Shown: in pieces, positions 1 to 64,000 of the stretch | Layout: every line of letters begins with the position of its first letter | Position numbering within the stretch: the first letter of the stretch is position 1 | NCBI GenBank assembly: GCA_027493955.1 | Contig: JAOSJT010000001.1 | Span: 3,521,131-3,585,130, forward strand | Origin: Bacteroidia bacterium | GTDB lineage: Bacteria; Bacteroidota; Ignavibacteria; SZUA-365 | DNA: 64,000 bases | Direction of reading: 5' to 3' | Made by a program: the position numbers and the translations under genes | The notes under the pieces: generated by a model | The model's database searches: none | The model's input: only the letters and a program-made list of their open reading frames with translations | Told to the model about the DNA's origin: nothing

Positions 1-3000
1 ACACGCGGTTCCCGCTTCGACCGCAATGCAGCCGAAACTCATCCGGAAGGCAAACGACACGGCTACAACCACCTGGTTCTTCTCGCAAAAAATGAGGTCG
101 GCTATCGCAATCTCATCAAACTGACGACCTACGGACACACGGAGGGATTCTACTACAAACCTCGAATTGACTTTGAACTCCTTCGCAGGCACCACGAAGG
201 ACTCATCGCACTGACGGCCTGCGCGGGAGGTGTCGTATCCACGTATCTTGCAACGGGTGATTACGAATCCGCCCGCTCCGTCGCTGCCGATCTCAAAGAT
301 ATTTTCGGTGACGATGTGTATCTCGAAATCCAGAATCATGGCCTCGAGCGCGAGGCCATGATTCGCGAGGGAATGACCCGGCTCGCGACCGAGCTGGGTA
401 TGAAATTGGTCGCCACGAATGATATCCATTATGTTGACCGTACCCACGCTGTCGCGCACAATGTCTATCTCCATATCGCGGACGTACGTGAGGCGGACGA
501 TATCACCCGTCTGCGTTACGAGACGGCGCAGTACTATTACAAAACAGAGCGCGAAATGCTCGAGCTCTTCCGCGAGTACCCGCAGGCCATTACCTCTACT
601 CTGGAAATAGCAGAGAAAGTCAATTTCTCTATGCAAACCGGCATCAACCATATGCCGGAGTTTCCCATCCCGGCCGAATCCGGTGTTTCCTCCCTTGACG
701 ACTACATGCGCTTCCTCACGTATACTGGGGCGGAAAAACGATACAAGACACTCTCAACGGAGATACGCGATCGCCTCGAGTTCGAGATCGGTGTCATAAC
801 GCGGATGGGGTATTCGGGATATTTCCTTGTAGTCCAGGATTTTATAAATGCCGCGAAAAATCGAAGCATTCGTGTAGGTCCCGGCCGCGGCTCGGCTGCG
901 GGGAGCTTGGTAGCCTACGCTCTCGGCATCACGGATGTCGACCCCCTTCGCTATGAATTGCTCTTTGAACGCTTCCTCAATCCTGATCGTGTATCCATGC
1001 CTGATATCGATATCGACTTTCAGGATGAGCGCCGCGAAGAGGTTATTAATTACGTTCGCGAAAAATATGGATCCACCTCGGTATCGCAAATCGTCACCTT
1101 CGGCCGCCTCAGCGCCCGCGCGGTTTTGAAGGATGTCGGACGGGTGTTGGGCGTACCGCTCAATATCGTCGAGTCCATTACCAAGCAGATCCCTGTGAAA
1201 ATGGGGAAAGTCCAGCCCCTGAAATATGCGTTCGGACTCGAAAAGGACGAGTCGGGAAAATGGACACCGATCAAGGAACTCGAGTGGGTACGAAACAGCG
1301 ATGATCCGAAAATTCAGCGCCTCGTGGAATTTTCCGTCATCCTCGAAGGATTGAACCGCAACGTCGGTATGCATGCCGCGGGCGTCGTCATTGCTCCGAG
1401 CGATACCAGCGACTATGTCCCGCTGTATAAAACGCCCAATACCGAGTTGATGACCCAGTTCAATATGGGCGATCTCGAAGAGGCCGGTCTGCTGAAAATG
1501 GACTTCCTCGGTCTCATCACACTCACCGTGATTGATCGTACCGTCAAGCATGTGAAGTCCACCCGCGGTATCGATATCGACATCGATACCATTCCTCTGG
1601 ACGACGAAAAGACCTACACGATGATCGGCGAGGGACACACGATCGGTGTGTTTCAGTTTGAATCCTCCGGCATGCGCGACTATCTGACAAAGCTCAAGCC
1701 GCGCTCGATCGACGATCTCGCGGCCATGAACGCGTTGTACCGTCCCGGCCCGATGGATTTCATCAGCGATTTCATTGACCGTAAATATGGTCGGAAAAGT
1801 ATTGAGTACATTCATCCGGACATGGAACCCATCCTGAAATCGACCTACGGAATCATCGTATTTCAGGAGCAGGTGATGCAGCTGGCAAATCGTATCGCCG
1901 GCTTTACTCTTGCCCAATCCGACCTCATGCGCCGCGCCATGGGGAAGAAAAAAGCGGATGTCATGGCACAACAACGCGAGGCATTCGTCGCCGGCGCGAA
2001 AGAGCGTGGCATTCACGCCAAAGCGGCATCCGACATATTTGACATGATAGACAAGTTCGCCAACTACGGCTTCAACAAGTCGCATTCCGTCGCGTATTCC
2101 ATTCTTGCCTATCAAACCGCCTGGCTCAAGGCCAATTATCCGGCTGAGTTCATGGCCGCACTCATGACTTCGGAAATGGCGAGTACGGATAAAATCGTCG
2201 TCCTCATGGACGAATGCCGTAAACTGGGCATCACGGTCCTCCCACCGGATATCAACGCCAGTGTCGCCGACTTTAGTGTCACGGATGAAAGTATCCGCTT
2301 CGGCCTCGCGGCTATCAAGAACGTCGGAACCGCCGCAGTCGACAGCATCGTGCAGGCGAGAACTCAACACGGGGTGTTTCGCACAATCTTTGATTTTACC
2401 GAGCGCGTCAATGCCAAGGCGGTCAATAAGAAAACGATGGAAAGTCTTGTGCTCGCCGGCGCCATGGATTCGCTCGACGGCAATCGTGCCGAAGTGTTTT
2501 CCGCCATCGAAAGCTCCATCGCCTACGGACAACAGCGCCAGCAGGAGCTTCAAGCCGGCCAATCCAGTCTCTTTGACGATTTTGCCGCATCGTCCTCCTC
2601 GATATCCACCCAACCGGCACTGCCACGGCAATCGGACTGGAGCGACGCGGAAAAGCTGTCCAAAGAGAAAAGCGTGCTGGGCTTTTATGTCTCCGGCCAC
2701 CCGCTCGAACAATACCGCCTCGAGGTCGAGGCACTCGCGTCTGTCCGCCTGGGAGAATTCGATCCGGCTGTGGATGGCACCGTGATTCAGGCCTGCGGTA
2801 TTCTCAGTGCGGTCCGTTCCAAAATCGATAAACGCGGAAAGAACATGGCGTTCACCGCTATTGAAGATTTTACCGGAAAAGCGGAATGTCTCGTGTTTTC
2901 CGATGCGTATGAGAAATCGCGCAACGCCATCGCGGACGATAAGGCCGTCGTGTTGACCGGAAAAGCCGAGGTCACCGGAGATAGTTTGCGTATCGTCGCG

Positions 3001-3291
3001 GAGGAAATTATCGATCTTGAGCAAGCCATCCGGACGCAGACGAAATCGGTGATCATCTCCATATCTTCCGTGACCGCTACCAGAAAACAGATTGAGGACG
3101 GAATTCAGGTGCTGGACCGACAACGCGGATCGGGAAATTCTCAATGCTTTTTTTATGTTACAGACGGTAATGGACAGTCGTGGAATCTCGTCAGCCGAAC
3201 GGCGCGGATATCCGTGTCCACACAGTTGCTGCGCGAACTCCGAAATGTGTTCGGTGCAGCCAATGTTCGCATATCCGTGAAAGATCAGTAA
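1..3291 (+). CDS. dnaE: DNA polymerase III subunit alpha, 5'-truncated by the window edge
   Basis: Replicative polymerase catalytic subunit. The frame is open from base 1, so the true start lies upstream; 1,096 residues are visible, which is most of a family member of about 1,150. The first ~120 visible residues are the end of the PHP domain. The polymerase core follows, with the GRGSAAGSL signature near base 886 and the catalytic-aspartate motif PDIDIDF near 1000. Next come the fingers/tau-binding part with LYRPGPMDF (~1734) and [11 protein letters not shown] (~2069), then an OB-fold (about 2770-3010) and a short C-terminal tail. It is DnaE1-like rather than PolC because no 3'-5' exonuclease is inserted. 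trxA starts 37 bp downstream. The long open frame antisense to it is a codon-bias shadow. Confidence 0.97.
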
Positions 3292-3328
3292 TAGTGTTTT
3301 GTTCATTCCAACAGGAGACAATCAAAAT

Positions 3329-3649
3329 ATGAAAGCCATCGAAATCACTGACGGCAATTTCGAACAGGAAGTCGCACAATCATCAGTACCTGTACTTATC
3401 GATTTCTGGGCAGTATGGTGTGGACCCTGCCGTATCATCGCTCCCATCGTCGAAGAAATCGCGGGCGAATACGAGGGAAAAGTGAAGGTCGGCAAGCTTG
3501 ACGTGGACAACAATGCCGAAACTGCCGGAAAATACGGTATTCGCAGTATCCCGACGCTTCTCATTTTTAAAGGCGGCGAAGTAGTCGACCGCATCGTCGG
3601 AGCCGTTCCAAAGCATACCATCGTCGAAAAGCTCACCCCGCTTATCTGA
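3329..3649 (+). CDS. trxA: Thioredoxin
   Basis: Cytosolic disulfide reductase of 106 residues, the normal size of TrxA. The active site WCGPC has Cys31 and Cys34, and the cis-proline loop SIPT is near residue 75. The start at 3329 is preferred over an in-frame upstream start at 3299 because AGGAGA (3313-3318) sits 10 bases before it and because the short form matches the family N-terminus. It lacks a signal peptide. It probably reads through from dnaE. Confidence 0.96.
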
Positions 3650-3685
3650 CACTCCGCGTTTCATGGGGTGAGCGCAGCCCTGGAG

Positions 3686-3743
3686 AAGGTTGAACGTCTG
3701 GCAGTCCCGGCCACATGCTGGCCTCTGGTAAACGTTCAACCTT
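3686..3743 (+). terminator. Hairpin downstream of trxA, possible terminator
   Basis: A 12-bp perfect inverted repeat (3686-3697 with 3732-3743) encloses a 34-base loop that contains a shorter GGCC/GGCC pairing. It is followed by a weak T-rich run (cttttcctgttct). It could end the dnaE-trxA transcript, although the loop is long for an intrinsic terminator. The remainder of the 3650-4003 gap shows no supported gene. Confidence 0.4.
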
Positions 3744-4003
3744 TTCCTGTTCTGCGATATCCCACCTGCGTACGCCACGCTACGGTCATCTATTTTCGTG
3801 AGCACATACTTCGGCAAGCACAGCCGCTCACCATAACGACTGATGCTGCTTGGCTCTGTGGCTTTCCTTTCCCTTCTTTGCAACTCCCACGTGGATACCC
3901 CGTATAGAATCTGTTTACCCCACGTTGCCGTGCGACGCCTGAATGGTAACCGCTTTGCGGCAATGCATTTCGACGGATCGAATCAGTCAGCAAGGAGGTT
4001 TGT

Positions 4004-5902
4004 ATGAAATATCTCTGTACGCTATTTCTTGCCACAACGCTGTTCATACCCTGCCAATCCACTCGGGCGGAAAACAATCCCCTTCCCATGCCCAAAGAGG
4101 TCAAGAGAGCGTACGAACGTGGCACCCGCTCTGCGGACGGAAAACCCGGTTCTCGCTACTGGCAAAACAGTGCGGATTACACGATCACCGCGCGCATCGA
4201 TCCGGCAACACGACTGCTGGAAGGAAACGAGAACATCACCTACATCAATAACAGTCCCGACACGCTGCGGACGATTGTTTTCCGTCTCTATCAAAACCTG
4301 AACTTGCCTACCGCCCCGCGGGCTACCGCAATTGGCGCAAATGCCGTGACAGAGGGAATGCGCATTCGCGAATTACGCGTCAACGGAAGCAAGCTTTACC
4401 CCGACGGCCAGAAGGACGCGCTGCGAATCGATCACACGGTGATGTATCTCCGCTTGCCGGCACCACTCCCGCCCGGTTCATCCGTCGCCATCGAGATCGG
4501 CTGGACCTTTACCATCCCCGTTTCAACCGGTGAAGGTGGCGGTAACCCGCGCATGGGGGCGTACGAAAATGGCTCGATGTTTCTCGCATATTGGTTTCCG
4601 CGCATTGCTGTATACGACGACGTACGCGGCTGGGATCTTCTGCCGTACAATGGCGAACACGAATTTTATCATGATTACGGACGGATGCAGGTCTCCATTA
4701 CCGTCCCGGAGCGCTATGGCGTGTGGGCGAGCGGCACGTTGAAGAATGCGGATCATGTCCTGAAACAATCCGTTCTGAATCGCTTCCGCACGGCTCTTAC
4801 ATCAGATAGCGTTGTCCGCATTATTGACACGGACGATCTGCGTACGTCACCCTTCAAACCGTCGGAGAAAGGAAACACCTGGTTGTTCGAAGCTGAACAG
4901 GTCCCGGACTTCGCCTTCGGTGTCGCTGCCGGTTATCTCTGGGATGCGGTTTCCGCAAACGTCGAGGGACGTCGCGTGATGGTGAACGCGGCGTATGATC
5001 CTGCCTCAACGTCATTCACCACGGTGGCGCATGAGGGCAGACTCACGGTTGAAATGATGTCGAAGGAGCGTCCCGGCATACCATTTCCCTATCCCGCGAT
5101 TACCGTTTTCAACGGATATTACGGTATGGAATTTCCTATGATTGTGAACGACGGGACGTTTGGCAGCCGCGTCAATGATGTGTATGTGCACACGCACGAA
5201 ATCGCACACACCTATTTTCCCTTCATGGTCGGCACCAACGAAACGCGCTATGCCTGGATGGATGAGGGGATGGCCTACTTCCTTCCGGTGGATGTTCAGA
5301 AGGCACTCTCGAACTATGACCACATGATTCGGGCGGCGCGGGGATATGAACGCTTCTCCGGGAGCGAAATGGACTATCCCATGATGCTTCCATCGGTGGC
5401 ATCCTCGGGCAACGATTTGCAGATCATCGGGTATCTCAAACCGGCACTGGCCTTCGCCGTGTTGCGCGATATGCTCGGTGAAACACGCTTCGACGAGGCA
5501 TTGAAGGATTTTGTCCGACATTGGGAAAGTCGCCACCCTCTTCCGTGGGATTTCTTCAATACCTTCAATCGAAGCAGCGGCGAAAACCTGGATTGGTTCT
5601 GGAAAGGATGGTTTTTCGATTTCGGAATGCCTGATCTCGGTATCGCTACAGTGCAGCTTGATGCGGCAAATACGAGGATCACTATCGCGCGCAAGGGTTC
5701 CATGCCCCTACCGGTGCTGTTGACCCTTACTCTGGATAACGGCGAAGAGCGCACCATGCAACGACCCGCGTCCATCTGGGCGGATGGTTCGTCCGAAGCG
5801 GTGTTCGAGGTGAAAACTGATCGGCCGGTACGAAGCATCGTCCTCGGGGGCGGATGGATCCCCGACGGCAAACCGTCGGACAACAGCTGGCGCGCGTATT
5901 GA
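4004..5902 (+). CDS. Secreted M1-family (gluzincin) metallopeptidase
   Basis: Predicted zinc aminopeptidase of 632 residues, with a Sec signal peptide (about 1-23) for export to the periplasm or beyond. The zinc site is clear: HEIAH at residues 398-402 and the third ligand Glu421 in WMDEG, giving the HEXXH-x18-E spacing of M1 enzymes. The N-terminal ~270 residues match the beta-saddle domain of the family. The usual exopeptidase GxMEN motif appears as GMEFP (near residue 372), so the substrate N-terminus pocket is not canonical. The start is fixed by AAGGAGG (3992-3998) five bases before ATG. It appears to be a single-gene unit. Confidence 0.9.
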   Translation: MKYLCTLFLATTLFIPCQSTRAENNPLPMPKEVKRAYERGTRSADGKPGSRYWQNSADYTITARIDPATRLLEGNENITYINNSPDTLRTIVFRLYQNLNLPTAPRATAIGANAVTEGMRIRELRVNGSKLYPDGQKDALRIDHTVMYLRLPAPLPPGSSVAIEIGWTFTIPVSTGEGGGNPRMGAYENGSMFLAYWFPRIAVYDDVRGWDLLPYNGEHEFYHDYGRMQVSITVPERYGVWASGTLKNADHVLKQSVLNRFRTALTSDSVVRIIDTDDLRTSPFKPSEKGNTWLFEAEQVPDFAFGVAAGYLWDAVSANVEGRRVMVNAAYDPASTSFTTVAHEGRLTVEMMSKERPGIPFPYPAITVFNGYYGMEFPMIVNDGTFGSRVNDVYVHTHEIAHTYFPFMVGTNETRYAWMDEGMAYFLPVDVQKALSNYDHMIRAARGYERFSGSEMDYPMMLPSVASSGNDLQIIGYLKPALAFAVLRDMLGETRFDEALKDFVRHWESRHPLPWDFFNTFNRSSGENLDWFWKGWFFDFGMPDLGIATVQLDAANTRITIARKGSMPLPVLLTLTLDNGEERTMQRPASIWADGSSEAVFEVKTDRPVRSIVLGGGWIPDGKPSDNSWRAY

Positions 5903-6070
5903 GCACACAGTGCGTTCAGGAAGCCCATCCGCGGTGCCCTCGCCGGATTAGATTGGACAAGGTGTGCTCAGCCGAGATGGAAGCTTTCCACAACTCCGTT
6001 GGTGCAGTGGTATTCCGCGCCAACTGTCCAAAACCATGACATCCCAAATATTTCGCTGAGTACTGCCGAC

Positions 6071-6835
6071 ATGAAATCGTTGTTGTATGCCTCCGTGTTG
6101 CTCTTTCCGCTTCTGTTTTTTGGCTGTGTCATCTCGGAACACGGTTTGACCTGGGGAAGCCAGGACGTGATCGAATCGGGGAATCGTGTGTCGGAAACAC
6201 GACCACTCCAGGCCGTCAGCGCCGTCCGCTTCGCTATGGCCGGCACCCTGCTTATCCGCTTTGGCGATACGCCGGAAATCCGGCTCGAGGCGGATGAGAG
6301 CATGTTGCCTTTGATAGAGACCACCATCCGTGACGGCGAACTGATCATCTCCATGGCTTCGGGATCGTGGATACGAACGAAGGAAAAAATGCGCGGCACG
6401 CTCACCGTACCCGCTCTCGAAGCCCTGCGCACCTCGAGCAGCGGTGATATCACGGTTGCGGCCTGGCGAGGAGACCGCCTCGCTGTCGCAAGCAGCAGCT
6501 CGGGTGATGTGGAGCTGGAGAGTATCGACGCGACCAGTATTGACTTACGGAGCAGCAGTTCGGGCGACATCAGAATCGGCAGAGTGTCAGCGAAACAGCT
6601 GCGCGCCAATCTCAGCAGCTCGGGTGATATTTCCATCAGCGACGGCGCTACCGGGACCCAGTCGGTACGCATCAGCAGCTCCGGTGACTACGATGCGCGC
6701 GGCATGCGAAGCGGTAACGCGGACGTCCGTTGCAGCAGTTCCGGTGATGCATCAATTTGGGTTACTCATCGTCTGCGCGCTTCTAAAAGCAGCAGCGGTG
6801 ACATTCGTGTCAAAGGCAACCCGGTTGTTGAGTAA
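6071..6835 (+). CDS. Lipoprotein with GIN/DUF2807 beta-helix domain
   Basis: 254 residues beginning with a lipoprotein signal (hydrophobic core then FFGC, lipidated Cys at about 19). From about residue 50 it matches the putative auto-transporter adhesin head GIN domain (DUF2807), common in Bacteroidota surface proteins of unknown role. Seven copies of an SSSGD turn recur at 15-25 residue intervals in the second half, as expected for rungs of a parallel beta-helix. I chose the start at 6071 over 5999 because it places the signal peptide at the N-terminus. No good Shine-Dalgarno site is visible. Likely exposed or periplasmic. Confidence 0.8.
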   Translation: MKSLLYASVLLFPLLFFGCVISEHGLTWGSQDVIESGNRVSETRPLQAVSAVRFAMAGTLLIRFGDTPEIRLEADESMLPLIETTIRDGELIISMASGSWIRTKEKMRGTLTVPALEALRTSSSGDITVAAWRGDRLAVASSSSGDVELESIDATSIDLRSSSSGDIRIGRVSAKQLRANLSSSGDISISDGATGTQSVRISSSGDYDARGMRSGNADVRCSSSGDASIWVTHRLRASKSSSGDIRVKGNPVVE

Positions 6836-6974
6836 TTCTTCCGTAATACTTCCGGGCAGCGTCACACAGAAGATACGCGCGGGCCATATGCTCGAAGCTG
6901 TCATCCAACTGTGCCGCGATAACAGACCGTCTGCATACCCGGAGCAGCATGCCCCGGAACAGATTCCAACATGT

Positions 6975-7003
6975 TTGACATTCAATCACCTTCTGTTTAT
7001 ATT
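6975..7003 (+). promoter_or_regulatory. Sigma-70 type promoter of tRNA-Phe
   Basis: TTGACA (6975-6980), a 17-base spacer and TATATT (6998-7003). This is close to the housekeeping consensus and lies 15 bases before the mature tRNA 5' end. Confidence 0.75.
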
Positions 7004-7018
7004 TAAAATCCTGTTCAC

Positions 7019-7091
7019 GGACAGGTAGCTCAGTTGGTAGAGCAATGGACTGAAAATCCATGTGTCGGCGGTTCAATTCCGTCCCTGTCCA
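7019..7091 (+). tRNA. tRNA-Phe (GAA)
   Basis: 73-nt cloverleaf. The acceptor is GGACAGG paired with CCTGTCC (7084-7090), discriminator A, with no encoded CCA. D stem is GCTC/GAGC. The anticodon stem ATGGA/TCCAT holds loop CTGAAAA, so the anticodon is GAA. The T arm has a TTCAATT loop. It has its own promoter just upstream and a terminator just downstream. Confidence 0.97.
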
Positions 7092-7095
7092 CGAA

Positions 7096-7121
7096 GGGCG
7101 GCCGAGAGGCTGCCCTTTTTC
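7096..7121 (+). terminator. Intrinsic terminator after tRNA-Phe
   Basis: Stem 7096-7103 with 7108-7115 (8 positions, one mismatch) and a 4-base loop, followed by TTTTT. It begins five bases after the tRNA. Confidence 0.85.
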
Positions 7122-7243
7122 ATTTGGGGGATCCACAGATCCATGAATCAAAGTTGCCCTGCGATTGCCGCGCAACATACGTATATTGATGTGTTGGTAT
7201 CCACAATCACTGCACAACAGAAAATAACAACAACAATACAGCC

Positions 7244-8014
7244 ATGAGACCCTGCGTAATCGCCGCAAATTGGAAAATGCACCTCGATTCATCCGGGGCG
7301 CAGGCCCTCGCCCGGGATGTTCGTCAACACATGGAACGCGAGCCCGCGAATGCCGCACAGGTGATTCTGTGTCCCCCATTTCCTTTTCTTGGAATAGTAA
7401 AAACGGCCATCGAGGGTTCGGGCATAGGCCTTGGAGCGCAGAACATGCATACTGCTCCCAGCGGCGCGTTTACCGGCGAGGTAGCTGCACCGATGCTTCA
7501 GGCGATGGGCTGTGGCTGGGTAATTCTGGGCCATTCAGAACGACGGCAATATTTCGGTGAAGATGATGCACATATCAATGCCAAAGTTCATACCGCCGTT
7601 CAACACGGACTCACCCCTATCGTGTGTGTGGGTGAGACGCTGGAACAGCGTGAACTGGGTGTGACCGAGCAGGTTATCGAAGCACAGGTACGTGGAGTGC
7701 TGGCAGGACTTGCGCCGGACAATGTCGCAAAACTGATCCTCGCATACGAACCTGTGTGGGCTATCGGTACCGGTAAAACCGCCACACCCGCCCAGGCACA
7801 GGAAGTCCATGCGCTGATTCGGGCGCTCGTTGGTCTCCTGCATGGATCGACAGCAGCGGACGCTCTCGTTATTCAGTATGGCGGTTCCGTGAAAGCTGAT
7901 AATGCAGCGGAACTCTTCGCTCAAGCAGACGTAGACGGAGGTCTGGTCGGCGGAGCCAGTCTCGATGCGTCCGCGTTTGCGGCGATCATCCACGCCGCCG
8001 GAGCGACGCTCTGA
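7244..8014 (+). CDS. tpiA: Triosephosphate isomerase
   Basis: Glycolytic/gluconeogenic interconversion of dihydroxyacetone phosphate and glyceraldehyde 3-phosphate. 256 residues, a full-length TIM barrel. Catalytic residues are visible: Asn9 and Lys11 in AANWKM, His97 in GHSERR and Glu169 in AYEPVWAIGTG. The phosphate-binding loops GGSVK and GGLVGGASL are at the C-terminus. The leader is A-rich (acaacaacaatacagcc) and lacks a Shine-Dalgarno site. Confidence 0.98.
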   Translation: MRPCVIAANWKMHLDSSGAQALARDVRQHMEREPANAAQVILCPPFPFLGIVKTAIEGSGIGLGAQNMHTAPSGAFTGEVAAPMLQAMGCGWVILGHSERRQYFGEDDAHINAKVHTAVQHGLTPIVCVGETLEQRELGVTEQVIEAQVRGVLAGLAPDNVAKLILAYEPVWAIGTGKTATPAQAQEVHALIRALVGLLHGSTAADALVIQYGGSVKADNAAELFAQADVDGGLVGGASLDASAFAAIIHAAGATL

Positions 8015-8019
8015 GCTAG

Positions 8020-8033
8020 AACTTAGCTAAGTT
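8020..8033. repeat. 14-bp perfect palindrome
   Basis: AACTTAGCTAAGTT lies five bases after the tpiA stop and 47 bases before the candidate uppS promoter. It could be an operator or chance; nothing else supports a function. Confidence 0.35.
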
Positions 8034-8079
8034 GTTGAAATTCCAAAGACTTACGCCTCGATGGATACAGCGGATTACC

Positions 8080-8108
8080 TTGACTTTGGACCGGTAAAGT
8101 TCTAAGTT
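8080..8108 (+). promoter_or_regulatory. Candidate promoter of the uppS-bamA-lpxD operon
   Basis: TTGACT (8080-8085), 17-base spacer, TAAGTT (8103-8108). The -35 is good and the -10 is weak. It lies in the only gap of reasonable size upstream of the five-gene envelope operon. Confidence 0.45.
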
Positions 8109-8150
8109 ATTTGATCCTTCTTTTTGAAGCGAATACAGGAGATTTTAGAG

Positions 8151-8987
8151 TTGGCATTCAAAAGCACCATGACCGATGAAGCGAAGATGGAACTCGACGC
8201 ACTTGCCTCGCAGGGTTCCATTCCGAAACACATCGCGATCATCATGGATGGCAATGGCCGTTGGGCTAAAAGCAAAGGAAAAACCCGTGTATTCGGTCAT
8301 AGAGAAGGCGTTCGGTCGGTACGGGAAATTGTGGAAGCCTGCGCACGAATTGACGTCTCGTATTTGACGCTGTACACCTTTTCCACCGAAAATTGGAAAA
8401 GACCAAAAGACGAGGTGTCCATGCTTATGCGCCTCCTCGTCAGCTCATTGAAGCAGGAGCTCGAAAGTCTGCACGAAAACGGTGTCAGACTTATCACCAT
8501 GGGCGAAGTCAACAAGCTCCCGCCGGACGCCCAGCAAGAATTGCAACGCTCCGTAGAGAAAACAAAAAACAACAAAAAACTCACTCTGAATCTGGCGCTC
8601 AGCTACAGCGGGCGGTGGGATATCGTGCGTGCCATGAAGAGATTGGCCCTTGATGTACGCAGTGGTCGAATTTCACCCGAAGATGTTGATGACAGACTCA
8701 TTTCCTCCTATCTCTCAACCGCATCCCTTCCAGATCCCGACTTGCTCATTCGTACCAGCGGGGAATTGCGGCTGAGCAATTTTCTCCTCTGGGAACTCGC
8801 ATATACAGAACTTTACATTAGCCAGTGTTATTGGCCCGACTTCCGAAGTCACGAGCTGGCCGAGGCCATCCGCTCCTATCAATCAAGGGAACGGCGCTTC
8901 GGACTCGTGAGCGAGCAGCTTCAGCATCCTGCCGCACATCGCAGGTCGGCCAAAGAAGAACTGATGAATGCAATCTCCAGCTTGTAA
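8151..8987 (+). CDS. uppS: Isoprenyl transferase (undecaprenyl diphosphate synthase)
   Basis: Cis-prenyltransferase that makes the undecaprenyl carrier for peptidoglycan and O-antigen. About 278 residues. Family motifs: IIMDGNGRWA with the catalytic Asp at about 33, GHREGV, TLYTFSTENWKRP, and the C-terminal RTSGELRLSNFLLWELAYTE that binds the diphosphate of IPP. I chose TTG at 8151 because AGGAG (8137-8141) precedes it by nine bases; a TTG at 8124 and an ATG at 8169 are alternatives. Its end overlaps bamA by 20 bp, so the two are translationally linked. Confidence 0.96.
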   Translation: MAFKSTMTDEAKMELDALASQGSIPKHIAIIMDGNGRWAKSKGKTRVFGHREGVRSVREIVEACARIDVSYLTLYTFSTENWKRPKDEVSMLMRLLVSSLKQELESLHENGVRLITMGEVNKLPPDAQQELQRSVEKTKNNKKLTLNLALSYSGRWDIVRAMKRLALDVRSGRISPEDVDDRLISSYLSTASLPDPDLLIRTSGELRLSNFLLWELAYTELYISQCYWPDFRSHELAEAIRSYQSRERRFGLVSEQLQHPAAHRRSAKEELMNAISSL

Positions 8988-11346
8988 ACGCTTCGTCGCA
9001 TACTTCACCACACTGCTCCTTGTCGCCGCGGCGCTCGTCGCGCAACAAGCTCCAAAGCAGCAGATCTACAAGGTGCTCGGCATCAGTGTCGAAGGTGCAG
9101 TTACGTCCGATCCTTCCACTCTCATGTTCACTGCCGGTATCCGTACCGGCGACGAAATCGCTGTTCCCGGCGACGTGACGCAAAAGGCCATCAGCAAACT
9201 TTGGAATCTGCGTCTCTTTTCCGATGTCCAGATTCTCATTGATCGACAGATCGGCGATGGTATTTACCTGAAAATAAAAGTCGAGGAGTATCCGCGCCTG
9301 GAGAATATCGTCGTGCAGGGAAACGACGAATTCACGGAAGATGATATCAAGACAAAAATCGGACTTATCAAGGGCCAAATTCTTCGACCTACCGATTTCA
9401 ACCGTATCAGCAGAAAGCTCCAGGCGGACTACGAAAAAGAAGGCTACATGCTCGCCGAAATCACTCTCAAAGCTGAGCTCGTGAACCCCAGGGAGAATCG
9501 TGCCGACCTCAAAGTGATGATCGACGAAGGACCGGAAGTCGAAGTCGAAAACATAACCTTCTCCGGCAACTCGGCCTTTGACGATTCTGACCTCCGAGGT
9601 GCCATGGATGAAACATCACAGAAGAGTTGGTGGAAATTCTGGGGCAGCGCACGCTTCAATCGCGAGCTGTACGAGAAAGACAAGGATCTGATCATCGCGA
9701 TGTATCGTGAAGAGGGTTATCTCGACGCCGCCATCCTTCGTGACTCCATTTGGTACAGCGACGACCGCCAGGCAATGTACATCAATATCACTGTCGAGGA
9801 AGGCGATCGTGCGTACATACGGAATGTGATCTGGAAGGGCAACACCGTCTATAGCGACTCGCTGCTGTCCGCCCGCCTGGGCTTCCAGTCCGGCGACGTC
9901 TTCAACGAAACGCGGTTTCAGGAAAACCTCCGGGGCAATCGCGATCAAACCGACGTGGCTTCGTTGTACCTCGACAATGGTTTTCTCCGCTTCTTCGCTC
10001 AGGAAGATCGCATACGCGTTGCGCCGGACTCGGTAGATGTGGTCATTAACGTGATGGAGAACAACAAATCCCGTATAGGCCATGTGGTGATCCGGGGAAA
10101 TTCCAAAACACACGACAACGTCATCCGCCGCGTGCTGTACACCTATCCGGGTGATTATTTCGACCGCTCCGCCATCATCCGCAGCATACGTGAACTCGCA
10201 ACCCTGAACTATTTCAATCCTGAAACTATCCGGCCGGAACCTTCGATGGTGAATGATACCACGGTGGATATCATTTACAATATCGAGGAACGTTCGAGCG
10301 ATACCTTCAACGCCTCCGTAGGGTACAGTGGAACGTACGGCGCGACCGGGGCGTTCGGGCTCACCTTCAACAACTTCAACATCGCGGAGCCATTTCGCGG
10401 AGGCGCCGGGCAGGTACTCAATTTCGAGTGGCAGTTCGGTGAGGCATCGCGATTCAGGATTTTCTCGCTGTCCTTCACGGAACCCTGGTTCATGAGCTCA
10501 GCGACCTCCATAGGTTTTTCTCTCTATGACGAGCGCCAGCAATATGTGTTTGACATGCGCCGTACCGGTGCCTCGGTCAATCTGGGACGCCGTTTCCGTT
10601 TTCCTGACGATTTTTCACGCGGCGATTGGTTCGTTCGCTTCCAGGAACTCGACGTCAAAGATGGCGGAAGTTTCTATTCGACAGGCAACTACACCCAAGT
10701 CAGTCTTACCCAGGTGCTGTCACGCAACTCGCTCGACAGCCCCATCTTTCCAAGCTCCGGTTCACGTGTAGCGCTGACGACGGAAATCAGCGGCGGCTTC
10801 CTGCCGGGTTCTGTGGATTATCACAAGCACCGCCTGGAGCTCATGTGGTTCACTCCGCTCCTTCAATCCGAAAATCAAAGTCGGCTCACACTGTACACCG
10901 GTACGCGCTTCGGACTGGTAAAAGGCTTCTCCGAAAGTTCCTACATTCCGCCGATCGAATACTACTATATGGGCGGTAACGGCTTGCAGTATCAAACCGA
11001 ACAGCTCCGTGGTTACGAAGATCGCAGCATCGGTCCCCGCATCAATGGCGTGATTGCCGGCGGCACAATTTACTCACATTACGTCGCCGAACTGCGCTTC
11101 GCCATTACTCTGAATCCCATGCCTTTGTACATTCTCGGCTTCGCGGAAGCGGGTAATATCTGGCTCAATGAGAAATTCCTCGATCCCTTCGACCTCAAAC
11201 GCAGCGCGGGACTCGGAGCCCGACTTCTCATCCAGGGTATCGGTCTCATCGGTTTCGATTACGGTTACGGCTTCGATGATGTGGAGCCGAAGGACGGTAA
11301 GGCGGATGGTTGGCATTTCCATTTCCAATTTGGCCGCGGCTTTTAG
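8968..11346 (+). CDS. bamA: Outer membrane protein assembly factor BamA
   Basis: Omp85-family insertase for outer-membrane beta-barrels. 792 residues: signal peptide (about 1-25), a run of POTRA domains to about residue 430, and a C-terminal 16-strand-type barrel (bacterial surface antigen domain). The terminal residues FHFQFGRGF end in Phe as usual for barrel proteins. The order uppS-bamA-ompH-ompH-lpxD is the classical envelope operon seen across diderms. The start overlaps the uppS end. Confidence 0.96.
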   Translation: MQSPACKRFVAYFTTLLLVAAALVAQQAPKQQIYKVLGISVEGAVTSDPSTLMFTAGIRTGDEIAVPGDVTQKAISKLWNLRLFSDVQILIDRQIGDGIYLKIKVEEYPRLENIVVQGNDEFTEDDIKTKIGLIKGQILRPTDFNRISRKLQADYEKEGYMLAEITLKAELVNPRENRADLKVMIDEGPEVEVENITFSGNSAFDDSDLRGAMDETSQKSWWKFWGSARFNRELYEKDKDLIIAMYREEGYLDAAILRDSIWYSDDRQAMYINITVEEGDRAYIRNVIWKGNTVYSDSLLSARLGFQSGDVFNETRFQENLRGNRDQTDVASLYLDNGFLRFFAQEDRIRVAPDSVDVVINVMENNKSRIGHVVIRGNSKTHDNVIRRVLYTYPGDYFDRSAIIRSIRELATLNYFNPETIRPEPSMVNDTTVDIIYNIEERSSDTFNASVGYSGTYGATGAFGLTFNNFNIAEPFRGGAGQVLNFEWQFGEASRFRIFSLSFTEPWFMSSATSIGFSLYDERQQYVFDMRRTGASVNLGRRFRFPDDFSRGDWFVRFQELDVKDGGSFYSTGNYTQVSLTQVLSRNSLDSPIFPSSGSRVALTTEISGGFLPGSVDYHKHRLELMWFTPLLQSENQSRLTLYTGTRFGLVKGFSESSYIPPIEYYYMGGNGLQYQTEQLRGYEDRSIGPRINGVIAGGTIYSHYVAELRFAITLNPMPLYILGFAEAGNIWLNEKFLDPFDLKRSAGLGARLLIQGIGLIGFDYGYGFDDVEPKDGKADGWHFHFQFGRGF

Positions 11347-11402
11347 TACCTTTCCGGTAATCACATAACAATTGAAAACTTCCAACGCTTATTGAGGTAC
11401 AT

Positions 11403-11936
11403 GTGAACAAGATCTCTGTTTCGGTGGCAGCAGTGTGCCTGCTGCTGCTTTCGTCCGCTGCACTATCGCAGAACCTGAAAATCGGCTATGTCGATTCGCA
11501 GAAAATTTTTGAGGGTCTCCCCGAAGCACAGGCTGCACAGAAACAACTCGACGCACGCCTCCAATTATGGCAGGATACGCTAGAGACGATGAGCCGAGCC
11601 TTCCAGAGTGATTTCGAAGCCTATCAAGCCCAGCAGGGCACGATGTCCGCCGCCGCAAAAGAACAACGGCAGCAAGAATTACTCCGCCAACAGCAGACGG
11701 TTACGGAATATCAGAAAGCGAAATTCGGCCAGGGCGGCGAAGCAACCCGCCTGCGCCTCGAGGTTCTCAATCCCTTGCAAAAAAAGGTACTTGATGCTAT
11801 CGAGTTGGTCGCAAAAGAAGAAAAAATCAACTTCATGTTCGACAAGCTCGAAGACGCGGCCCTGCTGCTCTATGCTGATTCCAAATTCGACTACACGTTC
11901 AAGGTTCTCGATCGATTGAAACGAGGCGACAAGTAA
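11403..11936 (+). CDS. OmpH/Skp family periplasmic chaperone, copy 1
   Basis: 177 residues with a signal peptide (about 1-22), then the typical start of the fold, KIGYVDSQKIFE. A long Gln/Ala/Glu-rich helical stretch (about 45-130) forms the coiled-coil tentacle of Skp. Skp holds unfolded outer-membrane proteins on the way to BamA, which is encoded just upstream. GTG start at 11403; an ATG two bases earlier is out of frame. A paralogue follows 19 bp downstream. Confidence 0.9.
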   Translation: MNKISVSVAAVCLLLLSSAALSQNLKIGYVDSQKIFEGLPEAQAAQKQLDARLQLWQDTLETMSRAFQSDFEAYQAQQGTMSAAAKEQRQQELLRQQQTVTEYQKAKFGQGGEATRLRLEVLNPLQKKVLDAIELVAKEEKINFMFDKLEDAALLLYADSKFDYTFKVLDRLKRGDK

Positions 11937-11955
11937 GATTACGGAGAGGTGACCG

Positions 11956-12648
11956 ATGCGCACAATATTCTTTTCTCTGATAACAGCATTCCTGCTTCTG
12001 CCCTCCTTGCAGTCCGCAGCCCAGCAGAAAATCGCCTATGTGGACATCGCTGCGATCATGAAGGAAATCCCTGAAGCCCAGGAAGCCCAGCGTCAACTCG
12101 ACGTGCTGGTGGACCGCTGGCAGAAGGAACTTCGTGAGCTCGAAGACGAATGGCAGGCGAAGTTTAATGACTATGACAAGCGCAAACTGATTCTCACAGA
12201 TCAGGGACGCGCAAATGCGGAAAAAGATCTGCAGGAACTCGATGCCCGTATCATGCGCTTCCGTGATCAGAAATTCGGCCAGAGTGGTGAGCTCTTCCGT
12301 GAGGAGGACCGCATCATGCGACCGATTCAGGATCTGGTTTTTGATCAGGTGAAAAGTCTCGCGATGGAGCTTGACTACGATTACGTGTTCGATAAAAGCG
12401 GAGGTGTGATGTTCCTCTATGCGAAAGATGAGTATGATCTCACCAAGCGGGCCATCGAACGCATCAAGACGACGCTTCCGGCCCGCCAGGCACCCGGCGA
12501 CGCATCCACTTCCGGGCGTCCGGATCGCAGTACCTCTCCCCCGCCTCGTCAGGATAGAATGACTCCTCCTCCTCCGAGAACGGAGGAAGGTATGATACCG
12601 CATAATCCGGACGGTACCGAGATTCCAGAGTCCGACAGACCGCGTTGA
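11956..12648 (+). CDS. OmpH/Skp family protein, copy 2, with proline-rich tail
   Basis: 230 residues: signal peptide (about 1-22), the Skp core starting KIAYVDIAAIMKE, and the helical tentacle to about residue 175. A polar proline-rich tail of about 50 residues (~178-230) contains two short PPP/PPPP runs and is absent from copy 1 and from ordinary Skp. GGAGAGG lies just before the ATG. It is a tandem paralogue of the preceding gene, and probably a second periplasmic chaperone or a specialised form. Confidence 0.88.
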   Translation: MRTIFFSLITAFLLLPSLQSAAQQKIAYVDIAAIMKEIPEAQEAQRQLDVLVDRWQKELRELEDEWQAKFNDYDKRKLILTDQGRANAEKDLQELDARIMRFRDQKFGQSGELFREEDRIMRPIQDLVFDQVKSLAMELDYDYVFDKSGGVMFLYAKDEYDLTKRAIERIKTTLPARQAPGDASTSGRPDRSTSPPPRQDRMTPPPPRTEEGMIPHNPDGTEIPESDRPR

Positions 12649-12655
12649 GGCAAAG

Positions 12656-13714
12656 TTGACCTTTACTCTTCAGCACCTGGCAGAACTGCTCCGCGCCGAG
12701 CTGCAAGGCGATCCTTCGCTCACCGTTGGAGGTATCGCTCCCATCGAGGAAGCGGTTCACGGAGAGGTGAGCTTTGTCGCAAACAAGAAGTACGAGAAAC
12801 ATCTGGCTGGTACGAAAGCGACAGCCGTGATCGTTTCCCGCGAAACCGTCGTTCAGCGCAACGACCTTGCGCTGCTCCGTGTCAGCGATCCCTATATCGG
12901 TTTCGTGACGGTGCTCAGGCTGTTCCATCCCCTCGGACGCTACGCGGAACCTGGAATCCACCCATCAGCGGTGATTGATCCTTCCGCAACGTTGTGCGAG
13001 GATGTCACCGTCGCCGCCTCTGCGGTTATCGGCAGGAATGTTCATATCGGAAAAGGTACCGTCGTCGCGGAAGGTGTCGTGCTCCGTGACGGTGCCTCCG
13101 TAGGCGAGGATTGCCTGTTGTATCCCAACGTCAGCGTACTTGATCGTTGTGTGATCGGTGATCGAGTAATCATTCACTCGGGGACGACCATTGGCAGTGA
13201 TGGTTTTGGCTTTGCTCCCAGCGGTGAAAAATATGAGAAAATTCCGCAGGTCGGTTTCGTTTCCATCGAAAATGATGTCGAGATCGGTGCCAACTGCGCA
13301 ATCGATCGCGGCACTCTGGGTCCGACCATTATCCGTTCCGGCGTGAAGCTCGACAACCTGATTCAGATTGCGCATAACGTGGAAATCGGAGAAAACACCG
13401 TCATTGCCGCCCAATCCGGAATTTCAGGAAGCACGGTGCTCGGCAAACATGTGCTGATCGCCGGCCAGGTCGGTGTTGTGGGACACATCGAGATAGGTGA
13501 AAATGTCACCGTCGGTGCTCAGTCCGGAGTCGCAAAATCATTGCAGGGACCCGGAAAGATCTTCCGCGGTTCTCCCGCCCGAGAAATCCATGACGAACTG
13601 CGCCTCGAAGCCGCTCTGCGTCACCTTCCGGATTTGATCAAAACTGTCCGCGAACAGGAACGCCGAATTCATGAACTTGAGGAGCTCCTGGCACAGCAGC
13701 AGGAGCGGGATTGA
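12656..13714 (+). CDS. lpxD: UDP-3-O-(3-hydroxyacyl)glucosamine N-acyltransferase
   Basis: Third step of lipid A synthesis, adding the N-linked hydroxyacyl chain from acyl-ACP. 352 residues. The N-terminal uridine-binding LpxD domain (about 1-95) is followed by a left-handed beta-helix of hexapeptide repeats (about 100-315) with the catalytic His240 in LIQIAHNVEIG, and a C-terminal helix. TTG start at 12656, with GAGG five bases upstream. It is the last gene of the operon and shows that the organism makes lipid A. Confidence 0.96.
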   Translation: MTFTLQHLAELLRAELQGDPSLTVGGIAPIEEAVHGEVSFVANKKYEKHLAGTKATAVIVSRETVVQRNDLALLRVSDPYIGFVTVLRLFHPLGRYAEPGIHPSAVIDPSATLCEDVTVAASAVIGRNVHIGKGTVVAEGVVLRDGASVGEDCLLYPNVSVLDRCVIGDRVIIHSGTTIGSDGFGFAPSGEKYEKIPQVGFVSIENDVEIGANCAIDRGTLGPTIIRSGVKLDNLIQIAHNVEIGENTVIAAQSGISGSTVLGKHVLIAGQVGVVGHIEIGENVTVGAQSGVAKSLQGPGKIFRGSPAREIHDELRLEAALRHLPDLIKTVREQERRIHELEELLAQQQERD

Positions 13715-13723
13715 CCAGAACAC

Positions 13724-13756
13724 GGAAAAAGCGATTCATGGTCGCTTTTTCCTTTT
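13724..13756 (+). terminator. Intrinsic terminator after lpxD
   Basis: An 11-bp perfect stem (13724-13734 with 13742-13752) with a 7-base loop, then CTTTT. The A-rich left arm means it could also act on the opposite strand. It closes the uppS-lpxD operon. Confidence 0.88.
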
Positions 13757-13769
13757 GGAGTAGAGCATT

Positions 13770-14546
13770 ATGATCGGGAAACACACAACCGTTTTCATTA
13801 CCGGAGCCAGTTCGGGCATCGGCCTCGCATGCGCCGAAACCTTCGCCACCGCGGGCGCACGCCTCATTCTCTGCGCCCGTCGCATCGACGTCTTGCAAGA
13901 GCACGCTGAGCGCTTGAGTCAAACCACGGGTGTGAGTATTCTCCCTCTGCATCTCGACGTGCGGAATCGCGACGACGTGATATCCACCATCGGAAATCTG
14001 GCACCGGAGTGGGGCGACATAGATATTCTCGTCAATAACGCCGGGCTCGCCCGTGGATTGGGAAAGCTGCACCTCAGCGATATGGACGATTGGGAGGAAA
14101 TGCTGGATACCAACGTGAAAGGTTTGCTGTACGTGACTCGTGCGATCGTTCCGGGTATGGTACATCGTCGCAAGGGACATATCATCAATATCGGATCCAT
14201 AGCGGGGCTGGATCCCTATCCCGGCGGCGCAGTGTACAATGGGAGCAAATTTGCGGTCGACGGCATTACCCGTGCCCTCCGCATGGATCTCGTGGATACA
14301 CCTCTGCGAGTGACCAGCGTGGATCCCGGGCTGGTCGAGACCGACTTCAGCATGGTACGCTTCCGGGGAGATTCGGAACGCGCCCGAAGTGTGTACGCCG
14401 AAATCGAGGCCCTGCAGGCGGGGGACGTGGCCGAAGCGGTGTTCTTTGCCGCCAGTCGTCCAGCCCATGTCAGTGTGAATCAAATCGTCATCATGCCGAC
14501 GGCGCAGGCTTCATCACTGGTCAAGCATCTCGGACCCCTCCGTTGA
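13770..14546 (+). CDS. Short-chain dehydrogenase, YdfG-like (3-hydroxy acid dehydrogenase)
   Basis: NAD(P)-dependent oxidoreductase of 258 residues. The Rossmann motif TGASSGIG is at 11-18, NNAG near 90, and the catalytic YNGSK (Tyr near 155) has its serine in NIGSIAG. Long stretches (IDILVNNAGLA, MVHRRKGHIINIGS, VRFRGD) resemble E. coli YdfG, which acts on serine, 3-hydroxyisobutyrate and malonic semialdehyde. The substrate here is inferred only from that similarity. TTTTGGAG precedes the ATG. Single gene, convergent with the next cluster. Confidence 0.88.
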   Translation: MIGKHTTVFITGASSGIGLACAETFATAGARLILCARRIDVLQEHAERLSQTTGVSILPLHLDVRNRDDVISTIGNLAPEWGDIDILVNNAGLARGLGKLHLSDMDDWEEMLDTNVKGLLYVTRAIVPGMVHRRKGHIINIGSIAGLDPYPGGAVYNGSKFAVDGITRALRMDLVDTPLRVTSVDPGLVETDFSMVRFRGDSERARSVYAEIEALQAGDVAEAVFFAASRPAHVSVNQIVIMPTAQASSLVKHLGPLR

Positions 14547-14642
14547 CCCGAAGCGACTCTGCCAACCTTCCGTCTCAACTGGCAGCGTGATCAATCGCAC
14601 CCTGGGAGGTACACAACGCGCAGCTATACGACCGTCGCAAGC

Positions 14643-15287
14643 CTACCGCCTCTCCTCCCGTACTGCTTTGCTGAGATAAAACACCAGGAAAGTTTTTTCT
14701 CCCGGCAAGGGAACGACACAACGCCGTCGACAGACCAGACCTTCTTCAATGGCTATGGCCAGAAACTTTTCGGGAGAAACGATTTGCATGACATCCGCCA
14801 GTCGCCGGATACTGTCGTAAGGAGTCTCGCTCACTGACGGTTTCGTCCCTGCCGCCTGCAGAACGATCAGGAGTGTTCCTTCATCGTGCAGCGATTCCTG
14901 TAAACGTCGCAATCCCCGCCTCGTGTCAATGTACTCGAACAATAACGCGGCCACCACTACGCCATACGTTTTTCGCGGCGGCTCCATCGCGAGAATGTCC
15001 CCGCATATCAATTCCAGACCTGATAGCCGTTGTCCGTGATCACGACGAATTCGTTCCAGATATCCTGCGTGAATGTCAATCCCCGTAACTTCATGCGTTA
15101 CCGCCGGATCGATATGCCGCCATCCCGTGCCCGGTCCGCAACCGGCAATCAACAGCGTCTGCGGTTGCAATTCAGCGAAAGCCTCCGCCAATATCCTATC
15201 CAGTGCTTGCCATTGTCTCACATGCGGCGCGGACATATGTGCTTCATACTCTTCAGGCGAAATGTCGAGCCAGGGCGAGTCATTCAT
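14643..15287 (-). CDS. Class I SAM-dependent methyltransferase
   Basis: 214 residues. Motif I LLIAGCGPGTG (about 43-53) binds S-adenosylmethionine. The acidic residue of motif II is in VTGIDIHAGYL, and ICGDIL is the adenine-side motif. The target is not evident. The start at 15287 is preferred because AAGGAG lies just upstream and the open frame before it reads as Cys/Arg-rich noise overlapping the neighbour. It is the last gene of a leftward cluster with a TrmH-type methylase and a DUF445 protein. Confidence 0.8.
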   Translation of the reverse strand: MNDSPWLDISPEEYEAHMSAPHVRQWQALDRILAEAFAELQPQTLLIAGCGPGTGWRHIDPAVTHEVTGIDIHAGYLERIRRDHGQRLSGLELICGDILAMEPPRKTYGVVVAALLFEYIDTRRGLRRLQESLHDEGTLLIVLQAAGTKPSVSETPYDSIRRLADVMQIVSPEKFLAIAIEEGLVCRRRCVVPLPGEKTFLVFYLSKAVREERR

Positions 15288-15319
15288 ACGATTTCGAGCT
15301 TCTCCTTTGCGGCAAGCCC

Positions 15320-16177
15320 TTATTCCTCGTTGTTCAGTGTGGAAGCCGCCGCAGTTGCAGCGTAGAGTGCGACGGCCACGGCATTCGCAACATTGATCGA
15401 GTCCACACCTTGACGCATGGGAATGGTGAACAAGACATCGCACAGCGCTGTCGCTTCCGACGTCAGCCCATACGCTTCACTCCCGAATAGCAGACAAAGG
15501 GAAGCATCACCTGCGTCACACGTCTGGATGTGCTGAAAGACCTGGCTCGATCCGCCTCGGGGTACCGCTCCAACGAGTCGAACCTTGCCGGAGCCTCGCA
15601 ACAACCGGATATCTCCGAGAATGTCGTCACAGATCCGAATGTGGAGCCGGAACATATGCCCGACGGAGACACGCACACTTCGCCGAAGCCAGGGTGAGCA
15701 GCTATCCCTCCCCACCAAAACACCGTCAACCCCGAAGGCGGCGCAATTTCGAAGAATCATGCCCATGTTTTCCGCATCTGCAATTCCTTCGAGGGCAACC
15801 AGTAATGATGCTTTCTCTTTCGCTCCACGCAGCACCTCGATGGAGGGATTTTCCGGAATAGTGCCCACAGCCATCACACCATGATGGAGCGCATAGCCCA
15901 CGATTCGTTGAAGCACCTCCTCGGGAGCCACAAACACTGGTGCATCTCCAATGCGGGCTGTGTCGAGTATGGATGTGTTTTCGGAAAGCCATTGCTCGGT
16001 GATCAGCATCGAGCGTATCGTGACACTACTGTCAAGAACGGCGCGAACCACTTTCGCACTCTCCGCCACAAAATGGCCGCTCCCCCAATGCCAGGTGCGC
16101 TCCCGTAAGGTTCGATACGGTTCCAATTCTGCTATGTCGATGTCCACGATATGCTGAATGTTTAAATCGCTACGCAT
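15320..16177 (-). CDS. TrmH/SpoU family RNA 2'-O-methyltransferase
   Basis: 285 residues. An N-terminal substrate-binding part (about 1-105) is followed by the SPOUT knot. Motif 1 is near ADAENMGMILRNCAAFG with the catalytic Asn/Arg. Motif 2 is LLFGSEAYGLT and motif 3 is IPMRQGVDSINVANAVAVAL, the classical TrmH trio. It methylates a ribose in tRNA or rRNA; which nucleotide cannot be told. It starts 12 bp downstream of the DUF445 gene end, so it is likely co-transcribed. Confidence 0.9.
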   Translation of the reverse strand: MRSDLNIQHIVDIDIAELEPYRTLRERTWHWGSGHFVAESAKVVRAVLDSSVTIRSMLITEQWLSENTSILDTARIGDAPVFVAPEEVLQRIVGYALHHGVMAVGTIPENPSIEVLRGAKEKASLLVALEGIADAENMGMILRNCAAFGVDGVLVGRDSCSPWLRRSVRVSVGHMFRLHIRICDDILGDIRLLRGSGKVRLVGAVPRGGSSQVFQHIQTCDAGDASLCLLFGSEAYGLTSEATALCDVLFTIPMRQGVDSINVANAVAVALYAATAAASTLNNEE

Positions 16178-16189
16178 CCTTCCTCACAT

Positions 16190-17470
16190 TCAATGCAGCC
16201 AATACTTGAGCAGAAACAGCATCATACCCACGAGCCCTCCCACCAATGCGCCGTTCAGGCGAATGTATTGGAGGTCTCCACCAACCTTTTCTTCGATCTG
16301 TCGCACCAGTGTTTCATCGTCGAGTCGCTCCAGATTCTTTTGCACGAGACCACCGATTTCACCGTGATACCGGTGAACCAGTGCAGTGATACGCTCCTTC
16401 GTCCAGCGATCCAGCTGATCCTGCGCTTTTTCATCCGCTGTGAATGAATCCAGCATCTGATCGAGAAAATGAAACAGATGCTTCAAGATAACCGGATTGT
16501 CAGCTTCCAGATCCGCGATAGCGGCTTCACGCATGCGTCCGATGAGCGGAGCAAGCAAATCGATGAATGTACCCTCTTCCGTCAACGAGTTTCGCAGCCG
16601 GGAGAGGGATGCGCGGAGACTCTCATTCTCTCCCACTCCCTCAATCATCTGCCCCAACCAGCGGTCCACATCCGCCCGTGCAGGATGCGCGGCATCGTTT
16701 CGAATATGCTGCAATTCGTCCGACACGGTGCGTAAAATTGCGTCGGCCAAATCCTCGTAATTCAGCGCGTTCACGCTTTCCGCCATCCATTTTCCAATGC
16801 GCCGCAGCGGACCGTCCGCATAATCTTCCGCAACCGCTCTGAGATTTTTTACCACGAGTTTGCGCACCTCGGCGCTGCCAAGCCAGGGTCCGATGCGCTC
16901 CAGTACCACGTCGAGCATGGCATCGTGCCATCGCCAGGCCATGGCTTGACCTCCGGCGGCCTTGAGCCATCGAAGCATGTCATCTTCGCGCACCTGCTCG
17001 TGCACAAGGGCTGACAAGCGCTGTGCGATACGCTTCGGTTCTACGGATCGAAGCACCTCTTCAAGAATGCTTCGCAGAAAACGGTGCAGCGCATCCCGCG
17101 AACCCTCTTCCGACAGCCAGGCCGCCACGCCTCGTCCGACATGCCATCCGGAAATACGCTCGAGTATGGCTTCCTGGGTCAACCAGCGATTTTGCACCAT
17201 GTCAATAATCGCCGCGCTGATTTTTGCGCGGTGCTTCGGAATGATGGCCGTGTGAGGGATGGGGATGCCGAAGGGATGTCGGAACAATGCCACCACCGCG
17301 AACCAGTCCGCAAGACCGCCAATCATGGCTGCTTCGGAGAAGGCGTGAAGCAATGCCAGGAGAAATACATCCGGAAACGGCAATGTTACCAGGAACAGCA
17401 ACGTTGCGATCCCGAGAGACACCGGCGCCAGTCGCTGGGCGCTGATATTGGCTTTGCGTGTCTGCTTCAT
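16190..17470 (-). CDS. DUF445 family membrane protein
   Basis: 426 residues. Two N-terminal membrane segments (about 14-36 and 38-62) lead into the family signature GGLADWFAVVALFRHPFG and IPHTAIIP. A long helical soluble part and one C-terminal membrane segment (about 405-424) follow. DUF445 proteins (E. coli YjiN type) are widespread and uncharacterised. The start at 17470 has no clear Shine-Dalgarno site. A disrupted zinc-ribbon ORF ends nine bases upstream. Confidence 0.88.
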   Translation of the reverse strand: MKQTRKANISAQRLAPVSLGIATLLFLVTLPFPDVFLLALLHAFSEAAMIGGLADWFAVVALFRHPFGIPIPHTAIIPKHRAKISAAIIDMVQNRWLTQEAILERISGWHVGRGVAAWLSEEGSRDALHRFLRSILEEVLRSVEPKRIAQRLSALVHEQVREDDMLRWLKAAGGQAMAWRWHDAMLDVVLERIGPWLGSAEVRKLVVKNLRAVAEDYADGPLRRIGKWMAESVNALNYEDLADAILRTVSDELQHIRNDAAHPARADVDRWLGQMIEGVGENESLRASLSRLRNSLTEEGTFIDLLAPLIGRMREAAIADLEADNPVILKHLFHFLDQMLDSFTADEKAQDQLDRWTKERITALVHRYHGEIGGLVQKNLERLDDETLVRQIEEKVGGDLQYIRLNGALVGGLVGMMLFLLKYWLH

Positions 17471-17479
17471 GCATCTAAA

Positions 17480-17636
17480 CTACGTCACGGTACCATGCAT
17501 GACAAGGCGGTGAACGTCACAAACTTCTCCACGGCACGGCGCGCAAAGTCTGTCGCCGATTTTTTTTAAAAGGTATCCTTTTTTGCCCGTCCGCAGTAAT
17601 CGTTCTCCACATTGAGCGCATTTTTCGTTTTGCCAT
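17480..17636 (-). pseudogene. Small C2-C2 zinc-ribbon ORF, apparent one-base frame disruption
   Basis: An ATG at 17636 reads MAKRK and then runs into a five-A tract (17625-17621). If one A is skipped, the frame continues for about 45 residues as KCAQCGERLL...GKKGYLLKKIGDRLCAPCRGEVC. That gives C-x2-C-x21-C-x2-C, a textbook zinc-ribbon spacing, with the stop at 17480-17482. Without the shift, the cysteine frame has an upstream TGA and no start codon. The ORF ends nine bases before the DUF445 gene on the same strand, as an operon partner would. It may be a real gene with a sequencing or assembly indel, a decaying gene, or a +1 frameshift. I do not recognise a named family. Confidence 0.45.
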
Positions 17637-18248
17637 CAGCCCATCGCCATTAACGACGTCCGGGGACGAAAGTCTCCAACGTGAACGGCAATTCCATACC
17701 GAACGGTGCTCCATCTGTCACAGATCTTGGCAGATGCCGGATAAATATTATGCCCTGATGCACTAACCTCGACGCCGGTGCGAAGAACTTGTTTTCGCCT
17801 CCGTCGCCGGAAGGTCCCTTCTCAATCACGGCTGCCCTCCCGGGAAGCGCGCCGCCTTCCAGGCACGGAATGGTATCGACACCACCGGCATTGATCTTTC
17901 ACCGGAAGCAATCAGAATTGCATCGGAGAGGGCGTTTACTCAACGAATTGAACTTTGCTCTTCCTTCATGAATGCAAGAGTATTTCACGGAAGTCGGCCT
18001 GACATTTGCAAATCTGACTACGCTGCTCTCTGTGCCATATCGATCCACCCCGCTACTTTACTACCGCTTCGCCTCGCTGCATGGAGTAGACCGTACGTTA
18101 CTTCGTGTCATCCCGCCCATCCGATGGTACGCATGGATGGTGTTGTTCCATCTTTCACGATCAAGAAGAGGGTGTTGAACCCAAGGCATGTTTTTCTTGT
18201 TGTGCGAATGACTTTCCCCTACATGGAACGCACAACGACGCTTCTCTT
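17637..18248. other. Non-coding gap of about 610 bases
   Basis: This stretch lies between the divergent zinc-ribbon/DUF445 cluster and the DUF255 gene. No frame in it looks like a protein, and I see no clear terminator or inverted repeat. It should hold promoters for both directions, but no convincing -35/-10 pair stood out. Confidence 0.5.
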
Positions 18249-20369
18249 ATGCCCGACACAATAATCACACGCGAAAAAACCGCCGACATTCCGGATCTGT
18301 CCACGCTGCCTCAGGATGGGGGATCCGAATTCAATCGCCTGGTCTTTACCTCCAGTCCCTACCTGCTGCAACACGCACGAAATCCCGTTGATTGGTATCC
18401 GTGGGGAAACGAGGCCTTCGATCGCGCACTGCATGAAGATAAACCCGTATTCCTCTCTATCGGCTACTCTACCTGTCACTGGTGCCATGTGATGGAGCAC
18501 GAAAGCTTCGAAGATATATCTGTCGCCACCTTGCTGAACGAACACTACATCGCGATCAAGGTTGACAGGGAAGAACGGCCCGATATCGATCATATTTACA
18601 TGACGGTTTGTCAGGCCATGACAGGATCGGGCGGTTGGCCTCTCAGCGTTTTTCTCACACCGGACAAGCTTCCTTTTTTCGCGGGGACGTACTATCCGAG
18701 AGAAGACCGCCACGGACGCCCCGGTTTTATCCGCATTCTCAAGGCCTTGCATGATGCCTGGAAAAATGAACGTCATCGGGTTACCTCCATCGGGACGGAG
18801 CTCCGCGACCGACTTCGAGCCGCGTCGGCCCGGAACGCAGGCGCGTTGCCGGCAGACATGGTGCAACTCGCGGTTCGGGCGTTCACGCATTCGTATGACT
18901 CCGTGTTCGGGGGCTTCGGAAACGCCCCGAAATTTCCGATGGGCCATACTCTCAGCTTTTTACTCCGCAGAGCACACGCAGCAAACGACGACAATTTGCT
19001 CGCGATATGCGAACACACTCTCCGCCGTATGTACGACGGTGGCATCTGGGATCACCTCGGTGGCGGCTTTTGCCGGTATTCTACCGACCGGCGATGGCTC
19101 GTACCGCATTTCGAAAAAATGCTGTACAACAACGCTCTTCTGCTCATGACCTATGCGGAAGCCTGGGCCGTAACCCGCAATGTCCGCTACGAGCAGGTCT
19201 GCCGTGGCATCGCTGCCTATGTGCGTGAATATATGACCGATGCATCCGGAGTGTTTTTTTCGGCGGAGAATGCGGATAGCGAGGGTGAGGAGGGGCGGTT
19301 CTACGTCTTCACTCGTCAGGAATTCCGCTCCGTGGTTGGATCCCGCTACGCTCCGATGCTCTGCGAATATTTTGGTGTTGAGGAAGCCGGCAATTTCGAG
19401 CATGGTACCAACATTCTTCACATCGCTGTCGATCGCAACGAGTGGGAACAGCGCCATGGCCTCACACCGGAATTAGCGGACAGCATTCTTGCTGCGGCAC
19501 TCTCCGCGCTCAAAGACGCAAGAGCAAAACGTGTCCATCCTTCGCTCGACGACAAAATCCTGACTTCCTGGAACGGACTCATGATTGCAGGTCTGGCGAT
19601 GGCTGGACGTATTCTCCGGGATGATGAAATGCTTCAATCCGCTGTCCGTGCTGCCGACACACTACTCGGGCACATGATAACCCATGATAGACGATTGCTC
19701 CATCGTCTGAGAGGAAACGATGCGGGAATCAGCGGTTTTCTGGAGGATTATACCTTCCTGATCTGGGGTCTCATCGAGCTGCATCAGGCGACGTTGGAAC
19801 TGCGCTACCTCGAGCAAGCCGTGATGCTGGCCGAGCATATGCTTCTCTCTTTCGAAGATGATGACTCGCGCGCGCTGCGTTTCTCCGCGCGTGATGGTGA
19901 GGCCTTGATCGCCGACACAATCGATCTCCACGACGGAGCCATACCATCAGGCAACGGTGCCGCCGCTTATGTGCTCGTCCGTCTGGCGCGAATTACAGGC
20001 CGCGTGGAGTTCGAACAGCGGGCCGAGGACATTCTGAAATCGGCGGCATCCTCCATCTCGGCGTATCCAACCGGTTCCGCGGTCTTTCTCATGGCCCTGG
20101 ATTTGATGGAGGGAGAGAGCGTCGATCTCGTCCTCTCAGGTGGCCAGATCGGTGAGTTCCTCTCGGTTCTGGACTCTACATGGAATCCGCGTATGCACGT
20201 ACTGCATCGCCCGGAGGGGGAAGAGGCAGAGCGCCTCGCACGAATTGCGCCTTTCACCGCTGCACTCGTCCCGAAAGACGGAAAAACCACCGCATACGTT
20301 TGCAGAAATTTTGCCTGCGATCAACCCGTCATGACTGCAGCGGAGTTACGGGCAAGTCTTGCTCTCTGA
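18249..20369 (+). CDS. DUF255 thioredoxin-fold protein (YyaL/SPATA20 family)
   Basis: 706 residues. The N-terminal thioredoxin-like DUF255 domain (about 25-190) carries the family signature [17 protein letters not shown] with its CxxC, then [12 protein letters not shown] and [12 protein letters not shown]. The rest is an (alpha/alpha)6 glycosidase-like barrel, seen here as [29 protein letters not shown] and [11 protein letters not shown]. The biochemical role of this conserved family is unsettled. The ATG at 18249 fits the family N-terminus; the frame is open further upstream to 18105, but that part is Cys-rich noise. No Shine-Dalgarno site is visible. Confidence 0.92.
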
Positions 20370-20395
20370 TATTGCAAGGACAATACCGTCACCGG

Positions 20396-20427
20396 CCCGG
20401 TTTTATCGCCCGTCGATAGGGACCGGG
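20396..20427. terminator. Hairpin between convergent genes
   Basis: CCCGGT (20396-20401) pairs with ACCGGG (20422-20427), and an inner TATCG (20404-20408) pairs with CGATA (20414-20418). It lies midway between the ends of the DUF255 gene and the leftward gene at 20450. No strong T-tract follows on either strand. Confidence 0.45.
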
Positions 20428-20449
20428 TTCTCGTTAAGCGACATCACCT

Positions 20450-20995
20450 TCAACGAAAGCGCACTTCGGCACGCGCGTCTTCTTCGTACACGGCGGAATG
20501 CCCAGCTACCCATTCCCCATTGCGAAGGTACTGCGAAGCCGTGCGCAGCTTGCCGTCGTCACCGAGTGTCGCGGTACTCTTTACTTCGGTAATTCCATTT
20601 TCATTTCCCGTCACGAACTCATGAGCGGTAAAGGAGCGCCCCTCGGCGGTCATCGTCCCGGTCGTGAAAAATCCGGCGGTAGTGAAGTAATAAAATACCA
20701 AGGATTCCTTTTTCTTGTCCCAGAAAATGATGGACTCTCCGCCGTACGCTCCGTCGTTCACCGAATGCAGCGTCCGCACCGCTGTGCCATTTAATGCACG
20801 CTCATAGCGCGCGACGTCAATCGTGGGTGCGCTTGCCCCGGGATCCCCCAGCACACCGCGCCAGGTCTTTCCGAGAAACGGCCTGAACACCTCCAGGTGG
20901 GCATCGAGCGCGGTACCGTCCTGCGCCAGCATTGGTGCTGCAGTACAGAACATGCTGAGAAAAAGGGTAACGACAATTGTATTTCGTGGTTTCAT
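20450..20995 (-). CDS. Secreted hypothetical protein
   Basis: 181 residues with a signal peptide (about 1-24, ending MLAQ). The mature part (LEVFRPFLGKTWRG...YERALNGTAVRTLHS...GGESIIFWDKK) resembles the small beta-barrel/lipocalin-like proteins grouped as DUF1579-type. The resemblance is weak and no function is assigned. The start at 20995 has GGAG eight bases upstream; the extended frame to 21091 is not protein-like. The S46 peptidase gene ends 116 bp upstream on the same strand. Confidence 0.7.
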   Translation of the reverse strand: MKPRNTIVVTLFLSMFCTAAPMLAQDGTALDAHLEVFRPFLGKTWRGVLGDPGASAPTIDVARYERALNGTAVRTLHSVNDGAYGGESIIFWDKKKESLVFYYFTTAGFFTTGTMTAEGRSFTAHEFVTGNENGITEVKSTATLGDDGKLRTASQYLRNGEWVAGHSAVYEEDARAEVRFR

Positions 20996-21111
20996 TGGTA
21001 TTCTCCGATTGTTGGAAAGAAAAAGTAACACCCGACATCCGGAAAGAAAAGAGCGGGTTGGATTCCCGCTCTTCACGCTCTGTCGACTCACGGCTGTGCA
21101 ACTCTGGCGTT

Positions 21112-23271
21112 CTATTTACGCGCGTTTTCCAGCTCCTGGATAATGCGATCCATGCGATAGATGTGCTTCAGGGATTCGAAGATACCGGCGGAATGAACAG
21201 AGATGGTCCGGTTGCCCTTGTCTTCCGCGAAGATGAACTCACCGGGTAGACTCTCGATATTCCCGTCGAACGCGCATCCGACAATTTCCTTGCGAATGTT
21301 GATCACCGGGCTGCCGCTGTTCCCGCCGATGATGTCTGCTGTGGAAACGAAGTTGAATGGTGTGGCGAGATCAAAGCTCGGTGGAGGATTTTTCCAGCGC
21401 GGCGGCAGGTCCCATGCATTGCCGCTCATCATCGCATCGAATGCGCCGTCGCTGTCCTTGAAGGAGTGATAACGATCATACATCCCGTAAAAGGTAGTGT
21501 ATGCAGGGGCTACAGTGCCGTTGTACGAGTACCCTTGAACAACCCCATCCGAAATGCGGAGGGAAAACGTCGCATCGGGTGGATAGGAGGTGCCATAGAC
21601 ATCGTACAGCGCCCGACCCATTCGCTCCCTCTGCGTTTCGAGTGCTTGCGCGAGCTCACGTTGCCGCGCCGCTGCGTTATCGTAACGAGGTTGCATCGCC
21701 AGGGCGAGACGAAGGAAGGGGTCCTGTGATCGCTTCAACGCCTCGCTTCCTCCCGTAAGCAGTGTCTCGAGCGCGGCTCCGTCACCGAGTATTGAAGATT
21801 CGAGCATTTCCGTGGCGAGACGTTCGCCGCTCCGCGATCCGAACTGCGATCGGATGATATCATCCTTTTCCCCGAGCATGTCCCGCATCAATGCGAGTTG
21901 TCGCTCGAGGACCAGGCGTTCGATATCGGCGTCGAACTGCACTGCTTCGGTGAGCGCCGAGCGCATTTTCTGCAGGCCCTCTCCTTTGAACGCGCTCGAT
22001 CGTTCGCTTTCCTCCTTCTCGCTTTCCGTTATCCAGCGCACTATCGCTGCGGCCCTCTCCGCATGAGCGCTGACACCGAGTCCAGCTGGTCTCAGGGCAT
22101 ACAAATCCGGAGCGACAGCTCGTTGTGCGGTAATCAGTCCGGCAATGTTTTCCCAGAGGTCTGTATAGCGTGGTGCCAGCGTGGAATTCTTTTTCACGTC
22201 TGCTTGAAATTTCGCGTCAAAATCCCGGCGTCGCTGCATCAGCACATCGTCGCGTAATCCTGCAAGGCGGCCGCCATAAATTTCCTGGGCATTGTTGATC
22301 CCGAATATCTCGTCAAAGTATGCGGCGTCGTGCTTGTCCTTATTCTTCTGTAACCACTGCTCGAGTATATGCTTACGGTCTGTCAGAAGCCGATAGGTAA
22401 ATGGGACACGCATATCCCGATCAAATTCCAGCATGGATGCTGTTACCAGACGACCCGTGCGACCCGGATTGCCAACCACGAATACTGGTTCACCAATTTG
22501 GCTACCTTTGGGACTCCAGCGGAAGTAGTGTGCTGTCTTCAGCGGCTTTCCATCGTCACCATACACCCGAAACAGGTCGCAATCGAAGGAATAGCGCGGG
22601 TAAGCCCAGAAATCGTACACACCTCCGAAAAAAGCGAATCCGCGTTCGCTGGAAAAGACCAGGCGTACATCGTTGTATCGTTTGTAGAGATACGCAGAGT
22701 ACCTCCCGCCGTGATACAGCGTTACCACCTGGCAGCGTAAACCATCCTTGCTCAGCGATTGCTCCACGGAGGTGATCGTTGCATTGCGTGCACGGAGAGC
22801 GTCTGGTCCCTCCTTGCCTTCCATGGCGGCTTGAATCTGAGAGGTAACGTCGCGTATCTCAACGAGCTGATCGACGAACAAACCTTCCACCTTGCGTTCG
22901 TCCTCTAATCGCAGGGCGACAAATCCGTCACGCAGCAAATCCTCGCCTTCCCGCGTCACCCCCGTCACCGCATCGATCCCGCAATGATAATTGGTCATAA
23001 CCAATCCCTGATCGCTGATAAATGAGGCCGAGCATCCGTTCCCAAAGCGAAGAGCGGAAAGCCGGACATCGTCGAGCCAATCCTGGCCGGGACGAAAATT
23101 ATACAGAGCGGAAAAGTGATCCAATGGCGGATACTCGAAAGTCCACATGGTACCATTATCGAGCCGTGTGGGAGGAGCAGCGTTTTGCTGCGCCCTCGCG
23201 GGAAGCATACCGCAAATGAGAACCACAAGTGTCAGGAGAGGAACTGGATGGAAAACGCGCCTGATGTTCAT
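21112..23271 (-). CDS. S46 family dipeptidyl-peptidase (DPP7/DPP11 type)
   Basis: Periplasmic serine exopeptidase that removes dipeptides from oligopeptides, typical of asaccharolytic or protein-using Bacteroidota. 719 residues with a signal peptide (about 1-27). The catalytic His is in TNYHCGID (His96) and the Ser in GGNSGSP (Ser654), both at the usual places for S46. The position after the FD dipeptide downstream of the serine is Gly (CAFDGN). From what I recall of the family this is the DPP7-like form, with a hydrophobic P1 preference, whereas DPP11 has Arg there. The start at 23271 puts the signal peptide first; the 155 residues of open frame before it are noise. Confidence 0.93.
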   Translation of the reverse strand: MNIRRVFHPVPLLTLVVLICGMLPARAQQNAAPPTRLDNGTMWTFEYPPLDHFSALYNFRPGQDWLDDVRLSALRFGNGCSASFISDQGLVMTNYHCGIDAVTGVTREGEDLLRDGFVALRLEDERKVEGLFVDQLVEIRDVTSQIQAAMEGKEGPDALRARNATITSVEQSLSKDGLRCQVVTLYHGGRYSAYLYKRYNDVRLVFSSERGFAFFGGVYDFWAYPRYSFDCDLFRVYGDDGKPLKTAHYFRWSPKGSQIGEPVFVVGNPGRTGRLVTASMLEFDRDMRVPFTYRLLTDRKHILEQWLQKNKDKHDAAYFDEIFGINNAQEIYGGRLAGLRDDVLMQRRRDFDAKFQADVKKNSTLAPRYTDLWENIAGLITAQRAVAPDLYALRPAGLGVSAHAERAAAIVRWITESEKEESERSSAFKGEGLQKMRSALTEAVQFDADIERLVLERQLALMRDMLGEKDDIIRSQFGSRSGERLATEMLESSILGDGAALETLLTGGSEALKRSQDPFLRLALAMQPRYDNAAARQRELAQALETQRERMGRALYDVYGTSYPPDATFSLRISDGVVQGYSYNGTVAPAYTTFYGMYDRYHSFKDSDGAFDAMMSGNAWDLPPRWKNPPPSFDLATPFNFVSTADIIGGNSGSPVINIRKEIVGCAFDGNIESLPGEFIFAEDKGNRTISVHSAGIFESLKHIYRMDRIIQELENARK

Positions 23272-23476
23272 TGGATGTCCTGCTGGTCCGTTACAGATGC
23301 ACGCCGCTACCGTCGTGTGCGCGGTAGCGGGAGGTGAGATATGTAAATTACGGAAATACGGCAATATGGAGCGCCATACACGACGAATCACCGGCTCACG
23401 ATGAGTGCTTTCCTGGGTAAGCCGGGCGTTGCGCATTTTCCATGCGCTTCGGGAGGACTGACACGGAACGTTCGAT

Positions 23477-24001
23477 TCATTCAACAGGTCTGAACCGCCA
23501 GCTCCGGACCTTTCCACCCTCCGCGTCGGAAATGCTCGCGCGCAGCATGCCATCCGAATCCCGTGCATACTGGATACGCTGCGGGTAATCATGCGTCGGG
23601 TTGATGAATCGCACGAATCCGGGGGCCAGCGAATCGGCGATGAACACCGTTTCCACCTTTCCACCCGGACTGGCGTGAAAATGCAATGCACCATCGCGCT
23701 CCACGATGCGCAGGTACTCGAAAAACGTTTTACCATTCGCGGAGACGTCGCGATGCAATCCGAGCATCATTCCTCCCGAAGGCGCCATCCAGTACTCTTC
23801 CTGCTTCTTGGAACTTCCTTCGTACATCCAATGGCCCGCTAACCACGACAACGAATCAATGGAATTCTGCGCCTGGACCGGTATCGCGCAGACACTGATG
23901 CAAAAGACGACCAGAGACAGCTTCACGGCAAATCGAAACGATTGGTGAACAGTTGTGTTGTGAGTTTTCGCACGCGCGATACTTTCGGTTTCAGCATGCA
24001 C
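23477..24001 (-). CDS. Secreted DUF6265-like protein
   Basis: 174 residues. GTG start at 24001, supported by a perfect AAGGAGG (24012-24018 on the other strand) ten bases upstream. A long N-region of about 26 residues precedes the hydrophobic signal segment, with cleavage near VQAQ. The mature part (LSWLAGHWMYEG...EEYWMAPSGGMMLGLHR...HDYPQRIQYARD) matches the DUF6265 family of small secreted beta-barrel proteins of unknown function. It is the upstream neighbour of the S46 peptidase gene, 205 bp away. Confidence 0.78.
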   Translation of the reverse strand: MHAETESIARAKTHNTTVHQSFRFAVKLSLVVFCISVCAIPVQAQNSIDSLSWLAGHWMYEGSSKKQEEYWMAPSGGMMLGLHRDVSANGKTFFEYLRIVERDGALHFHASPGGKVETVFIADSLAPGFVRFINPTHDYPQRIQYARDSDGMLRASISDAEGGKVRSWRFRPVE

Positions 24002-24134
24002 GAATCCTGTTCCTCCTTGTTATGAAGCAACCGCATATTGGGGTGGAGCACCAAAAGCGAAAATACGGCTTTCCGGATTCGCTCTGTTGCATTTCAATCC
24101 CGTTCAGCATGCGCATCGGCATAAGCCATTGACG

Positions 24135-24941
24135 TCATTTCTTGTAGTAGCGCAACGCTTCCGGCATATGCTTTTGAATATCGGCAATGCGTGTCTGGTC
24201 GGAAGGATGTGTGCTCAGAAATTCCGGAGGTGATCCGCCTCCTTTCTTCGCCGCCATGCGCTGCCAGAAAGCTACTGCTTCATTCGGATCGTACCCGGCC
24301 ATGGCCATGAAAATCAAACCCAGCCTGTCTGCTTCGCTTTCATGCGTGCGGCTGAACGGGAGCAGTACCCCCACCTGAGCTCCGAGACCAAAAGCTGTCA
24401 TGTACAGCGCGCGTGTTTCAGCGGGCTTGTTGGCCAAGGCCTCGTTCAGCGCCATGCCTCCGAGCTGTGTCATCAAACCCTGACTCATGCGTTCATTGCC
24501 GTGCTCCGCGATGGCGTGCGCTATCTCATGCCCCATGACCACAGCCAGACCGTTCTCGCTTTGCGTGATCGGAAGGATGCCCGTGTACACAACCACCTTG
24601 CCGCCGGGCATGCACCAGGCGTTGACCTCGGGACTCTCAATGAGATTGAATTCCCATTGATACCCCTTGAGTTCACCGGACAATCCCTTTTCCGCGAAAT
24701 ACCGTTCCACAGCGCCCCTGATGCCGTTGCCAACCCGGCGCACCATATCCACTTGCTGGGCATTGCTGCTCAGCTTGTTGTTCTTGAGGAACGTACCATA
24801 CTCCTGATAACTCATGGACTGCATGGTCCCGGCGGGGATAATGTTCAGCTGCTTTCTTCCGGTGATGGGAACAGTACTGCACGCGATAAGGATGAGCACC
24901 GCAGCCGAGACAGCGGAAAGTGGCACAATGAAGCGTTTCAT
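24135..24941 (-). CDS. M48 family metalloprotease, lipoprotein (BepA/LoiP-like)
   Basis: 268 residues. Lipobox ILIAC (Cys21), then CSTVPITGRKQL, an opening typical of the bacterial M48 lipoproteins that act on misassembled outer-membrane proteins. Zinc motif GHEIAHAIAEH has HEIAH at about 138-142, and the third ligand Glu is in HESEADRLGL. The C-terminal STHPSDQTRI is also conserved. There is no TPR domain, so it is closer to LoiP/YcaL than to BepA. GGAG is eight bases before the start. Likely periplasmic protein quality control. Confidence 0.9.
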   Translation of the reverse strand: MKRFIVPLSAVSAAVLILIACSTVPITGRKQLNIIPAGTMQSMSYQEYGTFLKNNKLSSNAQQVDMVRRVGNGIRGAVERYFAEKGLSGELKGYQWEFNLIESPEVNAWCMPGGKVVVYTGILPITQSENGLAVVMGHEIAHAIAEHGNERMSQGLMTQLGGMALNEALANKPAETRALYMTAFGLGAQVGVLLPFSRTHESEADRLGLIFMAMAGYDPNEAVAFWQRMAAKKGGGSPPEFLSTHPSDQTRIADIQKHMPEALRYYKK

Positions 24942-25059
24942 AATTTCTCCGTTCTATAAAAAAAGAAAAAATCGGTTTTGTTGCACGCACAACCCAACGA
25001 CGGGGTTTCCGCAGGCGCGCAGAAGCATCCTGGCATGAATCGAAGCCGCCCCCCCCGAC

Positions 25060-25605
25060 TCACTGGCCGAGGCGGCCGGCAAGCGCGGCGAGACGTCCCC
25101 TCCAATACACCTTCATTCTCTCCGCGCTCACTCGATCGGGAAGCTTTTCGTGCTGCACGGAAACTCTGCATCTACCGTTCGCTGTGACAGCGAAATCCAC
25201 AATCACGCGGCTTCCGTCATTCCAGAGAATGCGCAGAGATGCATTTTCCCGTGCAGTGGTGATTTTGAACTTCTCCGTGAGCCAGTACATTCTCTGGCGG
25301 CCATTCTTCCAATGTGCGTAGACATACGATAGATCTGCGGTGAGAGTCTTCGTCACGCTGATCGAGTATCCATCGGCCTTCTCGTGCTTGTCTCGCAACC
25401 CCCGGGCTTGCTCATAGCTGACCGTCACCATCTGCTGCCACCATGCGGAGAGACTCGTACCGTTCTTGAGCAGGGCAACAATCTTGTTGTGAGACAGCTG
25501 TGCCGCCCCTTCGGTGTCCAGGAGCTCGAACCACTCCGCCCAGCGCCTTCCTGTGCGGGCGTGCACGGCTTCGTCTGTAATAGATGGCGCAATACGCAAT
25601 TCCAC
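25060..25605 (-). CDS. DUF4287-like protein
   Basis: About 181 residues. The first ~75 (TGRRWAEWFELLD, LSHNKIVALLKNG, WWQQMVTVSYEQARGLR) match the DUF4287 helical domain. The C-terminal half (ENASLRILWNDGSRVIVDF...SVQHEKLPD) looks like the SRPBCC-type domain often attached to it. Role unknown and presumably cytosolic. The GTG at 25605 is my choice because the 30 residues before it look non-coding; the Shine-Dalgarno evidence is weak. Confidence 0.7.
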   Translation of the reverse strand: MELRIAPSITDEAVHARTGRRWAEWFELLDTEGAAQLSHNKIVALLKNGTSLSAWWQQMVTVSYEQARGLRDKHEKADGYSISVTKTLTADLSYVYAHWKNGRQRMYWLTEKFKITTARENASLRILWNDGSRVIVDFAVTANGRCRVSVQHEKLPDRVSAERMKVYWRGRLAALAGRLGQ

Positions 25606-25909
25606 TCTCGCCGATGTCTCTGGTATATCGTGAAACCTCAATCTACAAAGAAGGCCCGGGCAAATCCAATGCGGCTGCAATACAAAACGAAACACCTTTT
25701 CGCGAGATCGCTGCGGTGGATTGATATCCTCAATTCACAGGGAATCTGCTACCCCTGTCAGAGCCGTTTCGGGCGCGATATCAATACGCTGCTTCTTCAC
25801 TTCGATGCTGATTTGAACTCTACCGTTTTTTTTACCATTATTGCTGTCAAGATAACAGACTCTTTTGCCCTGCTGCCTCGTTGCAATACGCGGATTCAAC
25901 GCCGTCAAA

Positions 25910-25935
25910 ATGGTATACCATTGTCCGTATACCAT
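25910..25935. promoter_or_regulatory. Tandem/inverted operator-like site
   Basis: GTATACCAT occurs twice in direct orientation (25913-25921 and 25927-25935). The same stretch holds ATGGTATA (25910-25917) inverted against TATACCAT (25928-25935), and the 10-bp palindrome TGGTATACCA (25911-25920). It lies 70 bases before the beta-helix gene in an otherwise featureless 399-bp divergent gap (25606-26004). It looks like a site for a dimeric repressor or activator. Confidence 0.45.
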
Positions 25936-26004
25936 CACGAGTCTCACAACGAGGTCACAGAGTACGAAACATCTGACGCACCTTTCACAACATATGAGCG
26001 TACC

Positions 26005-27444
26005 ATGAAAAATCATTCGCACGTCATCTCCTTCGCTCTCGCTCTCTTCCTGCTCCTTTCCGCCGCACCCGAACACCTGTACCCTCAAATTCCCACATCT
26101 CGTGATCTCAAAAAAGCTGTCAAAGACGCCACAAACAGTGCGCGCTCGGCGGGAAAAACCATGGTGGAAACGGCGCCCCCCGTAGACGCACCGGCAAAAC
26201 CCACACCGGGTGGCGGCACGCTCTACGTTTCAATTTCCTCAGGAAACAACAAGAACGACGGAAGCAAGAACAGTCCTCTGAAAAACATTGACAAAGCGAT
26301 CGCTATCGCGAAACCCGGGGATGCGATCCGTATTACCGGTGGACGCTACAGCGGCACGCTCAATGCGGGCTACATCGAAAGCGATAAAGCCGTTCAACTT
26401 TTCGGCAGCTATAATCAGGATTTCTCGCGGCAGGATATTGCCGCTCATCCCACAGTGTTCCAGCCCGACAACGAAAGCGCTCGCTCGAACCGTAAAGCCC
26501 TTCTGAAATTCACGAAGGATGTGGCTGGCACCGTCATCGACCATATCGTCTTCGATATGGGGGAACGAAATGCCTACAGTCCGAAAGAAGGTTTCGTGGA
26601 CGGTGTGGAAGGAGGCCGTATGCTGCAGCCGACAGAGCGTCCCCCGGTGGGCAATTCCACTGTCGGAGAACCGTGCCTCCAATTCATGAGCGCGACCACC
26701 GGCGGAGATGTCATGGTTCAGAATTGCGTCTTCGTGAACGGCGCGAGCTTCGCCCTGCAGGCGGGACATCGCAGCGGGACTTTCACCGTCAGAAACAACA
26801 TATTCGTTGCCAATAAAATGGCCGCAATCGAGATTTACGGCACCTGTGCGAATACCGGCGGACCGAAATCTCTTTCTCTCTGCGGAGACGTCGAAATCGC
26901 GTACAACACAATTCTCTTCACCTGGAGCCGTCTCAAGGACTTCCAGGATATGGGCTATGGGGTGCGTGTTATGACCAAGTGTCAGTATGCCATTCATCAC
27001 AACGTGATCGGTGCGAGCATCCTTGCCGCCGTGGATCATACCCGATTCAACAACAACGAGTGGGTACGTATCGATGACAATATTTTCTTCGTGAATAAGG
27101 ACAAAGATCTGCACTACAGTCCCGCAAGCAATACACGCCTGCGGGTTGACGCATCCGATTTCGGAGATCTCGAAATAGCGAGTGCCAATGGAAATCGCAA
27201 CGAAATTCCTGCAGCCCTTAGGGTGAATAAAGCATACCTCGAGGGATATCTTAGTGCCCGGTACAGTGAACAGGTGGATTACAACCCGGATTCACCGGCA
27301 AATCAGTGGCGTGAGGCAATGGGCTTGAACAAGCAAGGAAAGATCCAATCGTCCGTGTCAATGTTTGCGAATAAATATCCCTGGAAGGATGCGATCGAAC
27401 TTTTCGGCAATCTGCAGGGACACGGTGCTCAGCTGCCCAGATAG
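26005..27444 (+). CDS. Secreted right-handed beta-helix protein
   Basis: 479 residues. Signal peptide (about 1-28), a short Lys/Ala-rich linker and a Pro-rich spacer (APPVDAPAKPTPGGG). Then comes the SSGNNKNDGSKNSPLKNIDKAI start typical of pectate-lyase-like beta-helix (DUF1565/NosD-like) proteins, with repeated strands such as VMVQNCVFVNG, FTVRNNIFVANK and VEIAYNTILFTW. No lyase catalytic motif is recognisable, so it may be a polysaccharide-binding or structural surface protein. I chose the ATG at 26005; the frame is open far upstream (to 25384) over the divergent gene, which is a shadow. Confidence 0.82.
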   Translation: MKNHSHVISFALALFLLLSAAPEHLYPQIPTSRDLKKAVKDATNSARSAGKTMVETAPPVDAPAKPTPGGGTLYVSISSGNNKNDGSKNSPLKNIDKAIAIAKPGDAIRITGGRYSGTLNAGYIESDKAVQLFGSYNQDFSRQDIAAHPTVFQPDNESARSNRKALLKFTKDVAGTVIDHIVFDMGERNAYSPKEGFVDGVEGGRMLQPTERPPVGNSTVGEPCLQFMSATTGGDVMVQNCVFVNGASFALQAGHRSGTFTVRNNIFVANKMAAIEIYGTCANTGGPKSLSLCGDVEIAYNTILFTWSRLKDFQDMGYGVRVMTKCQYAIHHNVIGASILAAVDHTRFNNNEWVRIDDNIFFVNKDKDLHYSPASNTRLRVDASDFGDLEIASANGNRNEIPAALRVNKAYLEGYLSARYSEQVDYNPDSPANQWREAMGLNKQGKIQSSVSMFANKYPWKDAIELFGNLQGHGAQLPR

Positions 27445-27487
27445 GCGACAGGAAACGAAGCTCCAAAATAGCACATTGTGCCAGTGT

Positions 27488-27524
27488 CGTACGGCTGCGG
27501 GATGCTCCATCCCGCAGCCGTACG
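27488..27524. terminator. 15-bp perfect GC-rich hairpin
   Basis: 27488-27502 pairs perfectly with 27510-27524 around a 7-base loop, 44 bases after the beta-helix gene. No T-tract follows, so it is not a canonical intrinsic terminator, but such a stable stem could block RNA decay or act with Rho. Confidence 0.55.
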
Positions 27525-27572
27525 CCCACCATCAGGGATGGCAGCGTGTGCGGAAAGGTAGTGTAACGGAAT

Positions 27573-27586
27573 ATGTTGTACAACAT
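27573..27586. promoter_or_regulatory. 14-bp palindrome upstream of dinB-like gene
   Basis: ATGTTGTACAACAT is a perfect palindrome. A possible -10 (TATATT, 27595-27600) follows nine bases later. Its position just upstream of the DinB-like gene fits an operator. Confidence 0.4.
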
Positions 27587-27625
27587 TCGTTTGTTATATT
27601 CCCTTAGTACTTCCGGAGAACGGCA

Positions 27626-28177
27626 ATGCACCCGCAGCTTCAGCGCATCGATCATGAGCTTCTCGATGCATCACACGCACTGCAGACGTTACGCGACACT
27701 ATCCCGGCCGAACAATGGCGGGTGCGAGTCCATTCCGGTCGCTGGTCCATCGCCGAATGTGTCGCGCATCTCAACCTCACCTCCGAGGCCTTCCTCCCCC
27801 TGCTGAACGTGGCACTGGAAAGTGCCCGCAACCTTGCACAGGCACCTCCCCCGCGGTACAGAATGGACGTCATGGGTTGGCTGCTCTGGCGGATGCTGCC
27901 GCCGCCTGTTCGCATCCGGACCCGAACGACAGCGGCTTTCATCCCGCAATCGCTCGCGGAGGTATCGGAACTCGTCTCCGCCTTTGATAACCTGCAGCTG
28001 CAACTTCATGGCATAGTCCGGGACGCGGAGGGCCTCCCTTTGCAGCAAGTCCGGGTGCGATCACCGTTCAATGAAAAAACGACGTACAACCTTTTCTCTG
28101 CACTGTCTATCCTACCGCGTCACCAGCTACGTCATCTTTGGCAGGCGCAGCAGATTTTTCCCGATGCTATGGAATAA
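27626..28177 (+). CDS. DinB-like (YfiT/DinB_2) putative metal-dependent hydrolase
   Basis: 183 residues forming a four-helix bundle of the DinB superfamily. Potential metal ligands are His in VAHLNLT (about 48) and the two His in PRHQLRHLW near the C-terminus, the usual three-His arrangement. The superfamily includes thiol-dependent enzymes such as bacillithiol transferases; the substrate here is unknown. GGAG lies nine bases before the ATG. Confidence 0.82.
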   Translation: MHPQLQRIDHELLDASHALQTLRDTIPAEQWRVRVHSGRWSIAECVAHLNLTSEAFLPLLNVALESARNLAQAPPPRYRMDVMGWLLWRMLPPPVRIRTRTTAAFIPQSLAEVSELVSAFDNLQLQLHGIVRDAEGLPLQQVRVRSPFNEKTTYNLFSALSILPRHQLRHLWQAQQIFPDAME

Positions 28178-28228
28178 CGATTTCTTCGCATGCGTACCGA
28201 AGCTACCACAACGCGAGGGGAATACAGA

Positions 28229-28277
28229 CCGAAGCCGCGGAGTTCCTGTTGGGAAAACTGCCGCGGCTTCGGATTTC
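28229..28277. terminator. Strong hairpin between convergent genes
   Basis: A 12-bp perfect stem (28229-28240 with 28261-28272) encloses a 20-base loop whose ends can also pair (AGTTCC with GGAAAACT). It is followed by ATTT. It lies between the DinB-like gene and the leftward gene ending at 28300, so it may stop transcription from both sides. Confidence 0.65.
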
Positions 28278-28299
28278 GGCCGGATGATTTGTTCAGATG

Positions 28300-29013
28300 C
28301 TACATCCCCGTTATCGGGGTTGCAATCTGATATTTTTTCGCTGCTTCGGCCTGCCAATAGTCGGCCGTCACGCGCCCACCCTCCGCAGTGATATGCACAA
28401 CGCCGGTTGCCTTGCTCTTGACAATGTTTGATGGCTGAAGCACCAGTTTGCCATTGGCCTTTACGAGTTCCCGCGATGAGGCCAGCTCTTTTCCGCTGTC
28501 ATCTCTGAAAGACAGTTTCACAATCGCGTCCTTACCGTCAGCGTTTGCGAGCACAATGTACACTTCCACACCGGGATCGGAAACGAAGTGCGGACACACA
28601 AGTTGGGCATATCCCTTCTTTTCCTGTCCGATAGTGGTCGTGTTCTTCCAGGACTCGGCCGCATTCTTGTAAAACTGCCAGTATTCCGCCACAATGTTTC
28701 CACCAGCGGATTCGATGTGTATTGTGCCGTTGGCAATCCTGTTGTCAATGTATTTCCCCGGATTCAGATTCAGTTTTCCGAACGGTTGCACGAGTTCCTT
28801 GCCCTCTCCGAGAAGCTTTCCATCGTTGTCATACAGCTTCATGGTTACGATGGGACCCTTACCTTCGACATCTGTGATGACCAGATGCGACTCGATGACC
28901 TTCGGATCAGACACGAAATGGTTGATGATGTAACGCTCCGAACCCTGTGCGTGAACACGTACCGCGGAAAAACTCACCGCGAACAGGAGCAGCAATAATG
29001 AGGTGTATTTCAT
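28300..29013 (-). CDS. Secreted protein with two HFVSDP...YWQ modules
   Basis: 237 residues: signal peptide (about 1-23), then two copies of a ~95-residue module (about 28-122 and 137-231). Each module opens with hHFVSDP, has a D(x)DGKxL or DDSGK turn, an NGKL or FGKL step, a GGxhxAxYWQ close and a short tail. I recognise no named domain. The upstream gene on the same strand (29 bp gap) carries two further copies plus an OmpA domain, so the pair probably works together in the periplasm or at the surface. The start at 29013 is preceded by GGAGG-like sequence (cggaggaatc) and is preferred over 29046. Confidence 0.8.
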   Translation of the reverse strand: MKYTSLLLLLFAVSFSAVRVHAQGSERYIINHFVSDPKVIESHLVITDVEGKGPIVTMKLYDNDGKLLGEGKELVQPFGKLNLNPGKYIDNRIANGTIHIESAGGNIVAEYWQFYKNAAESWKNTTTIGQEKKGYAQLVCPHFVSDPGVEVYIVLANADGKDAIVKLSFRDDSGKELASSRELVKANGKLVLQPSNIVKSKATGVVHITAEGGRVTADYWQAEAAKKYQIATPITGM

Positions 29014-29042
29014 GATTCCTCCGTTCTTCTTGTGTTTCCTGA

Positions 29043-30149
29043 TCACAGTTTTTTGAATTCGACCCGACGGTTGACCGCGCGGTTCGCAGGTGTATCGTTA
29101 CCTACGATCGGATTTTTCGGACCATATCCGACCGTGAGAAGCCGACCGGCATCGACTTTCCCGTTTTTCACCAGCCAATTTTTCACAGAAGCGGCGCGAC
29201 GCTCAGACAGCTTGACGTTGTAGTCTTCCTTACCCACGTTGTCGGTATGACCGGCGATTTCATAACGCGCACCTTTGTTTTTCGAATCGTTCATTGCCCG
29301 CGCTACTTCCAGCAGATCCGCTTCCGAGCGTTTCTGAATCTTGTCGCTGTCGAAGTCGAAATGCACGATTAGTCGTACCAGTGGATCCTCGACAATGGCC
29401 TCCTTCTCAGGTGCGCCTCCTTGCATTGCATGGGCGATCTGATACTTCTCACGTTCGGATACCTGCCAGTACTCGCCTGTGATCTTACCGCCTTCGGTTT
29501 GTATGTAGGCGACCCCGGTCATTTTCTTGTTTCCAACCAGGGCATACGGCTGGATGGAGAATTTTCCATTCTTCGGGATGGAGACCTTCGTCTGTCCGGC
29601 GAGGTCACCCTGATCATTGTAAAACTCGACGTAAACCGTCGGGCCGGTACCTTCGGCGTCAGCCACGACGAGATAACTCTCGATGGAAGGATCTGCGACG
29701 AAATGTTGACAAATCAGCATTGTGGAACCCGGAGCAACCGCGGCCGGTACCGCAATGTTTTTCCAGCCGAGCTCAGGGTTCTTGTAAAATTGCCAATACT
29801 GTCCCACCGCGTCGCGCGACGAGGTGATGCGCATGGTACCGACCATTGTGCGTCCGCGCACATATTTTTCGGGATTGACGTTCAGCTTTCCATTGGCGGG
29901 GATTGTTTCTTCCCCGTTCCCGACGAGCGATCCGCTCTCGTCATAGACGGCGATGTTGATCGTGCCTCCGCGTCCGCCGACATCGCTCACGACCAGATGT
30001 CCCTCCACCACCGCGGGATCGGAAACAAAGTGGTTGACGATCAACGTCTTGCCGGCCTGTCCCCAAACGGCGGAGGAGGTCAGAAACAACGCCAGTAGCA
30101 CCAGCGGAATGCTGACGTACCCGCCCGACACCCTCATGTGTACTGTCAT
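29043..30149 (-). CDS. OmpA-family protein with two HFVSDP...YWQ modules
   Basis: 368 residues: signal peptide (about 1-31), module 1 (about 35-131, NHFVSDP to GQYWQFYKN), module 2 (about 143-240, QHFVADP to GEYWQ), and an OmpA C-terminal peptidoglycan-binding domain (about 258-368). The last shows FDFDSDKI, AGHTDNVG, LSERRAASVKNWL and NRAVNRRVEF. The OmpA part anchors the protein non-covalently to the cell wall. It lacks the N-terminal OmpA barrel, so the modules replace it. GGAG lies before the ATG. First gene of a two-gene operon. Confidence 0.88.
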   Translation of the reverse strand: MTVHMRVSGGYVSIPLVLLALFLTSSAVWGQAGKTLIVNHFVSDPAVVEGHLVVSDVGGRGGTINIAVYDESGSLVGNGEETIPANGKLNVNPEKYVRGRTMVGTMRITSSRDAVGQYWQFYKNPELGWKNIAVPAAVAPGSTMLICQHFVADPSIESYLVVADAEGTGPTVYVEFYNDQGDLAGQTKVSIPKNGKFSIQPYALVGNKKMTGVAYIQTEGGKITGEYWQVSEREKYQIAHAMQGGAPEKEAIVEDPLVRLIVHFDFDSDKIQKRSEADLLEVARAMNDSKNKGARYEIAGHTDNVGKEDYNVKLSERRAASVKNWLVKNGKVDAGRLLTVGYGPKNPIVGNDTPANRAVNRRVEFKKL

Positions 30150-30559
30150 AGGTTCTCCGTGTTGTTCAGAATGTGAAAATCATCTGTAATATACGTTTCT
30201 GTCTCTTCCCGTGCATGTGAGATTTCTGTTCCGCTCTCGTACGATGCTGCATGCAGAGGGCTTCCGGTCTTCGTCTTTCATTTTCGGACCGCACTGTTTC
30301 CTGGTGCTGAGCGTGACGACTGCGTTCATAGGTATTTCCTCGCTTTGACGCTGATCACGTGAATCCGCCTTTTACCTTCCCCAGTCCCGGATCAAGAACG
30401 ATCCGTATCCTGCGTCCAGCGCATGGATGAACGCATGGAAACGGGATCACGTAAGAATCGATTTGGGGAATGGCGTATTTTCAACTCACGCAGCGGTCGC
30501 TTCACCCGGGTAATTGCGAGTTGTTGATGATTCTGGTCCCTCGTATTTTCTCTCGCACT
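30150..30559. other. Divergent intergenic region, 410 bases
   Basis: Separates the OmpA/HFVSDP operon from the rightward DUF92 fusion gene. No supported gene. A TATATT on the minus strand near 30188-30193 could be a -10 for the OmpA operon, but I found no matching -35. Confidence 0.4.
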
Positions 30560-32077
30560 ATGGATTTTCCAATACTCGATACAGAACTCATCCGCATTGC
30601 CAGTCTTTCGGCAGCGATCCTGCTTTTGCTTGCCGCTGTGGAGCTCATGCGCAGACGCTTCAGGATCCCGGTCGAGATTATCAGAAAATCGGTACATATT
30701 CTCACCGGCGTACTCATCGCCTTCGCACCACCGCTGTTCCCCCGCGGAGAGCCTGTCGTTTTCATTGCAAGCATTTTCGTTCTCTTCAATGCGCTCGCGT
30801 ACGCGCGTGGTTGGCTCACGGCGGTTCATCATACGCAGCGGCGCTCATACGGAACAGTATACTATCCCCTTTCCCTGCTCGTGCTCGCGGCTCTGTTCTG
30901 GGATGAGTACCCCGACCTCGTGATCGCCTCCATTATGGTGATGGCAATCGGAGATGCCGCTGCGGGGATTGTCGGGGAAAGCATGCGCCGACCCCATCAG
31001 TATGCCGTGACCTCCGACAAAAAATCGTTGGAAGGCAGCATGGCAATGTTCTCCGGCAGTTTCATCGCCTTGTTGCTCATATTGTCTGTTTATGGTGACA
31101 GTGGGCTGGATTTTTCCAGGCGATGGAACGCATCACCCGTTCTTGTTATCTCCGCATTGTTCGCCATTTCACTCTTTGCCACAGCTCTGGAAGCCGCATC
31201 CTCCAGAGGTCTGGATAATTTGTCCGTACCGTTTGCAACCGCCTTTGCCTTACACCTGTGTTTTGCATCCGGTGTGTCGAGTGATGCCATGCTCTTTCTC
31301 ACCGGCACGATATTGGGATCGGGTATCGCGTATCTCGCCTGGCGTTTGCGCATGCTCTCGCTCTCGGGCGCGGTGGCGACATTCATTCTTGCCACAATCA
31401 TTTTCGGAATCGGCGGGTGGAAATGGACGTTGCCGATCTTTACTTTTTTTATTCTTTCGAGCTCACTTTCCCGCTGGAGAAAAAATCAAAAGGCCGCGTA
31501 TGAAAGCATTTTCGAGAAAAGTGGAACGCGCGATGCGGGCCAGGTTATCGCAAATGGCGGTCTCGCCGCTCTGGTATGTGTAGCCTGGTATACGAGCAAC
31601 GATGAGCGACTCTACGTGCTTTACCTCATCGCCGTTGCGGTGGTCACAGCGGATACCTGGGGAACAGAAATCGGCCTGCTTTCCCGTTCCCACCCGCGAA
31701 GCATCCTGACGTTTAAGGAAGTCCCTCCCGGAACCTCCGGCGGTATCAGCATATTCGGAACGCTCGCTGGCGCCTTGGGAGCGCTCGTTGTCACCCTCAC
31801 CGCACTGCCCTTCATCAGTCTCACAACGGAAATTCTGGCCTTTGTGCTTCTCGCTGCGCTTGCCGGCAGCGCCATTGACAGTATCCTTGGAGCGACGGTA
31901 CAAGCGCAGTATCAGTGTCGGCATTGTGGCACACAGACTGAAAAACCGATTCATTGCAATGACGCGGCCACGCTTCTCCGGGGACAAGCCGTTGTCAATA
32001 ATGATGCGGTGAATCTCCTGTCAACCACGGCAACACTCCTCCTGGCCGGCATCGCCCTGCTGGCGCTGGGCTTATGA
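30560..32077 (+). CDS. Phytol/dolichol-kinase-like domain fused to DUF92
   Basis: 505 residues, about 13 predicted membrane segments. The N-terminal half (about 1-220) resembles the phytol kinase/dolichol kinase/CTP-dependent family (RKSVHILTG, AIGDAAAGIVGE, KSLEGSMAMF). The C-terminal half (about 260-505) is DUF92, the family of VTE6/TMEM19 (GxxTADTWGTEIG, PPGTSGGISIFGTLAG, AGSAIDSILGATVQ). In plants VTE5 and VTE6 phosphorylate phytol in two steps, so a fusion could salvage a prenol to its diphosphate. That is inference from the family. The start at 30560 gives a membrane-proximal N-terminus; the frame is open from 30470. Confidence 0.85.
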   Translation: MDFPILDTELIRIASLSAAILLLLAAVELMRRRFRIPVEIIRKSVHILTGVLIAFAPPLFPRGEPVVFIASIFVLFNALAYARGWLTAVHHTQRRSYGTVYYPLSLLVLAALFWDEYPDLVIASIMVMAIGDAAAGIVGESMRRPHQYAVTSDKKSLEGSMAMFSGSFIALLLILSVYGDSGLDFSRRWNASPVLVISALFAISLFATALEAASSRGLDNLSVPFATAFALHLCFASGVSSDAMLFLTGTILGSGIAYLAWRLRMLSLSGAVATFILATIIFGIGGWKWTLPIFTFFILSSSLSRWRKNQKAAYESIFEKSGTRDAGQVIANGGLAALVCVAWYTSNDERLYVLYLIAVAVVTADTWGTEIGLLSRSHPRSILTFKEVPPGTSGGISIFGTLAGALGALVVTLTALPFISLTTEILAFVLLAALAGSAIDSILGATVQAQYQCRHCGTQTEKPIHCNDAATLLRGQAVVNNDAVNLLSTTATLLLAGIALLALGL

Positions 32078-32224
32078 CTTTCCCTTCAAATAATGGAATC
32101 GTAGCTTTCAGTTTTGGAATGTGCTTCAAAGTCGGAAAAGAACACCATGATACGCTGGTACTCACACCGCTCATACCAACGGAAGGGCGCCGTTCCCAAT
32201 CACCGCTGTTGTACCTTTGAAGCG

Positions 32225-33265
32225 ATGCGGCATTTCCGCTTCGCATGGTCACCGAAGCGGAACACGGGAATACACGCGGCAACGCACTTCAGAAAATGCC
32301 TGACTATCACGTGCCTTTTTACGTTGCTCCTTGCGGCATGTGAACGCGAGCGTATCATTGATGCGGGACCCGACACCACACCGCCGCTCCCTCCCGCCGG
32401 AATGCTTGTGGAAGCTGCGCGTGACGGTTTCATTTTTTTTAGCTGGGTACGGAACAGAGAAATCGATCTTGCGGGCTACATCGTGTATCGCGCTGAAGAA
32501 GCGGATAGCACGAAGTTCGTGGTACGAGACACCATCCCGGAGTTTTACTTCCTCGATGTCCAGCGCAGCTATGACACCTTGTATTGGTATCGGGTGACGG
32601 CCTTCGATCACTCTGGAAACGAGAGCCCACCCGGCACCATTATCACAGCGCACTCACCCAACCGGAATCCGCCGGAGGCACCGGGTTTCATTACTGTAAA
32701 CGGCGCACATGATGCTGTGAAAAAACAATTCAGTCTTTCCTGGCCTGATGTAGACGAAGCGGACCTCGCCGGATTCCGGGTGTATCGATCAAGCGCACCG
32801 TTTACCGTCGCTGATCCGACATTGCTGATCGCGGAAACCGAAGCACTCACACTGGACGATCAGACAGTCTCCGAGCTCTCGCGTCCGTATTACTTCGCGG
32901 TAAGCGCAATCGATAGAGGAGGTCTGGAAAGCAGTCTCTCACCCATAAATGTGGACTTCATCAGCCCTCGGCCTCAACTCATTTCGCCAGGAAATGACGA
33001 AGGGGTAAGTGCGTTGCCCTCCTTTTCCTGGTTCGCAATTCCCGAGTCTCGCGCATACCGCGTATCGCTTTCGCAAACAGAGTTTGGTGGAGATTTTTGG
33101 TCCACGACCGTGACAGCTCAGACCACGGGTATAGTGACGACAAGGTATACCGGAAGCGGACTCGCGCCGGGGAACACGTACTACTGGCGAGTGTCAAGTA
33201 TTACCGCGCCTAACGGGCGGGCAAACGGTGTCTCCGAATCACGTCGCTTGATCGTCCGCTTCTGA
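32225..33265 (+). CDS. Lipoprotein with fibronectin type III domains
   Basis: 346 residues. Signal segment then LLAAC lipobox (Cys about 39) and CERERIIDAGPDTTPPLPP. Two FnIII-like domains follow (about 55-145 with GYIVYRAEEADS and WYRVTAFDHSGNES; about 150-245 with GFRVYRSSAP and YFAVSAIDRGGLES). A third beta-sandwich (about 255-345) ends ANGVSESRRLIV. It is probably a surface or periplasmic scaffold. The ATG at 32225 gives a long N-region; 32147 is also possible. No Shine-Dalgarno site is evident. Confidence 0.82.
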   Translation: MRHFRFAWSPKRNTGIHAATHFRKCLTITCLFTLLLAACERERIIDAGPDTTPPLPPAGMLVEAARDGFIFFSWVRNREIDLAGYIVYRAEEADSTKFVVRDTIPEFYFLDVQRSYDTLYWYRVTAFDHSGNESPPGTIITAHSPNRNPPEAPGFITVNGAHDAVKKQFSLSWPDVDEADLAGFRVYRSSAPFTVADPTLLIAETEALTLDDQTVSELSRPYYFAVSAIDRGGLESSLSPINVDFISPRPQLISPGNDEGVSALPSFSWFAIPESRAYRVSLSQTEFGGDFWSTTVTAQTTGIVTTRYTGSGLAPGNTYYWRVSSITAPNGRANGVSESRRLIVRF

Positions 33266-33341
33266 ACCAACAACAGAGTGTGCACCGGGAAGTGTATATT
33301 TCCCTACGATCCGACCAGAAATTCTTCCGGTTGCTTTTCCC

Positions 33342-35258
33342 ATGCTGAAATCCCGGCTCGTTGCCTTCGTGCTCTTCTGCTCCCTCGCTGGCTACATACC
33401 AGCGGATTTGGGACACCTTGCTGCGCAAGAGACCCCTCGCGCAACAAGTGTGCCATCCGTTATGGCCTCACCTCTTTCACTGTCCGCCGGTTTCGAACGC
33501 AACACCAACACCTTTCTCTGGGATCTCACCGGCGCATCAACCTTACGCAGCAGCAGCTGGCGGCTCAGCGCGCAAAATCGTTTTCAGCGAAGTCTTATCA
33601 AAGCGGGAGGGGAATCTCTCAAAGATCAGAATTCCTTCAACCTGGAATCGAGTGCTGACCTGTTCAGAAATGCCGAATTACGATCCGCAGTTACCTCCTT
33701 TTCTTTTACCGACAACCGTGTCCTCGGGCTGAATAATCTCACTACGACGCGAGCCCTCGTCGGAGTTTCTTGGAAGCTCTTCGATATGGTCCAGTTTACG
33801 CCGATGGTCGGCTACAGCATCGACAATCAGCAAGGGATACGTGATGATGGTTTTTCTTACTCAATGCAGACCCAGCTCGCCGGGCTTGACCTTGGACAGG
33901 CGACGGCCAGGAGCGAATTCGTCCTGTCGGCAGAGCACATTAGCCCTCGTTACCAATACGACCACAGAGGGAGCGCGGAAATTTCCGCCCGGATCGGAGA
34001 AAACAGTGTGAACACCGCTTCTGTCAACTACCGTGAGAACCGCCGGGAGTACTATCAGAATGCTGCGGATATCGTCCTCGATCAGGCAATCCCGATTGAA
34101 TCGCGAAGAGAACAAAGTATCTCTGTGCGGGATATGCTCCAGTACGCCGTGTTCAAATCCGTTTCACTTCTTGCCTCGATGGATCTTTCTCAGCGAAATA
34201 TCTGGAAGAACAGAAATACCGCGGAAGCGGGCAGTAGTACTCCATATTTTTCGACATTTATCTCCGAATTCACCCTCAACACGAGCGCACAGCTCGTCTA
34301 CGCCTCCGAAAGAACGCGCGGCACCATTCGACTGGATCACAATGAGCGTGATGAGTTTCATGAATTGAATCCGCAAGTGGGAACTCTCCCGGCAGATGTG
34401 ATCAGACAAATGCGGCTCGAGGAGCAGAAGAACAATTCGATCCGACAAATTCAACTTGGGATTGATCTTTCCCGATCGTTCGGTCGCTCAGACACACTCT
34501 CCATGTCCGGTGCACTGCTGAAGATGCAATACGATACTCCTAGCGAGGAAAATTTTGACGATCGGGATGAAATCATTTTTCTCACGGGATTGCGATGGGC
34601 CCGGCGCTTCAGTACCGAGTTTTCCGCCTCTCTGTACGGTGATCTCGCCATGCGACACACGGTGTACATTTTTTCTCAACGCAGTGCGAACAACACATGG
34701 AACCGCGTCCTTCGCCTCGCCCCGTCGGGGGAGTTGCGCCTCTCGCAAAGCTTTGTCAGTAAGAATGCTGCGGAACTCGTGGCGAACTACACCGTGTACG
34801 ATTTTGAAGATGCCGCACAGGGACAACGAAGTTTTTCACTCCGGCAATTATCACTGACCGATTCAACCGCGATGCGCCTCCACGGCTCACTCTGGATTGA
34901 CGCCGCGCTGCACCTTCGGTGGTACGAGCGCGGAGAACTTCGCTGGGCAGCTTTTACCGTGCGGCCCGTACAGTTTTTTCAGGAACAAACGTTTTCTCTT
35001 GCCCTGCGGCGGCGCGAAAACAACTGGGATGTCTCTGTCGGAGTGCGTTATTTCGAGCAACGCCGGTACCGGTATGCCGGCAATCAGCGCTTCCCGGATG
35101 CGCAGCTGACCAACTACGGACCGACGGTACAGATTCAGTGTACCTTCTTTGAACGCTCCCGTATCGTCGTCGATGGCTGGTATCAGCTCACAGACGAAGC
35201 AGGTCGTCCGAAAAGATCCACACCAAACGTGCTTCTTCATACGACTTGGTATCTGTGA
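33342..35258 (+). CDS. Predicted outer-membrane beta-barrel protein
   Basis: 638 residues. Signal peptide (about 1-28, ending LAAQ), then alternating amphipathic strands throughout, for example VGVSWKLFDMVQFTPMVGYS and FSLALRRREN, ending in an aromatic-hydrophobic WYL as for barrel proteins. No domain is recognised and there is no TonB plug motif. It follows the FnIII lipoprotein by 76 bp on the same strand, and the two may form a unit. Confidence 0.72.
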   Translation: MLKSRLVAFVLFCSLAGYIPADLGHLAAQETPRATSVPSVMASPLSLSAGFERNTNTFLWDLTGASTLRSSSWRLSAQNRFQRSLIKAGGESLKDQNSFNLESSADLFRNAELRSAVTSFSFTDNRVLGLNNLTTTRALVGVSWKLFDMVQFTPMVGYSIDNQQGIRDDGFSYSMQTQLAGLDLGQATARSEFVLSAEHISPRYQYDHRGSAEISARIGENSVNTASVNYRENRREYYQNAADIVLDQAIPIESRREQSISVRDMLQYAVFKSVSLLASMDLSQRNIWKNRNTAEAGSSTPYFSTFISEFTLNTSAQLVYASERTRGTIRLDHNERDEFHELNPQVGTLPADVIRQMRLEEQKNNSIRQIQLGIDLSRSFGRSDTLSMSGALLKMQYDTPSEENFDDRDEIIFLTGLRWARRFSTEFSASLYGDLAMRHTVYIFSQRSANNTWNRVLRLAPSGELRLSQSFVSKNAAELVANYTVYDFEDAAQGQRSFSLRQLSLTDSTAMRLHGSLWIDAALHLRWYERGELRWAAFTVRPVQFFQEQTFSLALRRRENNWDVSVGVRYFEQRRYRYAGNQRFPDAQLTNYGPTVQIQCTFFERSRIVVDGWYQLTDEAGRPKRSTPNVLLHTTWYL

Positions 35259-35287
35259 AGCATATTCCCTATGTTTGAACTATATCT

Positions 35288-35743
35288 TTGTGTACGCATA
35301 ACTGCCCGCGTGTACGTTTGAGTGAATTGATCCTTAGTAAATCAATCAGCATACCAAGCATTCCTTCGAACATCAAACTGGTCGAGCGATTTCTCCTTGA
35401 CTTGCACGATACCGTAGGTCTTGCTGAATCTGTACTCGACAGGGTGATGATTTCCATTACGGAGATTGTCAACAACGGCATCCTCCACGGCAATCAGTGC
35501 GATCCCGCCAAACTTGTACACGTCACGTGCCACTGCTACGCCGACGTTCTCCAATTCATAGTGCGCGATGAAGGGGATGGATTCATCCCGGAAGAGCTGC
35601 CGGATCCTCTCGATGAGAATAATCTGCTCAAGGAAGGAGGACGCGGTGTTCTCATCGTCCGATCTATGATGGACGAGGTTACCTTCAAACGCTCTGATAC
35701 CGGTATGGAAGTTCACGCAAGCATTTCGAGAACAGAGCACTGA
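35288..35743 (+). CDS. RsbW-like serine-kinase/anti-sigma ATPase (HATPase_c_2)
   Basis: About 151 residues, GHKL fold. The N box is EIVNNGILHGN, G1 is VRDEGDGF, and G2 is LKEGGRGVLIVRSMMDEV. This matches the RsbW/SpoIIAB family of anti-sigma factors and their relatives. TTG at 35288 is the longest start; TTG at 35318 gives a more family-like N-terminus, and neither has a Shine-Dalgarno site. No anti-anti-sigma (STAS) gene, sigma factor or PP2C phosphatase lies nearby. Confidence 0.87.
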   Translation: MCTHNCPRVRLSELILSKSISIPSIPSNIKLVERFLLDLHDTVGLAESVLDRVMISITEIVNNGILHGNQCDPAKLVHVTCHCYADVLQFIVRDEGDGFIPEELPDPLDENNLLKEGGRGVLIVRSMMDEVTFKRSDTGMEVHASISRTEH

Positions 35744-35784
35744 CATACGCCTCCACACCCTGTTTCATCTCAGGACCCCTATTC

Positions 35785-36816
35785 ATGCCTCACCGTCAAT
35801 ATTTCCCGGGCGACGAAACCCACCTCATTACCATTCAACGCTACATCGCGCAGGAAGAGCGTGCCCATCCCGGAGCCACTGGCGAGTTTTCTACACTCCT
35901 GCGCAACCTTGCCCTCGCGGCAAAAATCGTTTCGCGCGAGGTTCGGCGCGCAGGTCTGGTTGACATTCTCGGACGCGTGCAGACGACCAATACGAGCGGA
36001 GACGACGTACAGAAAATGGACGTCTTTGCAAATCAGATTTTTATCAATGCGCTGGAAACCGGCGGACAGCTGTGCGTGATGGCCTCGGAAGAGAATGAAT
36101 CGATCATACCGATTCCCGACGGATTTCCATGCGGTAACTATGCGATTCTTTTCGATCCGCTCGACGGTTCCTCGAATATTTCGACCAATGTTACTATCGG
36201 AACCATTTTTTCGATCTACCGACGCGTTTCATCCGGTGCGCAGGGCACAGTAGCGGATGTCGTGCAGCCCGGATACAAGCAAGTCGCGGCAGGATACATT
36301 ATGTATGGCTCCAGCACCATACTCGTGTTTACAACGGGCAACGGTGTGCAGGGCTTTACGCTTGACGTGACCATTGGATCTTTTCTCCTTTCGCATCCCA
36401 ATATGACAATTCCGGCACGCGGCAATTACTATAGCGTCAATGAGGGAAATCGTCAACTCTGGAGTGAGGGATTCAGAGGCTACATCGACTATCTGCAAAC
36501 TCCCGATCCCGGTAGTCGGCGCCCGTACAAATCCCGTTATGTCGGTTCTATGATCGCCGATATCCACCGAACCCTTCTCTACGGGGGCATCTTCGCGTAT
36601 CCGGCCGACCAGAAAAATCCGAGCGGCAAACTTCGGCTGATGTACGAGGCCAATCCCATGGCCATGATCCTCGAGCAGGCTGGCGGAAGAGCCACGGATG
36701 GCTTTACTCGAATTCTCGACATCCAGCCGCAAAGCGTGCATCAGCACGTGCCCGTTCTGATGGGAAGCATGGAAGATGTTCTCGAGGCAGAAACATTTAT
36801 TGCGGAAAAATCTTGA
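35785..36816 (+). CDS. fbp: Fructose-1,6-bisphosphatase class 1
   Basis: Gluconeogenic enzyme hydrolysing fructose 1,6-bisphosphate. 343 residues, the usual length. Metal-binding motifs are ASEENE (Glu) and FDPLDGSSNI (the Asp residues). The substrate-binding region YVGSMIADIHRTLLYGGIFAYP and the third metal ligand in LRLMYEANPMAMILEQAGG are also visible. ATG at 35785 follows the RsbW-like gene by 41 bp and the downstream gene starts 12 bp after its end. Confidence 0.97.
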   Translation: MPHRQYFPGDETHLITIQRYIAQEERAHPGATGEFSTLLRNLALAAKIVSREVRRAGLVDILGRVQTTNTSGDDVQKMDVFANQIFINALETGGQLCVMASEENESIIPIPDGFPCGNYAILFDPLDGSSNISTNVTIGTIFSIYRRVSSGAQGTVADVVQPGYKQVAAGYIMYGSSTILVFTTGNGVQGFTLDVTIGSFLLSHPNMTIPARGNYYSVNEGNRQLWSEGFRGYIDYLQTPDPGSRRPYKSRYVGSMIADIHRTLLYGGIFAYPADQKNPSGKLRLMYEANPMAMILEQAGGRATDGFTRILDIQPQSVHQHVPVLMGSMEDVLEAETFIAEKS

Positions 36817-36828
36817 GTCCGTCAGGAT

Positions 36829-37599
36829 ATGTCGGGACGGATCGCTACATACATCGCTGTTCTTCTTCTTCTCCTCACCACGCCATTATGCGCTCAGCGG
36901 TCGGCCGGTGACGATGCCAATATCGATCCGTTGTTTCTGATCGATATGCCTATTGCAGGAATCCTGCCTGCTACCTCAGGTTCGATCCAGACCACGATCT
37001 ATCCTGACGGAGGAGTGCTCGTCGAACTGGCCTATGGGCTGATGACGAATCTGAATGTCGGCGTGTCCTACGGTGGGACACGCCTCCTCGGGAGCGGTGG
37101 CATCACGTGGAACAACCTTCCGGGAATCATGGCCCGCTATCGCGTGATGGAAGAGAGTCCCCGCACTCCCGCCGTCGTGGTAGGTTTCGACACGCAAGGC
37201 CGTGACGGATGGATACCTTCCTGGAGGCAATACGCCATAAAGTCTCCGGGATTCTTCGCCACCGTCGGGAAAAACTATCAGCTCGCGGGTTCTATCAGCT
37301 TCCATGGAGGAGCGAACTACACCCTTGAGCGACATGATGGCGACTACGAACCCAATATCTACGTCGGCGTCGAGAAAACGGTCGGTCCGTTGCTGTCCAT
37401 TCTATCCGAGTACAACTTCGCCTTCGACAATGACAAAGAAAGAAAGGGATTCTGGAACGGTTCTTTCTCCATAGGGGCACGGGTTTCAACCAATATTGGC
37501 ATCAATGCCGATTTGCTTATCAAAAACCTTCTTACCTCGGAATTTCATCACGCAAAGATGGTCAGAGAAATTCGAATCCAGTACGTCCGGTACCTGTAG
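36829..37599 (+). CDS. Predicted outer-membrane protein, YjbH-like strands
   Basis: 256 residues: signal peptide (about 1-22, ending LCAQ), then beta-strand-rich sequence such as LVELAYGLMTNLNVGVSYGG, VVVGFDTQGRDGW and NIYVGVEKTVG. The pattern resembles the barrel half of YjbH-type proteins linked to exopolysaccharide secretion, but no polysaccharide genes are nearby. It begins 12 bp after fbp and is probably co-transcribed with it. Confidence 0.7.
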   Translation: MSGRIATYIAVLLLLLTTPLCAQRSAGDDANIDPLFLIDMPIAGILPATSGSIQTTIYPDGGVLVELAYGLMTNLNVGVSYGGTRLLGSGGITWNNLPGIMARYRVMEESPRTPAVVVGFDTQGRDGWIPSWRQYAIKSPGFFATVGKNYQLAGSISFHGGANYTLERHDGDYEPNIYVGVEKTVGPLLSILSEYNFAFDNDKERKGFWNGSFSIGARVSTNIGINADLLIKNLLTSEFHHAKMVREIRIQYVRYL

Positions 37600-37793
37600 A
37601 CTGTATCCAAAAAACTACACAGGTGTTTCCGTTTCAGGCCACCGGAGCGAGGTCAACTACGACTACCTTTCTTTCCACTCCATAAAATACTACCTTTTAT
37701 TGCACCCGGATTGTCAATCCTCTGGGATTGATTTCGGCACGAGTTTTGTTGTTATTCTACTGCTGTGGTGTTTTTTTCCGACGGAGGCCAGTC

Positions 37794-38747
37794 ATGAAAC
37801 GCTTAAATACGCTCCTACTCGCAACAGTGTTACTTGTCACGCTGTTCGCCTTTTCAGGATGCTACACACAAATCGCAGTACGGGACGACAATCCTCGCTA
37901 TGACGAGAGTAATTACGCCGAGTACTCAGAATCATACGAGGACTCCGAAGGGAACGTGATCGTCAACAATTACTACGATGGTCACCCAAGGTCACGGGCT
38001 TACTTCAGTTTTTACTATCCTTTGCACTGGGGCTCGTATTGGTCCTACAGCTACAATCCCTGGTATTGGGATCCTTGGAACGACTGGTACGACCCATATT
38101 GGGGCTATTCCGGTTGGTATTGGCATCGTCCGTGGTATCACAGTCCGCACTACTGGGCTGGCGGAGGTTGGGGCTATCACAGACCAGGATACTACGTTGA
38201 TCGTCCTGCCATCTATACTTCACGTACCGACAGCAGGATACGAAGCACCGGCATGACCCGAACCGACACCCGAACCCGTTCTTCAGGCTTTACACGTTCC
38301 GCAGACGGTACGAATTCCGTTACGACAAGCGGCTCCAGAAGCGGCGCGACTCGATCCTCAACTTTCGATCGCTTGAACACGCGGACCCGGGATGCAAATG
38401 CCACTCGTTCTGTCGAATCGAGAAATAGCGGCACGGAACGCAGCAGACAGACTATCGATAACTCTGGTGGCAGCCGGAGCAGCGGCAGCCAGGGGAGCAG
38501 CGGCAGCAGCACACGTTCGCGGAGTACGGATAGCCGGGATGGAACCTACACCGCACCGTCCCGACCCTCCGGTGAATCCTCGCGCGGCAGATCGTCGGAA
38601 CGCAGCTACTCACCTCCCGCCCGGGATAGCGGATCAAATTCTGGTGGTTACCGCTCTTCCGGCGGTTCCAGTTCAGGCGGCTCCCGTTCCAGCGGTTCGA
38701 GTTCCGGTGGTAGCAGCTCTGGTGGCGGTCGTTCCCGCAGCCGGTGA
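37794..38747 (+). CDS. Lipoprotein with Trp/Tyr-rich and Ser/Gly/Arg-rich regions
   Basis: 317 residues. Lipobox FSGC (Cys about 22). An acidic segment (about 30-60) is followed by an extreme aromatic region (about 70-140) in which Trp, Tyr, His and Pro dominate. The C-terminal half is nearly all Ser, Gly, Arg and Thr, with repeated SSGG units. The start at 37794 is supported by GGAGG eight bases upstream. Proteins of this build are common in Bacteroidota with no known function; the tail is likely disordered. Confidence 0.78.
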   Translation: MKRLNTLLLATVLLVTLFAFSGCYTQIAVRDDNPRYDESNYAEYSESYEDSEGNVIVNNYYDGHPRSRAYFSFYYPLHWGSYWSYSYNPWYWDPWNDWYDPYWGYSGWYWHRPWYHSPHYWAGGGWGYHRPGYYVDRPAIYTSRTDSRIRSTGMTRTDTRTRSSGFTRSADGTNSVTTSGSRSGATRSSTFDRLNTRTRDANATRSVESRNSGTERSRQTIDNSGGSRSSGSQGSSGSSTRSRSTDSRDGTYTAPSRPSGESSRGRSSERSYSPPARDSGSNSGGYRSSGGSSSGGSRSSGSSSGGSSSGGGRSRSR

Positions 38748-38815
38748 CATTTCTTCTTTTTCGAATGATCGTCGAAATTTCCCGCTTCCTTGACGGGAAC
38801 AAGTGGAGTTATATC

Positions 38816-40297
38816 ATGAAACGTATCGGATTCGTGTTGATTTGTTTGTCCCTGCTCTCAATCACTTCACAAGCGCAGGTGATTGAAGATGCCCTTCGGT
38901 TGGCTCCCTCGCCGACGTTGGTGAATCCCAGAAGCGCCGGCATGGGTAACGCCTTTACCGGTCTCGCCGATGACGCATCTGCCATTTACTGGAATCCTGC
39001 AGGATTGGGCCAGCTCAGACTCAGTGAGTTTTCTTTCGGTCTTTCCAACGTCGGTATGAACAATGATGCCTCGCTGCTCGGCGTGTCCGCCTCCGGGGAT
39101 AATAGTTCCACGGTGATCAGTAATTTGCAATTTGCCCTGCCTTTTCCGGTCGCGCGCGGCAGTTTTGTGCTGGGAGCCGGTTACTCCCGCATCGCCGACT
39201 ATACGGGCGCACTTTCCGTAGATGCGTATAACCCGTTAAGCTCGATGCAAACCTCTCTGTACAACGCCGACAACGAGGATCTTGATTTCGCATGGAATCT
39301 TGGGCTTGAGGATACATTAGTGCTTACTTATCAGGATCAAGGACGTCCCGGTTGGCTCGCAATTCCGGTCACAAATCGCGTGCAGCAAACCATTGATCTC
39401 CTTGAGGATGGGAGCCTCAATCTCTGGTCCTTCGGTGGAAGCATAGAAGTCGCACCGAATGCGATGATTGGCCTCGCACTCAATGTGGTGTCTGGGAGTT
39501 ATCGATTTGAACGAACGTTCATCGAAACCGATATCCAGAATGCGCACACCGGAGACATCATTGGTATTGACAACGTAACAAGGACGGACTTCCAGAGCCT
39601 TGAAATCGAGGAACTCATCGATCAGGATCTCTCCGGCTGGAATATGCGCCTGGGCTTCCTGTACAACTATCGAGACAAAGCACGTATCGGTATTGCAGTG
39701 CAGACAGCGGGATCCATTAATGTGAACGAAGATTACGAGAAGTTCGGCCGCAGCGTTTTCTCGAATGCGTCTCTGAGCTACGAACTTACGGCACTCGACA
39801 ATAATTATGATATTTCCACGCCCGCGGTATACAGCATCGGGGCCTCCTACAATCCGGTCGAGTGGATCACCGTTGCCGCGGACTTTGACCTCGTAGACTA
39901 CTCGAAACTCGAATTCGAGGACTCGAACAATTTCAACACCACGCAACTCAACAGAGACATCAGGAAATTTTTCCGTTCTACGAACAATTTCCGCGCCGGG
40001 GGCGAAGTGCGCGTCCCCAACACGGGCCTCATCTTGCGTGGCGGTTTCGGCTACAACTACTCGCCGTACAGCGAGGACGAGGGAACGACCGAGTACAACA
40101 TCACCACGTTCAGCGGCGGAGTCGGCTACCTGTTTGAGGGTAATTTTGCTGTGAATGCGGCCTTTTCCATGTCCAGCTACAATACCTTTGTCTTCAACTA
40201 CATTGATCCGGACACAATGGTCCCCGAATCCGCTTTCACCACCGAACAGGAAGTGACTCGCACCCGATTGATGCTGGGTGTGACATATCGCTTCTGA
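38816..40297 (+). CDS. OmpP1/FadL-family outer-membrane transport protein (PorV-like)
   Basis: 493 residues. Signal peptide (about 1-21, ending TSQAQ), then the family opening NPRSAGMGNAFTGLADDASAIYWNPAGL. A 14-strand-type barrel runs to a C-terminal RLMLGVTYRF with terminal Phe. The family takes up hydrophobic compounds; the PorV branch in Bacteroidota serves type IX secretion. Which of the two applies here is not decided by sequence. GGAG precedes the ATG, and a terminator follows. Confidence 0.85.
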   Translation: MKRIGFVLICLSLLSITSQAQVIEDALRLAPSPTLVNPRSAGMGNAFTGLADDASAIYWNPAGLGQLRLSEFSFGLSNVGMNNDASLLGVSASGDNSSTVISNLQFALPFPVARGSFVLGAGYSRIADYTGALSVDAYNPLSSMQTSLYNADNEDLDFAWNLGLEDTLVLTYQDQGRPGWLAIPVTNRVQQTIDLLEDGSLNLWSFGGSIEVAPNAMIGLALNVVSGSYRFERTFIETDIQNAHTGDIIGIDNVTRTDFQSLEIEELIDQDLSGWNMRLGFLYNYRDKARIGIAVQTAGSINVNEDYEKFGRSVFSNASLSYELTALDNNYDISTPAVYSIGASYNPVEWITVAADFDLVDYSKLEFEDSNNFNTTQLNRDIRKFFRSTNNFRAGGEVRVPNTGLILRGGFGYNYSPYSEDEGTTEYNITTFSGGVGYLFEGNFAVNAAFSMSSYNTFVFNYIDPDTMVPESAFTTEQEVTRTRLMLGVTYRF

Positions 40298-40319
40298 TGT
40301 ACCAGATGGTCACGAAAAG

Positions 40320-40347
40320 CCGCGCTCCAAGGGGCGCGGTTTCTTTA
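40320..40347 (+). terminator. Intrinsic terminator after FadL-like gene
   Basis: CCGCGC (40320-40325) pairs with GCGCGG (40334-40339); the inner CC/GG can extend it. A TTTCTTT run follows. Confidence 0.8.
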
Positions 40348-40368
40348 TGAAGCGATTGCCGTAAGCAA

Positions 40369-40397
40369 TTGCTTTATAAGGACTTTGCCTCTATATT
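40369..40397 (+). promoter_or_regulatory. Promoter of the PpiD-like gene
   Basis: TTGCTT (40369-40374), 17-base spacer, TATATT (40392-40397), 47 bases before the ATG and directly after the preceding terminator. Confidence 0.6.
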
Positions 40398-40443
40398 AGT
40401 TAGCTTGAATGTTTGTTCTTTTGAATTCGTGGAGTAGTTCATC

Positions 40444-42546
40444 ATGGGTATGATGACCAAAATGCGCGACAACGCGCACGTCTTTATTATCGCGTTCGCG
40501 GTTGTCTTCATCGCTTTCTGGGTCGTCAGCGACGTCGATCTTCCCTCCGTCCTTGGAGGCTCAAGAAACGAAATTGCCAACATCGGCGGAAAGTCTATCA
40601 CATATCAGGAATTTCAGGCCGTCGTGGATCGCGTCGCCGAACAGCGTCGCGAGCAAAATGGCGGCAAAGAGCTTACGGATAACGATTACATCCAGATCCG
40701 GGAACAGGTATGGAATGACTTCCTCACCCAGGCGGTGCTTGATCAGGCGACTGAAGAATTCGGCGTCTCCGTAAGCGATCAAGAGATTACTGACTGGGTC
40801 TGGGGCGCAGATCCCCCGCGGGAACTCACCCAGTATTTTGTTGACTCCACTGGCCAATTCAATAGGGACGCCTATGAGAGTTTTCTGCGCAATCCGGGTC
40901 CGGAAAATCGCGAAGCTCTCATCAGCCTTGAACAGCAACTCAAGGCACAACTCACCAGGGAAAAGCTGACCAATATTCTGACTTCTTCCGTCATCGTCTC
41001 AGAAGAGCAGTTGCGATCGAATTTCGTGGATCAAAACATCGATTTCGTGGCGAGCTACTTGTTCTTCGATCCCACTGTGTTTGCCGGGTCCGACACCACC
41101 GCCCCTACGGAGGCTGAATACGAAGCGTACTACAACAAGTACAAGACTCGATTCAAAACCGATGCCATGCGCAAAATGAAATATGTCCTCTTCCAGGATG
41201 TACCTTCAAAAAGCGATACGGCGGCCATAGTCAACGAACTCAGCACCTTCCGCGATCTCGTCGACAAGGGAACGGATTTCCTGGAATTGGTCAAATCCAA
41301 TTCGGAAGAGCAGTTTGATTCCGCTCGCTGGTTCACCCGTGAGCAGGTCTCCGCGCAGGCGGCTTCGAGCGTCTTCGATCAACCAGTCGGAGCTATCGCC
41401 GGCCCCGTGGCAAGTGAGACAGGTCTCTCACTCTACAAGATCATCGCCGAACGTCAGGCTGCGGATCCTTTGTCTCGTGCATCGCATATTCTTTTCCGCA
41501 CCGACGGTGGTCAGAATGAAGCGGAGCAGAAAGCGAAAGCGGACGCCGCTCTTGCAAGAGCACGATCTGGACAGGATTTCGCCAAGCTTGCCGCGGAACT
41601 CTCCGAGGAACCCGGAGCCGCCGAGCGTGGAGGCGACCTCTCCTGGTTCGGTAAGGGCCGAATGGTTCCGGAATTTGAGACCGCGGTCACGAAAGCAAAG
41701 GTTGGTGATATCGTCGGTCCAGTGAAAACGCAGTTCGGCTGGCATGTTATCAAGGTCACCGGACGGAGCTCCCGGGAACTGCAACTCGCGGAAATCCGGC
41801 TCACCATCCGCGCAAGTTCACAGACGCGTGACGAACTTTTCGACAAGGCACGCGACTTCGGATATTTTGCCGGAGAGAACGGTTTTGAAAACGAGGCTGC
41901 AACAGATGGGTACCTCGTGCAGGAAACTCCCGAGTTCTCGGAAATGAGCGGTTCGTTCATCCCCGGAATCGGTACGAATCCCGCTTTGATGAAATTTGCC
42001 TTCACGAACGATATCGGTGACATCAGCGAGGTGCACCGTACTGGAACCGGTTACGTTGTGGCTGTGATCACGGAAAAACTCAAAGAAGGCTACCGTCCCC
42101 TCGAAGATCTCAAAGAACAGCTTCGTCCACAGGTTGTGTACGAGCGTCAGATGCAGAAAACCTTTGAACAAGCGAAGCGCATTGTGGCTTCGGGTGGTTC
42201 TTTCGAGCAGATCGTTGCATCCAATCCGAAGGTCACACTCACACAAACACCGCCCTTCCGCCTCCAGAACGGCGCGCCGAATATCGGTCCGGATCAAAGC
42301 TTCATCGGCAACTTGCTGAGACTCAAACAAGGCGAAAAGAGCAAACCCTTCAAAGGAATGCGCGGCGTCTTTGTCCTGCGCCTTGACTCCCGCGCCCAAT
42401 TCGATGAAACTGCCTACAAGGTGAAGAAACCTGAACTGCGTCAAAGCGTTCTTCAGCAGCTGCAGAATGAATTCGTGCAAGCCTGGCTTGATCAGAAAAA
42501 GAAGGAAATCAGCGTCACCGACAATCGTGATCTCTTCTACCGCTAA
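40444..42546 (+). CDS. PpiD/SurA-like membrane-anchored peptidyl-prolyl isomerase
   Basis: Periplasmic foldase of 700 residues. One N-terminal membrane anchor (about 11-33), then a SurA_N-like chaperone domain (about 40-200). A parvulin rotamase domain (about 340-440) shows SRASHILFRTDGG, DFAKLAAELSEEPGAAERGGDLSWFGKGRMVPEFE and FGWHVIKVTG (these are separate segments). A second, degenerate rotamase-like part and a C-terminal helix follow. The arrangement is that of PpiD (SurA_N_3 plus rotamase), which assists proteins emerging from SecYEG. GGAG lies upstream of the ATG. Confidence 0.92.
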   Translation: MGMMTKMRDNAHVFIIAFAVVFIAFWVVSDVDLPSVLGGSRNEIANIGGKSITYQEFQAVVDRVAEQRREQNGGKELTDNDYIQIREQVWNDFLTQAVLDQATEEFGVSVSDQEITDWVWGADPPRELTQYFVDSTGQFNRDAYESFLRNPGPENREALISLEQQLKAQLTREKLTNILTSSVIVSEEQLRSNFVDQNIDFVASYLFFDPTVFAGSDTTAPTEAEYEAYYNKYKTRFKTDAMRKMKYVLFQDVPSKSDTAAIVNELSTFRDLVDKGTDFLELVKSNSEEQFDSARWFTREQVSAQAASSVFDQPVGAIAGPVASETGLSLYKIIAERQAADPLSRASHILFRTDGGQNEAEQKAKADAALARARSGQDFAKLAAELSEEPGAAERGGDLSWFGKGRMVPEFETAVTKAKVGDIVGPVKTQFGWHVIKVTGRSSRELQLAEIRLTIRASSQTRDELFDKARDFGYFAGENGFENEAATDGYLVQETPEFSEMSGSFIPGIGTNPALMKFAFTNDIGDISEVHRTGTGYVVAVITEKLKEGYRPLEDLKEQLRPQVVYERQMQKTFEQAKRIVASGGSFEQIVASNPKVTLTQTPPFRLQNGAPNIGPDQSFIGNLLRLKQGEKSKPFKGMRGVFVLRLDSRAQFDETAYKVKKPELRQSVLQQLQNEFVQAWLDQKKKEISVTDNRDLFYR

Positions 42547-42611
42547 ACCTCAGCCCGGCCCTTCGGTCGCGAACGGAGACTCCACGAACCATGTAGTGTA
42601 ACGGAGCGGAT

Positions 42612-43319
42612 ATGCGAACCCCCAGACTGATCGAAAGTATCGCTTTCCTCTGTCTGGGGGTTTCTCTTTTCTTTCCACGGGTGAGTCTGTCGCAACCAAC
42701 TTCTCGCTCCATTTCCTTATACGGCACCGTCATCGAAGGGTCAAGAATCTATCTTTACCCGCAATCCTCCGACGCCACAATCCGAAACAGTACCTTCGAT
42801 TTTTCAGCGGCGTCCTCTGTTTCACTGGCGTACCGTTTGCAGTTATCTTCGTCGACTCTGCTGCAGTGTCGTGGTGAGTACTTCTCGGTATCAGATCACC
42901 AGACTGATGCCGTCGGTACACCAACGCGACATGGATTCGATTCCTTTGCACTCGAGACGAGTTTGCTTTTTCAGCTTCCGTTCGGTGGCGAAATCATACG
43001 CATGTGTATCGGAGGAGGAGGAGGAGTGTACGCCGCAGTCAGGGAATACTCCATTGCGACGGTTCAGGCCGAATCTCAGCGTCTTATCCCAACGCTGGAT
43101 ATTCATATTCTTCTCTCCCTGGAGTGGTTCTTGTACCGAAACCTCTCTCTTCAAGGCGAAGTATTGTTCCGCGATCCGCAGATAAGCGTAGAAAACGCTT
43201 TTCCGCAGGACCGAGTGCTCAATAACGGAATTGAGTATCCCTTGCAGCAAGTCCCGTTCAGATCAGCGGTGAATCTCAATGGGAATGTGTATCTGCTCGG
43301 ACTCTGTCTCTACTTCTGA
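42612..43319 (+). CDS. Predicted outer-membrane beta-barrel protein
   Basis: 235 residues: signal peptide (about 1-28), then strand-rich sequence (SVSLAYRLQLSSSTLLQCRG, LPFGGEIIRMCIGGGGGVYA, IHILLSLEWFLY) ending VYLLGLCLYF with terminal Phe. It is porin-like in build but unassigned. GGAG precedes the ATG by six bases. The first 50 bases of the gene form a strong hairpin. It converges on argS with a 3-bp gap. Confidence 0.72.
   Translation: MRTPRLIESIAFLCLGVSLFFPRVSLSQPTSRSISLYGTVIEGSRIYLYPQSSDATIRNSTFDFSAASSVSLAYRLQLSSSTLLQCRGEYFSVSDHQTDAVGTPTRHGFDSFALETSLLFQLPFGGEIIRMCIGGGGGVYAAVREYSIATVQAESQRLIPTLDIHILLSLEWFLYRNLSLQGEVLFRDPQISVENAFPQDRVLNNGIEYPLQQVPFRSAVNLNGNVYLLGLCLYF
42617..42662 (+). 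promoter_or_regulatory. Hairpin over the start of the downstream gene (attenuator or terminator)
   Basis: An 11-bp perfect stem (42617-42627 with 42652-42662) has an inner GAAAG/CTTTC pairing. The run TTTCTCTTTTCTTTCC follows. It lies inside codons 2-17 of the gene at 42612 and 70 bases after the ppiD-like gene, so it could terminate that transcript or limit expression of the next gene. Confidence 0.6.
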
Positions 43320-43322
43320 AAA

Positions 43323-44954
43323 CTACATTTTTTCCGGCGCGTGTATTCCAATAATGGAACACCCGTTTGCGAGTACCTGCTTGGTCGCCCGACACAAAAA
43401 CATGCGAGCAGCGCTCAAATCGGCATCTTCCGTAACGACGCGGCAATCGTGGTAGAATTTGTGAAACGACGCCGACAGATTGTGGAGATACGTGCAAAGA
43501 TGCTGTGTTTCGAGTGTCCGCGCCGAAAGAGCGATGATTTCCGGAAATTCAAGCAGCACCTTTATCAGCGCAATCTCTGAGTCGTGCTGCAGAAGGGGCA
43601 AGCGAATATCCGTCGTGGCCGGTGCACCCTCGCTCTCCGCAAATCGGACGATACTTGCAATGCGGGCATGTGCATACTGAACGTAGTACACCGGGTTGTT
43701 TTCACTCTGCTCCTGTGCAAGGGCAATGTCAAATTCCAGTTGCGACTGCGCAGCGCGCATGACGAAAAAATAGCGCACGGCATCGACCCCGACATCCGCG
43801 ACAAGATCGTCCAGCGAATACGCATTTCCCGCACGTTTGCTCATCTTCACCACTTCGCCATCGCTCACAAAGCTGACCATCTGATGAATGATCACGTCAA
43901 CATGATCCGTGGACATGCCAAGCGCACGTAAAGCGGACAATACATCGGGAATAGTCGCGATGTGGTCCGCGCCGAAAATGTCTATGATCCTGTCATAACC
44001 GCGAAGAATTTTTTCACGGTGATACGCGATGTCCGGAAGCCGGTAGGTTGGTTCACCGCTGCTCTTGACGATCACTCGGTCCTTATCTGCTCCGAATTCC
44101 GTCGTCTTCAGCCAGATGGCTCCGTCTTTTTCATAAGACAAGCCGGCGTCACTCAGCTCGGAGAGGAGACGTGCAATTTTTCCGTCTTTGTAGAGGCCAT
44201 CTTCATTGAAATAGACATCGTGGTGGACATTCAGAGTATCCAGCGTGTTCTTGATGCTTGTGAAACACCATTCCTCACCCTGTTTTTGAAAGAAACTCAA
44301 ATCGGCATCCATCATCGCCGCCCCATGACGGTTGGAAATCTCAGCGGCTATGTCCTCGATATACCCTCCGGCGTAGTGGATGTTTTCTTCCGATATCTCC
44401 GCCCCATGCATTGCCCGATAACGTTCGCGAACTGTGATCGCGAGGTTCTGCATCTGGTTTCCGGCGTTATTAAAGTAGTACTCCCTCGTTACTTCCCAGC
44501 CCGTCCATTCCAGGAGAGAACACACCGTAGCGCCGATACAAACCTGTCGTCCGTGACCGGCGTGGAGCGGACCCGTTGGATTTGCACTCACCCATTCCAC
44601 ATTCGCTCGTTTTCCTGCGTTTTCCTCGCTTGCACCATAGCGCGAACCGAGATGAACTATGTCGGCGAGTTCCTTGTAGAGATATGCATTCGAGAAGCGA
44701 AAATTGATGAAACCTGGTCCTGCTATTTCCACCGCTGCAATTCGCAGTGAATCTGTCTGAAGTTGCGACGCAATCTCCTGGGCGAGCTGACGAGGATTTT
44801 TCTTCGCCTCGCGGGCCAGTATCATCGCGATATTGCTCGATAGGTCGCCGTGTTCAGCGATTTTCGGGCGCTCGAACTGTATTGTCTCGGGCGGCGTCTC
44901 TATTCCAATACGTTGAAGCGCCTCCTGAACAGCGCTGCGAAGGTAGTCTTTCAT
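43323..44954 (-). CDS. argS: Arginyl-tRNA synthetase
   Basis: Class I synthetase of 543 residues. An N-terminal Arg-tRNA-binding domain (about 1-85) precedes the HIGH-type motif HAGH (131-134) in SANPTGPLHAGHGR, and the KMSKR motif in GEVVKMSKRAG. The C-terminal DALR anticodon-binding domain (about 425-543) follows. The start at 44954 is chosen because the extra 23 residues of open frame upstream overlap rsfS. It is the last gene of a leftward run with rsfS and a LytR_C protein. Confidence 0.97.
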   Translation of the reverse strand: MKDYLRSAVQEALQRIGIETPPETIQFERPKIAEHGDLSSNIAMILAREAKKNPRQLAQEIASQLQTDSLRIAAVEIAGPGFINFRFSNAYLYKELADIVHLGSRYGASEENAGKRANVEWVSANPTGPLHAGHGRQVCIGATVCSLLEWTGWEVTREYYFNNAGNQMQNLAITVRERYRAMHGAEISEENIHYAGGYIEDIAAEISNRHGAAMMDADLSFFQKQGEEWCFTSIKNTLDTLNVHHDVYFNEDGLYKDGKIARLLSELSDAGLSYEKDGAIWLKTTEFGADKDRVIVKSSGEPTYRLPDIAYHREKILRGYDRIIDIFGADHIATIPDVLSALRALGMSTDHVDVIIHQMVSFVSDGEVVKMSKRAGNAYSLDDLVADVGVDAVRYFFVMRAAQSQLEFDIALAQEQSENNPVYYVQYAHARIASIVRFAESEGAPATTDIRLPLLQHDSEIALIKVLLEFPEIIALSARTLETQHLCTYLHNLSASFHKFYHDCRVVTEDADLSAARMFLCRATKQVLANGCSIIGIHAPEKM

Positions 44955-44965
44955 GTGTTCGATTT

Positions 44966-45331
44966 TCAGGGAAGAGGGTGAATATCCTCGTCGCGAACGA
45001 TTTCTGAAACGGCATCTCCCCAAAGACGCTCGATATCGTAGTACGCACGGACACGAGGTTGAAAAATATGAACGACGACATCAACGAAATCCAACAACAC
45101 CCATTGAAGATGCGCCAGACCCTCCTTCCTCCACACCTTGACTTCCGCATCCCTGAGGCCGTCGAGAACAGCATCAGAAATCGCCTTAACCTGGGTGTCG
45201 GATTCACCGGTGCAAATCACGAAATAGTCCGTAACGTCGGAAATCCCCTGTAAATCCAAAATGGTGACATCGAGCGCTTTTTTTGTCAGTGCCTGTTCGG
45301 CGGCGAGGCGTGCGAGCTGCGTGGAATCCAA
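44966..45331 (-). CDS. rsfS: Ribosome silencing factor (Iojap family)
   Basis: 121 residues, normal length. The family core is clear: ALDVTILDLQGISDVTDYFVICTG, QVKAISDAV, EGLAHLQWVLLDFVDVVVHIF and YYDIERLWGDA (separate segments). RsfS binds L14 on the 50S subunit and blocks subunit joining in starvation. It lies 13 bp downstream of the LytR_C gene and 11 bp upstream of argS. Confidence 0.95.
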   Translation of the reverse strand: MDSTQLARLAAEQALTKKALDVTILDLQGISDVTDYFVICTGESDTQVKAISDAVLDGLRDAEVKVWRKEGLAHLQWVLLDFVDVVVHIFQPRVRAYYDIERLWGDAVSEIVRDEDIHPLP

Positions 45332-45344
45332 CGATAATCCTGTC

Positions 45345-45818
45345 TTATTGAAAGGGCTTGAGCTTTTTGTAATCGTGTCCGATCACGACGGAGACGTTGA
45401 GATAATAATCTGTATTGATGAGTTGAACCACGTTTTTTTCATCCACACCAAGAGCGTACGCGACACGCCGCGCCGCCTCCAAATCCCCCAGACGATCGAT
45501 GACAATGGACTCCTGAACATCGAAGGTCTTGTAGTTCGAAGACTGCACAACGTCGTAATTACGTTTCCGCAAAAAATCGGTGAATTTCTGTGCCACTCCC
45601 GCTACGCCGCAACCGTTCAGGACATCGAGTTGAATGATTTCCGCGCTTGCCTTATCCGCCTCCTGCTTTTCCGTCGTCCATTCAACGGGAGTGTTCACAA
45701 AGCTGTTCGTGATAAACGAATAGAGAGAAAAAAACACCACTATTGCAAGCAATGCAATGACGATGTTCAGAGCGAGATGTTTTGGATTGAGTGTTCTTGC
45801 GTTCTTTACCGGTGCCAT
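45345..45818 (-). CDS. Membrane-anchored LytR_C domain protein
   Basis: 157 residues: a cytosolic N-terminus, one membrane segment (about 17-37), and an outside LytR C-terminal domain (about 62-150; IIQLDVLNGCGVAGVAQKFTDFL, RLGDLEAARRVAYALG). The placement just upstream of rsfS is a recurrent synteny in Bacteroidota and Chlorobi. The domain has no known activity by itself; it may have an envelope role. Confidence 0.85.
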   Translation of the reverse strand: MAPVKNARTLNPKHLALNIVIALLAIVVFFSLYSFITNSFVNTPVEWTTEKQEADKASAEIIQLDVLNGCGVAGVAQKFTDFLRKRNYDVVQSSNYKTFDVQESIVIDRLGDLEAARRVAYALGVDEKNVVQLINTDYYLNVSVVIGHDYKKLKPFQ

Positions 45819-45879
45819 AGCTGAAATATACGCAAAAAGACGCAGTCTTCAGGCGCCGGCCTCCCGCTGATTTCTCTGG

Positions 45880-46380
45880 TCAACGGAAAAACAGCTCATC
45901 CCCGTCAAAAAGGTCGTACCCGAACCCCAGACCGTTATTCCACCCGCCATAACGAGAGAGGTAGGGTTCGTTCCGGTATTGAAGCGTCAATCGAAAATCT
46001 TTCGATGGTACGTAGTCCACGCTCGCACGCTTGAGGAAAATTCTTGAAATGTCGTTTCGCATAAAAGACGAAGCGCTGCCGAACGTCGTCAGCATCATCC
46101 CGATATCCGCACGGACGCTCAGGGGTTCCGATATGCTGTACCGTAGACTGTTGATGTACATGCTGCTCCCCAGACCGTGGTCGCCGATCATTCCATACGA
46201 CATTGTTACACTGTGATGCATTTCCAGGCGATCAAGACTGAAAATGGAAAGCTCCGTCGCGGCGGGACGCGTCACCCCTTCTGCTACTGAAGGATTTTTC
46301 GGTTCCTGACCTCTGAATTGTGCCTGCGCGCCTTGTAGCCAGAGTAACGAAAGCAGCAATAAGAAGAGTGTTTTTATCAT
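45880..46380 (-). CDS. Secreted hypothetical protein
   Basis: 166 residues: signal peptide (about 1-20, ending GAQAQ), then a polar linker and strands such as HHSVTMSYGMIGD, SMYINSLRYSI and LTLQYRNEPYLSRY. It is probably a small outer-membrane-associated barrel fragment; similar proteins sit beside LytR_C/rsfS in related genomes as far as I recall. The start at 46380 puts the signal peptide first. Confidence 0.7.
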   Translation of the reverse strand: MIKTLFLLLLSLLWLQGAQAQFRGQEPKNPSVAEGVTRPAATELSIFSLDRLEMHHSVTMSYGMIGDHGLGSSMYINSLRYSISEPLSVRADIGMMLTTFGSASSFMRNDISRIFLKRASVDYVPSKDFRLTLQYRNEPYLSRYGGWNNGLGFGYDLFDGDELFFR

Positions 46381-46592
46381 GATCCGATTACCCAGATTTC
46401 TGAAAGTCGTTGATAATACTACATATACGGGCATTTAAAATCAAGTCATTCCGTCGTGCGCAACACGCCCTCGTGATGCATTCCTGAGGAATATGAGAAA
46501 TCTGTTACGACAGAAAAAAAATCGCACGCCTCTAAGTCGTTGAGTCACAGGCACTTTGAAAAAATCAAGAGGAAAAGAAAAAAAAAGTTTCT

Positions 46593-46621
46593 TGAAATTC
46601 ACCCCCGTTCAATCTATACTT
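46593..46621 (+). promoter_or_regulatory. dnaA promoter
   Basis: TTGAAA (46593-46598), 17-base spacer, TATACT (46616-46621). It lies about 270 bases before the dnaA start and directly downstream of a purine-rich A-tract (46555-46592). A DnaA box lies 27 bases downstream, so autoregulation by DnaA is likely. Confidence 0.7.
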
Positions 46622-46648
46622 TCCTGTCCATCCACTCGCGTTGAAGCC

Positions 46649-46657
46649 TGTGGATAA
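46649..46657 (-). promoter_or_regulatory. DnaA box upstream of dnaA
   Basis: TGTGGATAA is the exact complement of the consensus TTATCCACA. It is the only perfect box in the 513-base gap (46381-46893), which otherwise holds the dnaA promoter, A-rich tracts and a long untranslated leader with no supported gene. Confidence 0.75.
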
Positions 46658-46893
46658 CCTGTGAACAAGTTCGATTTTTGTCTATACAGAGAGCTCTCCA
46701 AGCGCACACGGAAGAATATTCCATGCAATCGTCTGGAGGCTACAGACGCGACAACACCATAACGTGTTTAATTACAACAAGTTAGCAAGATGCAATGCTT
46801 TTTGCTCTGTTGTAGGTTATGCTTGTTTCCAGTACTCGCTTCTTCGACGATTTGTATACCAACGAAACCATTCTGTGAATAAACTCGCAACAC

Positions 46894-48315
46894 ATGGAAG
46901 TTGAAATCATAAAAAGCGCCGAAACTGCATGGAAGGAATGTCTTGAGATCATTCGGCCGCGCGTCAAAATATTGACATTTAACACCTGGTTTGAACCCAT
47001 CGTACCGAAAAGTCTGGAAGGATCCCTTCTCACCCTCGAAGTACCCAGTACCTACTTTTACGAATGGATTGAAGAGCATTTCTTCGGTCTTCTGCAGGAA
47101 GCACTCCGCGCCGTCCTCGGTGAGAATGCTGCTCTCCAATATGCCGTCAGTGTACTGAAGCAGGATATTCCGGCGACGCCCGGGAGGTCTCATCAGATTC
47201 CGCAGACAACCATATCTCAAAGCAAAGAAAACGTCCAGAATTTAGCGCAACCTGTTCATGCCGGACGCCCTGCGGAGCCGTTCGTGTCTAACCTGAATCC
47301 GAAATACCTTTTCTCGAATTTCATCCGTGGCGACGGAAATCAGTTTGCCCGTGCAGCCGCAATGAACGTTTCCAATAACCCGGGGGAGACCGCTTTCAAT
47401 CCCCTCGTTCTTTACGGAGGTGTCGGCCTGGGAAAAACACATCTTATCCAGGCCATTGGTAATCACGTGCTTGAGCAGTTCCCCAATAAACGTGTGTACT
47501 ACGTGAGCAGTGAGAAATTCACCATTGACTTCGTGGATGCGATAGAACGAAACAGCACCATTGATTTCTCGTCGTTTTACCGAAGCATGGATGTTTTGAT
47601 CGTGGACGACATCCAATTCTTCTCCGGAAAAGAACGCACACAGGATACCTTTTTCCATACCTTCAATACGCTGCATCAACTGAAAAAACAGATAATTCTT
47701 TCATCGGACAGGCCGCCAAAAGACCTTGTGGGACTCGATGAACGTCTGATTTCCCGTTTTCAATGTGGACTGACAGTGGACATCCAGCCGCCGGATCTGG
47801 AAACACGCATCGCCATCCTTCGAAAAAAATCCGAAAGCGATTATATAGATATTCCCCAGGATGTCATTGAATACATTGCCTCTAACGTCAAATCGAACAT
47901 CCGCGAACTTGAGGGCTGCTATATCGGACTCATAGCCCGGCACACGCTGGAACAACGTCCCCTGGACATTTCTCTTGCCGAAAAAGTGCTGAAAAATGTC
48001 ATCGCTGTGGATAAAAAGGAGCTTTCCATCGAAAACATTCAAAAAATCGTAGCAGATTTTTTCAAAGTTTCGGAAAACTCCCTGCGAATGAAAACCCGCA
48101 AACAGGAGATTGTGCTCCCCCGGCAGGTTGCCATGTTTCTCTGCAAAAAAATGACTCGCGCCTCACTGAAAACCATTGGACTCCATTTCGGCGGTCGCGA
48201 TCATACCACCATCATCCATGCGTGTCGGACTATCGAGCAGGCGATGGAAAACGACGCATCCCTCGCGGGGCATGTCGAGCAAATTGAAAAACAGCTCTCC
48301 TATGTAACGCATTGA
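46894..48315 (+). CDS. dnaA: Chromosomal replication initiator DnaA
   Basis: 473 residues. Domain I (about 1-85) interacts with helicase and regulators, and domain II is a short linker (about 90-130). The AAA+ core starts NPKYLFSNF with Walker A GGVGLGKT (about 175-182) and Walker B VLIVDDIQF. Domain IV ends with the DNA-binding signature GGRDHTTIIHACRTIE. ATG at 46894 has no Shine-Dalgarno site. It is flanked on both sides by DnaA boxes. Confidence 0.98.
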   Translation: MEVEIIKSAETAWKECLEIIRPRVKILTFNTWFEPIVPKSLEGSLLTLEVPSTYFYEWIEEHFFGLLQEALRAVLGENAALQYAVSVLKQDIPATPGRSHQIPQTTISQSKENVQNLAQPVHAGRPAEPFVSNLNPKYLFSNFIRGDGNQFARAAAMNVSNNPGETAFNPLVLYGGVGLGKTHLIQAIGNHVLEQFPNKRVYYVSSEKFTIDFVDAIERNSTIDFSSFYRSMDVLIVDDIQFFSGKERTQDTFFHTFNTLHQLKKQIILSSDRPPKDLVGLDERLISRFQCGLTVDIQPPDLETRIAILRKKSESDYIDIPQDVIEYIASNVKSNIRELEGCYIGLIARHTLEQRPLDISLAEKVLKNVIAVDKKELSIENIQKIVADFFKVSENSLRMKTRKQEIVLPRQVAMFLCKKMTRASLKTIGLHFGGRDHTTIIHACRTIEQAMENDASLAGHVEQIEKQLSYVTH

Positions 48316-48600
48316 TGTTCACATCCCGTGGATAAACCCTGTGGATACTGCGCGGGGACAGCAATCCGAATGTGGATTACCGTCCCCGCTTCCGTTTCGT
48401 CGGAAGCTCTTCCTCGTGGAAGCAGACCATCCACACCACCATCACGTGTTTTCAACATGAATGATTCCTTGAGGTTGGGTGCGTGAAACACATTGAAACA
48501 AAAGGACTTACAGCCCGATGTACGGCTTTTCCACTTATCCACATCCGTAATAATAATCGTTATATTTATTCTATCACTCCCTTGTGAATATACTTGACGT
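48316..48600. other. Probable replication origin (oriC) downstream of dnaA
   Basis: Four DnaA-box-like 9-mers lie in 220 bases: CGTGGATAA (48327-48335), TGTGGATAC (48340-48348), TGTGGATTA (48371-48379) and a perfect TTATCCACA (48535-48543). The last is followed by an AT-rich run with repeated TAA triplets (48548-48575), which fits a DnaA-trio and unwinding element. No gene is seen in this gap. With the box upstream of dnaA this suggests a bipartite origin. Confidence 0.72.
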
Positions 48601-48618
48601 GTGGGTAGGGCCGGAAAA

Positions 48619-50988
48619 ATGACTGCTGTTCAGAATCTGAAGCGTTTCTGGAACGAACAGACAGACGTAAAATCACTTTGTCTTTGTCTGACAGGCAGTG
48701 TTGCACGAAGTGAAGCGACCGCTTGCTCCGATACCGACATTCTGCTGCTCATGGAGGAGGGGCGCGAGGATCCGGAGGAATATGCACATGTAGCCCGTGA
48801 CCTGCAGAGTGTGATTGGCCGGTCGAGCATTGTCTTTCGTTCTGTTGATCAGCTCGCTGATTTGCTCATACAGGACATGCGGTCGTGGCTTGCGTTAACG
48901 GATTCGCGCTTCGTGGCTGGTTCTCGGGAATTGTATGTTCGTTTGTGGGATGCCCTTGCGAAACAATGCCAACACTCCTATCCCGTCATTTTTGAAAAAC
49001 TGAAAGTTCTGACACTCGATCGTCACGCGTTGTATGGGGCTTCTACGTCCTTGCTCGAGCCGAATGTAAAAAGCAGTGCAGGGGCGTTGCGGGACGTTTT
49101 GGCTATCACCTATCTGGAGGTCATACACCTTCTCCGGAATGCTGATACTGCGGTTACGGGAATATCGGACTGGGCCGCACTTATTTCGAACGCTTCACTT
49201 CTCCCTGAGCGGAGAAAAGCGGTTTTGGAAGCACGTTCCTTTTTTCTTCTTGTACGACGCAATCTCCACGAGGTGACCGGTCATTTGAATGACACCTTGA
49301 AGTTCGAGCTTCAGCCGCATGTAGCGAACGCCACAACGAGAGACACAAGTGGAAAAGACGTCGCTATGGTGGAGCAATTCATGCGCCGCTATTATCAGCA
49401 TGCGCGCAATGTGCATCTGGCACTGGAACTTTCGTTTTATGATCACGAAGCTACACCTGTCCATTTTCCCGAGACAGAAGATCACACTGTCATTCATCTC
49501 CCTGTTCATGGATTCTCTCATGGAAAGGAAATCCTGAACATGTTCCTGATGTCGGCACAGAATGGCGGGCGTCCCGGGAGTGACGTCATACGCGCGCTTA
49601 CCGGAGAAAGGCGGTACGATTATTCAGGCACCGCATGCGGACAGATATTCGATGAAATTTTACGGGGAGACCTGCGCGTAGGATCAACCTTGCGGAGCAT
49701 GCACGAATGGGGCGTGCTGAAGATGGTCTTTCCTGAATTTGCGACCGTTGAGTTTTTTTTCCAGCACAATATCTACCACTATTTCACGCTGGACGAGCAC
49801 ATCATTACAATGATAGAGAAAGCTGAAGCGCTGGGAAACGATACATCCGTCTTTGGGGATGTGTATCGATCACTTCGTGATATCTCCGTCTTGTTCTATG
49901 CCGTCCTCCTGCACGACATAGCCAAACCAGTAGACCTTGTGCGACACGAAATCGTAGGCGCAACAATGGTGCCCGAAATACTGCGACGATTCGGAAGGGA
50001 GGACGCGGCCGGGGATGTCGCTTTTCTCGTCAGATGGCATCTTGCAATGGAGCAAATGGCGTTCCGCCGGGATATCCGTGATGAGGCGGCATTGATGTCC
50101 TTTCTGGATTTGGTACAGACTCAGGAGAGACTGGATTTTCTTCTGCTTCTGACCTATGCGGATATGGCCGCATTGAATCCCGGCGTACTCACGGACTGGA
50201 AAAAAGTGATGCTGCTTGAACTGTATCATGCCGCCTCTGCGAGACTCCGCGGAGGAAGCGAAGAAGATGGAGAGGTAGAAGGGGTGAGAGTAGGTGAGCA
50301 GACAGAACCGACGGCATCGGAATCGCTTCTTCGGCGCGCTATGGAAGATGTGCGTGAAGGGGAACCAGTGCGCATTTTCGTCTTCCAGCATCAGGCCTAC
50401 ACGGAAATCCACGTCATCTGTCTGGATCGTCCGCTTCTTCTCACGCAGCTTTCCGCAGCGCTGCTCGGTGCGGATGTCAATGTTATTGACGCGACGATTG
50501 ATACGAGAAACGATATCGCGGTGGACATATTCCGTGTTACCGATATTGTCCGCAACGGCTGTCTCGATCAAGCCGGAATAATGAGAGCGAGGGAGACACT
50601 TCGTCATGTATGCACCGCCGAAGTAACAGGGGAAGAACTCTTCCAACAATTCAGGAGAAAATGGATTCGGAGGATTCGCCGGACGGTGAGGGATAGCGTC
50701 AAAACCGATATCGCTTACCTGGACACAGGCGATGGGAAATTTGGCGACAGAACGATCATCGAGGTATACGCGCCTGATGCGTTTGGTTTGCTGTACATAC
50801 TTTGCAGGGAAATTTCTTCGTTTGGATTGAACATCGTATTTGCCAAAATTGCTACTCGAGTAGATGGAGTCGTCGATTCATTCTACGTACTGGAAGCATC
50901 GGGACATCCATTCACTGATCCTCTTCGGAGAGAACAGTTGCGCCAATCGTTGTTGCGACACATCAAAGACGTATCGCATATGGAGTGA
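48619..50988 (+). CDS. GlnD-like [protein-PII] uridylyltransferase
   Basis: About 789 residues. An N-terminal nucleotidyltransferase domain has GSVARSEATACSDTDIL, with the two metal-binding Asp in SDTD. A GlnD-type helical linker follows, then an HD phosphohydrolase domain with the HD pair in AVLLHDIAKPVD. The C-terminus carries two ACT-like regions (about 590-660 and 700-785). In the family this protein adds and removes UMP on PII in response to glutamine. It is shorter than E. coli GlnD and no PII gene is nearby, so the partner is inferred. ATG at 48619 is chosen; GTG at 48601 is possible. Confidence 0.82.
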   Translation: MTAVQNLKRFWNEQTDVKSLCLCLTGSVARSEATACSDTDILLLMEEGREDPEEYAHVARDLQSVIGRSSIVFRSVDQLADLLIQDMRSWLALTDSRFVAGSRELYVRLWDALAKQCQHSYPVIFEKLKVLTLDRHALYGASTSLLEPNVKSSAGALRDVLAITYLEVIHLLRNADTAVTGISDWAALISNASLLPERRKAVLEARSFFLLVRRNLHEVTGHLNDTLKFELQPHVANATTRDTSGKDVAMVEQFMRRYYQHARNVHLALELSFYDHEATPVHFPETEDHTVIHLPVHGFSHGKEILNMFLMSAQNGGRPGSDVIRALTGERRYDYSGTACGQIFDEILRGDLRVGSTLRSMHEWGVLKMVFPEFATVEFFFQHNIYHYFTLDEHIITMIEKAEALGNDTSVFGDVYRSLRDISVLFYAVLLHDIAKPVDLVRHEIVGATMVPEILRRFGREDAAGDVAFLVRWHLAMEQMAFRRDIRDEAALMSFLDLVQTQERLDFLLLLTYADMAALNPGVLTDWKKVMLLELYHAASARLRGGSEEDGEVEGVRVGEQTEPTASESLLRRAMEDVREGEPVRIFVFQHQAYTEIHVICLDRPLLLTQLSAALLGADVNVIDATIDTRNDIAVDIFRVTDIVRNGCLDQAGIMRARETLRHVCTAEVTGEELFQQFRRKWIRRIRRTVRDSVKTDIAYLDTGDGKFGDRTIIEVYAPDAFGLLYILCREISSFGLNIVFAKIATRVDGVVDSFYVLEASGHPFTDPLRREQLRQSLLRHIKDVSHME

Positions 50989-50991
50989 TCC

Positions 50992-51813
50992 GTGCTTCCT
51001 CTGAACATTCCTGAGCAGCAAAAGCGAATCGGTGTTTTCGATTCCGGCATCGGAGGTCTGACGGTAGTGCGGGCTTTGATGGAACGATTGCCGTTCGAGA
51101 ATATCACGTACTTCGGTGATACTGCGCGCGTACCCTATGGCAGCAAGTCGGCCGAGGTGGTGCGCGAGTACGCTTTTGAGGACACACGTTTTCTTCTCAA
51201 ACATGGCGTAAAGCTCATTGTCGTCGCGTGTAACACCGTGTCCGCAGTGGCGATCGATGATCTGCGTTCGCATTTCTCCGTGCCGATCATAGGAATGATT
51301 CAACCCGGGGCTACTGCCGCTGCTGCCGCAACGACGTCGGGCCGCGTCGGTGTGATTGGAACCCTGGCAACCATCGCGAGCGAGTCCTATCAAAGAGAAC
51401 TGAAAACTCTGGACCGACGGCTCGAGGTGCTGTCACGTGCGTGCCCGCTCTTTGTGCCTCTTGCCGAAGAGGGGTGGACTGATCATCCCGTTTCTCAAAT
51501 GGTTGCGAACGAGTATTTGTCTGATCTGAGGCAACATCATGTTGATACCCTCATACTTGGCTGTACGCATTATCCCATTCTCAAATCCGTCATCCAGAAA
51601 GCGGTTGGGAACGACGTTACACTCATAGATTCCGGCGAAGCCGCTGCGGCGGAGGTGGAGTCGCTGCTTCGTACGCAACAGCTGCTCAACCCGTCGAATC
51701 AACAGCCGAATCACGAATTCTTTGTCTCCGACGTCCCTCAGAAATTCAAGCACCTCGGCAGTCTGTTTCTCGGAAAGCCGGACCTGCGCGTCCATCGCGT
51801 GCACCTTCCGTGA
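50992..51813 (+). CDS. murI: Glutamate racemase
   Basis: Supplies D-glutamate for peptidoglycan. 273 residues. Opens with IGVFDSGIGGLTV; the two catalytic cysteines are in VACNTVSA (about 79) and LGCTHYP (about 188), and PYGSKS binds substrate. GTG start four bases after the preceding stop, so co-translated with the GlnD-like gene. Confidence 0.97.
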   Translation: MLPLNIPEQQKRIGVFDSGIGGLTVVRALMERLPFENITYFGDTARVPYGSKSAEVVREYAFEDTRFLLKHGVKLIVVACNTVSAVAIDDLRSHFSVPIIGMIQPGATAAAAATTSGRVGVIGTLATIASESYQRELKTLDRRLEVLSRACPLFVPLAEEGWTDHPVSQMVANEYLSDLRQHHVDTLILGCTHYPILKSVIQKAVGNDVTLIDSGEAAAAEVESLLRTQQLLNPSNQQPNHEFFVSDVPQKFKHLGSLFLGKPDLRVHRVHLP

Positions 51814-51923
51814 CACGCGTCATGACATTGTCTCCCAAATCCTCGGTTGACTCCTACGTACGCAGGTTTGCCTTTATCCCGGCAGAATTCGTGTCTGCGG
51901 GCAAGCGATGCATTGCCCTTTTT

Positions 51924-51951
51924 TTGAAAAGACACAATAATTCGCTAAATT
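51924..51951 (+). promoter_or_regulatory. Candidate mutAB promoter
   Basis: TTGAAA (51924-51929), 16-base spacer, TAAATT (51946-51951), in the 210-base gap before mutA. Confidence 0.5.
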
Positions 51952-52023
51952 TATCACAACTATGCGGCTTTTTAATGCTGCATTTTGGTTTTCCACTCTA
52001 CATTACGACGAAGAGTGCTGATT

Positions 52024-54102
52024 ATGACAGAGCAGAACAAAGAGAAAGAGAAAAATCCACTGTTTTCGGAGTTTCCGATACCTCTGAAGGAGGATTGGTT
52101 CCGCATAGTGGCCGAGGATCTTGAAGGAGGGGACTTTGACCGAAAGCTGGTTTGGAAAACGGAAGAAGGTTTCTCCGCGCAACCACTGTATTTCCCTGAC
52201 AGCATGATTGAACTCTCCCACGCGGCGTTTTATCCGGGTGAGGCGCCGTTTGTCCGAGGTGCTGCTTCGTTGCCGTCGGACGAAAAGCCGTGGTCCATCT
52301 GTCAGTCACTGTCAACACCCGATCCCGCGGAGGCAAACCGGGAGTTGCTTGATTCTCTGAAACGCGGTCAGCACGGATGCTCCATACGTTTCGATCGGGC
52401 GGCGGTTCTCGCGGAAAGAAAATCCAGTGTACAGCACTATCTGGCTGTGGATGGCGTTTGCGTTCAGTCCCTTGATGATATGGCGGTGCTTCTCAGAGAT
52501 GTACCGGCAAAAGCCGAGATTGAGCTGCGGGGTGGACTCTCGTCGCTGCTCCTTCTCGGAATGGCTCTGGAAGTGGGCATCACTCCGCATCATGTAGATT
52601 TCGATCCGATCTCCCGGCTCCTAATTGACGGAAGTCTTCCCATGTCGTTCGAGGACTGTATGGCGTTGGCAGCCAACACCATACGGTCAATCGAAGCATC
52701 AACACCGACAACATCCATTGTTTCCGCGAGTGGAGAATGTTTTCATAATGCCGGAGCGACGGCGGTGCAGGAAATAGCTTTCACGCTCGCCGCAGGGGTT
52801 GAATATCTTGATGCGTTATCGTCCCACGGTATCGATACGGAATCAGCAGCGAAGCGCATGGGCTTCACGTTCGCCGCAGGCACAAATTTCTTCATGGAAA
52901 TCGCGAAACTGAGGGCCGCTCGCGCGCTTTGGTCCAAAATTCTGTTTCATTTCGATGAAAACGCGGCACACTGCGCCCCCATGCGCATGCATGTACGAAC
53001 ATCGTGGAGACAGCAGACGAAGTACGATCCCTGGGTCAACATGCTTCGGGGAACGGTCGAGTCCATGGCTGCGGCGTTGGGCGGGGCGGACTCCATTTAT
53101 ACGGCACCATATGATGAGGCTGTGACAGCACCCGGGGCGTTTTCCAAACGTATAGCCAGAAACGTGCAGATCATTCTTCAGGAGGAGGCACACCTGGGCC
53201 AAACCGTTGATCCTGCCGGTGGTTCGTATTACATCGAAGAATTGACGGCGTCTCTTGCCGAACATGCCTGGACGCTGTTCCAGTCCGTCGAGAAGGAGGG
53301 CGGTCTTCTTCAGGCCGCGAAGAGCGGAAGCGTACAGACGCAGGTGCTGGAAGCGGCAGGAAGAAAGCAGCAGGATATGGCAGGCAGAAAGTCCATACTG
53401 ATCGGTACGAATCAGTACCCGAATCCGACAGAAGCGGCGTTGGAGCAGAATACTACTGTTCAAGAAATGGCGGGTACGGTCAGGGAAACCGTACTCGGAA
53501 AGATCTCCCGCAAAATGGACCTTGAAGGCGCTCCGGATGCGACGCGATTTGAATCCCTCATGGATACGTTGCGCTCCGGTGCAGCTCTGTCCGAAATCTT
53601 TGAAACGATACCTGTGACCGGGAACTCACCGAACGTCACGCCGCTGCCGCAAGTACGGGCTGCATATATGTTCGAGAAGCTGAGAGATGCTGTCGAAAGC
53701 AGTCCGGCGAAACCCGTGATCTTCCTTGCCACGCTGGGACCGGTATTCTGGCGACGCGCTCGTGCGACGTTCGCGTCGGGATTTTTCGGAACCGCAGGGC
53801 TGACGGTGATAGACAATCCCGGCTTCGCTTCTCCTGAAGAGGCCTGCGACGCCGCCCGACAGGCCGGAGCGGATATTGTGGTCATCTGCAGCGACGATGA
53901 GAGCTATGGATCGGTCGTGCCCACCATGGTGCGGACGCTCAAGAGTACGCAGGCAGGGATGCAGATCGTTGTGGCCGGCTATCCGAAAGACAATATTGAC
54001 GCGCTGCGCGCTGCCGGCGTGGACCAGTTTATCCATGTCAAAGCCGACGTGGCGGCGGTACTCGCTTCCATGCTCGAGAATTTTGGAATCGACCAGAAAT
54101 GA
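52024..54102 (+). CDS. mutA: Methylmalonyl-CoA mutase small subunit
   Basis: 692 residues. The first ~560 form the TIM-barrel domain of the mutase family ([34 protein letters not shown]), and the last ~120 form a cobalamin-binding-like fold ([16 protein letters not shown]...). The fold lacks the DxHxxG histidine, which is normal for the non-catalytic subunit. It pairs with mutB, whose start is 16 bases downstream. The start at 52024 fits the family N-terminus. Confidence 0.95.
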
Positions 54103-54118
54103 TGGCGAGGCAAAAGAA

Positions 54119-56299
54119 ATGAAACCGGATTTTTCACGTATAGCCTACGACTTCAACGAGTTCACTTCACGCGGGTTGGGTGGCTGGCATGAGCGAGCGG
54201 TTCGCGATGCGGAGGGCGAGCTGCCGGACCAACGCGTGTGGATGACGCCGGAACAAATTGGAGTCCGTCCCATGTATTCCGCTGCGGATCTGACAAAGCT
54301 CGAGCATCTGGACTTTCTTTCCGGCATTCCTCCGTTTTTGCGTGGTCCTTACTCCACCATGTATGTGCAACGTCCGTGGACGGTGCGGCAGTATGCCGGA
54401 TTCTCCACCGCGGAGGAATCCAACGCCTTTTATCGCAGAAACCTTGCCGCCGGCCAGAAAGGGCTTTCCATCGCCTTCGACCTCGCGACACATCGCGGCT
54501 ACGATTCGGATAATCCGAGAGTTGTCGGCGACGTCGGTAAAGCAGGAGTAGCCATCGACTCCATCCTTGACATGCAGATTCTGTTCGACCAGATACCGCT
54601 CGATAAAATGTCCGTCTCCATGACCATGAACGGTGCCGTGCTTCCCATTCTGGCGCTGTACATCGTCGCAGCGGAGGAACAGGGCGTTTCGATGGAAAAA
54701 CTCAGCGGCACCATTCAGAACGACATTCTGAAAGAATTCATGGTCCGCAACACCTACATCTATCCGCCGACTCCTTCGATGCGCATCGTATCGGACATCA
54801 TTGCATTCACTGCCCGTCACATGCCGAAGTTCAACTCGATTTCCATTTCCGGTTACCATATGCAGGAAGCGGGTGCCACAGCGGATATCGAAATGGCATA
54901 TACTCTTGCCGATGGTCTGGAGTATGTGCGCGCGGGCTTGAATGCCGGCCTGGATATCGATGCCTTCGCTCCCCGGCTGTCCTTCTTCTGGGCGGTGGGG
55001 ATGAATTTCTTCATGGAAATCGCCAAAATGCGCGCAGCGCGCATGCTGTGGGCGAAACTCATTCGACAATTCAATCCCCAAAACCCGAAATCCATGTCGC
55101 TGCGCACACACAGCCAGACCTCCGGATGGAGTCTGACCGAGCAGGATCCCTTCAACAATGTCGCCCGCACCTGCGTCGAGGCCCTGGCCGCCGCGCTGGG
55201 ACACACGCAATCGCTGCATACCAACGCACTCGATGAAGCCATAGCCCTGCCTACGGATTTTTCAGCCCGCATCGCCCGCAACACGCAGTTGTTCCTTCAG
55301 GAAGAGACGCAGATCTGTCGCAGCGTCGATCCCTGGGCGGGTTCCTATTACGTCGAGCGTCTGACGCATGAGCTTGCACACCGTGGCTGGGAGCTGATTC
55401 AGGAAGTGGAAACCTACGGAGGAATGACCAAGGCGATTGAAGCCGGCCTGCCGAAAATGCGCATTGAGGAAGCGGCAGCAAGAAAGCAGGCACGAATTGA
55501 TTCAGGTAAGGACACCATCGTCGGCGTGAATAAGCATCGGCTGGAGAGGGAAGATCCTATTGACATCCTCGAGGTGGACAACAGCGCCGTTTTGGAAGCG
55601 CAAAAGAAAAGACTTGAAATTCTGCGGGCCAATCGTAACACCACTGATGTACGCAATGCTCTGGAGCACGTACGAGAAACCGCGGCCGGCGATGGCAACC
55701 TGTTGGATGCCTGCGTCAATGCTGCTAGATTGCGTGCAACCGTAGGAGAGATTTCAGACGCCATGGAAGAAGTGTTCGGTAGACACAAAGCTGTCATTCG
55801 CTCAATCACCGGGGTGTATTCCAGCGAAGCCGGAGACGACGCAGATTTTGTCAATGCGCGCGAGCTTACGGACCGCTTCGCCGCACAAGAGGGTCGCAGA
55901 CCACGCATTATGATCGCCAAACTGGGGCAGGATGGACATGACCGCGGAGCGAAAGTGATTTCCACCGCCTTCGCCGATCTCGGCTTCGATGTGGATATCG
56001 GTCCGCTGTTCCAGACGCCGGAGGAAGCGGCGCGTCAGGCAGCGGAAAACGACGTGCACATCGTCGGCGTCTCGAGTCTCGCCGCCGGGCACAAAACTCT
56101 GGTACCCGCGTTGCTCGAAGCGCTTCGTGCCATCGGGCGGGAAGATATACTCGTCGTTGTTGGCGGAGTGATTCCCGTACAGGATTACGAGTTTCTCTAC
56201 GCCGCCGGCGCTTCGGCCGTGTTCGGACCCGGTACCGTTATCGCGAAAGCCGCGCAGCAACTGATGCACATTCTTCTTCGCGAAACGACAGAAAGCTGA
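54119..56299 (+). CDS. mutB: Methylmalonyl-CoA mutase large (catalytic) subunit
   Basis: 726 residues. Adenosylcobalamin enzyme interconverting succinyl-CoA and methylmalonyl-CoA. The catalytic barrel contains [18 protein letters not shown], with the substrate-contacting Tyr and Arg of the family, and [12 protein letters not shown]. The C-terminal B12-binding domain has DGHDRG (His607, the cobalt ligand) and VVGGVIP. It is heterodimeric with MutA. Leads into propionate or branched-chain/odd-chain metabolism; the epimerase and G-protein chaperone are not in the window. Confidence 0.97.
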
Positions 56300-56322
56300 A
56301 CATATCCGCTTCTATCAGCAAG

Positions 56323-56354
56323 ACGCACTTTCCCAGGGGAGGTGCGTTTTTTTT
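56323..56354 (+). terminator. Intrinsic terminator after mutAB
   Basis: ACGCAC (56323-56328) pairs with GTGCGT (56342-56347), and inner TCCC/GGGA pairing extends it, followed by eight T. Confidence 0.9.
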
Positions 56355-56504
56355 ACGGGAGCGACGATTCATCAGCAGGACCCTTCTGGTTTCACTTCAT
56401 CTGTCCCGCCTGTCTGTATATCGCTAACGGGATTGCGATTGACAGGGGTGTTTCCTACTATACACCAGACGATTTCTCCTCTCACACCGAATCGGACCGC
56501 AGAC

Positions 56505-59500
56505 ATGAAAACGCATGCGTTCTATAAACTTACGTCGATACTTGTCGGGTTGATATGCAGCGTTTCTGCAGCACACGCGCAGACCATCGCCTACGTGGCT
56601 CCCGACATCGGGGCTCCGGGAATGAACACCATGGTGGAAATCGTGGCTCCTCATCTCTCCCTTAGGACCTTCGGTGTGGATGGCTTTTACGCCAACAACG
56701 CCGGTGACGCGGTGCGCGTGGTCTGTGTCGATCCCGATGATACCAACCGTGTCACTATTGGTCCGGTGGTAGTTTCCTGGGATGGCAGATTGATCACGAC
56801 TCAGATCTTCGTGCATCCGGATCAACAGCCGACCAGCAGCTATTGGTACAGTGTCGGGCCGGATTTCGAGATACCGCTGCAGGTGTACGCGAACGGTTCC
56901 TACGGGAATAGCGAGATTTTTTATATCGTCCGTCCGCAACCGCAACTGTTCTCGACTGCAAGCGGCGAAATCGGCAGCGGAGGAGTGTGGGGGGTACGCT
57001 CCAAAAGGGGAGCGATGATCGTGGACAGTGTAGATCTCTCGGGCGCTCAGTACTCGATATCCACTCTCGATCCGGATGCTGCTACACCAGGCAATCAGGG
57101 ATATCTCCCCATGGTGCTTCTTTCGAAAGGACCGGTACGCACCGGACCTTCGACTATCATTCACGTCAATGCAGGCGGCAAATTTGGTGGCCCGGGCGGC
57201 GGCGGCGGTGGCGGCAATTTCTGCGACTGGAGTGGTATCGGGAGCGATGGCGGGGATGGATTTACCGGTGGTGGTCCCGGTGGAAGAAATCGCGCCGGAA
57301 ATCCCTTCGGATCCGACGAGTTTCGAAATCCCGGAACGGGATCGGGGGCGTTTCAGGGCAGGACGGGAGGCAGTCTCACCGGTGTACCGGGTGGCGATTC
57401 TCCCGCATACGAAGCGTCGGGAGGTGGCACCGGACATCCCTTCGGTAATTCGGGTACCGGATGTTCGGACGGCAGCGCCTGCAATCCTCCCGGCGGCTAT
57501 GGCGGGGGAAGCGGACAGCAACAGACACAGAACGGCGGCGCGGGCGGATATGCGACGCCCGGTCAATCCTCACGCAACAATAATGGCGGCAATGCCCACG
57601 GAAACGAAATGATCGTTCCGCTTGCCGGCGGGAGCGGTGGCGCGAGCGGCAATCCGCAACTCGCCTTCTCCTGTTCCGGGGACGGCGGTGGCGGCGGCGG
57701 TGCGGTGCGACTCTATGGTCGCAGCGTGAATGCATACTTACTCACTTCGAATGGCGGAGATGGCTCCTCCGGTTCAAGTGCGCACGGCGGAGCCGGGTCC
57801 GGGGGAGCGGTCTCGGTTGAAGGCAAGCTCACGTCCGGAGTCTGGAAGCTCACGGCGCTCGGAGGCAATGGACCTGGGCCGCGCGGTGGCGCTGGAAGAG
57901 TGCGTATGGATGGACCTGTCGGTTGGTACAGCGGTGCGCTGCCGACGGAAGAGAGCATGTACTTCGGACCGTCTACCGACACCTCTATGTTTGTGCCGAA
58001 GCGCTTTCAACTGACCGGCACCGGAAACGGCGAGGACATAAGTCTGTACATCAAATCCGCGCGCAGTCCCTGGACGCGAAGCGCGGTTGTGTCGGGATAT
58101 TCCGGCACGCAATGGACGCACGAACTGACTGTTCCGGATGGCGATGGAATGTATTTTGTTGTGGCTCTCCAGGCGACGGCCGCACCGTCGTCACATCGTT
58201 TCTCGGCTGTACCGTCGCATATCATGTCGCAGGCCGCGGCGAATATTCTGCTGTCCAGAGCGGCGCCACGCATCGCGGCCGCTGTCCCGGATCCGCTGCC
58301 GACGCTGCGCTGTGATGATGAGGCGTTCGATACGTTGTTCATCAGAAACGACGGCGATGCCGCACTTGAACTGTACCGAATCGAGTTTTCGTCCGGCGGC
58401 AGCGGTTTTTCCGTTGTCGAACCCACAGGACTTCCGCTTCAGCTTCAGGAAGGTGATTCCGTTCGATGCGTCATTCGCTTCACAAGGGTGCCCGGGACCT
58501 CGGGTTCCATTCGCGACACAATGAAAATCTTCAGCAACGATGAGACTGCCACACGCAATCCGTTGAGTGTTCCGCTTGAGATTCTGCTGGAAAACGCGGA
58601 GATAGCGTTCGACCAGACGGATATCCGCATGCCGGATGTCGTTCTGTGCGAGCGCTCTTTCGCGGACACGACCATTGCGCTTCGCAATACCGGAACGGTA
58701 CCGATGACCATCGGAGTTCCGGATATTGTCGGTGCTTCCGTGTCGCTGATCAATCCGCAGGCCAACGTCTTTCCTCTTATCATTCCCGTCGGCGGAGCGG
58801 TGGATATTACCCTTCGCATCGCGCACACCGGCTCCGGAACGCAATCATCCACCGTGAGCTTCACAGCGGACAGCGCCGGGTGTTTTGCGCCTGCCATCGT
58901 CGTCCTGACCGGAAGCGCCGGCGAGGCGGATCCCGTACTGGACGCGGTAGTGGATACACCGCTCCTGTATTGCTTCGGAGAGCAGGCGGAGGTACGCACC
59001 ACCTTGCGCAACGAAGGAGATGTGGCGATCACGGTGCGTTCCATCGGCGTGGACAATGGCAATTGGGAGATCGTGTCGCCCGTCGCGCCGCTTATACTGA
59101 CGCCGTCGTCGTCTGTAAATGTTGTCGTGCGGTTTCAGCCGTTCTCCACCGGAGTGCACAGCGGGAATCTGCGCGTCGAAGCGCAGCCCTGCGATATCGT
59201 GCTGACACAGCCGCTGACCGGCAGACGGGATTCCGTCGGCGCGCGGGGGAACGACATGTCCTTCGGCGTGCGCCATACGAGCGAATTTCCGATCGAGCAA
59301 CGCACTGTCATCGTAAATACCGGAGTTGTTGCTCTGTCAATACAACAACTGAATCTTCCCGTCCCTCTCGAACTGTTGACGCCGCTGCCGGTCGCCATAG
59401 CGCCGGGCGATTCGATCGAGCTTGTCGTGCGCTTCAATGATCCCGGCATCGACGGATCCTGGACCTGGTCCGTCGCCGCGGCATCCGATCCTCTTTGCGA

Positions 59501-60206
59501 TTCACTGCGCTTTTCCATCGAGGGGGGGAGGGGAGATGCATCGGTGGAAATTGTTGTCGGAGACGCCGCCGCGGCAGCCGGGGAGGAAGTCGCTGTCCAT
59601 GTGTTTCTGCGAAACCTCCGATCGCCGGGCGTTTTCGGAGCCACTTCGGTTTCCTCCACCCTCGTGGTAGACGCATCGCTGCTGGTGCCCTTGTTCCAGC
59701 CGGCGGGTACGGTTACCGCCGGGGTGCGGCGCATTCCGGTGACGATACCCCTGATGGCGGATGCGGATGGCATTGCCGCGACATTTCGTTTTGTTGCCAC
59801 ACTGGGTTTGTCGGAATCCGCCCCGATGACCCTGGAGCAAAGTACTCCGGTCGGTGGAAGGCTCTCGATCATCGAGCGTCCGGGGACCTTCGTGCTCGAG
59901 GATATTTGTCGTGAAGGAGGCACACGTTTATTCGACGCTTCGAACAGGGCCGGTATACGCTCCACGCACCCGAATCCATTTAATCCGGTAACGGAAATCC
60001 GCTATGCGACAATCGAAGCGGGGCATACCGAGCTGCGTATCACGGATTATCTCGGAAGAACGGTGGCTGTGCTTGCGCAAGGCATACGCACCCCCGGTGT
60101 TCACACAGCACGCTTCGATGCGCACGGTCTGCCGTCCGGTACCTATTTTGTTGTATTGCGCACTCCGACACAGTTGTACAAAAAAGCTGTTGTCCTGACG
60201 AAGTGA
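56505..60206 (+). CDS. Large secreted protein with type IX sorting domain and Hydin-like repeats
   Basis: 1,233 residues. Signal peptide (about 1-25). An N-terminal beta region (about 27-215) is followed by a low-complexity Gly-rich segment (about 220-470) with GGGG, GGxG and GGSGG runs. A short beta domain comes next, then three or four choice-of-anchor/ASPM-SPD2-Hydin-like modules (about 600-990), seen as DTLFIRNDGDAALEL, ADTTIALRNTGTVPMTI and EVRTTLRNEGDVAITV. The C-terminal type IX sorting domain starts HPNPFNPVTEIRY and ends GTYFVVLRT plus a basic tail. Predicted to be exported through T9SS and attached or released at the cell surface. Confidence 0.85.
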   Translation: MKTHAFYKLTSILVGLICSVSAAHAQTIAYVAPDIGAPGMNTMVEIVAPHLSLRTFGVDGFYANNAGDAVRVVCVDPDDTNRVTIGPVVVSWDGRLITTQIFVHPDQQPTSSYWYSVGPDFEIPLQVYANGSYGNSEIFYIVRPQPQLFSTASGEIGSGGVWGVRSKRGAMIVDSVDLSGAQYSISTLDPDAATPGNQGYLPMVLLSKGPVRTGPSTIIHVNAGGKFGGPGGGGGGGNFCDWSGIGSDGGDGFTGGGPGGRNRAGNPFGSDEFRNPGTGSGAFQGRTGGSLTGVPGGDSPAYEASGGGTGHPFGNSGTGCSDGSACNPPGGYGGGSGQQQTQNGGAGGYATPGQSSRNNNGGNAHGNEMIVPLAGGSGGASGNPQLAFSCSGDGGGGGGAVRLYGRSVNAYLLTSNGGDGSSGSSAHGGAGSGGAVSVEGKLTSGVWKLTALGGNGPGPRGGAGRVRMDGPVGWYSGALPTEESMYFGPSTDTSMFVPKRFQLTGTGNGEDISLYIKSARSPWTRSAVVSGYSGTQWTHELTVPDGDGMYFVVALQATAAPSSHRFSAVPSHIMSQAAANILLSRAAPRIAAAVPDPLPTLRCDDEAFDTLFIRNDGDAALELYRIEFSSGGSGFSVVEPTGLPLQLQEGDSVRCVIRFTRVPGTSGSIRDTMKIFSNDETATRNPLSVPLEILLENAEIAFDQTDIRMPDVVLCERSFADTTIALRNTGTVPMTIGVPDIVGASVSLINPQANVFPLIIPVGGAVDITLRIAHTGSGTQSSTVSFTADSAGCFAPAIVVLTGSAGEADPVLDAVVDTPLLYCFGEQAEVRTTLRNEGDVAITVRSIGVDNGNWEIVSPVAPLILTPSSSVNVVVRFQPFSTGVHSGNLRVEAQPCDIVLTQPLTGRRDSVGARGNDMSFGVRHTSEFPIEQRTVIVNTGVVALSIQQLNLPVPLELLTPLPVAIAPGDSIELVVRFNDPGIDGSWTWSVAAASDPLCDSLRFSIEGGRGDASVEIVVGDAAAAAGEEVAVHVFLRNLRSPGVFGATSVSSTLVVDASLLVPLFQPAGTVTAGVRRIPVTIPLMADADGIAATFRFVATLGLSESAPMTLEQSTPVGGRLSIIERPGTFVLEDICREGGTRLFDASNRAGIRSTHPNPFNPVTEIRYATIEAGHTELRITDYLGRTVAVLAQGIRTPGVHTARFDAHGLPSGTYFVVLRTPTQLYKKAVVLTK

Positions 60207-60301
60207 AATGGCAGGCAAGACGTCCCGTTCCGGCGGGTTCCGTCGAGTCATGCAGCAATGGCTTGCATCGCGATGCGGCATTGACGAAATTGTGTATTGC
60301 C

Positions 60302-60386
60302 GCTCGAGTGGCGGAATTGGCAGACGCGCTGGACTCAAAATCCAGTGGGCTTTAAACCCGTGCCGGTTCGACCCCGGCCTCGAGTA
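60302..60386 (+). tRNA. tRNA-Leu (CAA)
   Basis: 85-nt class II tRNA. Acceptor GCTCGAG (60302-60308) pairs with CTCGAGT (60379-60385) with a G-U first pair; discriminator A. D stem GCG/CGC, anticodon stem CTGGA/TCCAG with loop CTCAAAA (anticodon CAA), a long variable arm GGG...CCC, and T arm GCCGG TTCGACC CCGGC. CCA is not encoded. Confidence 0.96.
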
Positions 60387-60391
60387 CAGAA

Positions 60392-60422
60392 AGCTGTCCG
60401 TAGCAGGGCAGCTTTTTTTTTT
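60392..60422 (+). terminator. Intrinsic terminator after tRNA-Leu
   Basis: An 8-bp stem (60392-60399 with 60406-60413, one G-U pair) and 6-base loop, followed by ten T. Confidence 0.9.
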
Positions 60423-60815
60423 CTCTCCGGCTACAGGTAATTCAAATGTCGCTTGAGGAAGTCATTCTCTCTCGCGTGACACATCGTTCCATCGATGTTT
60501 CACTCTGTGGTTGATAAACAGTCCGCCGTTTCCAGGGTCATCATACCGGAGAAAATGTTGAATAAGCTTTGTCCCAACTACTACTGGAGATCGTCGAGAG
60601 CCGCGCCCCCTTCTCTCCTGTGTAAACAGAAGTACTGCACTGTAACCGTAAGGTAGTTGACCAGAATTTTGCGATAGAATCCGGTAAAAGCGTAGTCCAG
60701 TCTCACATCGCATGGCTTTGCACAATCGGGTCGGTTTTTTTTTCATACTGCCCCTGCGGTGCAGAATCGTGATCATTGATTCAGGCGGGGTTGTTTCGTA
60801 AGTTATCTCTATTTC
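60423..60815. other. Non-coding gap of about 390 bases
   Basis: Between the tRNA-Leu terminator and nadE. An open frame of 104 residues exists on the minus strand (60462-60776), but it has no recognisable domain and no Shine-Dalgarno site. A run of nine T at about 60733-60741 lacks a clear hairpin before it. I see no gene here. Confidence 0.45.
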
Positions 60816-61652
60816 ATGGAATGCCCGATGTTACCTCAACTGAAACTTGATGAATCTTCAGCCGCCGGGCTTCTTACCGCTTTCCTGAAGGAAGAAGCCG
60901 GAAAAGCCGGCTTCTCCCGCGCGGTTATCGGACTCTCGGGCGGGGTGGATTCGGCCTTGAGCGCCTCGCTTGCCGCGCGGGCTTTCGGGCCGGAGAATGT
61001 GCTTTGCGTTCTCATGCCGTATCGCAGCAGCAGCGCGGACAGCGTGGAGCACGCGAGTCTGCTCGTTCATGCCCTCGGAGTCCGTTCGGAGCTGGTGGAT
61101 ATTTCCGCCATGGTCGATGCCGTCATCGCCACCGATGCGGACATGGATCGCATGCGACGGGGAAACATCATGGCGAGGCAGCGTATGATCGTGCTCTACG
61201 ACCGCTCCGCGCGGGAACGGGCGCTGGTCATCGGAACGGGTAACAAGACGGAAGCTCTGTTGGGGTATACCACACTGTACGGCGATTCCGCCTGCGCGCT
61301 CAATCCCCTCGGTGATCTGTACAAAACGCAGGTATGGCAGCTCGCCCGCTGTATGGACGTTCCCCGGGAGATCGTCGAAAAGGCCCCGAGTGCGGATCTC
61401 TGGTCCGGACAGACCGATGAGAGTGAGCTCGGTTTTACCTATGAGCAGGCGGATACCGTGCTCTACTATCTGGTGGACGAGCGTCGGAGTAGCGAAGAGC
61501 TTACCGCCCTGGGGTTCGACAGCACGTTGATCGAGCGCATCACGCGGCTGATCCGGCAAAATCAGTTCAAGCGGGTGCCGCCGCTCATAGGCAAGATCGG
61601 CTTCCGGACCATCAACGCCGATTACCGATATCCAAGAGATTGGGGTCTGTAA
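60816..61652 (+). CDS. nadE: Ammonia-dependent NAD(+) synthetase
   Basis: Final step of NAD synthesis, amidation of nicotinate adenine dinucleotide. 278 residues with no glutaminase domain, so it uses ammonia. The P-loop is IGLSGGVDSAL (SGGVDS about 41-46). Substrate motifs are GTGNKTEALLGYTTLYGD and APSADLWSGQTDESELG. ATG at 60816; ATG at 60828 is possible. The downstream gene starts 80 bp later. Confidence 0.96.
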   Translation: MECPMLPQLKLDESSAAGLLTAFLKEEAGKAGFSRAVIGLSGGVDSALSASLAARAFGPENVLCVLMPYRSSSADSVEHASLLVHALGVRSELVDISAMVDAVIATDADMDRMRRGNIMARQRMIVLYDRSARERALVIGTGNKTEALLGYTTLYGDSACALNPLGDLYKTQVWQLARCMDVPREIVEKAPSADLWSGQTDESELGFTYEQADTVLYYLVDERRSSEELTALGFDSTLIERITRLIRQNQFKRVPPLIGKIGFRTINADYRYPRDWGL

Positions 61653-61732
61653 TTCCAGTCACAGTTTTACCTGCGGCGCATTTTTCGTACCTTTGCTATC
61701 AGGCCGTCATAGATTCAGGAGTCACACAGCTC

Positions 61733-63727
61733 ATGTTCGAACGGAAAATTGAAGAGATTACCGCGCTGTTTTCACGCATCACCATCGGTGAGCAGGACAG
61801 CATCATCGCCCGCCAGATCAATGCCGCTGAGATTCCGCAGAGTCTGAAGCTGTTTTTCGAGCGGGACATCGACCTATGGGTGTCGGAAGAAAAGCTGCGA
61901 CTGCTCGATTCCGCCCACTTCGTGTACTCCGATGACGACGTCATACGCAAATTCGATTCCATTGTCGAAGTACTTCCGCAGTACGCGCGTTTCTCGGCTC
62001 TGGAATTCCGGCACGCGCTCGATCGTAATGTGAGTCTGCTCTTCAACTACGTCTGTCGGCCCCAATGGTCGCTCGTCAGGTACTTTTTTACCGACCGCGA
62101 ACATGTACCGACCGTCGAAATAGAGCGCGGGATGAAGTATTTCTGGCACTATGAGTACTACCGTCTTATCCTGACGGAATATTTTTCGAAGAAATCCATA
62201 TCGGTCATCGATGCGAGGAAATTCGAGGAACTGATAAAAAACATAGACAACGAGATTACGCGAAGCTTCGACAGCAAAAAGCTCGCGTCCCTGACCGAAC
62301 CGATCTTTGAGCTTTTCAATGTCGGTAATGACAGTGAAACGCCTCTGGTGCCGATGGAAGCCCTTTCGATTTTCTTCGACGACAAGGGATTGACTTCCAT
62401 CGTTGAACACATTGACCAGGAGAAAACGCGTCGTGAATACATCAACATGCACGACCTTGTTCTTCTCATTGGAGACGTGGATTTTACGATGAGCCTCGAC
62501 ATATCCTCTATTGTCAGCCAGCATGTACGCGCTCTTGGCGTGCATCCTCCGGAGCGCGTGGCGCACGCGGGGCGGGATTTCGAGGTCCCGAGTTTCCCCG
62601 TCATTGAACAGGAGCCCGTAGACATCGCTGACGGAGAGAGGCACCTCGATTTTGTGATCAGCGACGAGGAGCAGGGAGTTATCGAGCGTGACTTCGATTC
62701 TCTGCACGAAGCCGACGATGATGATGATGCCGAGAATGACTTTCCTTCGTATGATGCGTTCAAACCGGCGGATGAAACGGAAATGGACGATGAGCTACGG
62801 GAAATCCTCACCGATACCACGGAGGATGTGCCGGAAACCCAATCGGGCATTACCGAAATCGAAGAGGAAGACGACTACCCCGCATACTCGGTCACCGAAG
62901 AAAGTATTCTCGATCTCGAGGAACGACTCAACGTCGAGCCGGAGACCGAGTTTTCCGTGGACTCCGACGATATTGACGTTGAGCCCGATGCGGCAGCTGC
63001 ACCTCTGCGTGATGATCTTGATGTCGTTGCGGAATTGGGGCTGCTTGATGATGAAGAAGTATCCTTGACCGGCGGCAACCTCATCAACGATGACATTGAG
63101 ATGGATATTCTCCTCGATGACGAGGATGATATCGCCGAGGATTCCGCTGACGCGACGGAACCGGCGGAGCTGGACATCGATTGGGAGAAGGAGGCTGCAA
63201 GTATCCCGGATTTGGCTCTGGAGGAAACGTCTCTTCACACAAGCAGCCCGGTATCGACGGTTCCTGAGGAGAAAGAACTGCAGAGCAGCGAAAACCTCAA
63301 ACCCGCTGAAGAATTGCTCTCTCAGTTGCAGCTCGATGACGTCGACGATATCATCGCCCCACCCAAACAACAATCCTTCGGCGACATCCCTTTGATCGAG
63401 AACGACGACTTCCCGCGTCGCAATGCGCCATCGCCGGAGCAGGATGCAGAGGAAGTTCCCATTCCCGCTGACGATGTGATTCGCCAGTTTGGTGATCTAT
63501 TTCAGCAGATCAGCGTCTCGGATCAGAAAAAATATGCGAAGAAGCTCTTTCGCAAGAATGACGACACTGTCAAACATGCGCTTGCGGTCCTGAATGGTAA
63601 GCCGTCCTCGAGGGAGGCTTCGGAGTACATTGATGAGCTGTTCATCAAGTATGATGTGGACATGTACTCTCGCATTGCCGTTCAGTTTACCGATGATGTG
63701 TACAAGCGTTATTTACCAAAGAAGTAA
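61733..63727 (+). CDS. Acidic protein of unknown function upstream of obg
   Basis: 664 residues. Residues about 1-290 are helical and well ordered (FERKIEEITALFSRI, LLFNYVCRPQWSLVRYFFTDRE, KYFWHYEYYRLILTEYF). About 290-590 is a very acidic Asp/Glu-rich, probably disordered region with many short DxxE and DDxxD runs. The last ~80 residues (DDVIRQFGDLFQQISVSDQKKYAKKLFRKN to VYKRYLPKK) form a second conserved-looking helical part. No signal peptide or membrane segment. CAGGAG lies 11 bases before the ATG. obg begins six bases after its stop, so co-transcription is likely. Not recognised. Confidence 0.8.
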   Translation: MFERKIEEITALFSRITIGEQDSIIARQINAAEIPQSLKLFFERDIDLWVSEEKLRLLDSAHFVYSDDDVIRKFDSIVEVLPQYARFSALEFRHALDRNVSLLFNYVCRPQWSLVRYFFTDREHVPTVEIERGMKYFWHYEYYRLILTEYFSKKSISVIDARKFEELIKNIDNEITRSFDSKKLASLTEPIFELFNVGNDSETPLVPMEALSIFFDDKGLTSIVEHIDQEKTRREYINMHDLVLLIGDVDFTMSLDISSIVSQHVRALGVHPPERVAHAGRDFEVPSFPVIEQEPVDIADGERHLDFVISDEEQGVIERDFDSLHEADDDDDAENDFPSYDAFKPADETEMDDELREILTDTTEDVPETQSGITEIEEEDDYPAYSVTEESILDLEERLNVEPETEFSVDSDDIDVEPDAAAAPLRDDLDVVAELGLLDDEEVSLTGGNLINDDIEMDILLDDEDDIAEDSADATEPAELDIDWEKEAASIPDLALEETSLHTSSPVSTVPEEKELQSSENLKPAEELLSQLQLDDVDDIIAPPKQQSFGDIPLIENDDFPRRNAPSPEQDAEEVPIPADDVIRQFGDLFQQISVSDQKKYAKKLFRKNDDTVKHALAVLNGKPSSREASEYIDELFIKYDVDMYSRIAVQFTDDVYKRYLPKK

Positions 63728-63733
63728 CCCAGC

Positions 63734-64000
63734 GTGTTTGTTGACGAAGTTGAAATCAGCGTATCGGCGGGCAATGGAGGAAAGGGACTCGTAAGTTTCC
63801 GCCGCGAAAAATACGTTCCCAAAGGCGGACCGGACGGCGGCAATGGTGGCCGGGGCGGCGATGTTGTTCTCCAGGCCAGTTCACAGCTCCACACCTTACT
63901 GGACCATCGCTATAGAAGAAGCTATACTGCGGGCGACGGCGCAGCGGGCGGCACAGCGCTGAAAACGGGCCGCTCGGGTGCGGATGAAGTGATACTCCTG
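63734..64000 (+). CDS. obg: GTPase Obg, N-terminal part, truncated by the window edge
   Basis: Only 89 codons are present. They show the Obg fold start: [35 protein letters not shown] and [10 protein letters not shown] (separate stretches), the glycine-rich type II helices unique to Obg. The G domain lies beyond the window. GTG start six bases after the acidic protein gene. Obg acts in 50S assembly and the stress response. Confidence 0.95.

Follow-up and report, generated by a model that had tools for sequence, protein, structure and literature searches.

Predicted tandem beta-sandwich proteins encoded by a conserved Ignavibacteria gene pair, one of them fused to an OmpA domain, as probable divergent relatives of the ASRAH superfamily

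The ASRAH superfamily, whose structural representatives are the Anabaena sensory rhodopsin transducer (ASRT) and TM1070, has a fold made of two sets of four strands, and sugar binding has been proposed for it as a prediction covering the superfamily as a whole (De Souza, Iyer and Aravind 2009, PMC2739507). Both TM1070 and ASRT form tetramers. Exported families of the superfamily occur as dyads or tetrads, the dyads being thought to mimic the tetramers, and one such family is tied to a glycosyltransferase (PMC2739507). Peptidoglycan-anchored proteins of the OmpA, Pal and YiaD type constitute a second point of comparison for the locus described here. This is a pair of genes in a 64,000-nucleotide stretch of DNA (the window; positions 3,521,131 to 3,585,130 of contig JAOSJT010000001.1, assembly GCA_027493955.1) from a bacterium of the lineage Ignavibacteria; SZUA-365. 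The pair encodes exported two-domain proteins, A and B, of which A ends in an OmpA domain, and for which we predict an ASRAH-type fold.

Table 1. Features of the A/B locus and of the paralogous C/D locus (window positions unless stated otherwise)
Feature	Position	Strand	Details
Gene A	29043..30149	-	368 aa: signal peptide, two modules, OmpA peptidoglycan-binding domain
Module A1	29742..30050	-	A residues 34-136
Module A2	29406..29726	-	A residues 142-248; single Cys147
Cys147 codon of A	29709-29711		
OmpA domain of A	29067..29360	-	A residues 264-361; Pfam PF00691, E 5.3e-24; Z 16.6 to 5wtl
Gene B	28300..29013	-	237 aa: signal peptide, two modules, without anchor
Module B1	28624..28941	-	B residues 25-130; Z 12.4 to 1nc7
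Module B2	28303..28611	-	B residues 135-237; single Cys140; Z 11.1 to ASRT 2ii8; DUF5719 match
Cys140 codon of B	28594-28596		
A-B gap	29014..29042	-	29 bp from A stop to B ATG; carries GGAGG ribosome-binding site for B
Hairpin	28229..28272	-	12-bp stem, 28 nt past B stop; candidate transcription end, read from the sequence
Membrane protein with DUF92 domain	30470..32077	+	Divergent from A/B here; in family-mates co-oriented with A-B and directly after them
Polysaccharide cluster ending in C and D	950534-960855 of the source genome contig (L005 535-10856)		

Each of the two proteins consists of two copies of one module of about 100 residues. The four modules can be aligned along their full length, and the BLOSUM62 scores of all six module pairs (131-264) lie 21-50 SD above those of shuffled sequences, of which the highest was 49, and thus far beyond chance. 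A preliminary description of the locus had recognized this arrangement of two adjacent leftward genes, 29 bp apart and with two modules each, and the motifs that it read, HFV(S/A)DP, GKL/GKF and YWQ, are indeed present in the modules. Both proteins begin with a hydrophobic signal region; no lipobox was found in either of them, nor any strong transmembrane stretch in their mature parts. Among the first residues of module 2, each dyad has a single Cys (A147, B140), which is unpaired and nearly invariant. The start codon of B is the ATG at 29013, preceded by a GGAGG Shine-Dalgarno sequence. Because of the short gap, the separate GGAGG site of B and the hairpin after B, in which no clear T-run was seen, A and B look like a closed operon. 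A perfect 17-bp inverted repeat with a 3-bp loop (27488-27524), probably a terminator, lies between a beta-helix gene and a DinB-like gene.

The source genome, a single contig of 5.24 Mb, encodes four dyads, namely A/B and, at 959-961 kb, the further pair C/D, and most genomes of the order carry both pairs. Profile searches detected the family in 16/16 genomes of the order and in one of about 375 genomes elsewhere in the class (391 were sampled across the class, including the 16 of the order), and a phylum-wide sample of 395 genomes yielded no further member; the dyad family comes close to marking the order, one of uncultured bacteria. All 41 family proteins are dyads, and the N-terminal leader is present wherever the contig is complete. 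The named relatives come from metagenome assemblies submitted under the names Ignavibacteria or Bacteroidetes, and no relatives were found on plasmids or viral contigs. The sole member outside the order (G022; L060 4846-5760) stands alone, its leader and dyad being separated by a Pro/Thr-rich linker. By maximum likelihood, each of A, B, C and D resolves as a single clade, C with weaker support than the rest (92/87); the A and B clades group together, as do those of C and D, the support for C-D falling below the star threshold. The OmpA domain is present in every A, and A adjoins B wherever the contig permits; the pairing seen in the window is kept in relatives. One B orthologue from a SZUA-365 assembly (L013 5967-6743) is split across two frames, by either a frameshift or an assembly error. 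In G006 and G007, genomes that are 100% and 96% complete, C/D is the sole pair, which indicates that A/B can be lost. A/B is a real, conserved and lineage-restricted gene pair.

The C-terminal domain of A matches Pfam PF00691 with 84.9 bits against a cut-off of 27.2 (E 5e-24), and in the structural model of A it matches OmpA C-domains at Z 16.6. The Asp of GHTD and the Arg of LSERR are invariant across seven aligned A orthologues. In OmpA-like domains such residues contact diaminopimelate, as in structure 3td5 with its bound peptide. Every NCBIfam OmpA equivalog listed scores A below its cut-off. Like OmpA/Pal/YiaD-type proteins, A has an OmpA C-terminal domain with the HTD and SERR residues, but its N-terminal part is a predicted sandwich dyad rather than a barrel or a lipoprotein tether. 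The replacement of the usual barrel was anticipated in the preliminary description, as was the coexistence of a wall-anchorable and a free form, and both points are supported here.

Mature B was modelled by AlphaFold2 from an alignment with 13 relatives (pLDDT 79.7, pTM 0.79). The model comprises two tandem beta-sandwiches with the strands in the same order in each, an order that fits the two sets of four strands of ASRAH. Plain Foldseek ranking of this two-domain model was uninformative, with TM under 0.3; the decisive comparison was a second look with VIA-align. It matched B to TM1070 (1nc7) at Z 12.4 and rmsd 2.3, with 107 of 116 residues aligned, and to ASRT at Z 11.1 over 82 residues. ASRAH structures score Z 9.8-12.4, whereas the next chain listed is unrelated and scores Z 6.4, and none of the remaining ones scores higher. 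The two modules of B match ASRAH structures independently, B1 aligning with 1nc7 and B2 with ASRT, and both modules superpose much better on these structures than on the other chains listed. The full-length model of A is of low confidence (pLDDT 68.7, pTM 0.40), with the OmpA domain well placed; its modules show the strand order of the B modules, and the matches listed for it are filled by OmpA chains, so that its sandwich part does not appear among them, which neither supports nor weakens an ASRT match for A. We predict that the two-domain part of both proteins adopts an ASRAH-type beta-sandwich. The modelled modules share a fold, those of A in the less confident model, and the refuting outcome named in the preliminary description, modules that differ in fold, was therefore not seen.

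The corresponding link at the sequence level is weak and thin. B scores 30.6-31 bits against Pfam DUF5719 (PF18986), above the cut-off of 26.2, while A (12.2), D (11.1) and C (none) stay below it, and 23/41 relatives match at E up to 1. DUF5719 probably corresponds to the exported ASRAH dyad lipoprotein of actinobacteria described by De Souza et al. 2009. Elsewhere in the phylum, unrelated type IX secretion tails reach 23-25 bits, so the score of B is only about 5 bits above such chance-like matches. The phylum proteins in that range were rejected as relatives, being type IX secretion C-terminal tails, and weak CHU_C (type IX tail) matches in 8/41 members were likewise rejected, as they are below the cut-off and fall on a strand-turn-strand pattern. 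ASRT itself weakly matches DUF5719 from strand 2, the same start as in the match of module B2. Against an ASRT profile of ten sequences, with 200 column shuffles as control, the module-2 profile scored 21.2, narrowly above the best shuffle (20.9), and the module-1 profile gave no signal, 54/200 shuffles being as good. The ASRT Pfam model PF07100 (cut-off 25 bits) finds no match in the source genome at E up to 1, and none in A, B, C or D. The signature Trp of ASRAH at the start of strand 1 is absent from both modules of all 41 dyads; half of the A rows do show a Trp, which belongs to the signal peptide and not to strand 1. The nearly invariant ASRAH Asn at the end of strand 2 is present in module 2 of 8/10 B, of all C and D and of G022; all copies of module 1, and 11/12 of the module 2 copies in A, have Asp at this position. 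For A, C and D, no Pfam or NCBIfam model exceeds its cut-off over the module, searches of NCBIfam and PHROGs assigned the module to no family, and searching solved structures with a single sequence or a 41-row profile returned nothing credible.

Because the signature Trp is absent, we regard A and B as probable divergent relatives of ASRAH and not as proven members. In contrast to ASRT and TM1070, which are single-domain cytoplasmic proteins, they are exported dyads, and they lack the SHExxC motif as well. DUF5719 proteins share with B export and two sandwich domains, which in B are predicted; unlike the 2009 actinobacterial lipoprotein, A and B have no lipobox and A has the OmpA fusion, and the WhiB or metallopeptidase neighbours of that family were not found here. 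The earlier view that the module is undescribed stands insofar as the family is unnamed, and this new family includes an OmpA fusion absent from the 2009 ASRAH account. It falls as regards the predicted fold, whose superfamily is already known, and the statement that there is no named domain finds no support in that form, given the DUF5719 match of B and the predicted resemblance to ASRT/TM1070.

The best functional clue comes from C and D and points to surface polysaccharide. Their cluster begins with a GDSL esterase, a PIG-L deacetylase, two glycosyltransferases and a polysaccharide flippase, continues with hexapeptide and GNAT acyl/acetyltransferases and a second PIG-L deacetylase, and ends with C and D, downstream of which are further glycosyltransferases. 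It is conserved in eight further genomes of the order, although some contigs span only part of it. The tie of C/D to glycosyltransferases parallels that of the 2009 actinobacterial family (PMC2739507). The neighbourhood of A/B itself is not glycan-specific, consisting of a DUF92 protein in the source's family and of housekeeping genes in another. We propose, as a reading whose chances we judge evenly balanced, that A and B are exported dyads of ASRAH-type eight-stranded beta-sandwiches whose ligand is a glycan from the envelope of the organism itself. The OmpA domain of A would keep this interaction at the peptidoglycan, and B would be its unanchored partner, either binding the same or a related ligand or assembling with A through dyad-dyad contacts. 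C and D would be the counterpart serving the surface polysaccharide made by their own cluster.

The fold match might instead be a coincidence of a common beta-sandwich architecture in an independent family. The performance of module 1, no better than shuffles, the missing signature Trp, the nearness of the DUF5719 match to noise and the silence of PF07100 in the source genome would all fit such a coincidence. It leaves unaccounted for the wide gap in Z between ASRAH structures and all others, the independent matching of both modules with almost full coverage of the 116-residue TM1070 chain, and the in-register weak sequence matches by two routes, through ASRT and DUF5719 and through the module-2 profile; we consider it improbable. 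Somewhat less improbable, if still unlikely in our estimate, is that the modules bind no sugar and serve in the envelope as structural spacers or for protein-protein interaction. A would then be an OmpA-type stabiliser of outer membrane and wall whose dyad provides a platform for assembly, with B and the paralogues as subunits of an exported assembly. That the four paralogues are strongly conserved without obvious catalytic residues speaks for this, as do the tetramers of TM1070 and ASRT, which dyads are thought to mimic (PMC2739507), and the nearly invariant Cys could join subunits. A purely structural role does not, however, predict the tie of C/D to polysaccharide synthesis in eight further genomes.

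The gene next to A/B suggests yet another role, in which A and B are assembly factors for lipid-linked glycan synthesis and form, with the DUF92 gene, an operon handling a lipid-carried periplasmic precursor. The DUF92 neighbour may be polyprenol-kinase-like. Wherever the contig of a family-mate extends to the DUF92 gene, A, B and that gene follow each other in this order with a common orientation, and no full-length DUF92 neighbour gene was found in G006, G007 and G012, three genomes without A/B. Two other genomes (G013, G014) nevertheless have A/B without the DUF92 gene, and A/B in the window is inverted relative to that gene and its followers (28300-32077) and divergent from it; no inverted repeats that could explain the inversion were found flanking A/B. 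We rate a role in this lipid step as very remote.

The glycan-binding reading of A and B can be carried further, to a picture that we hold to be doubtful, in which the four dyads, two encoded within the polysaccharide cluster and one fastened to peptidoglycan by its OmpA domain, physically link a dedicated polysaccharide layer to the wall in a system that defines the order. If true, the dyads would hold a glycan coat in place without recourse to a lipoprotein or an S-layer. Little work has been done on this predicted sugar-binding fold, and the findings add a new lineage to its range, one represented here mostly by metagenome assemblies, as well as a new architecture, fusion to a peptidoglycan anchor. 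Together, the near-universal presence in one order, the constant pairing of the genes and the location of the paralogues in a polysaccharide cluster amount to a concrete binding hypothesis, which could give the exported ASRAH-like domains a function.
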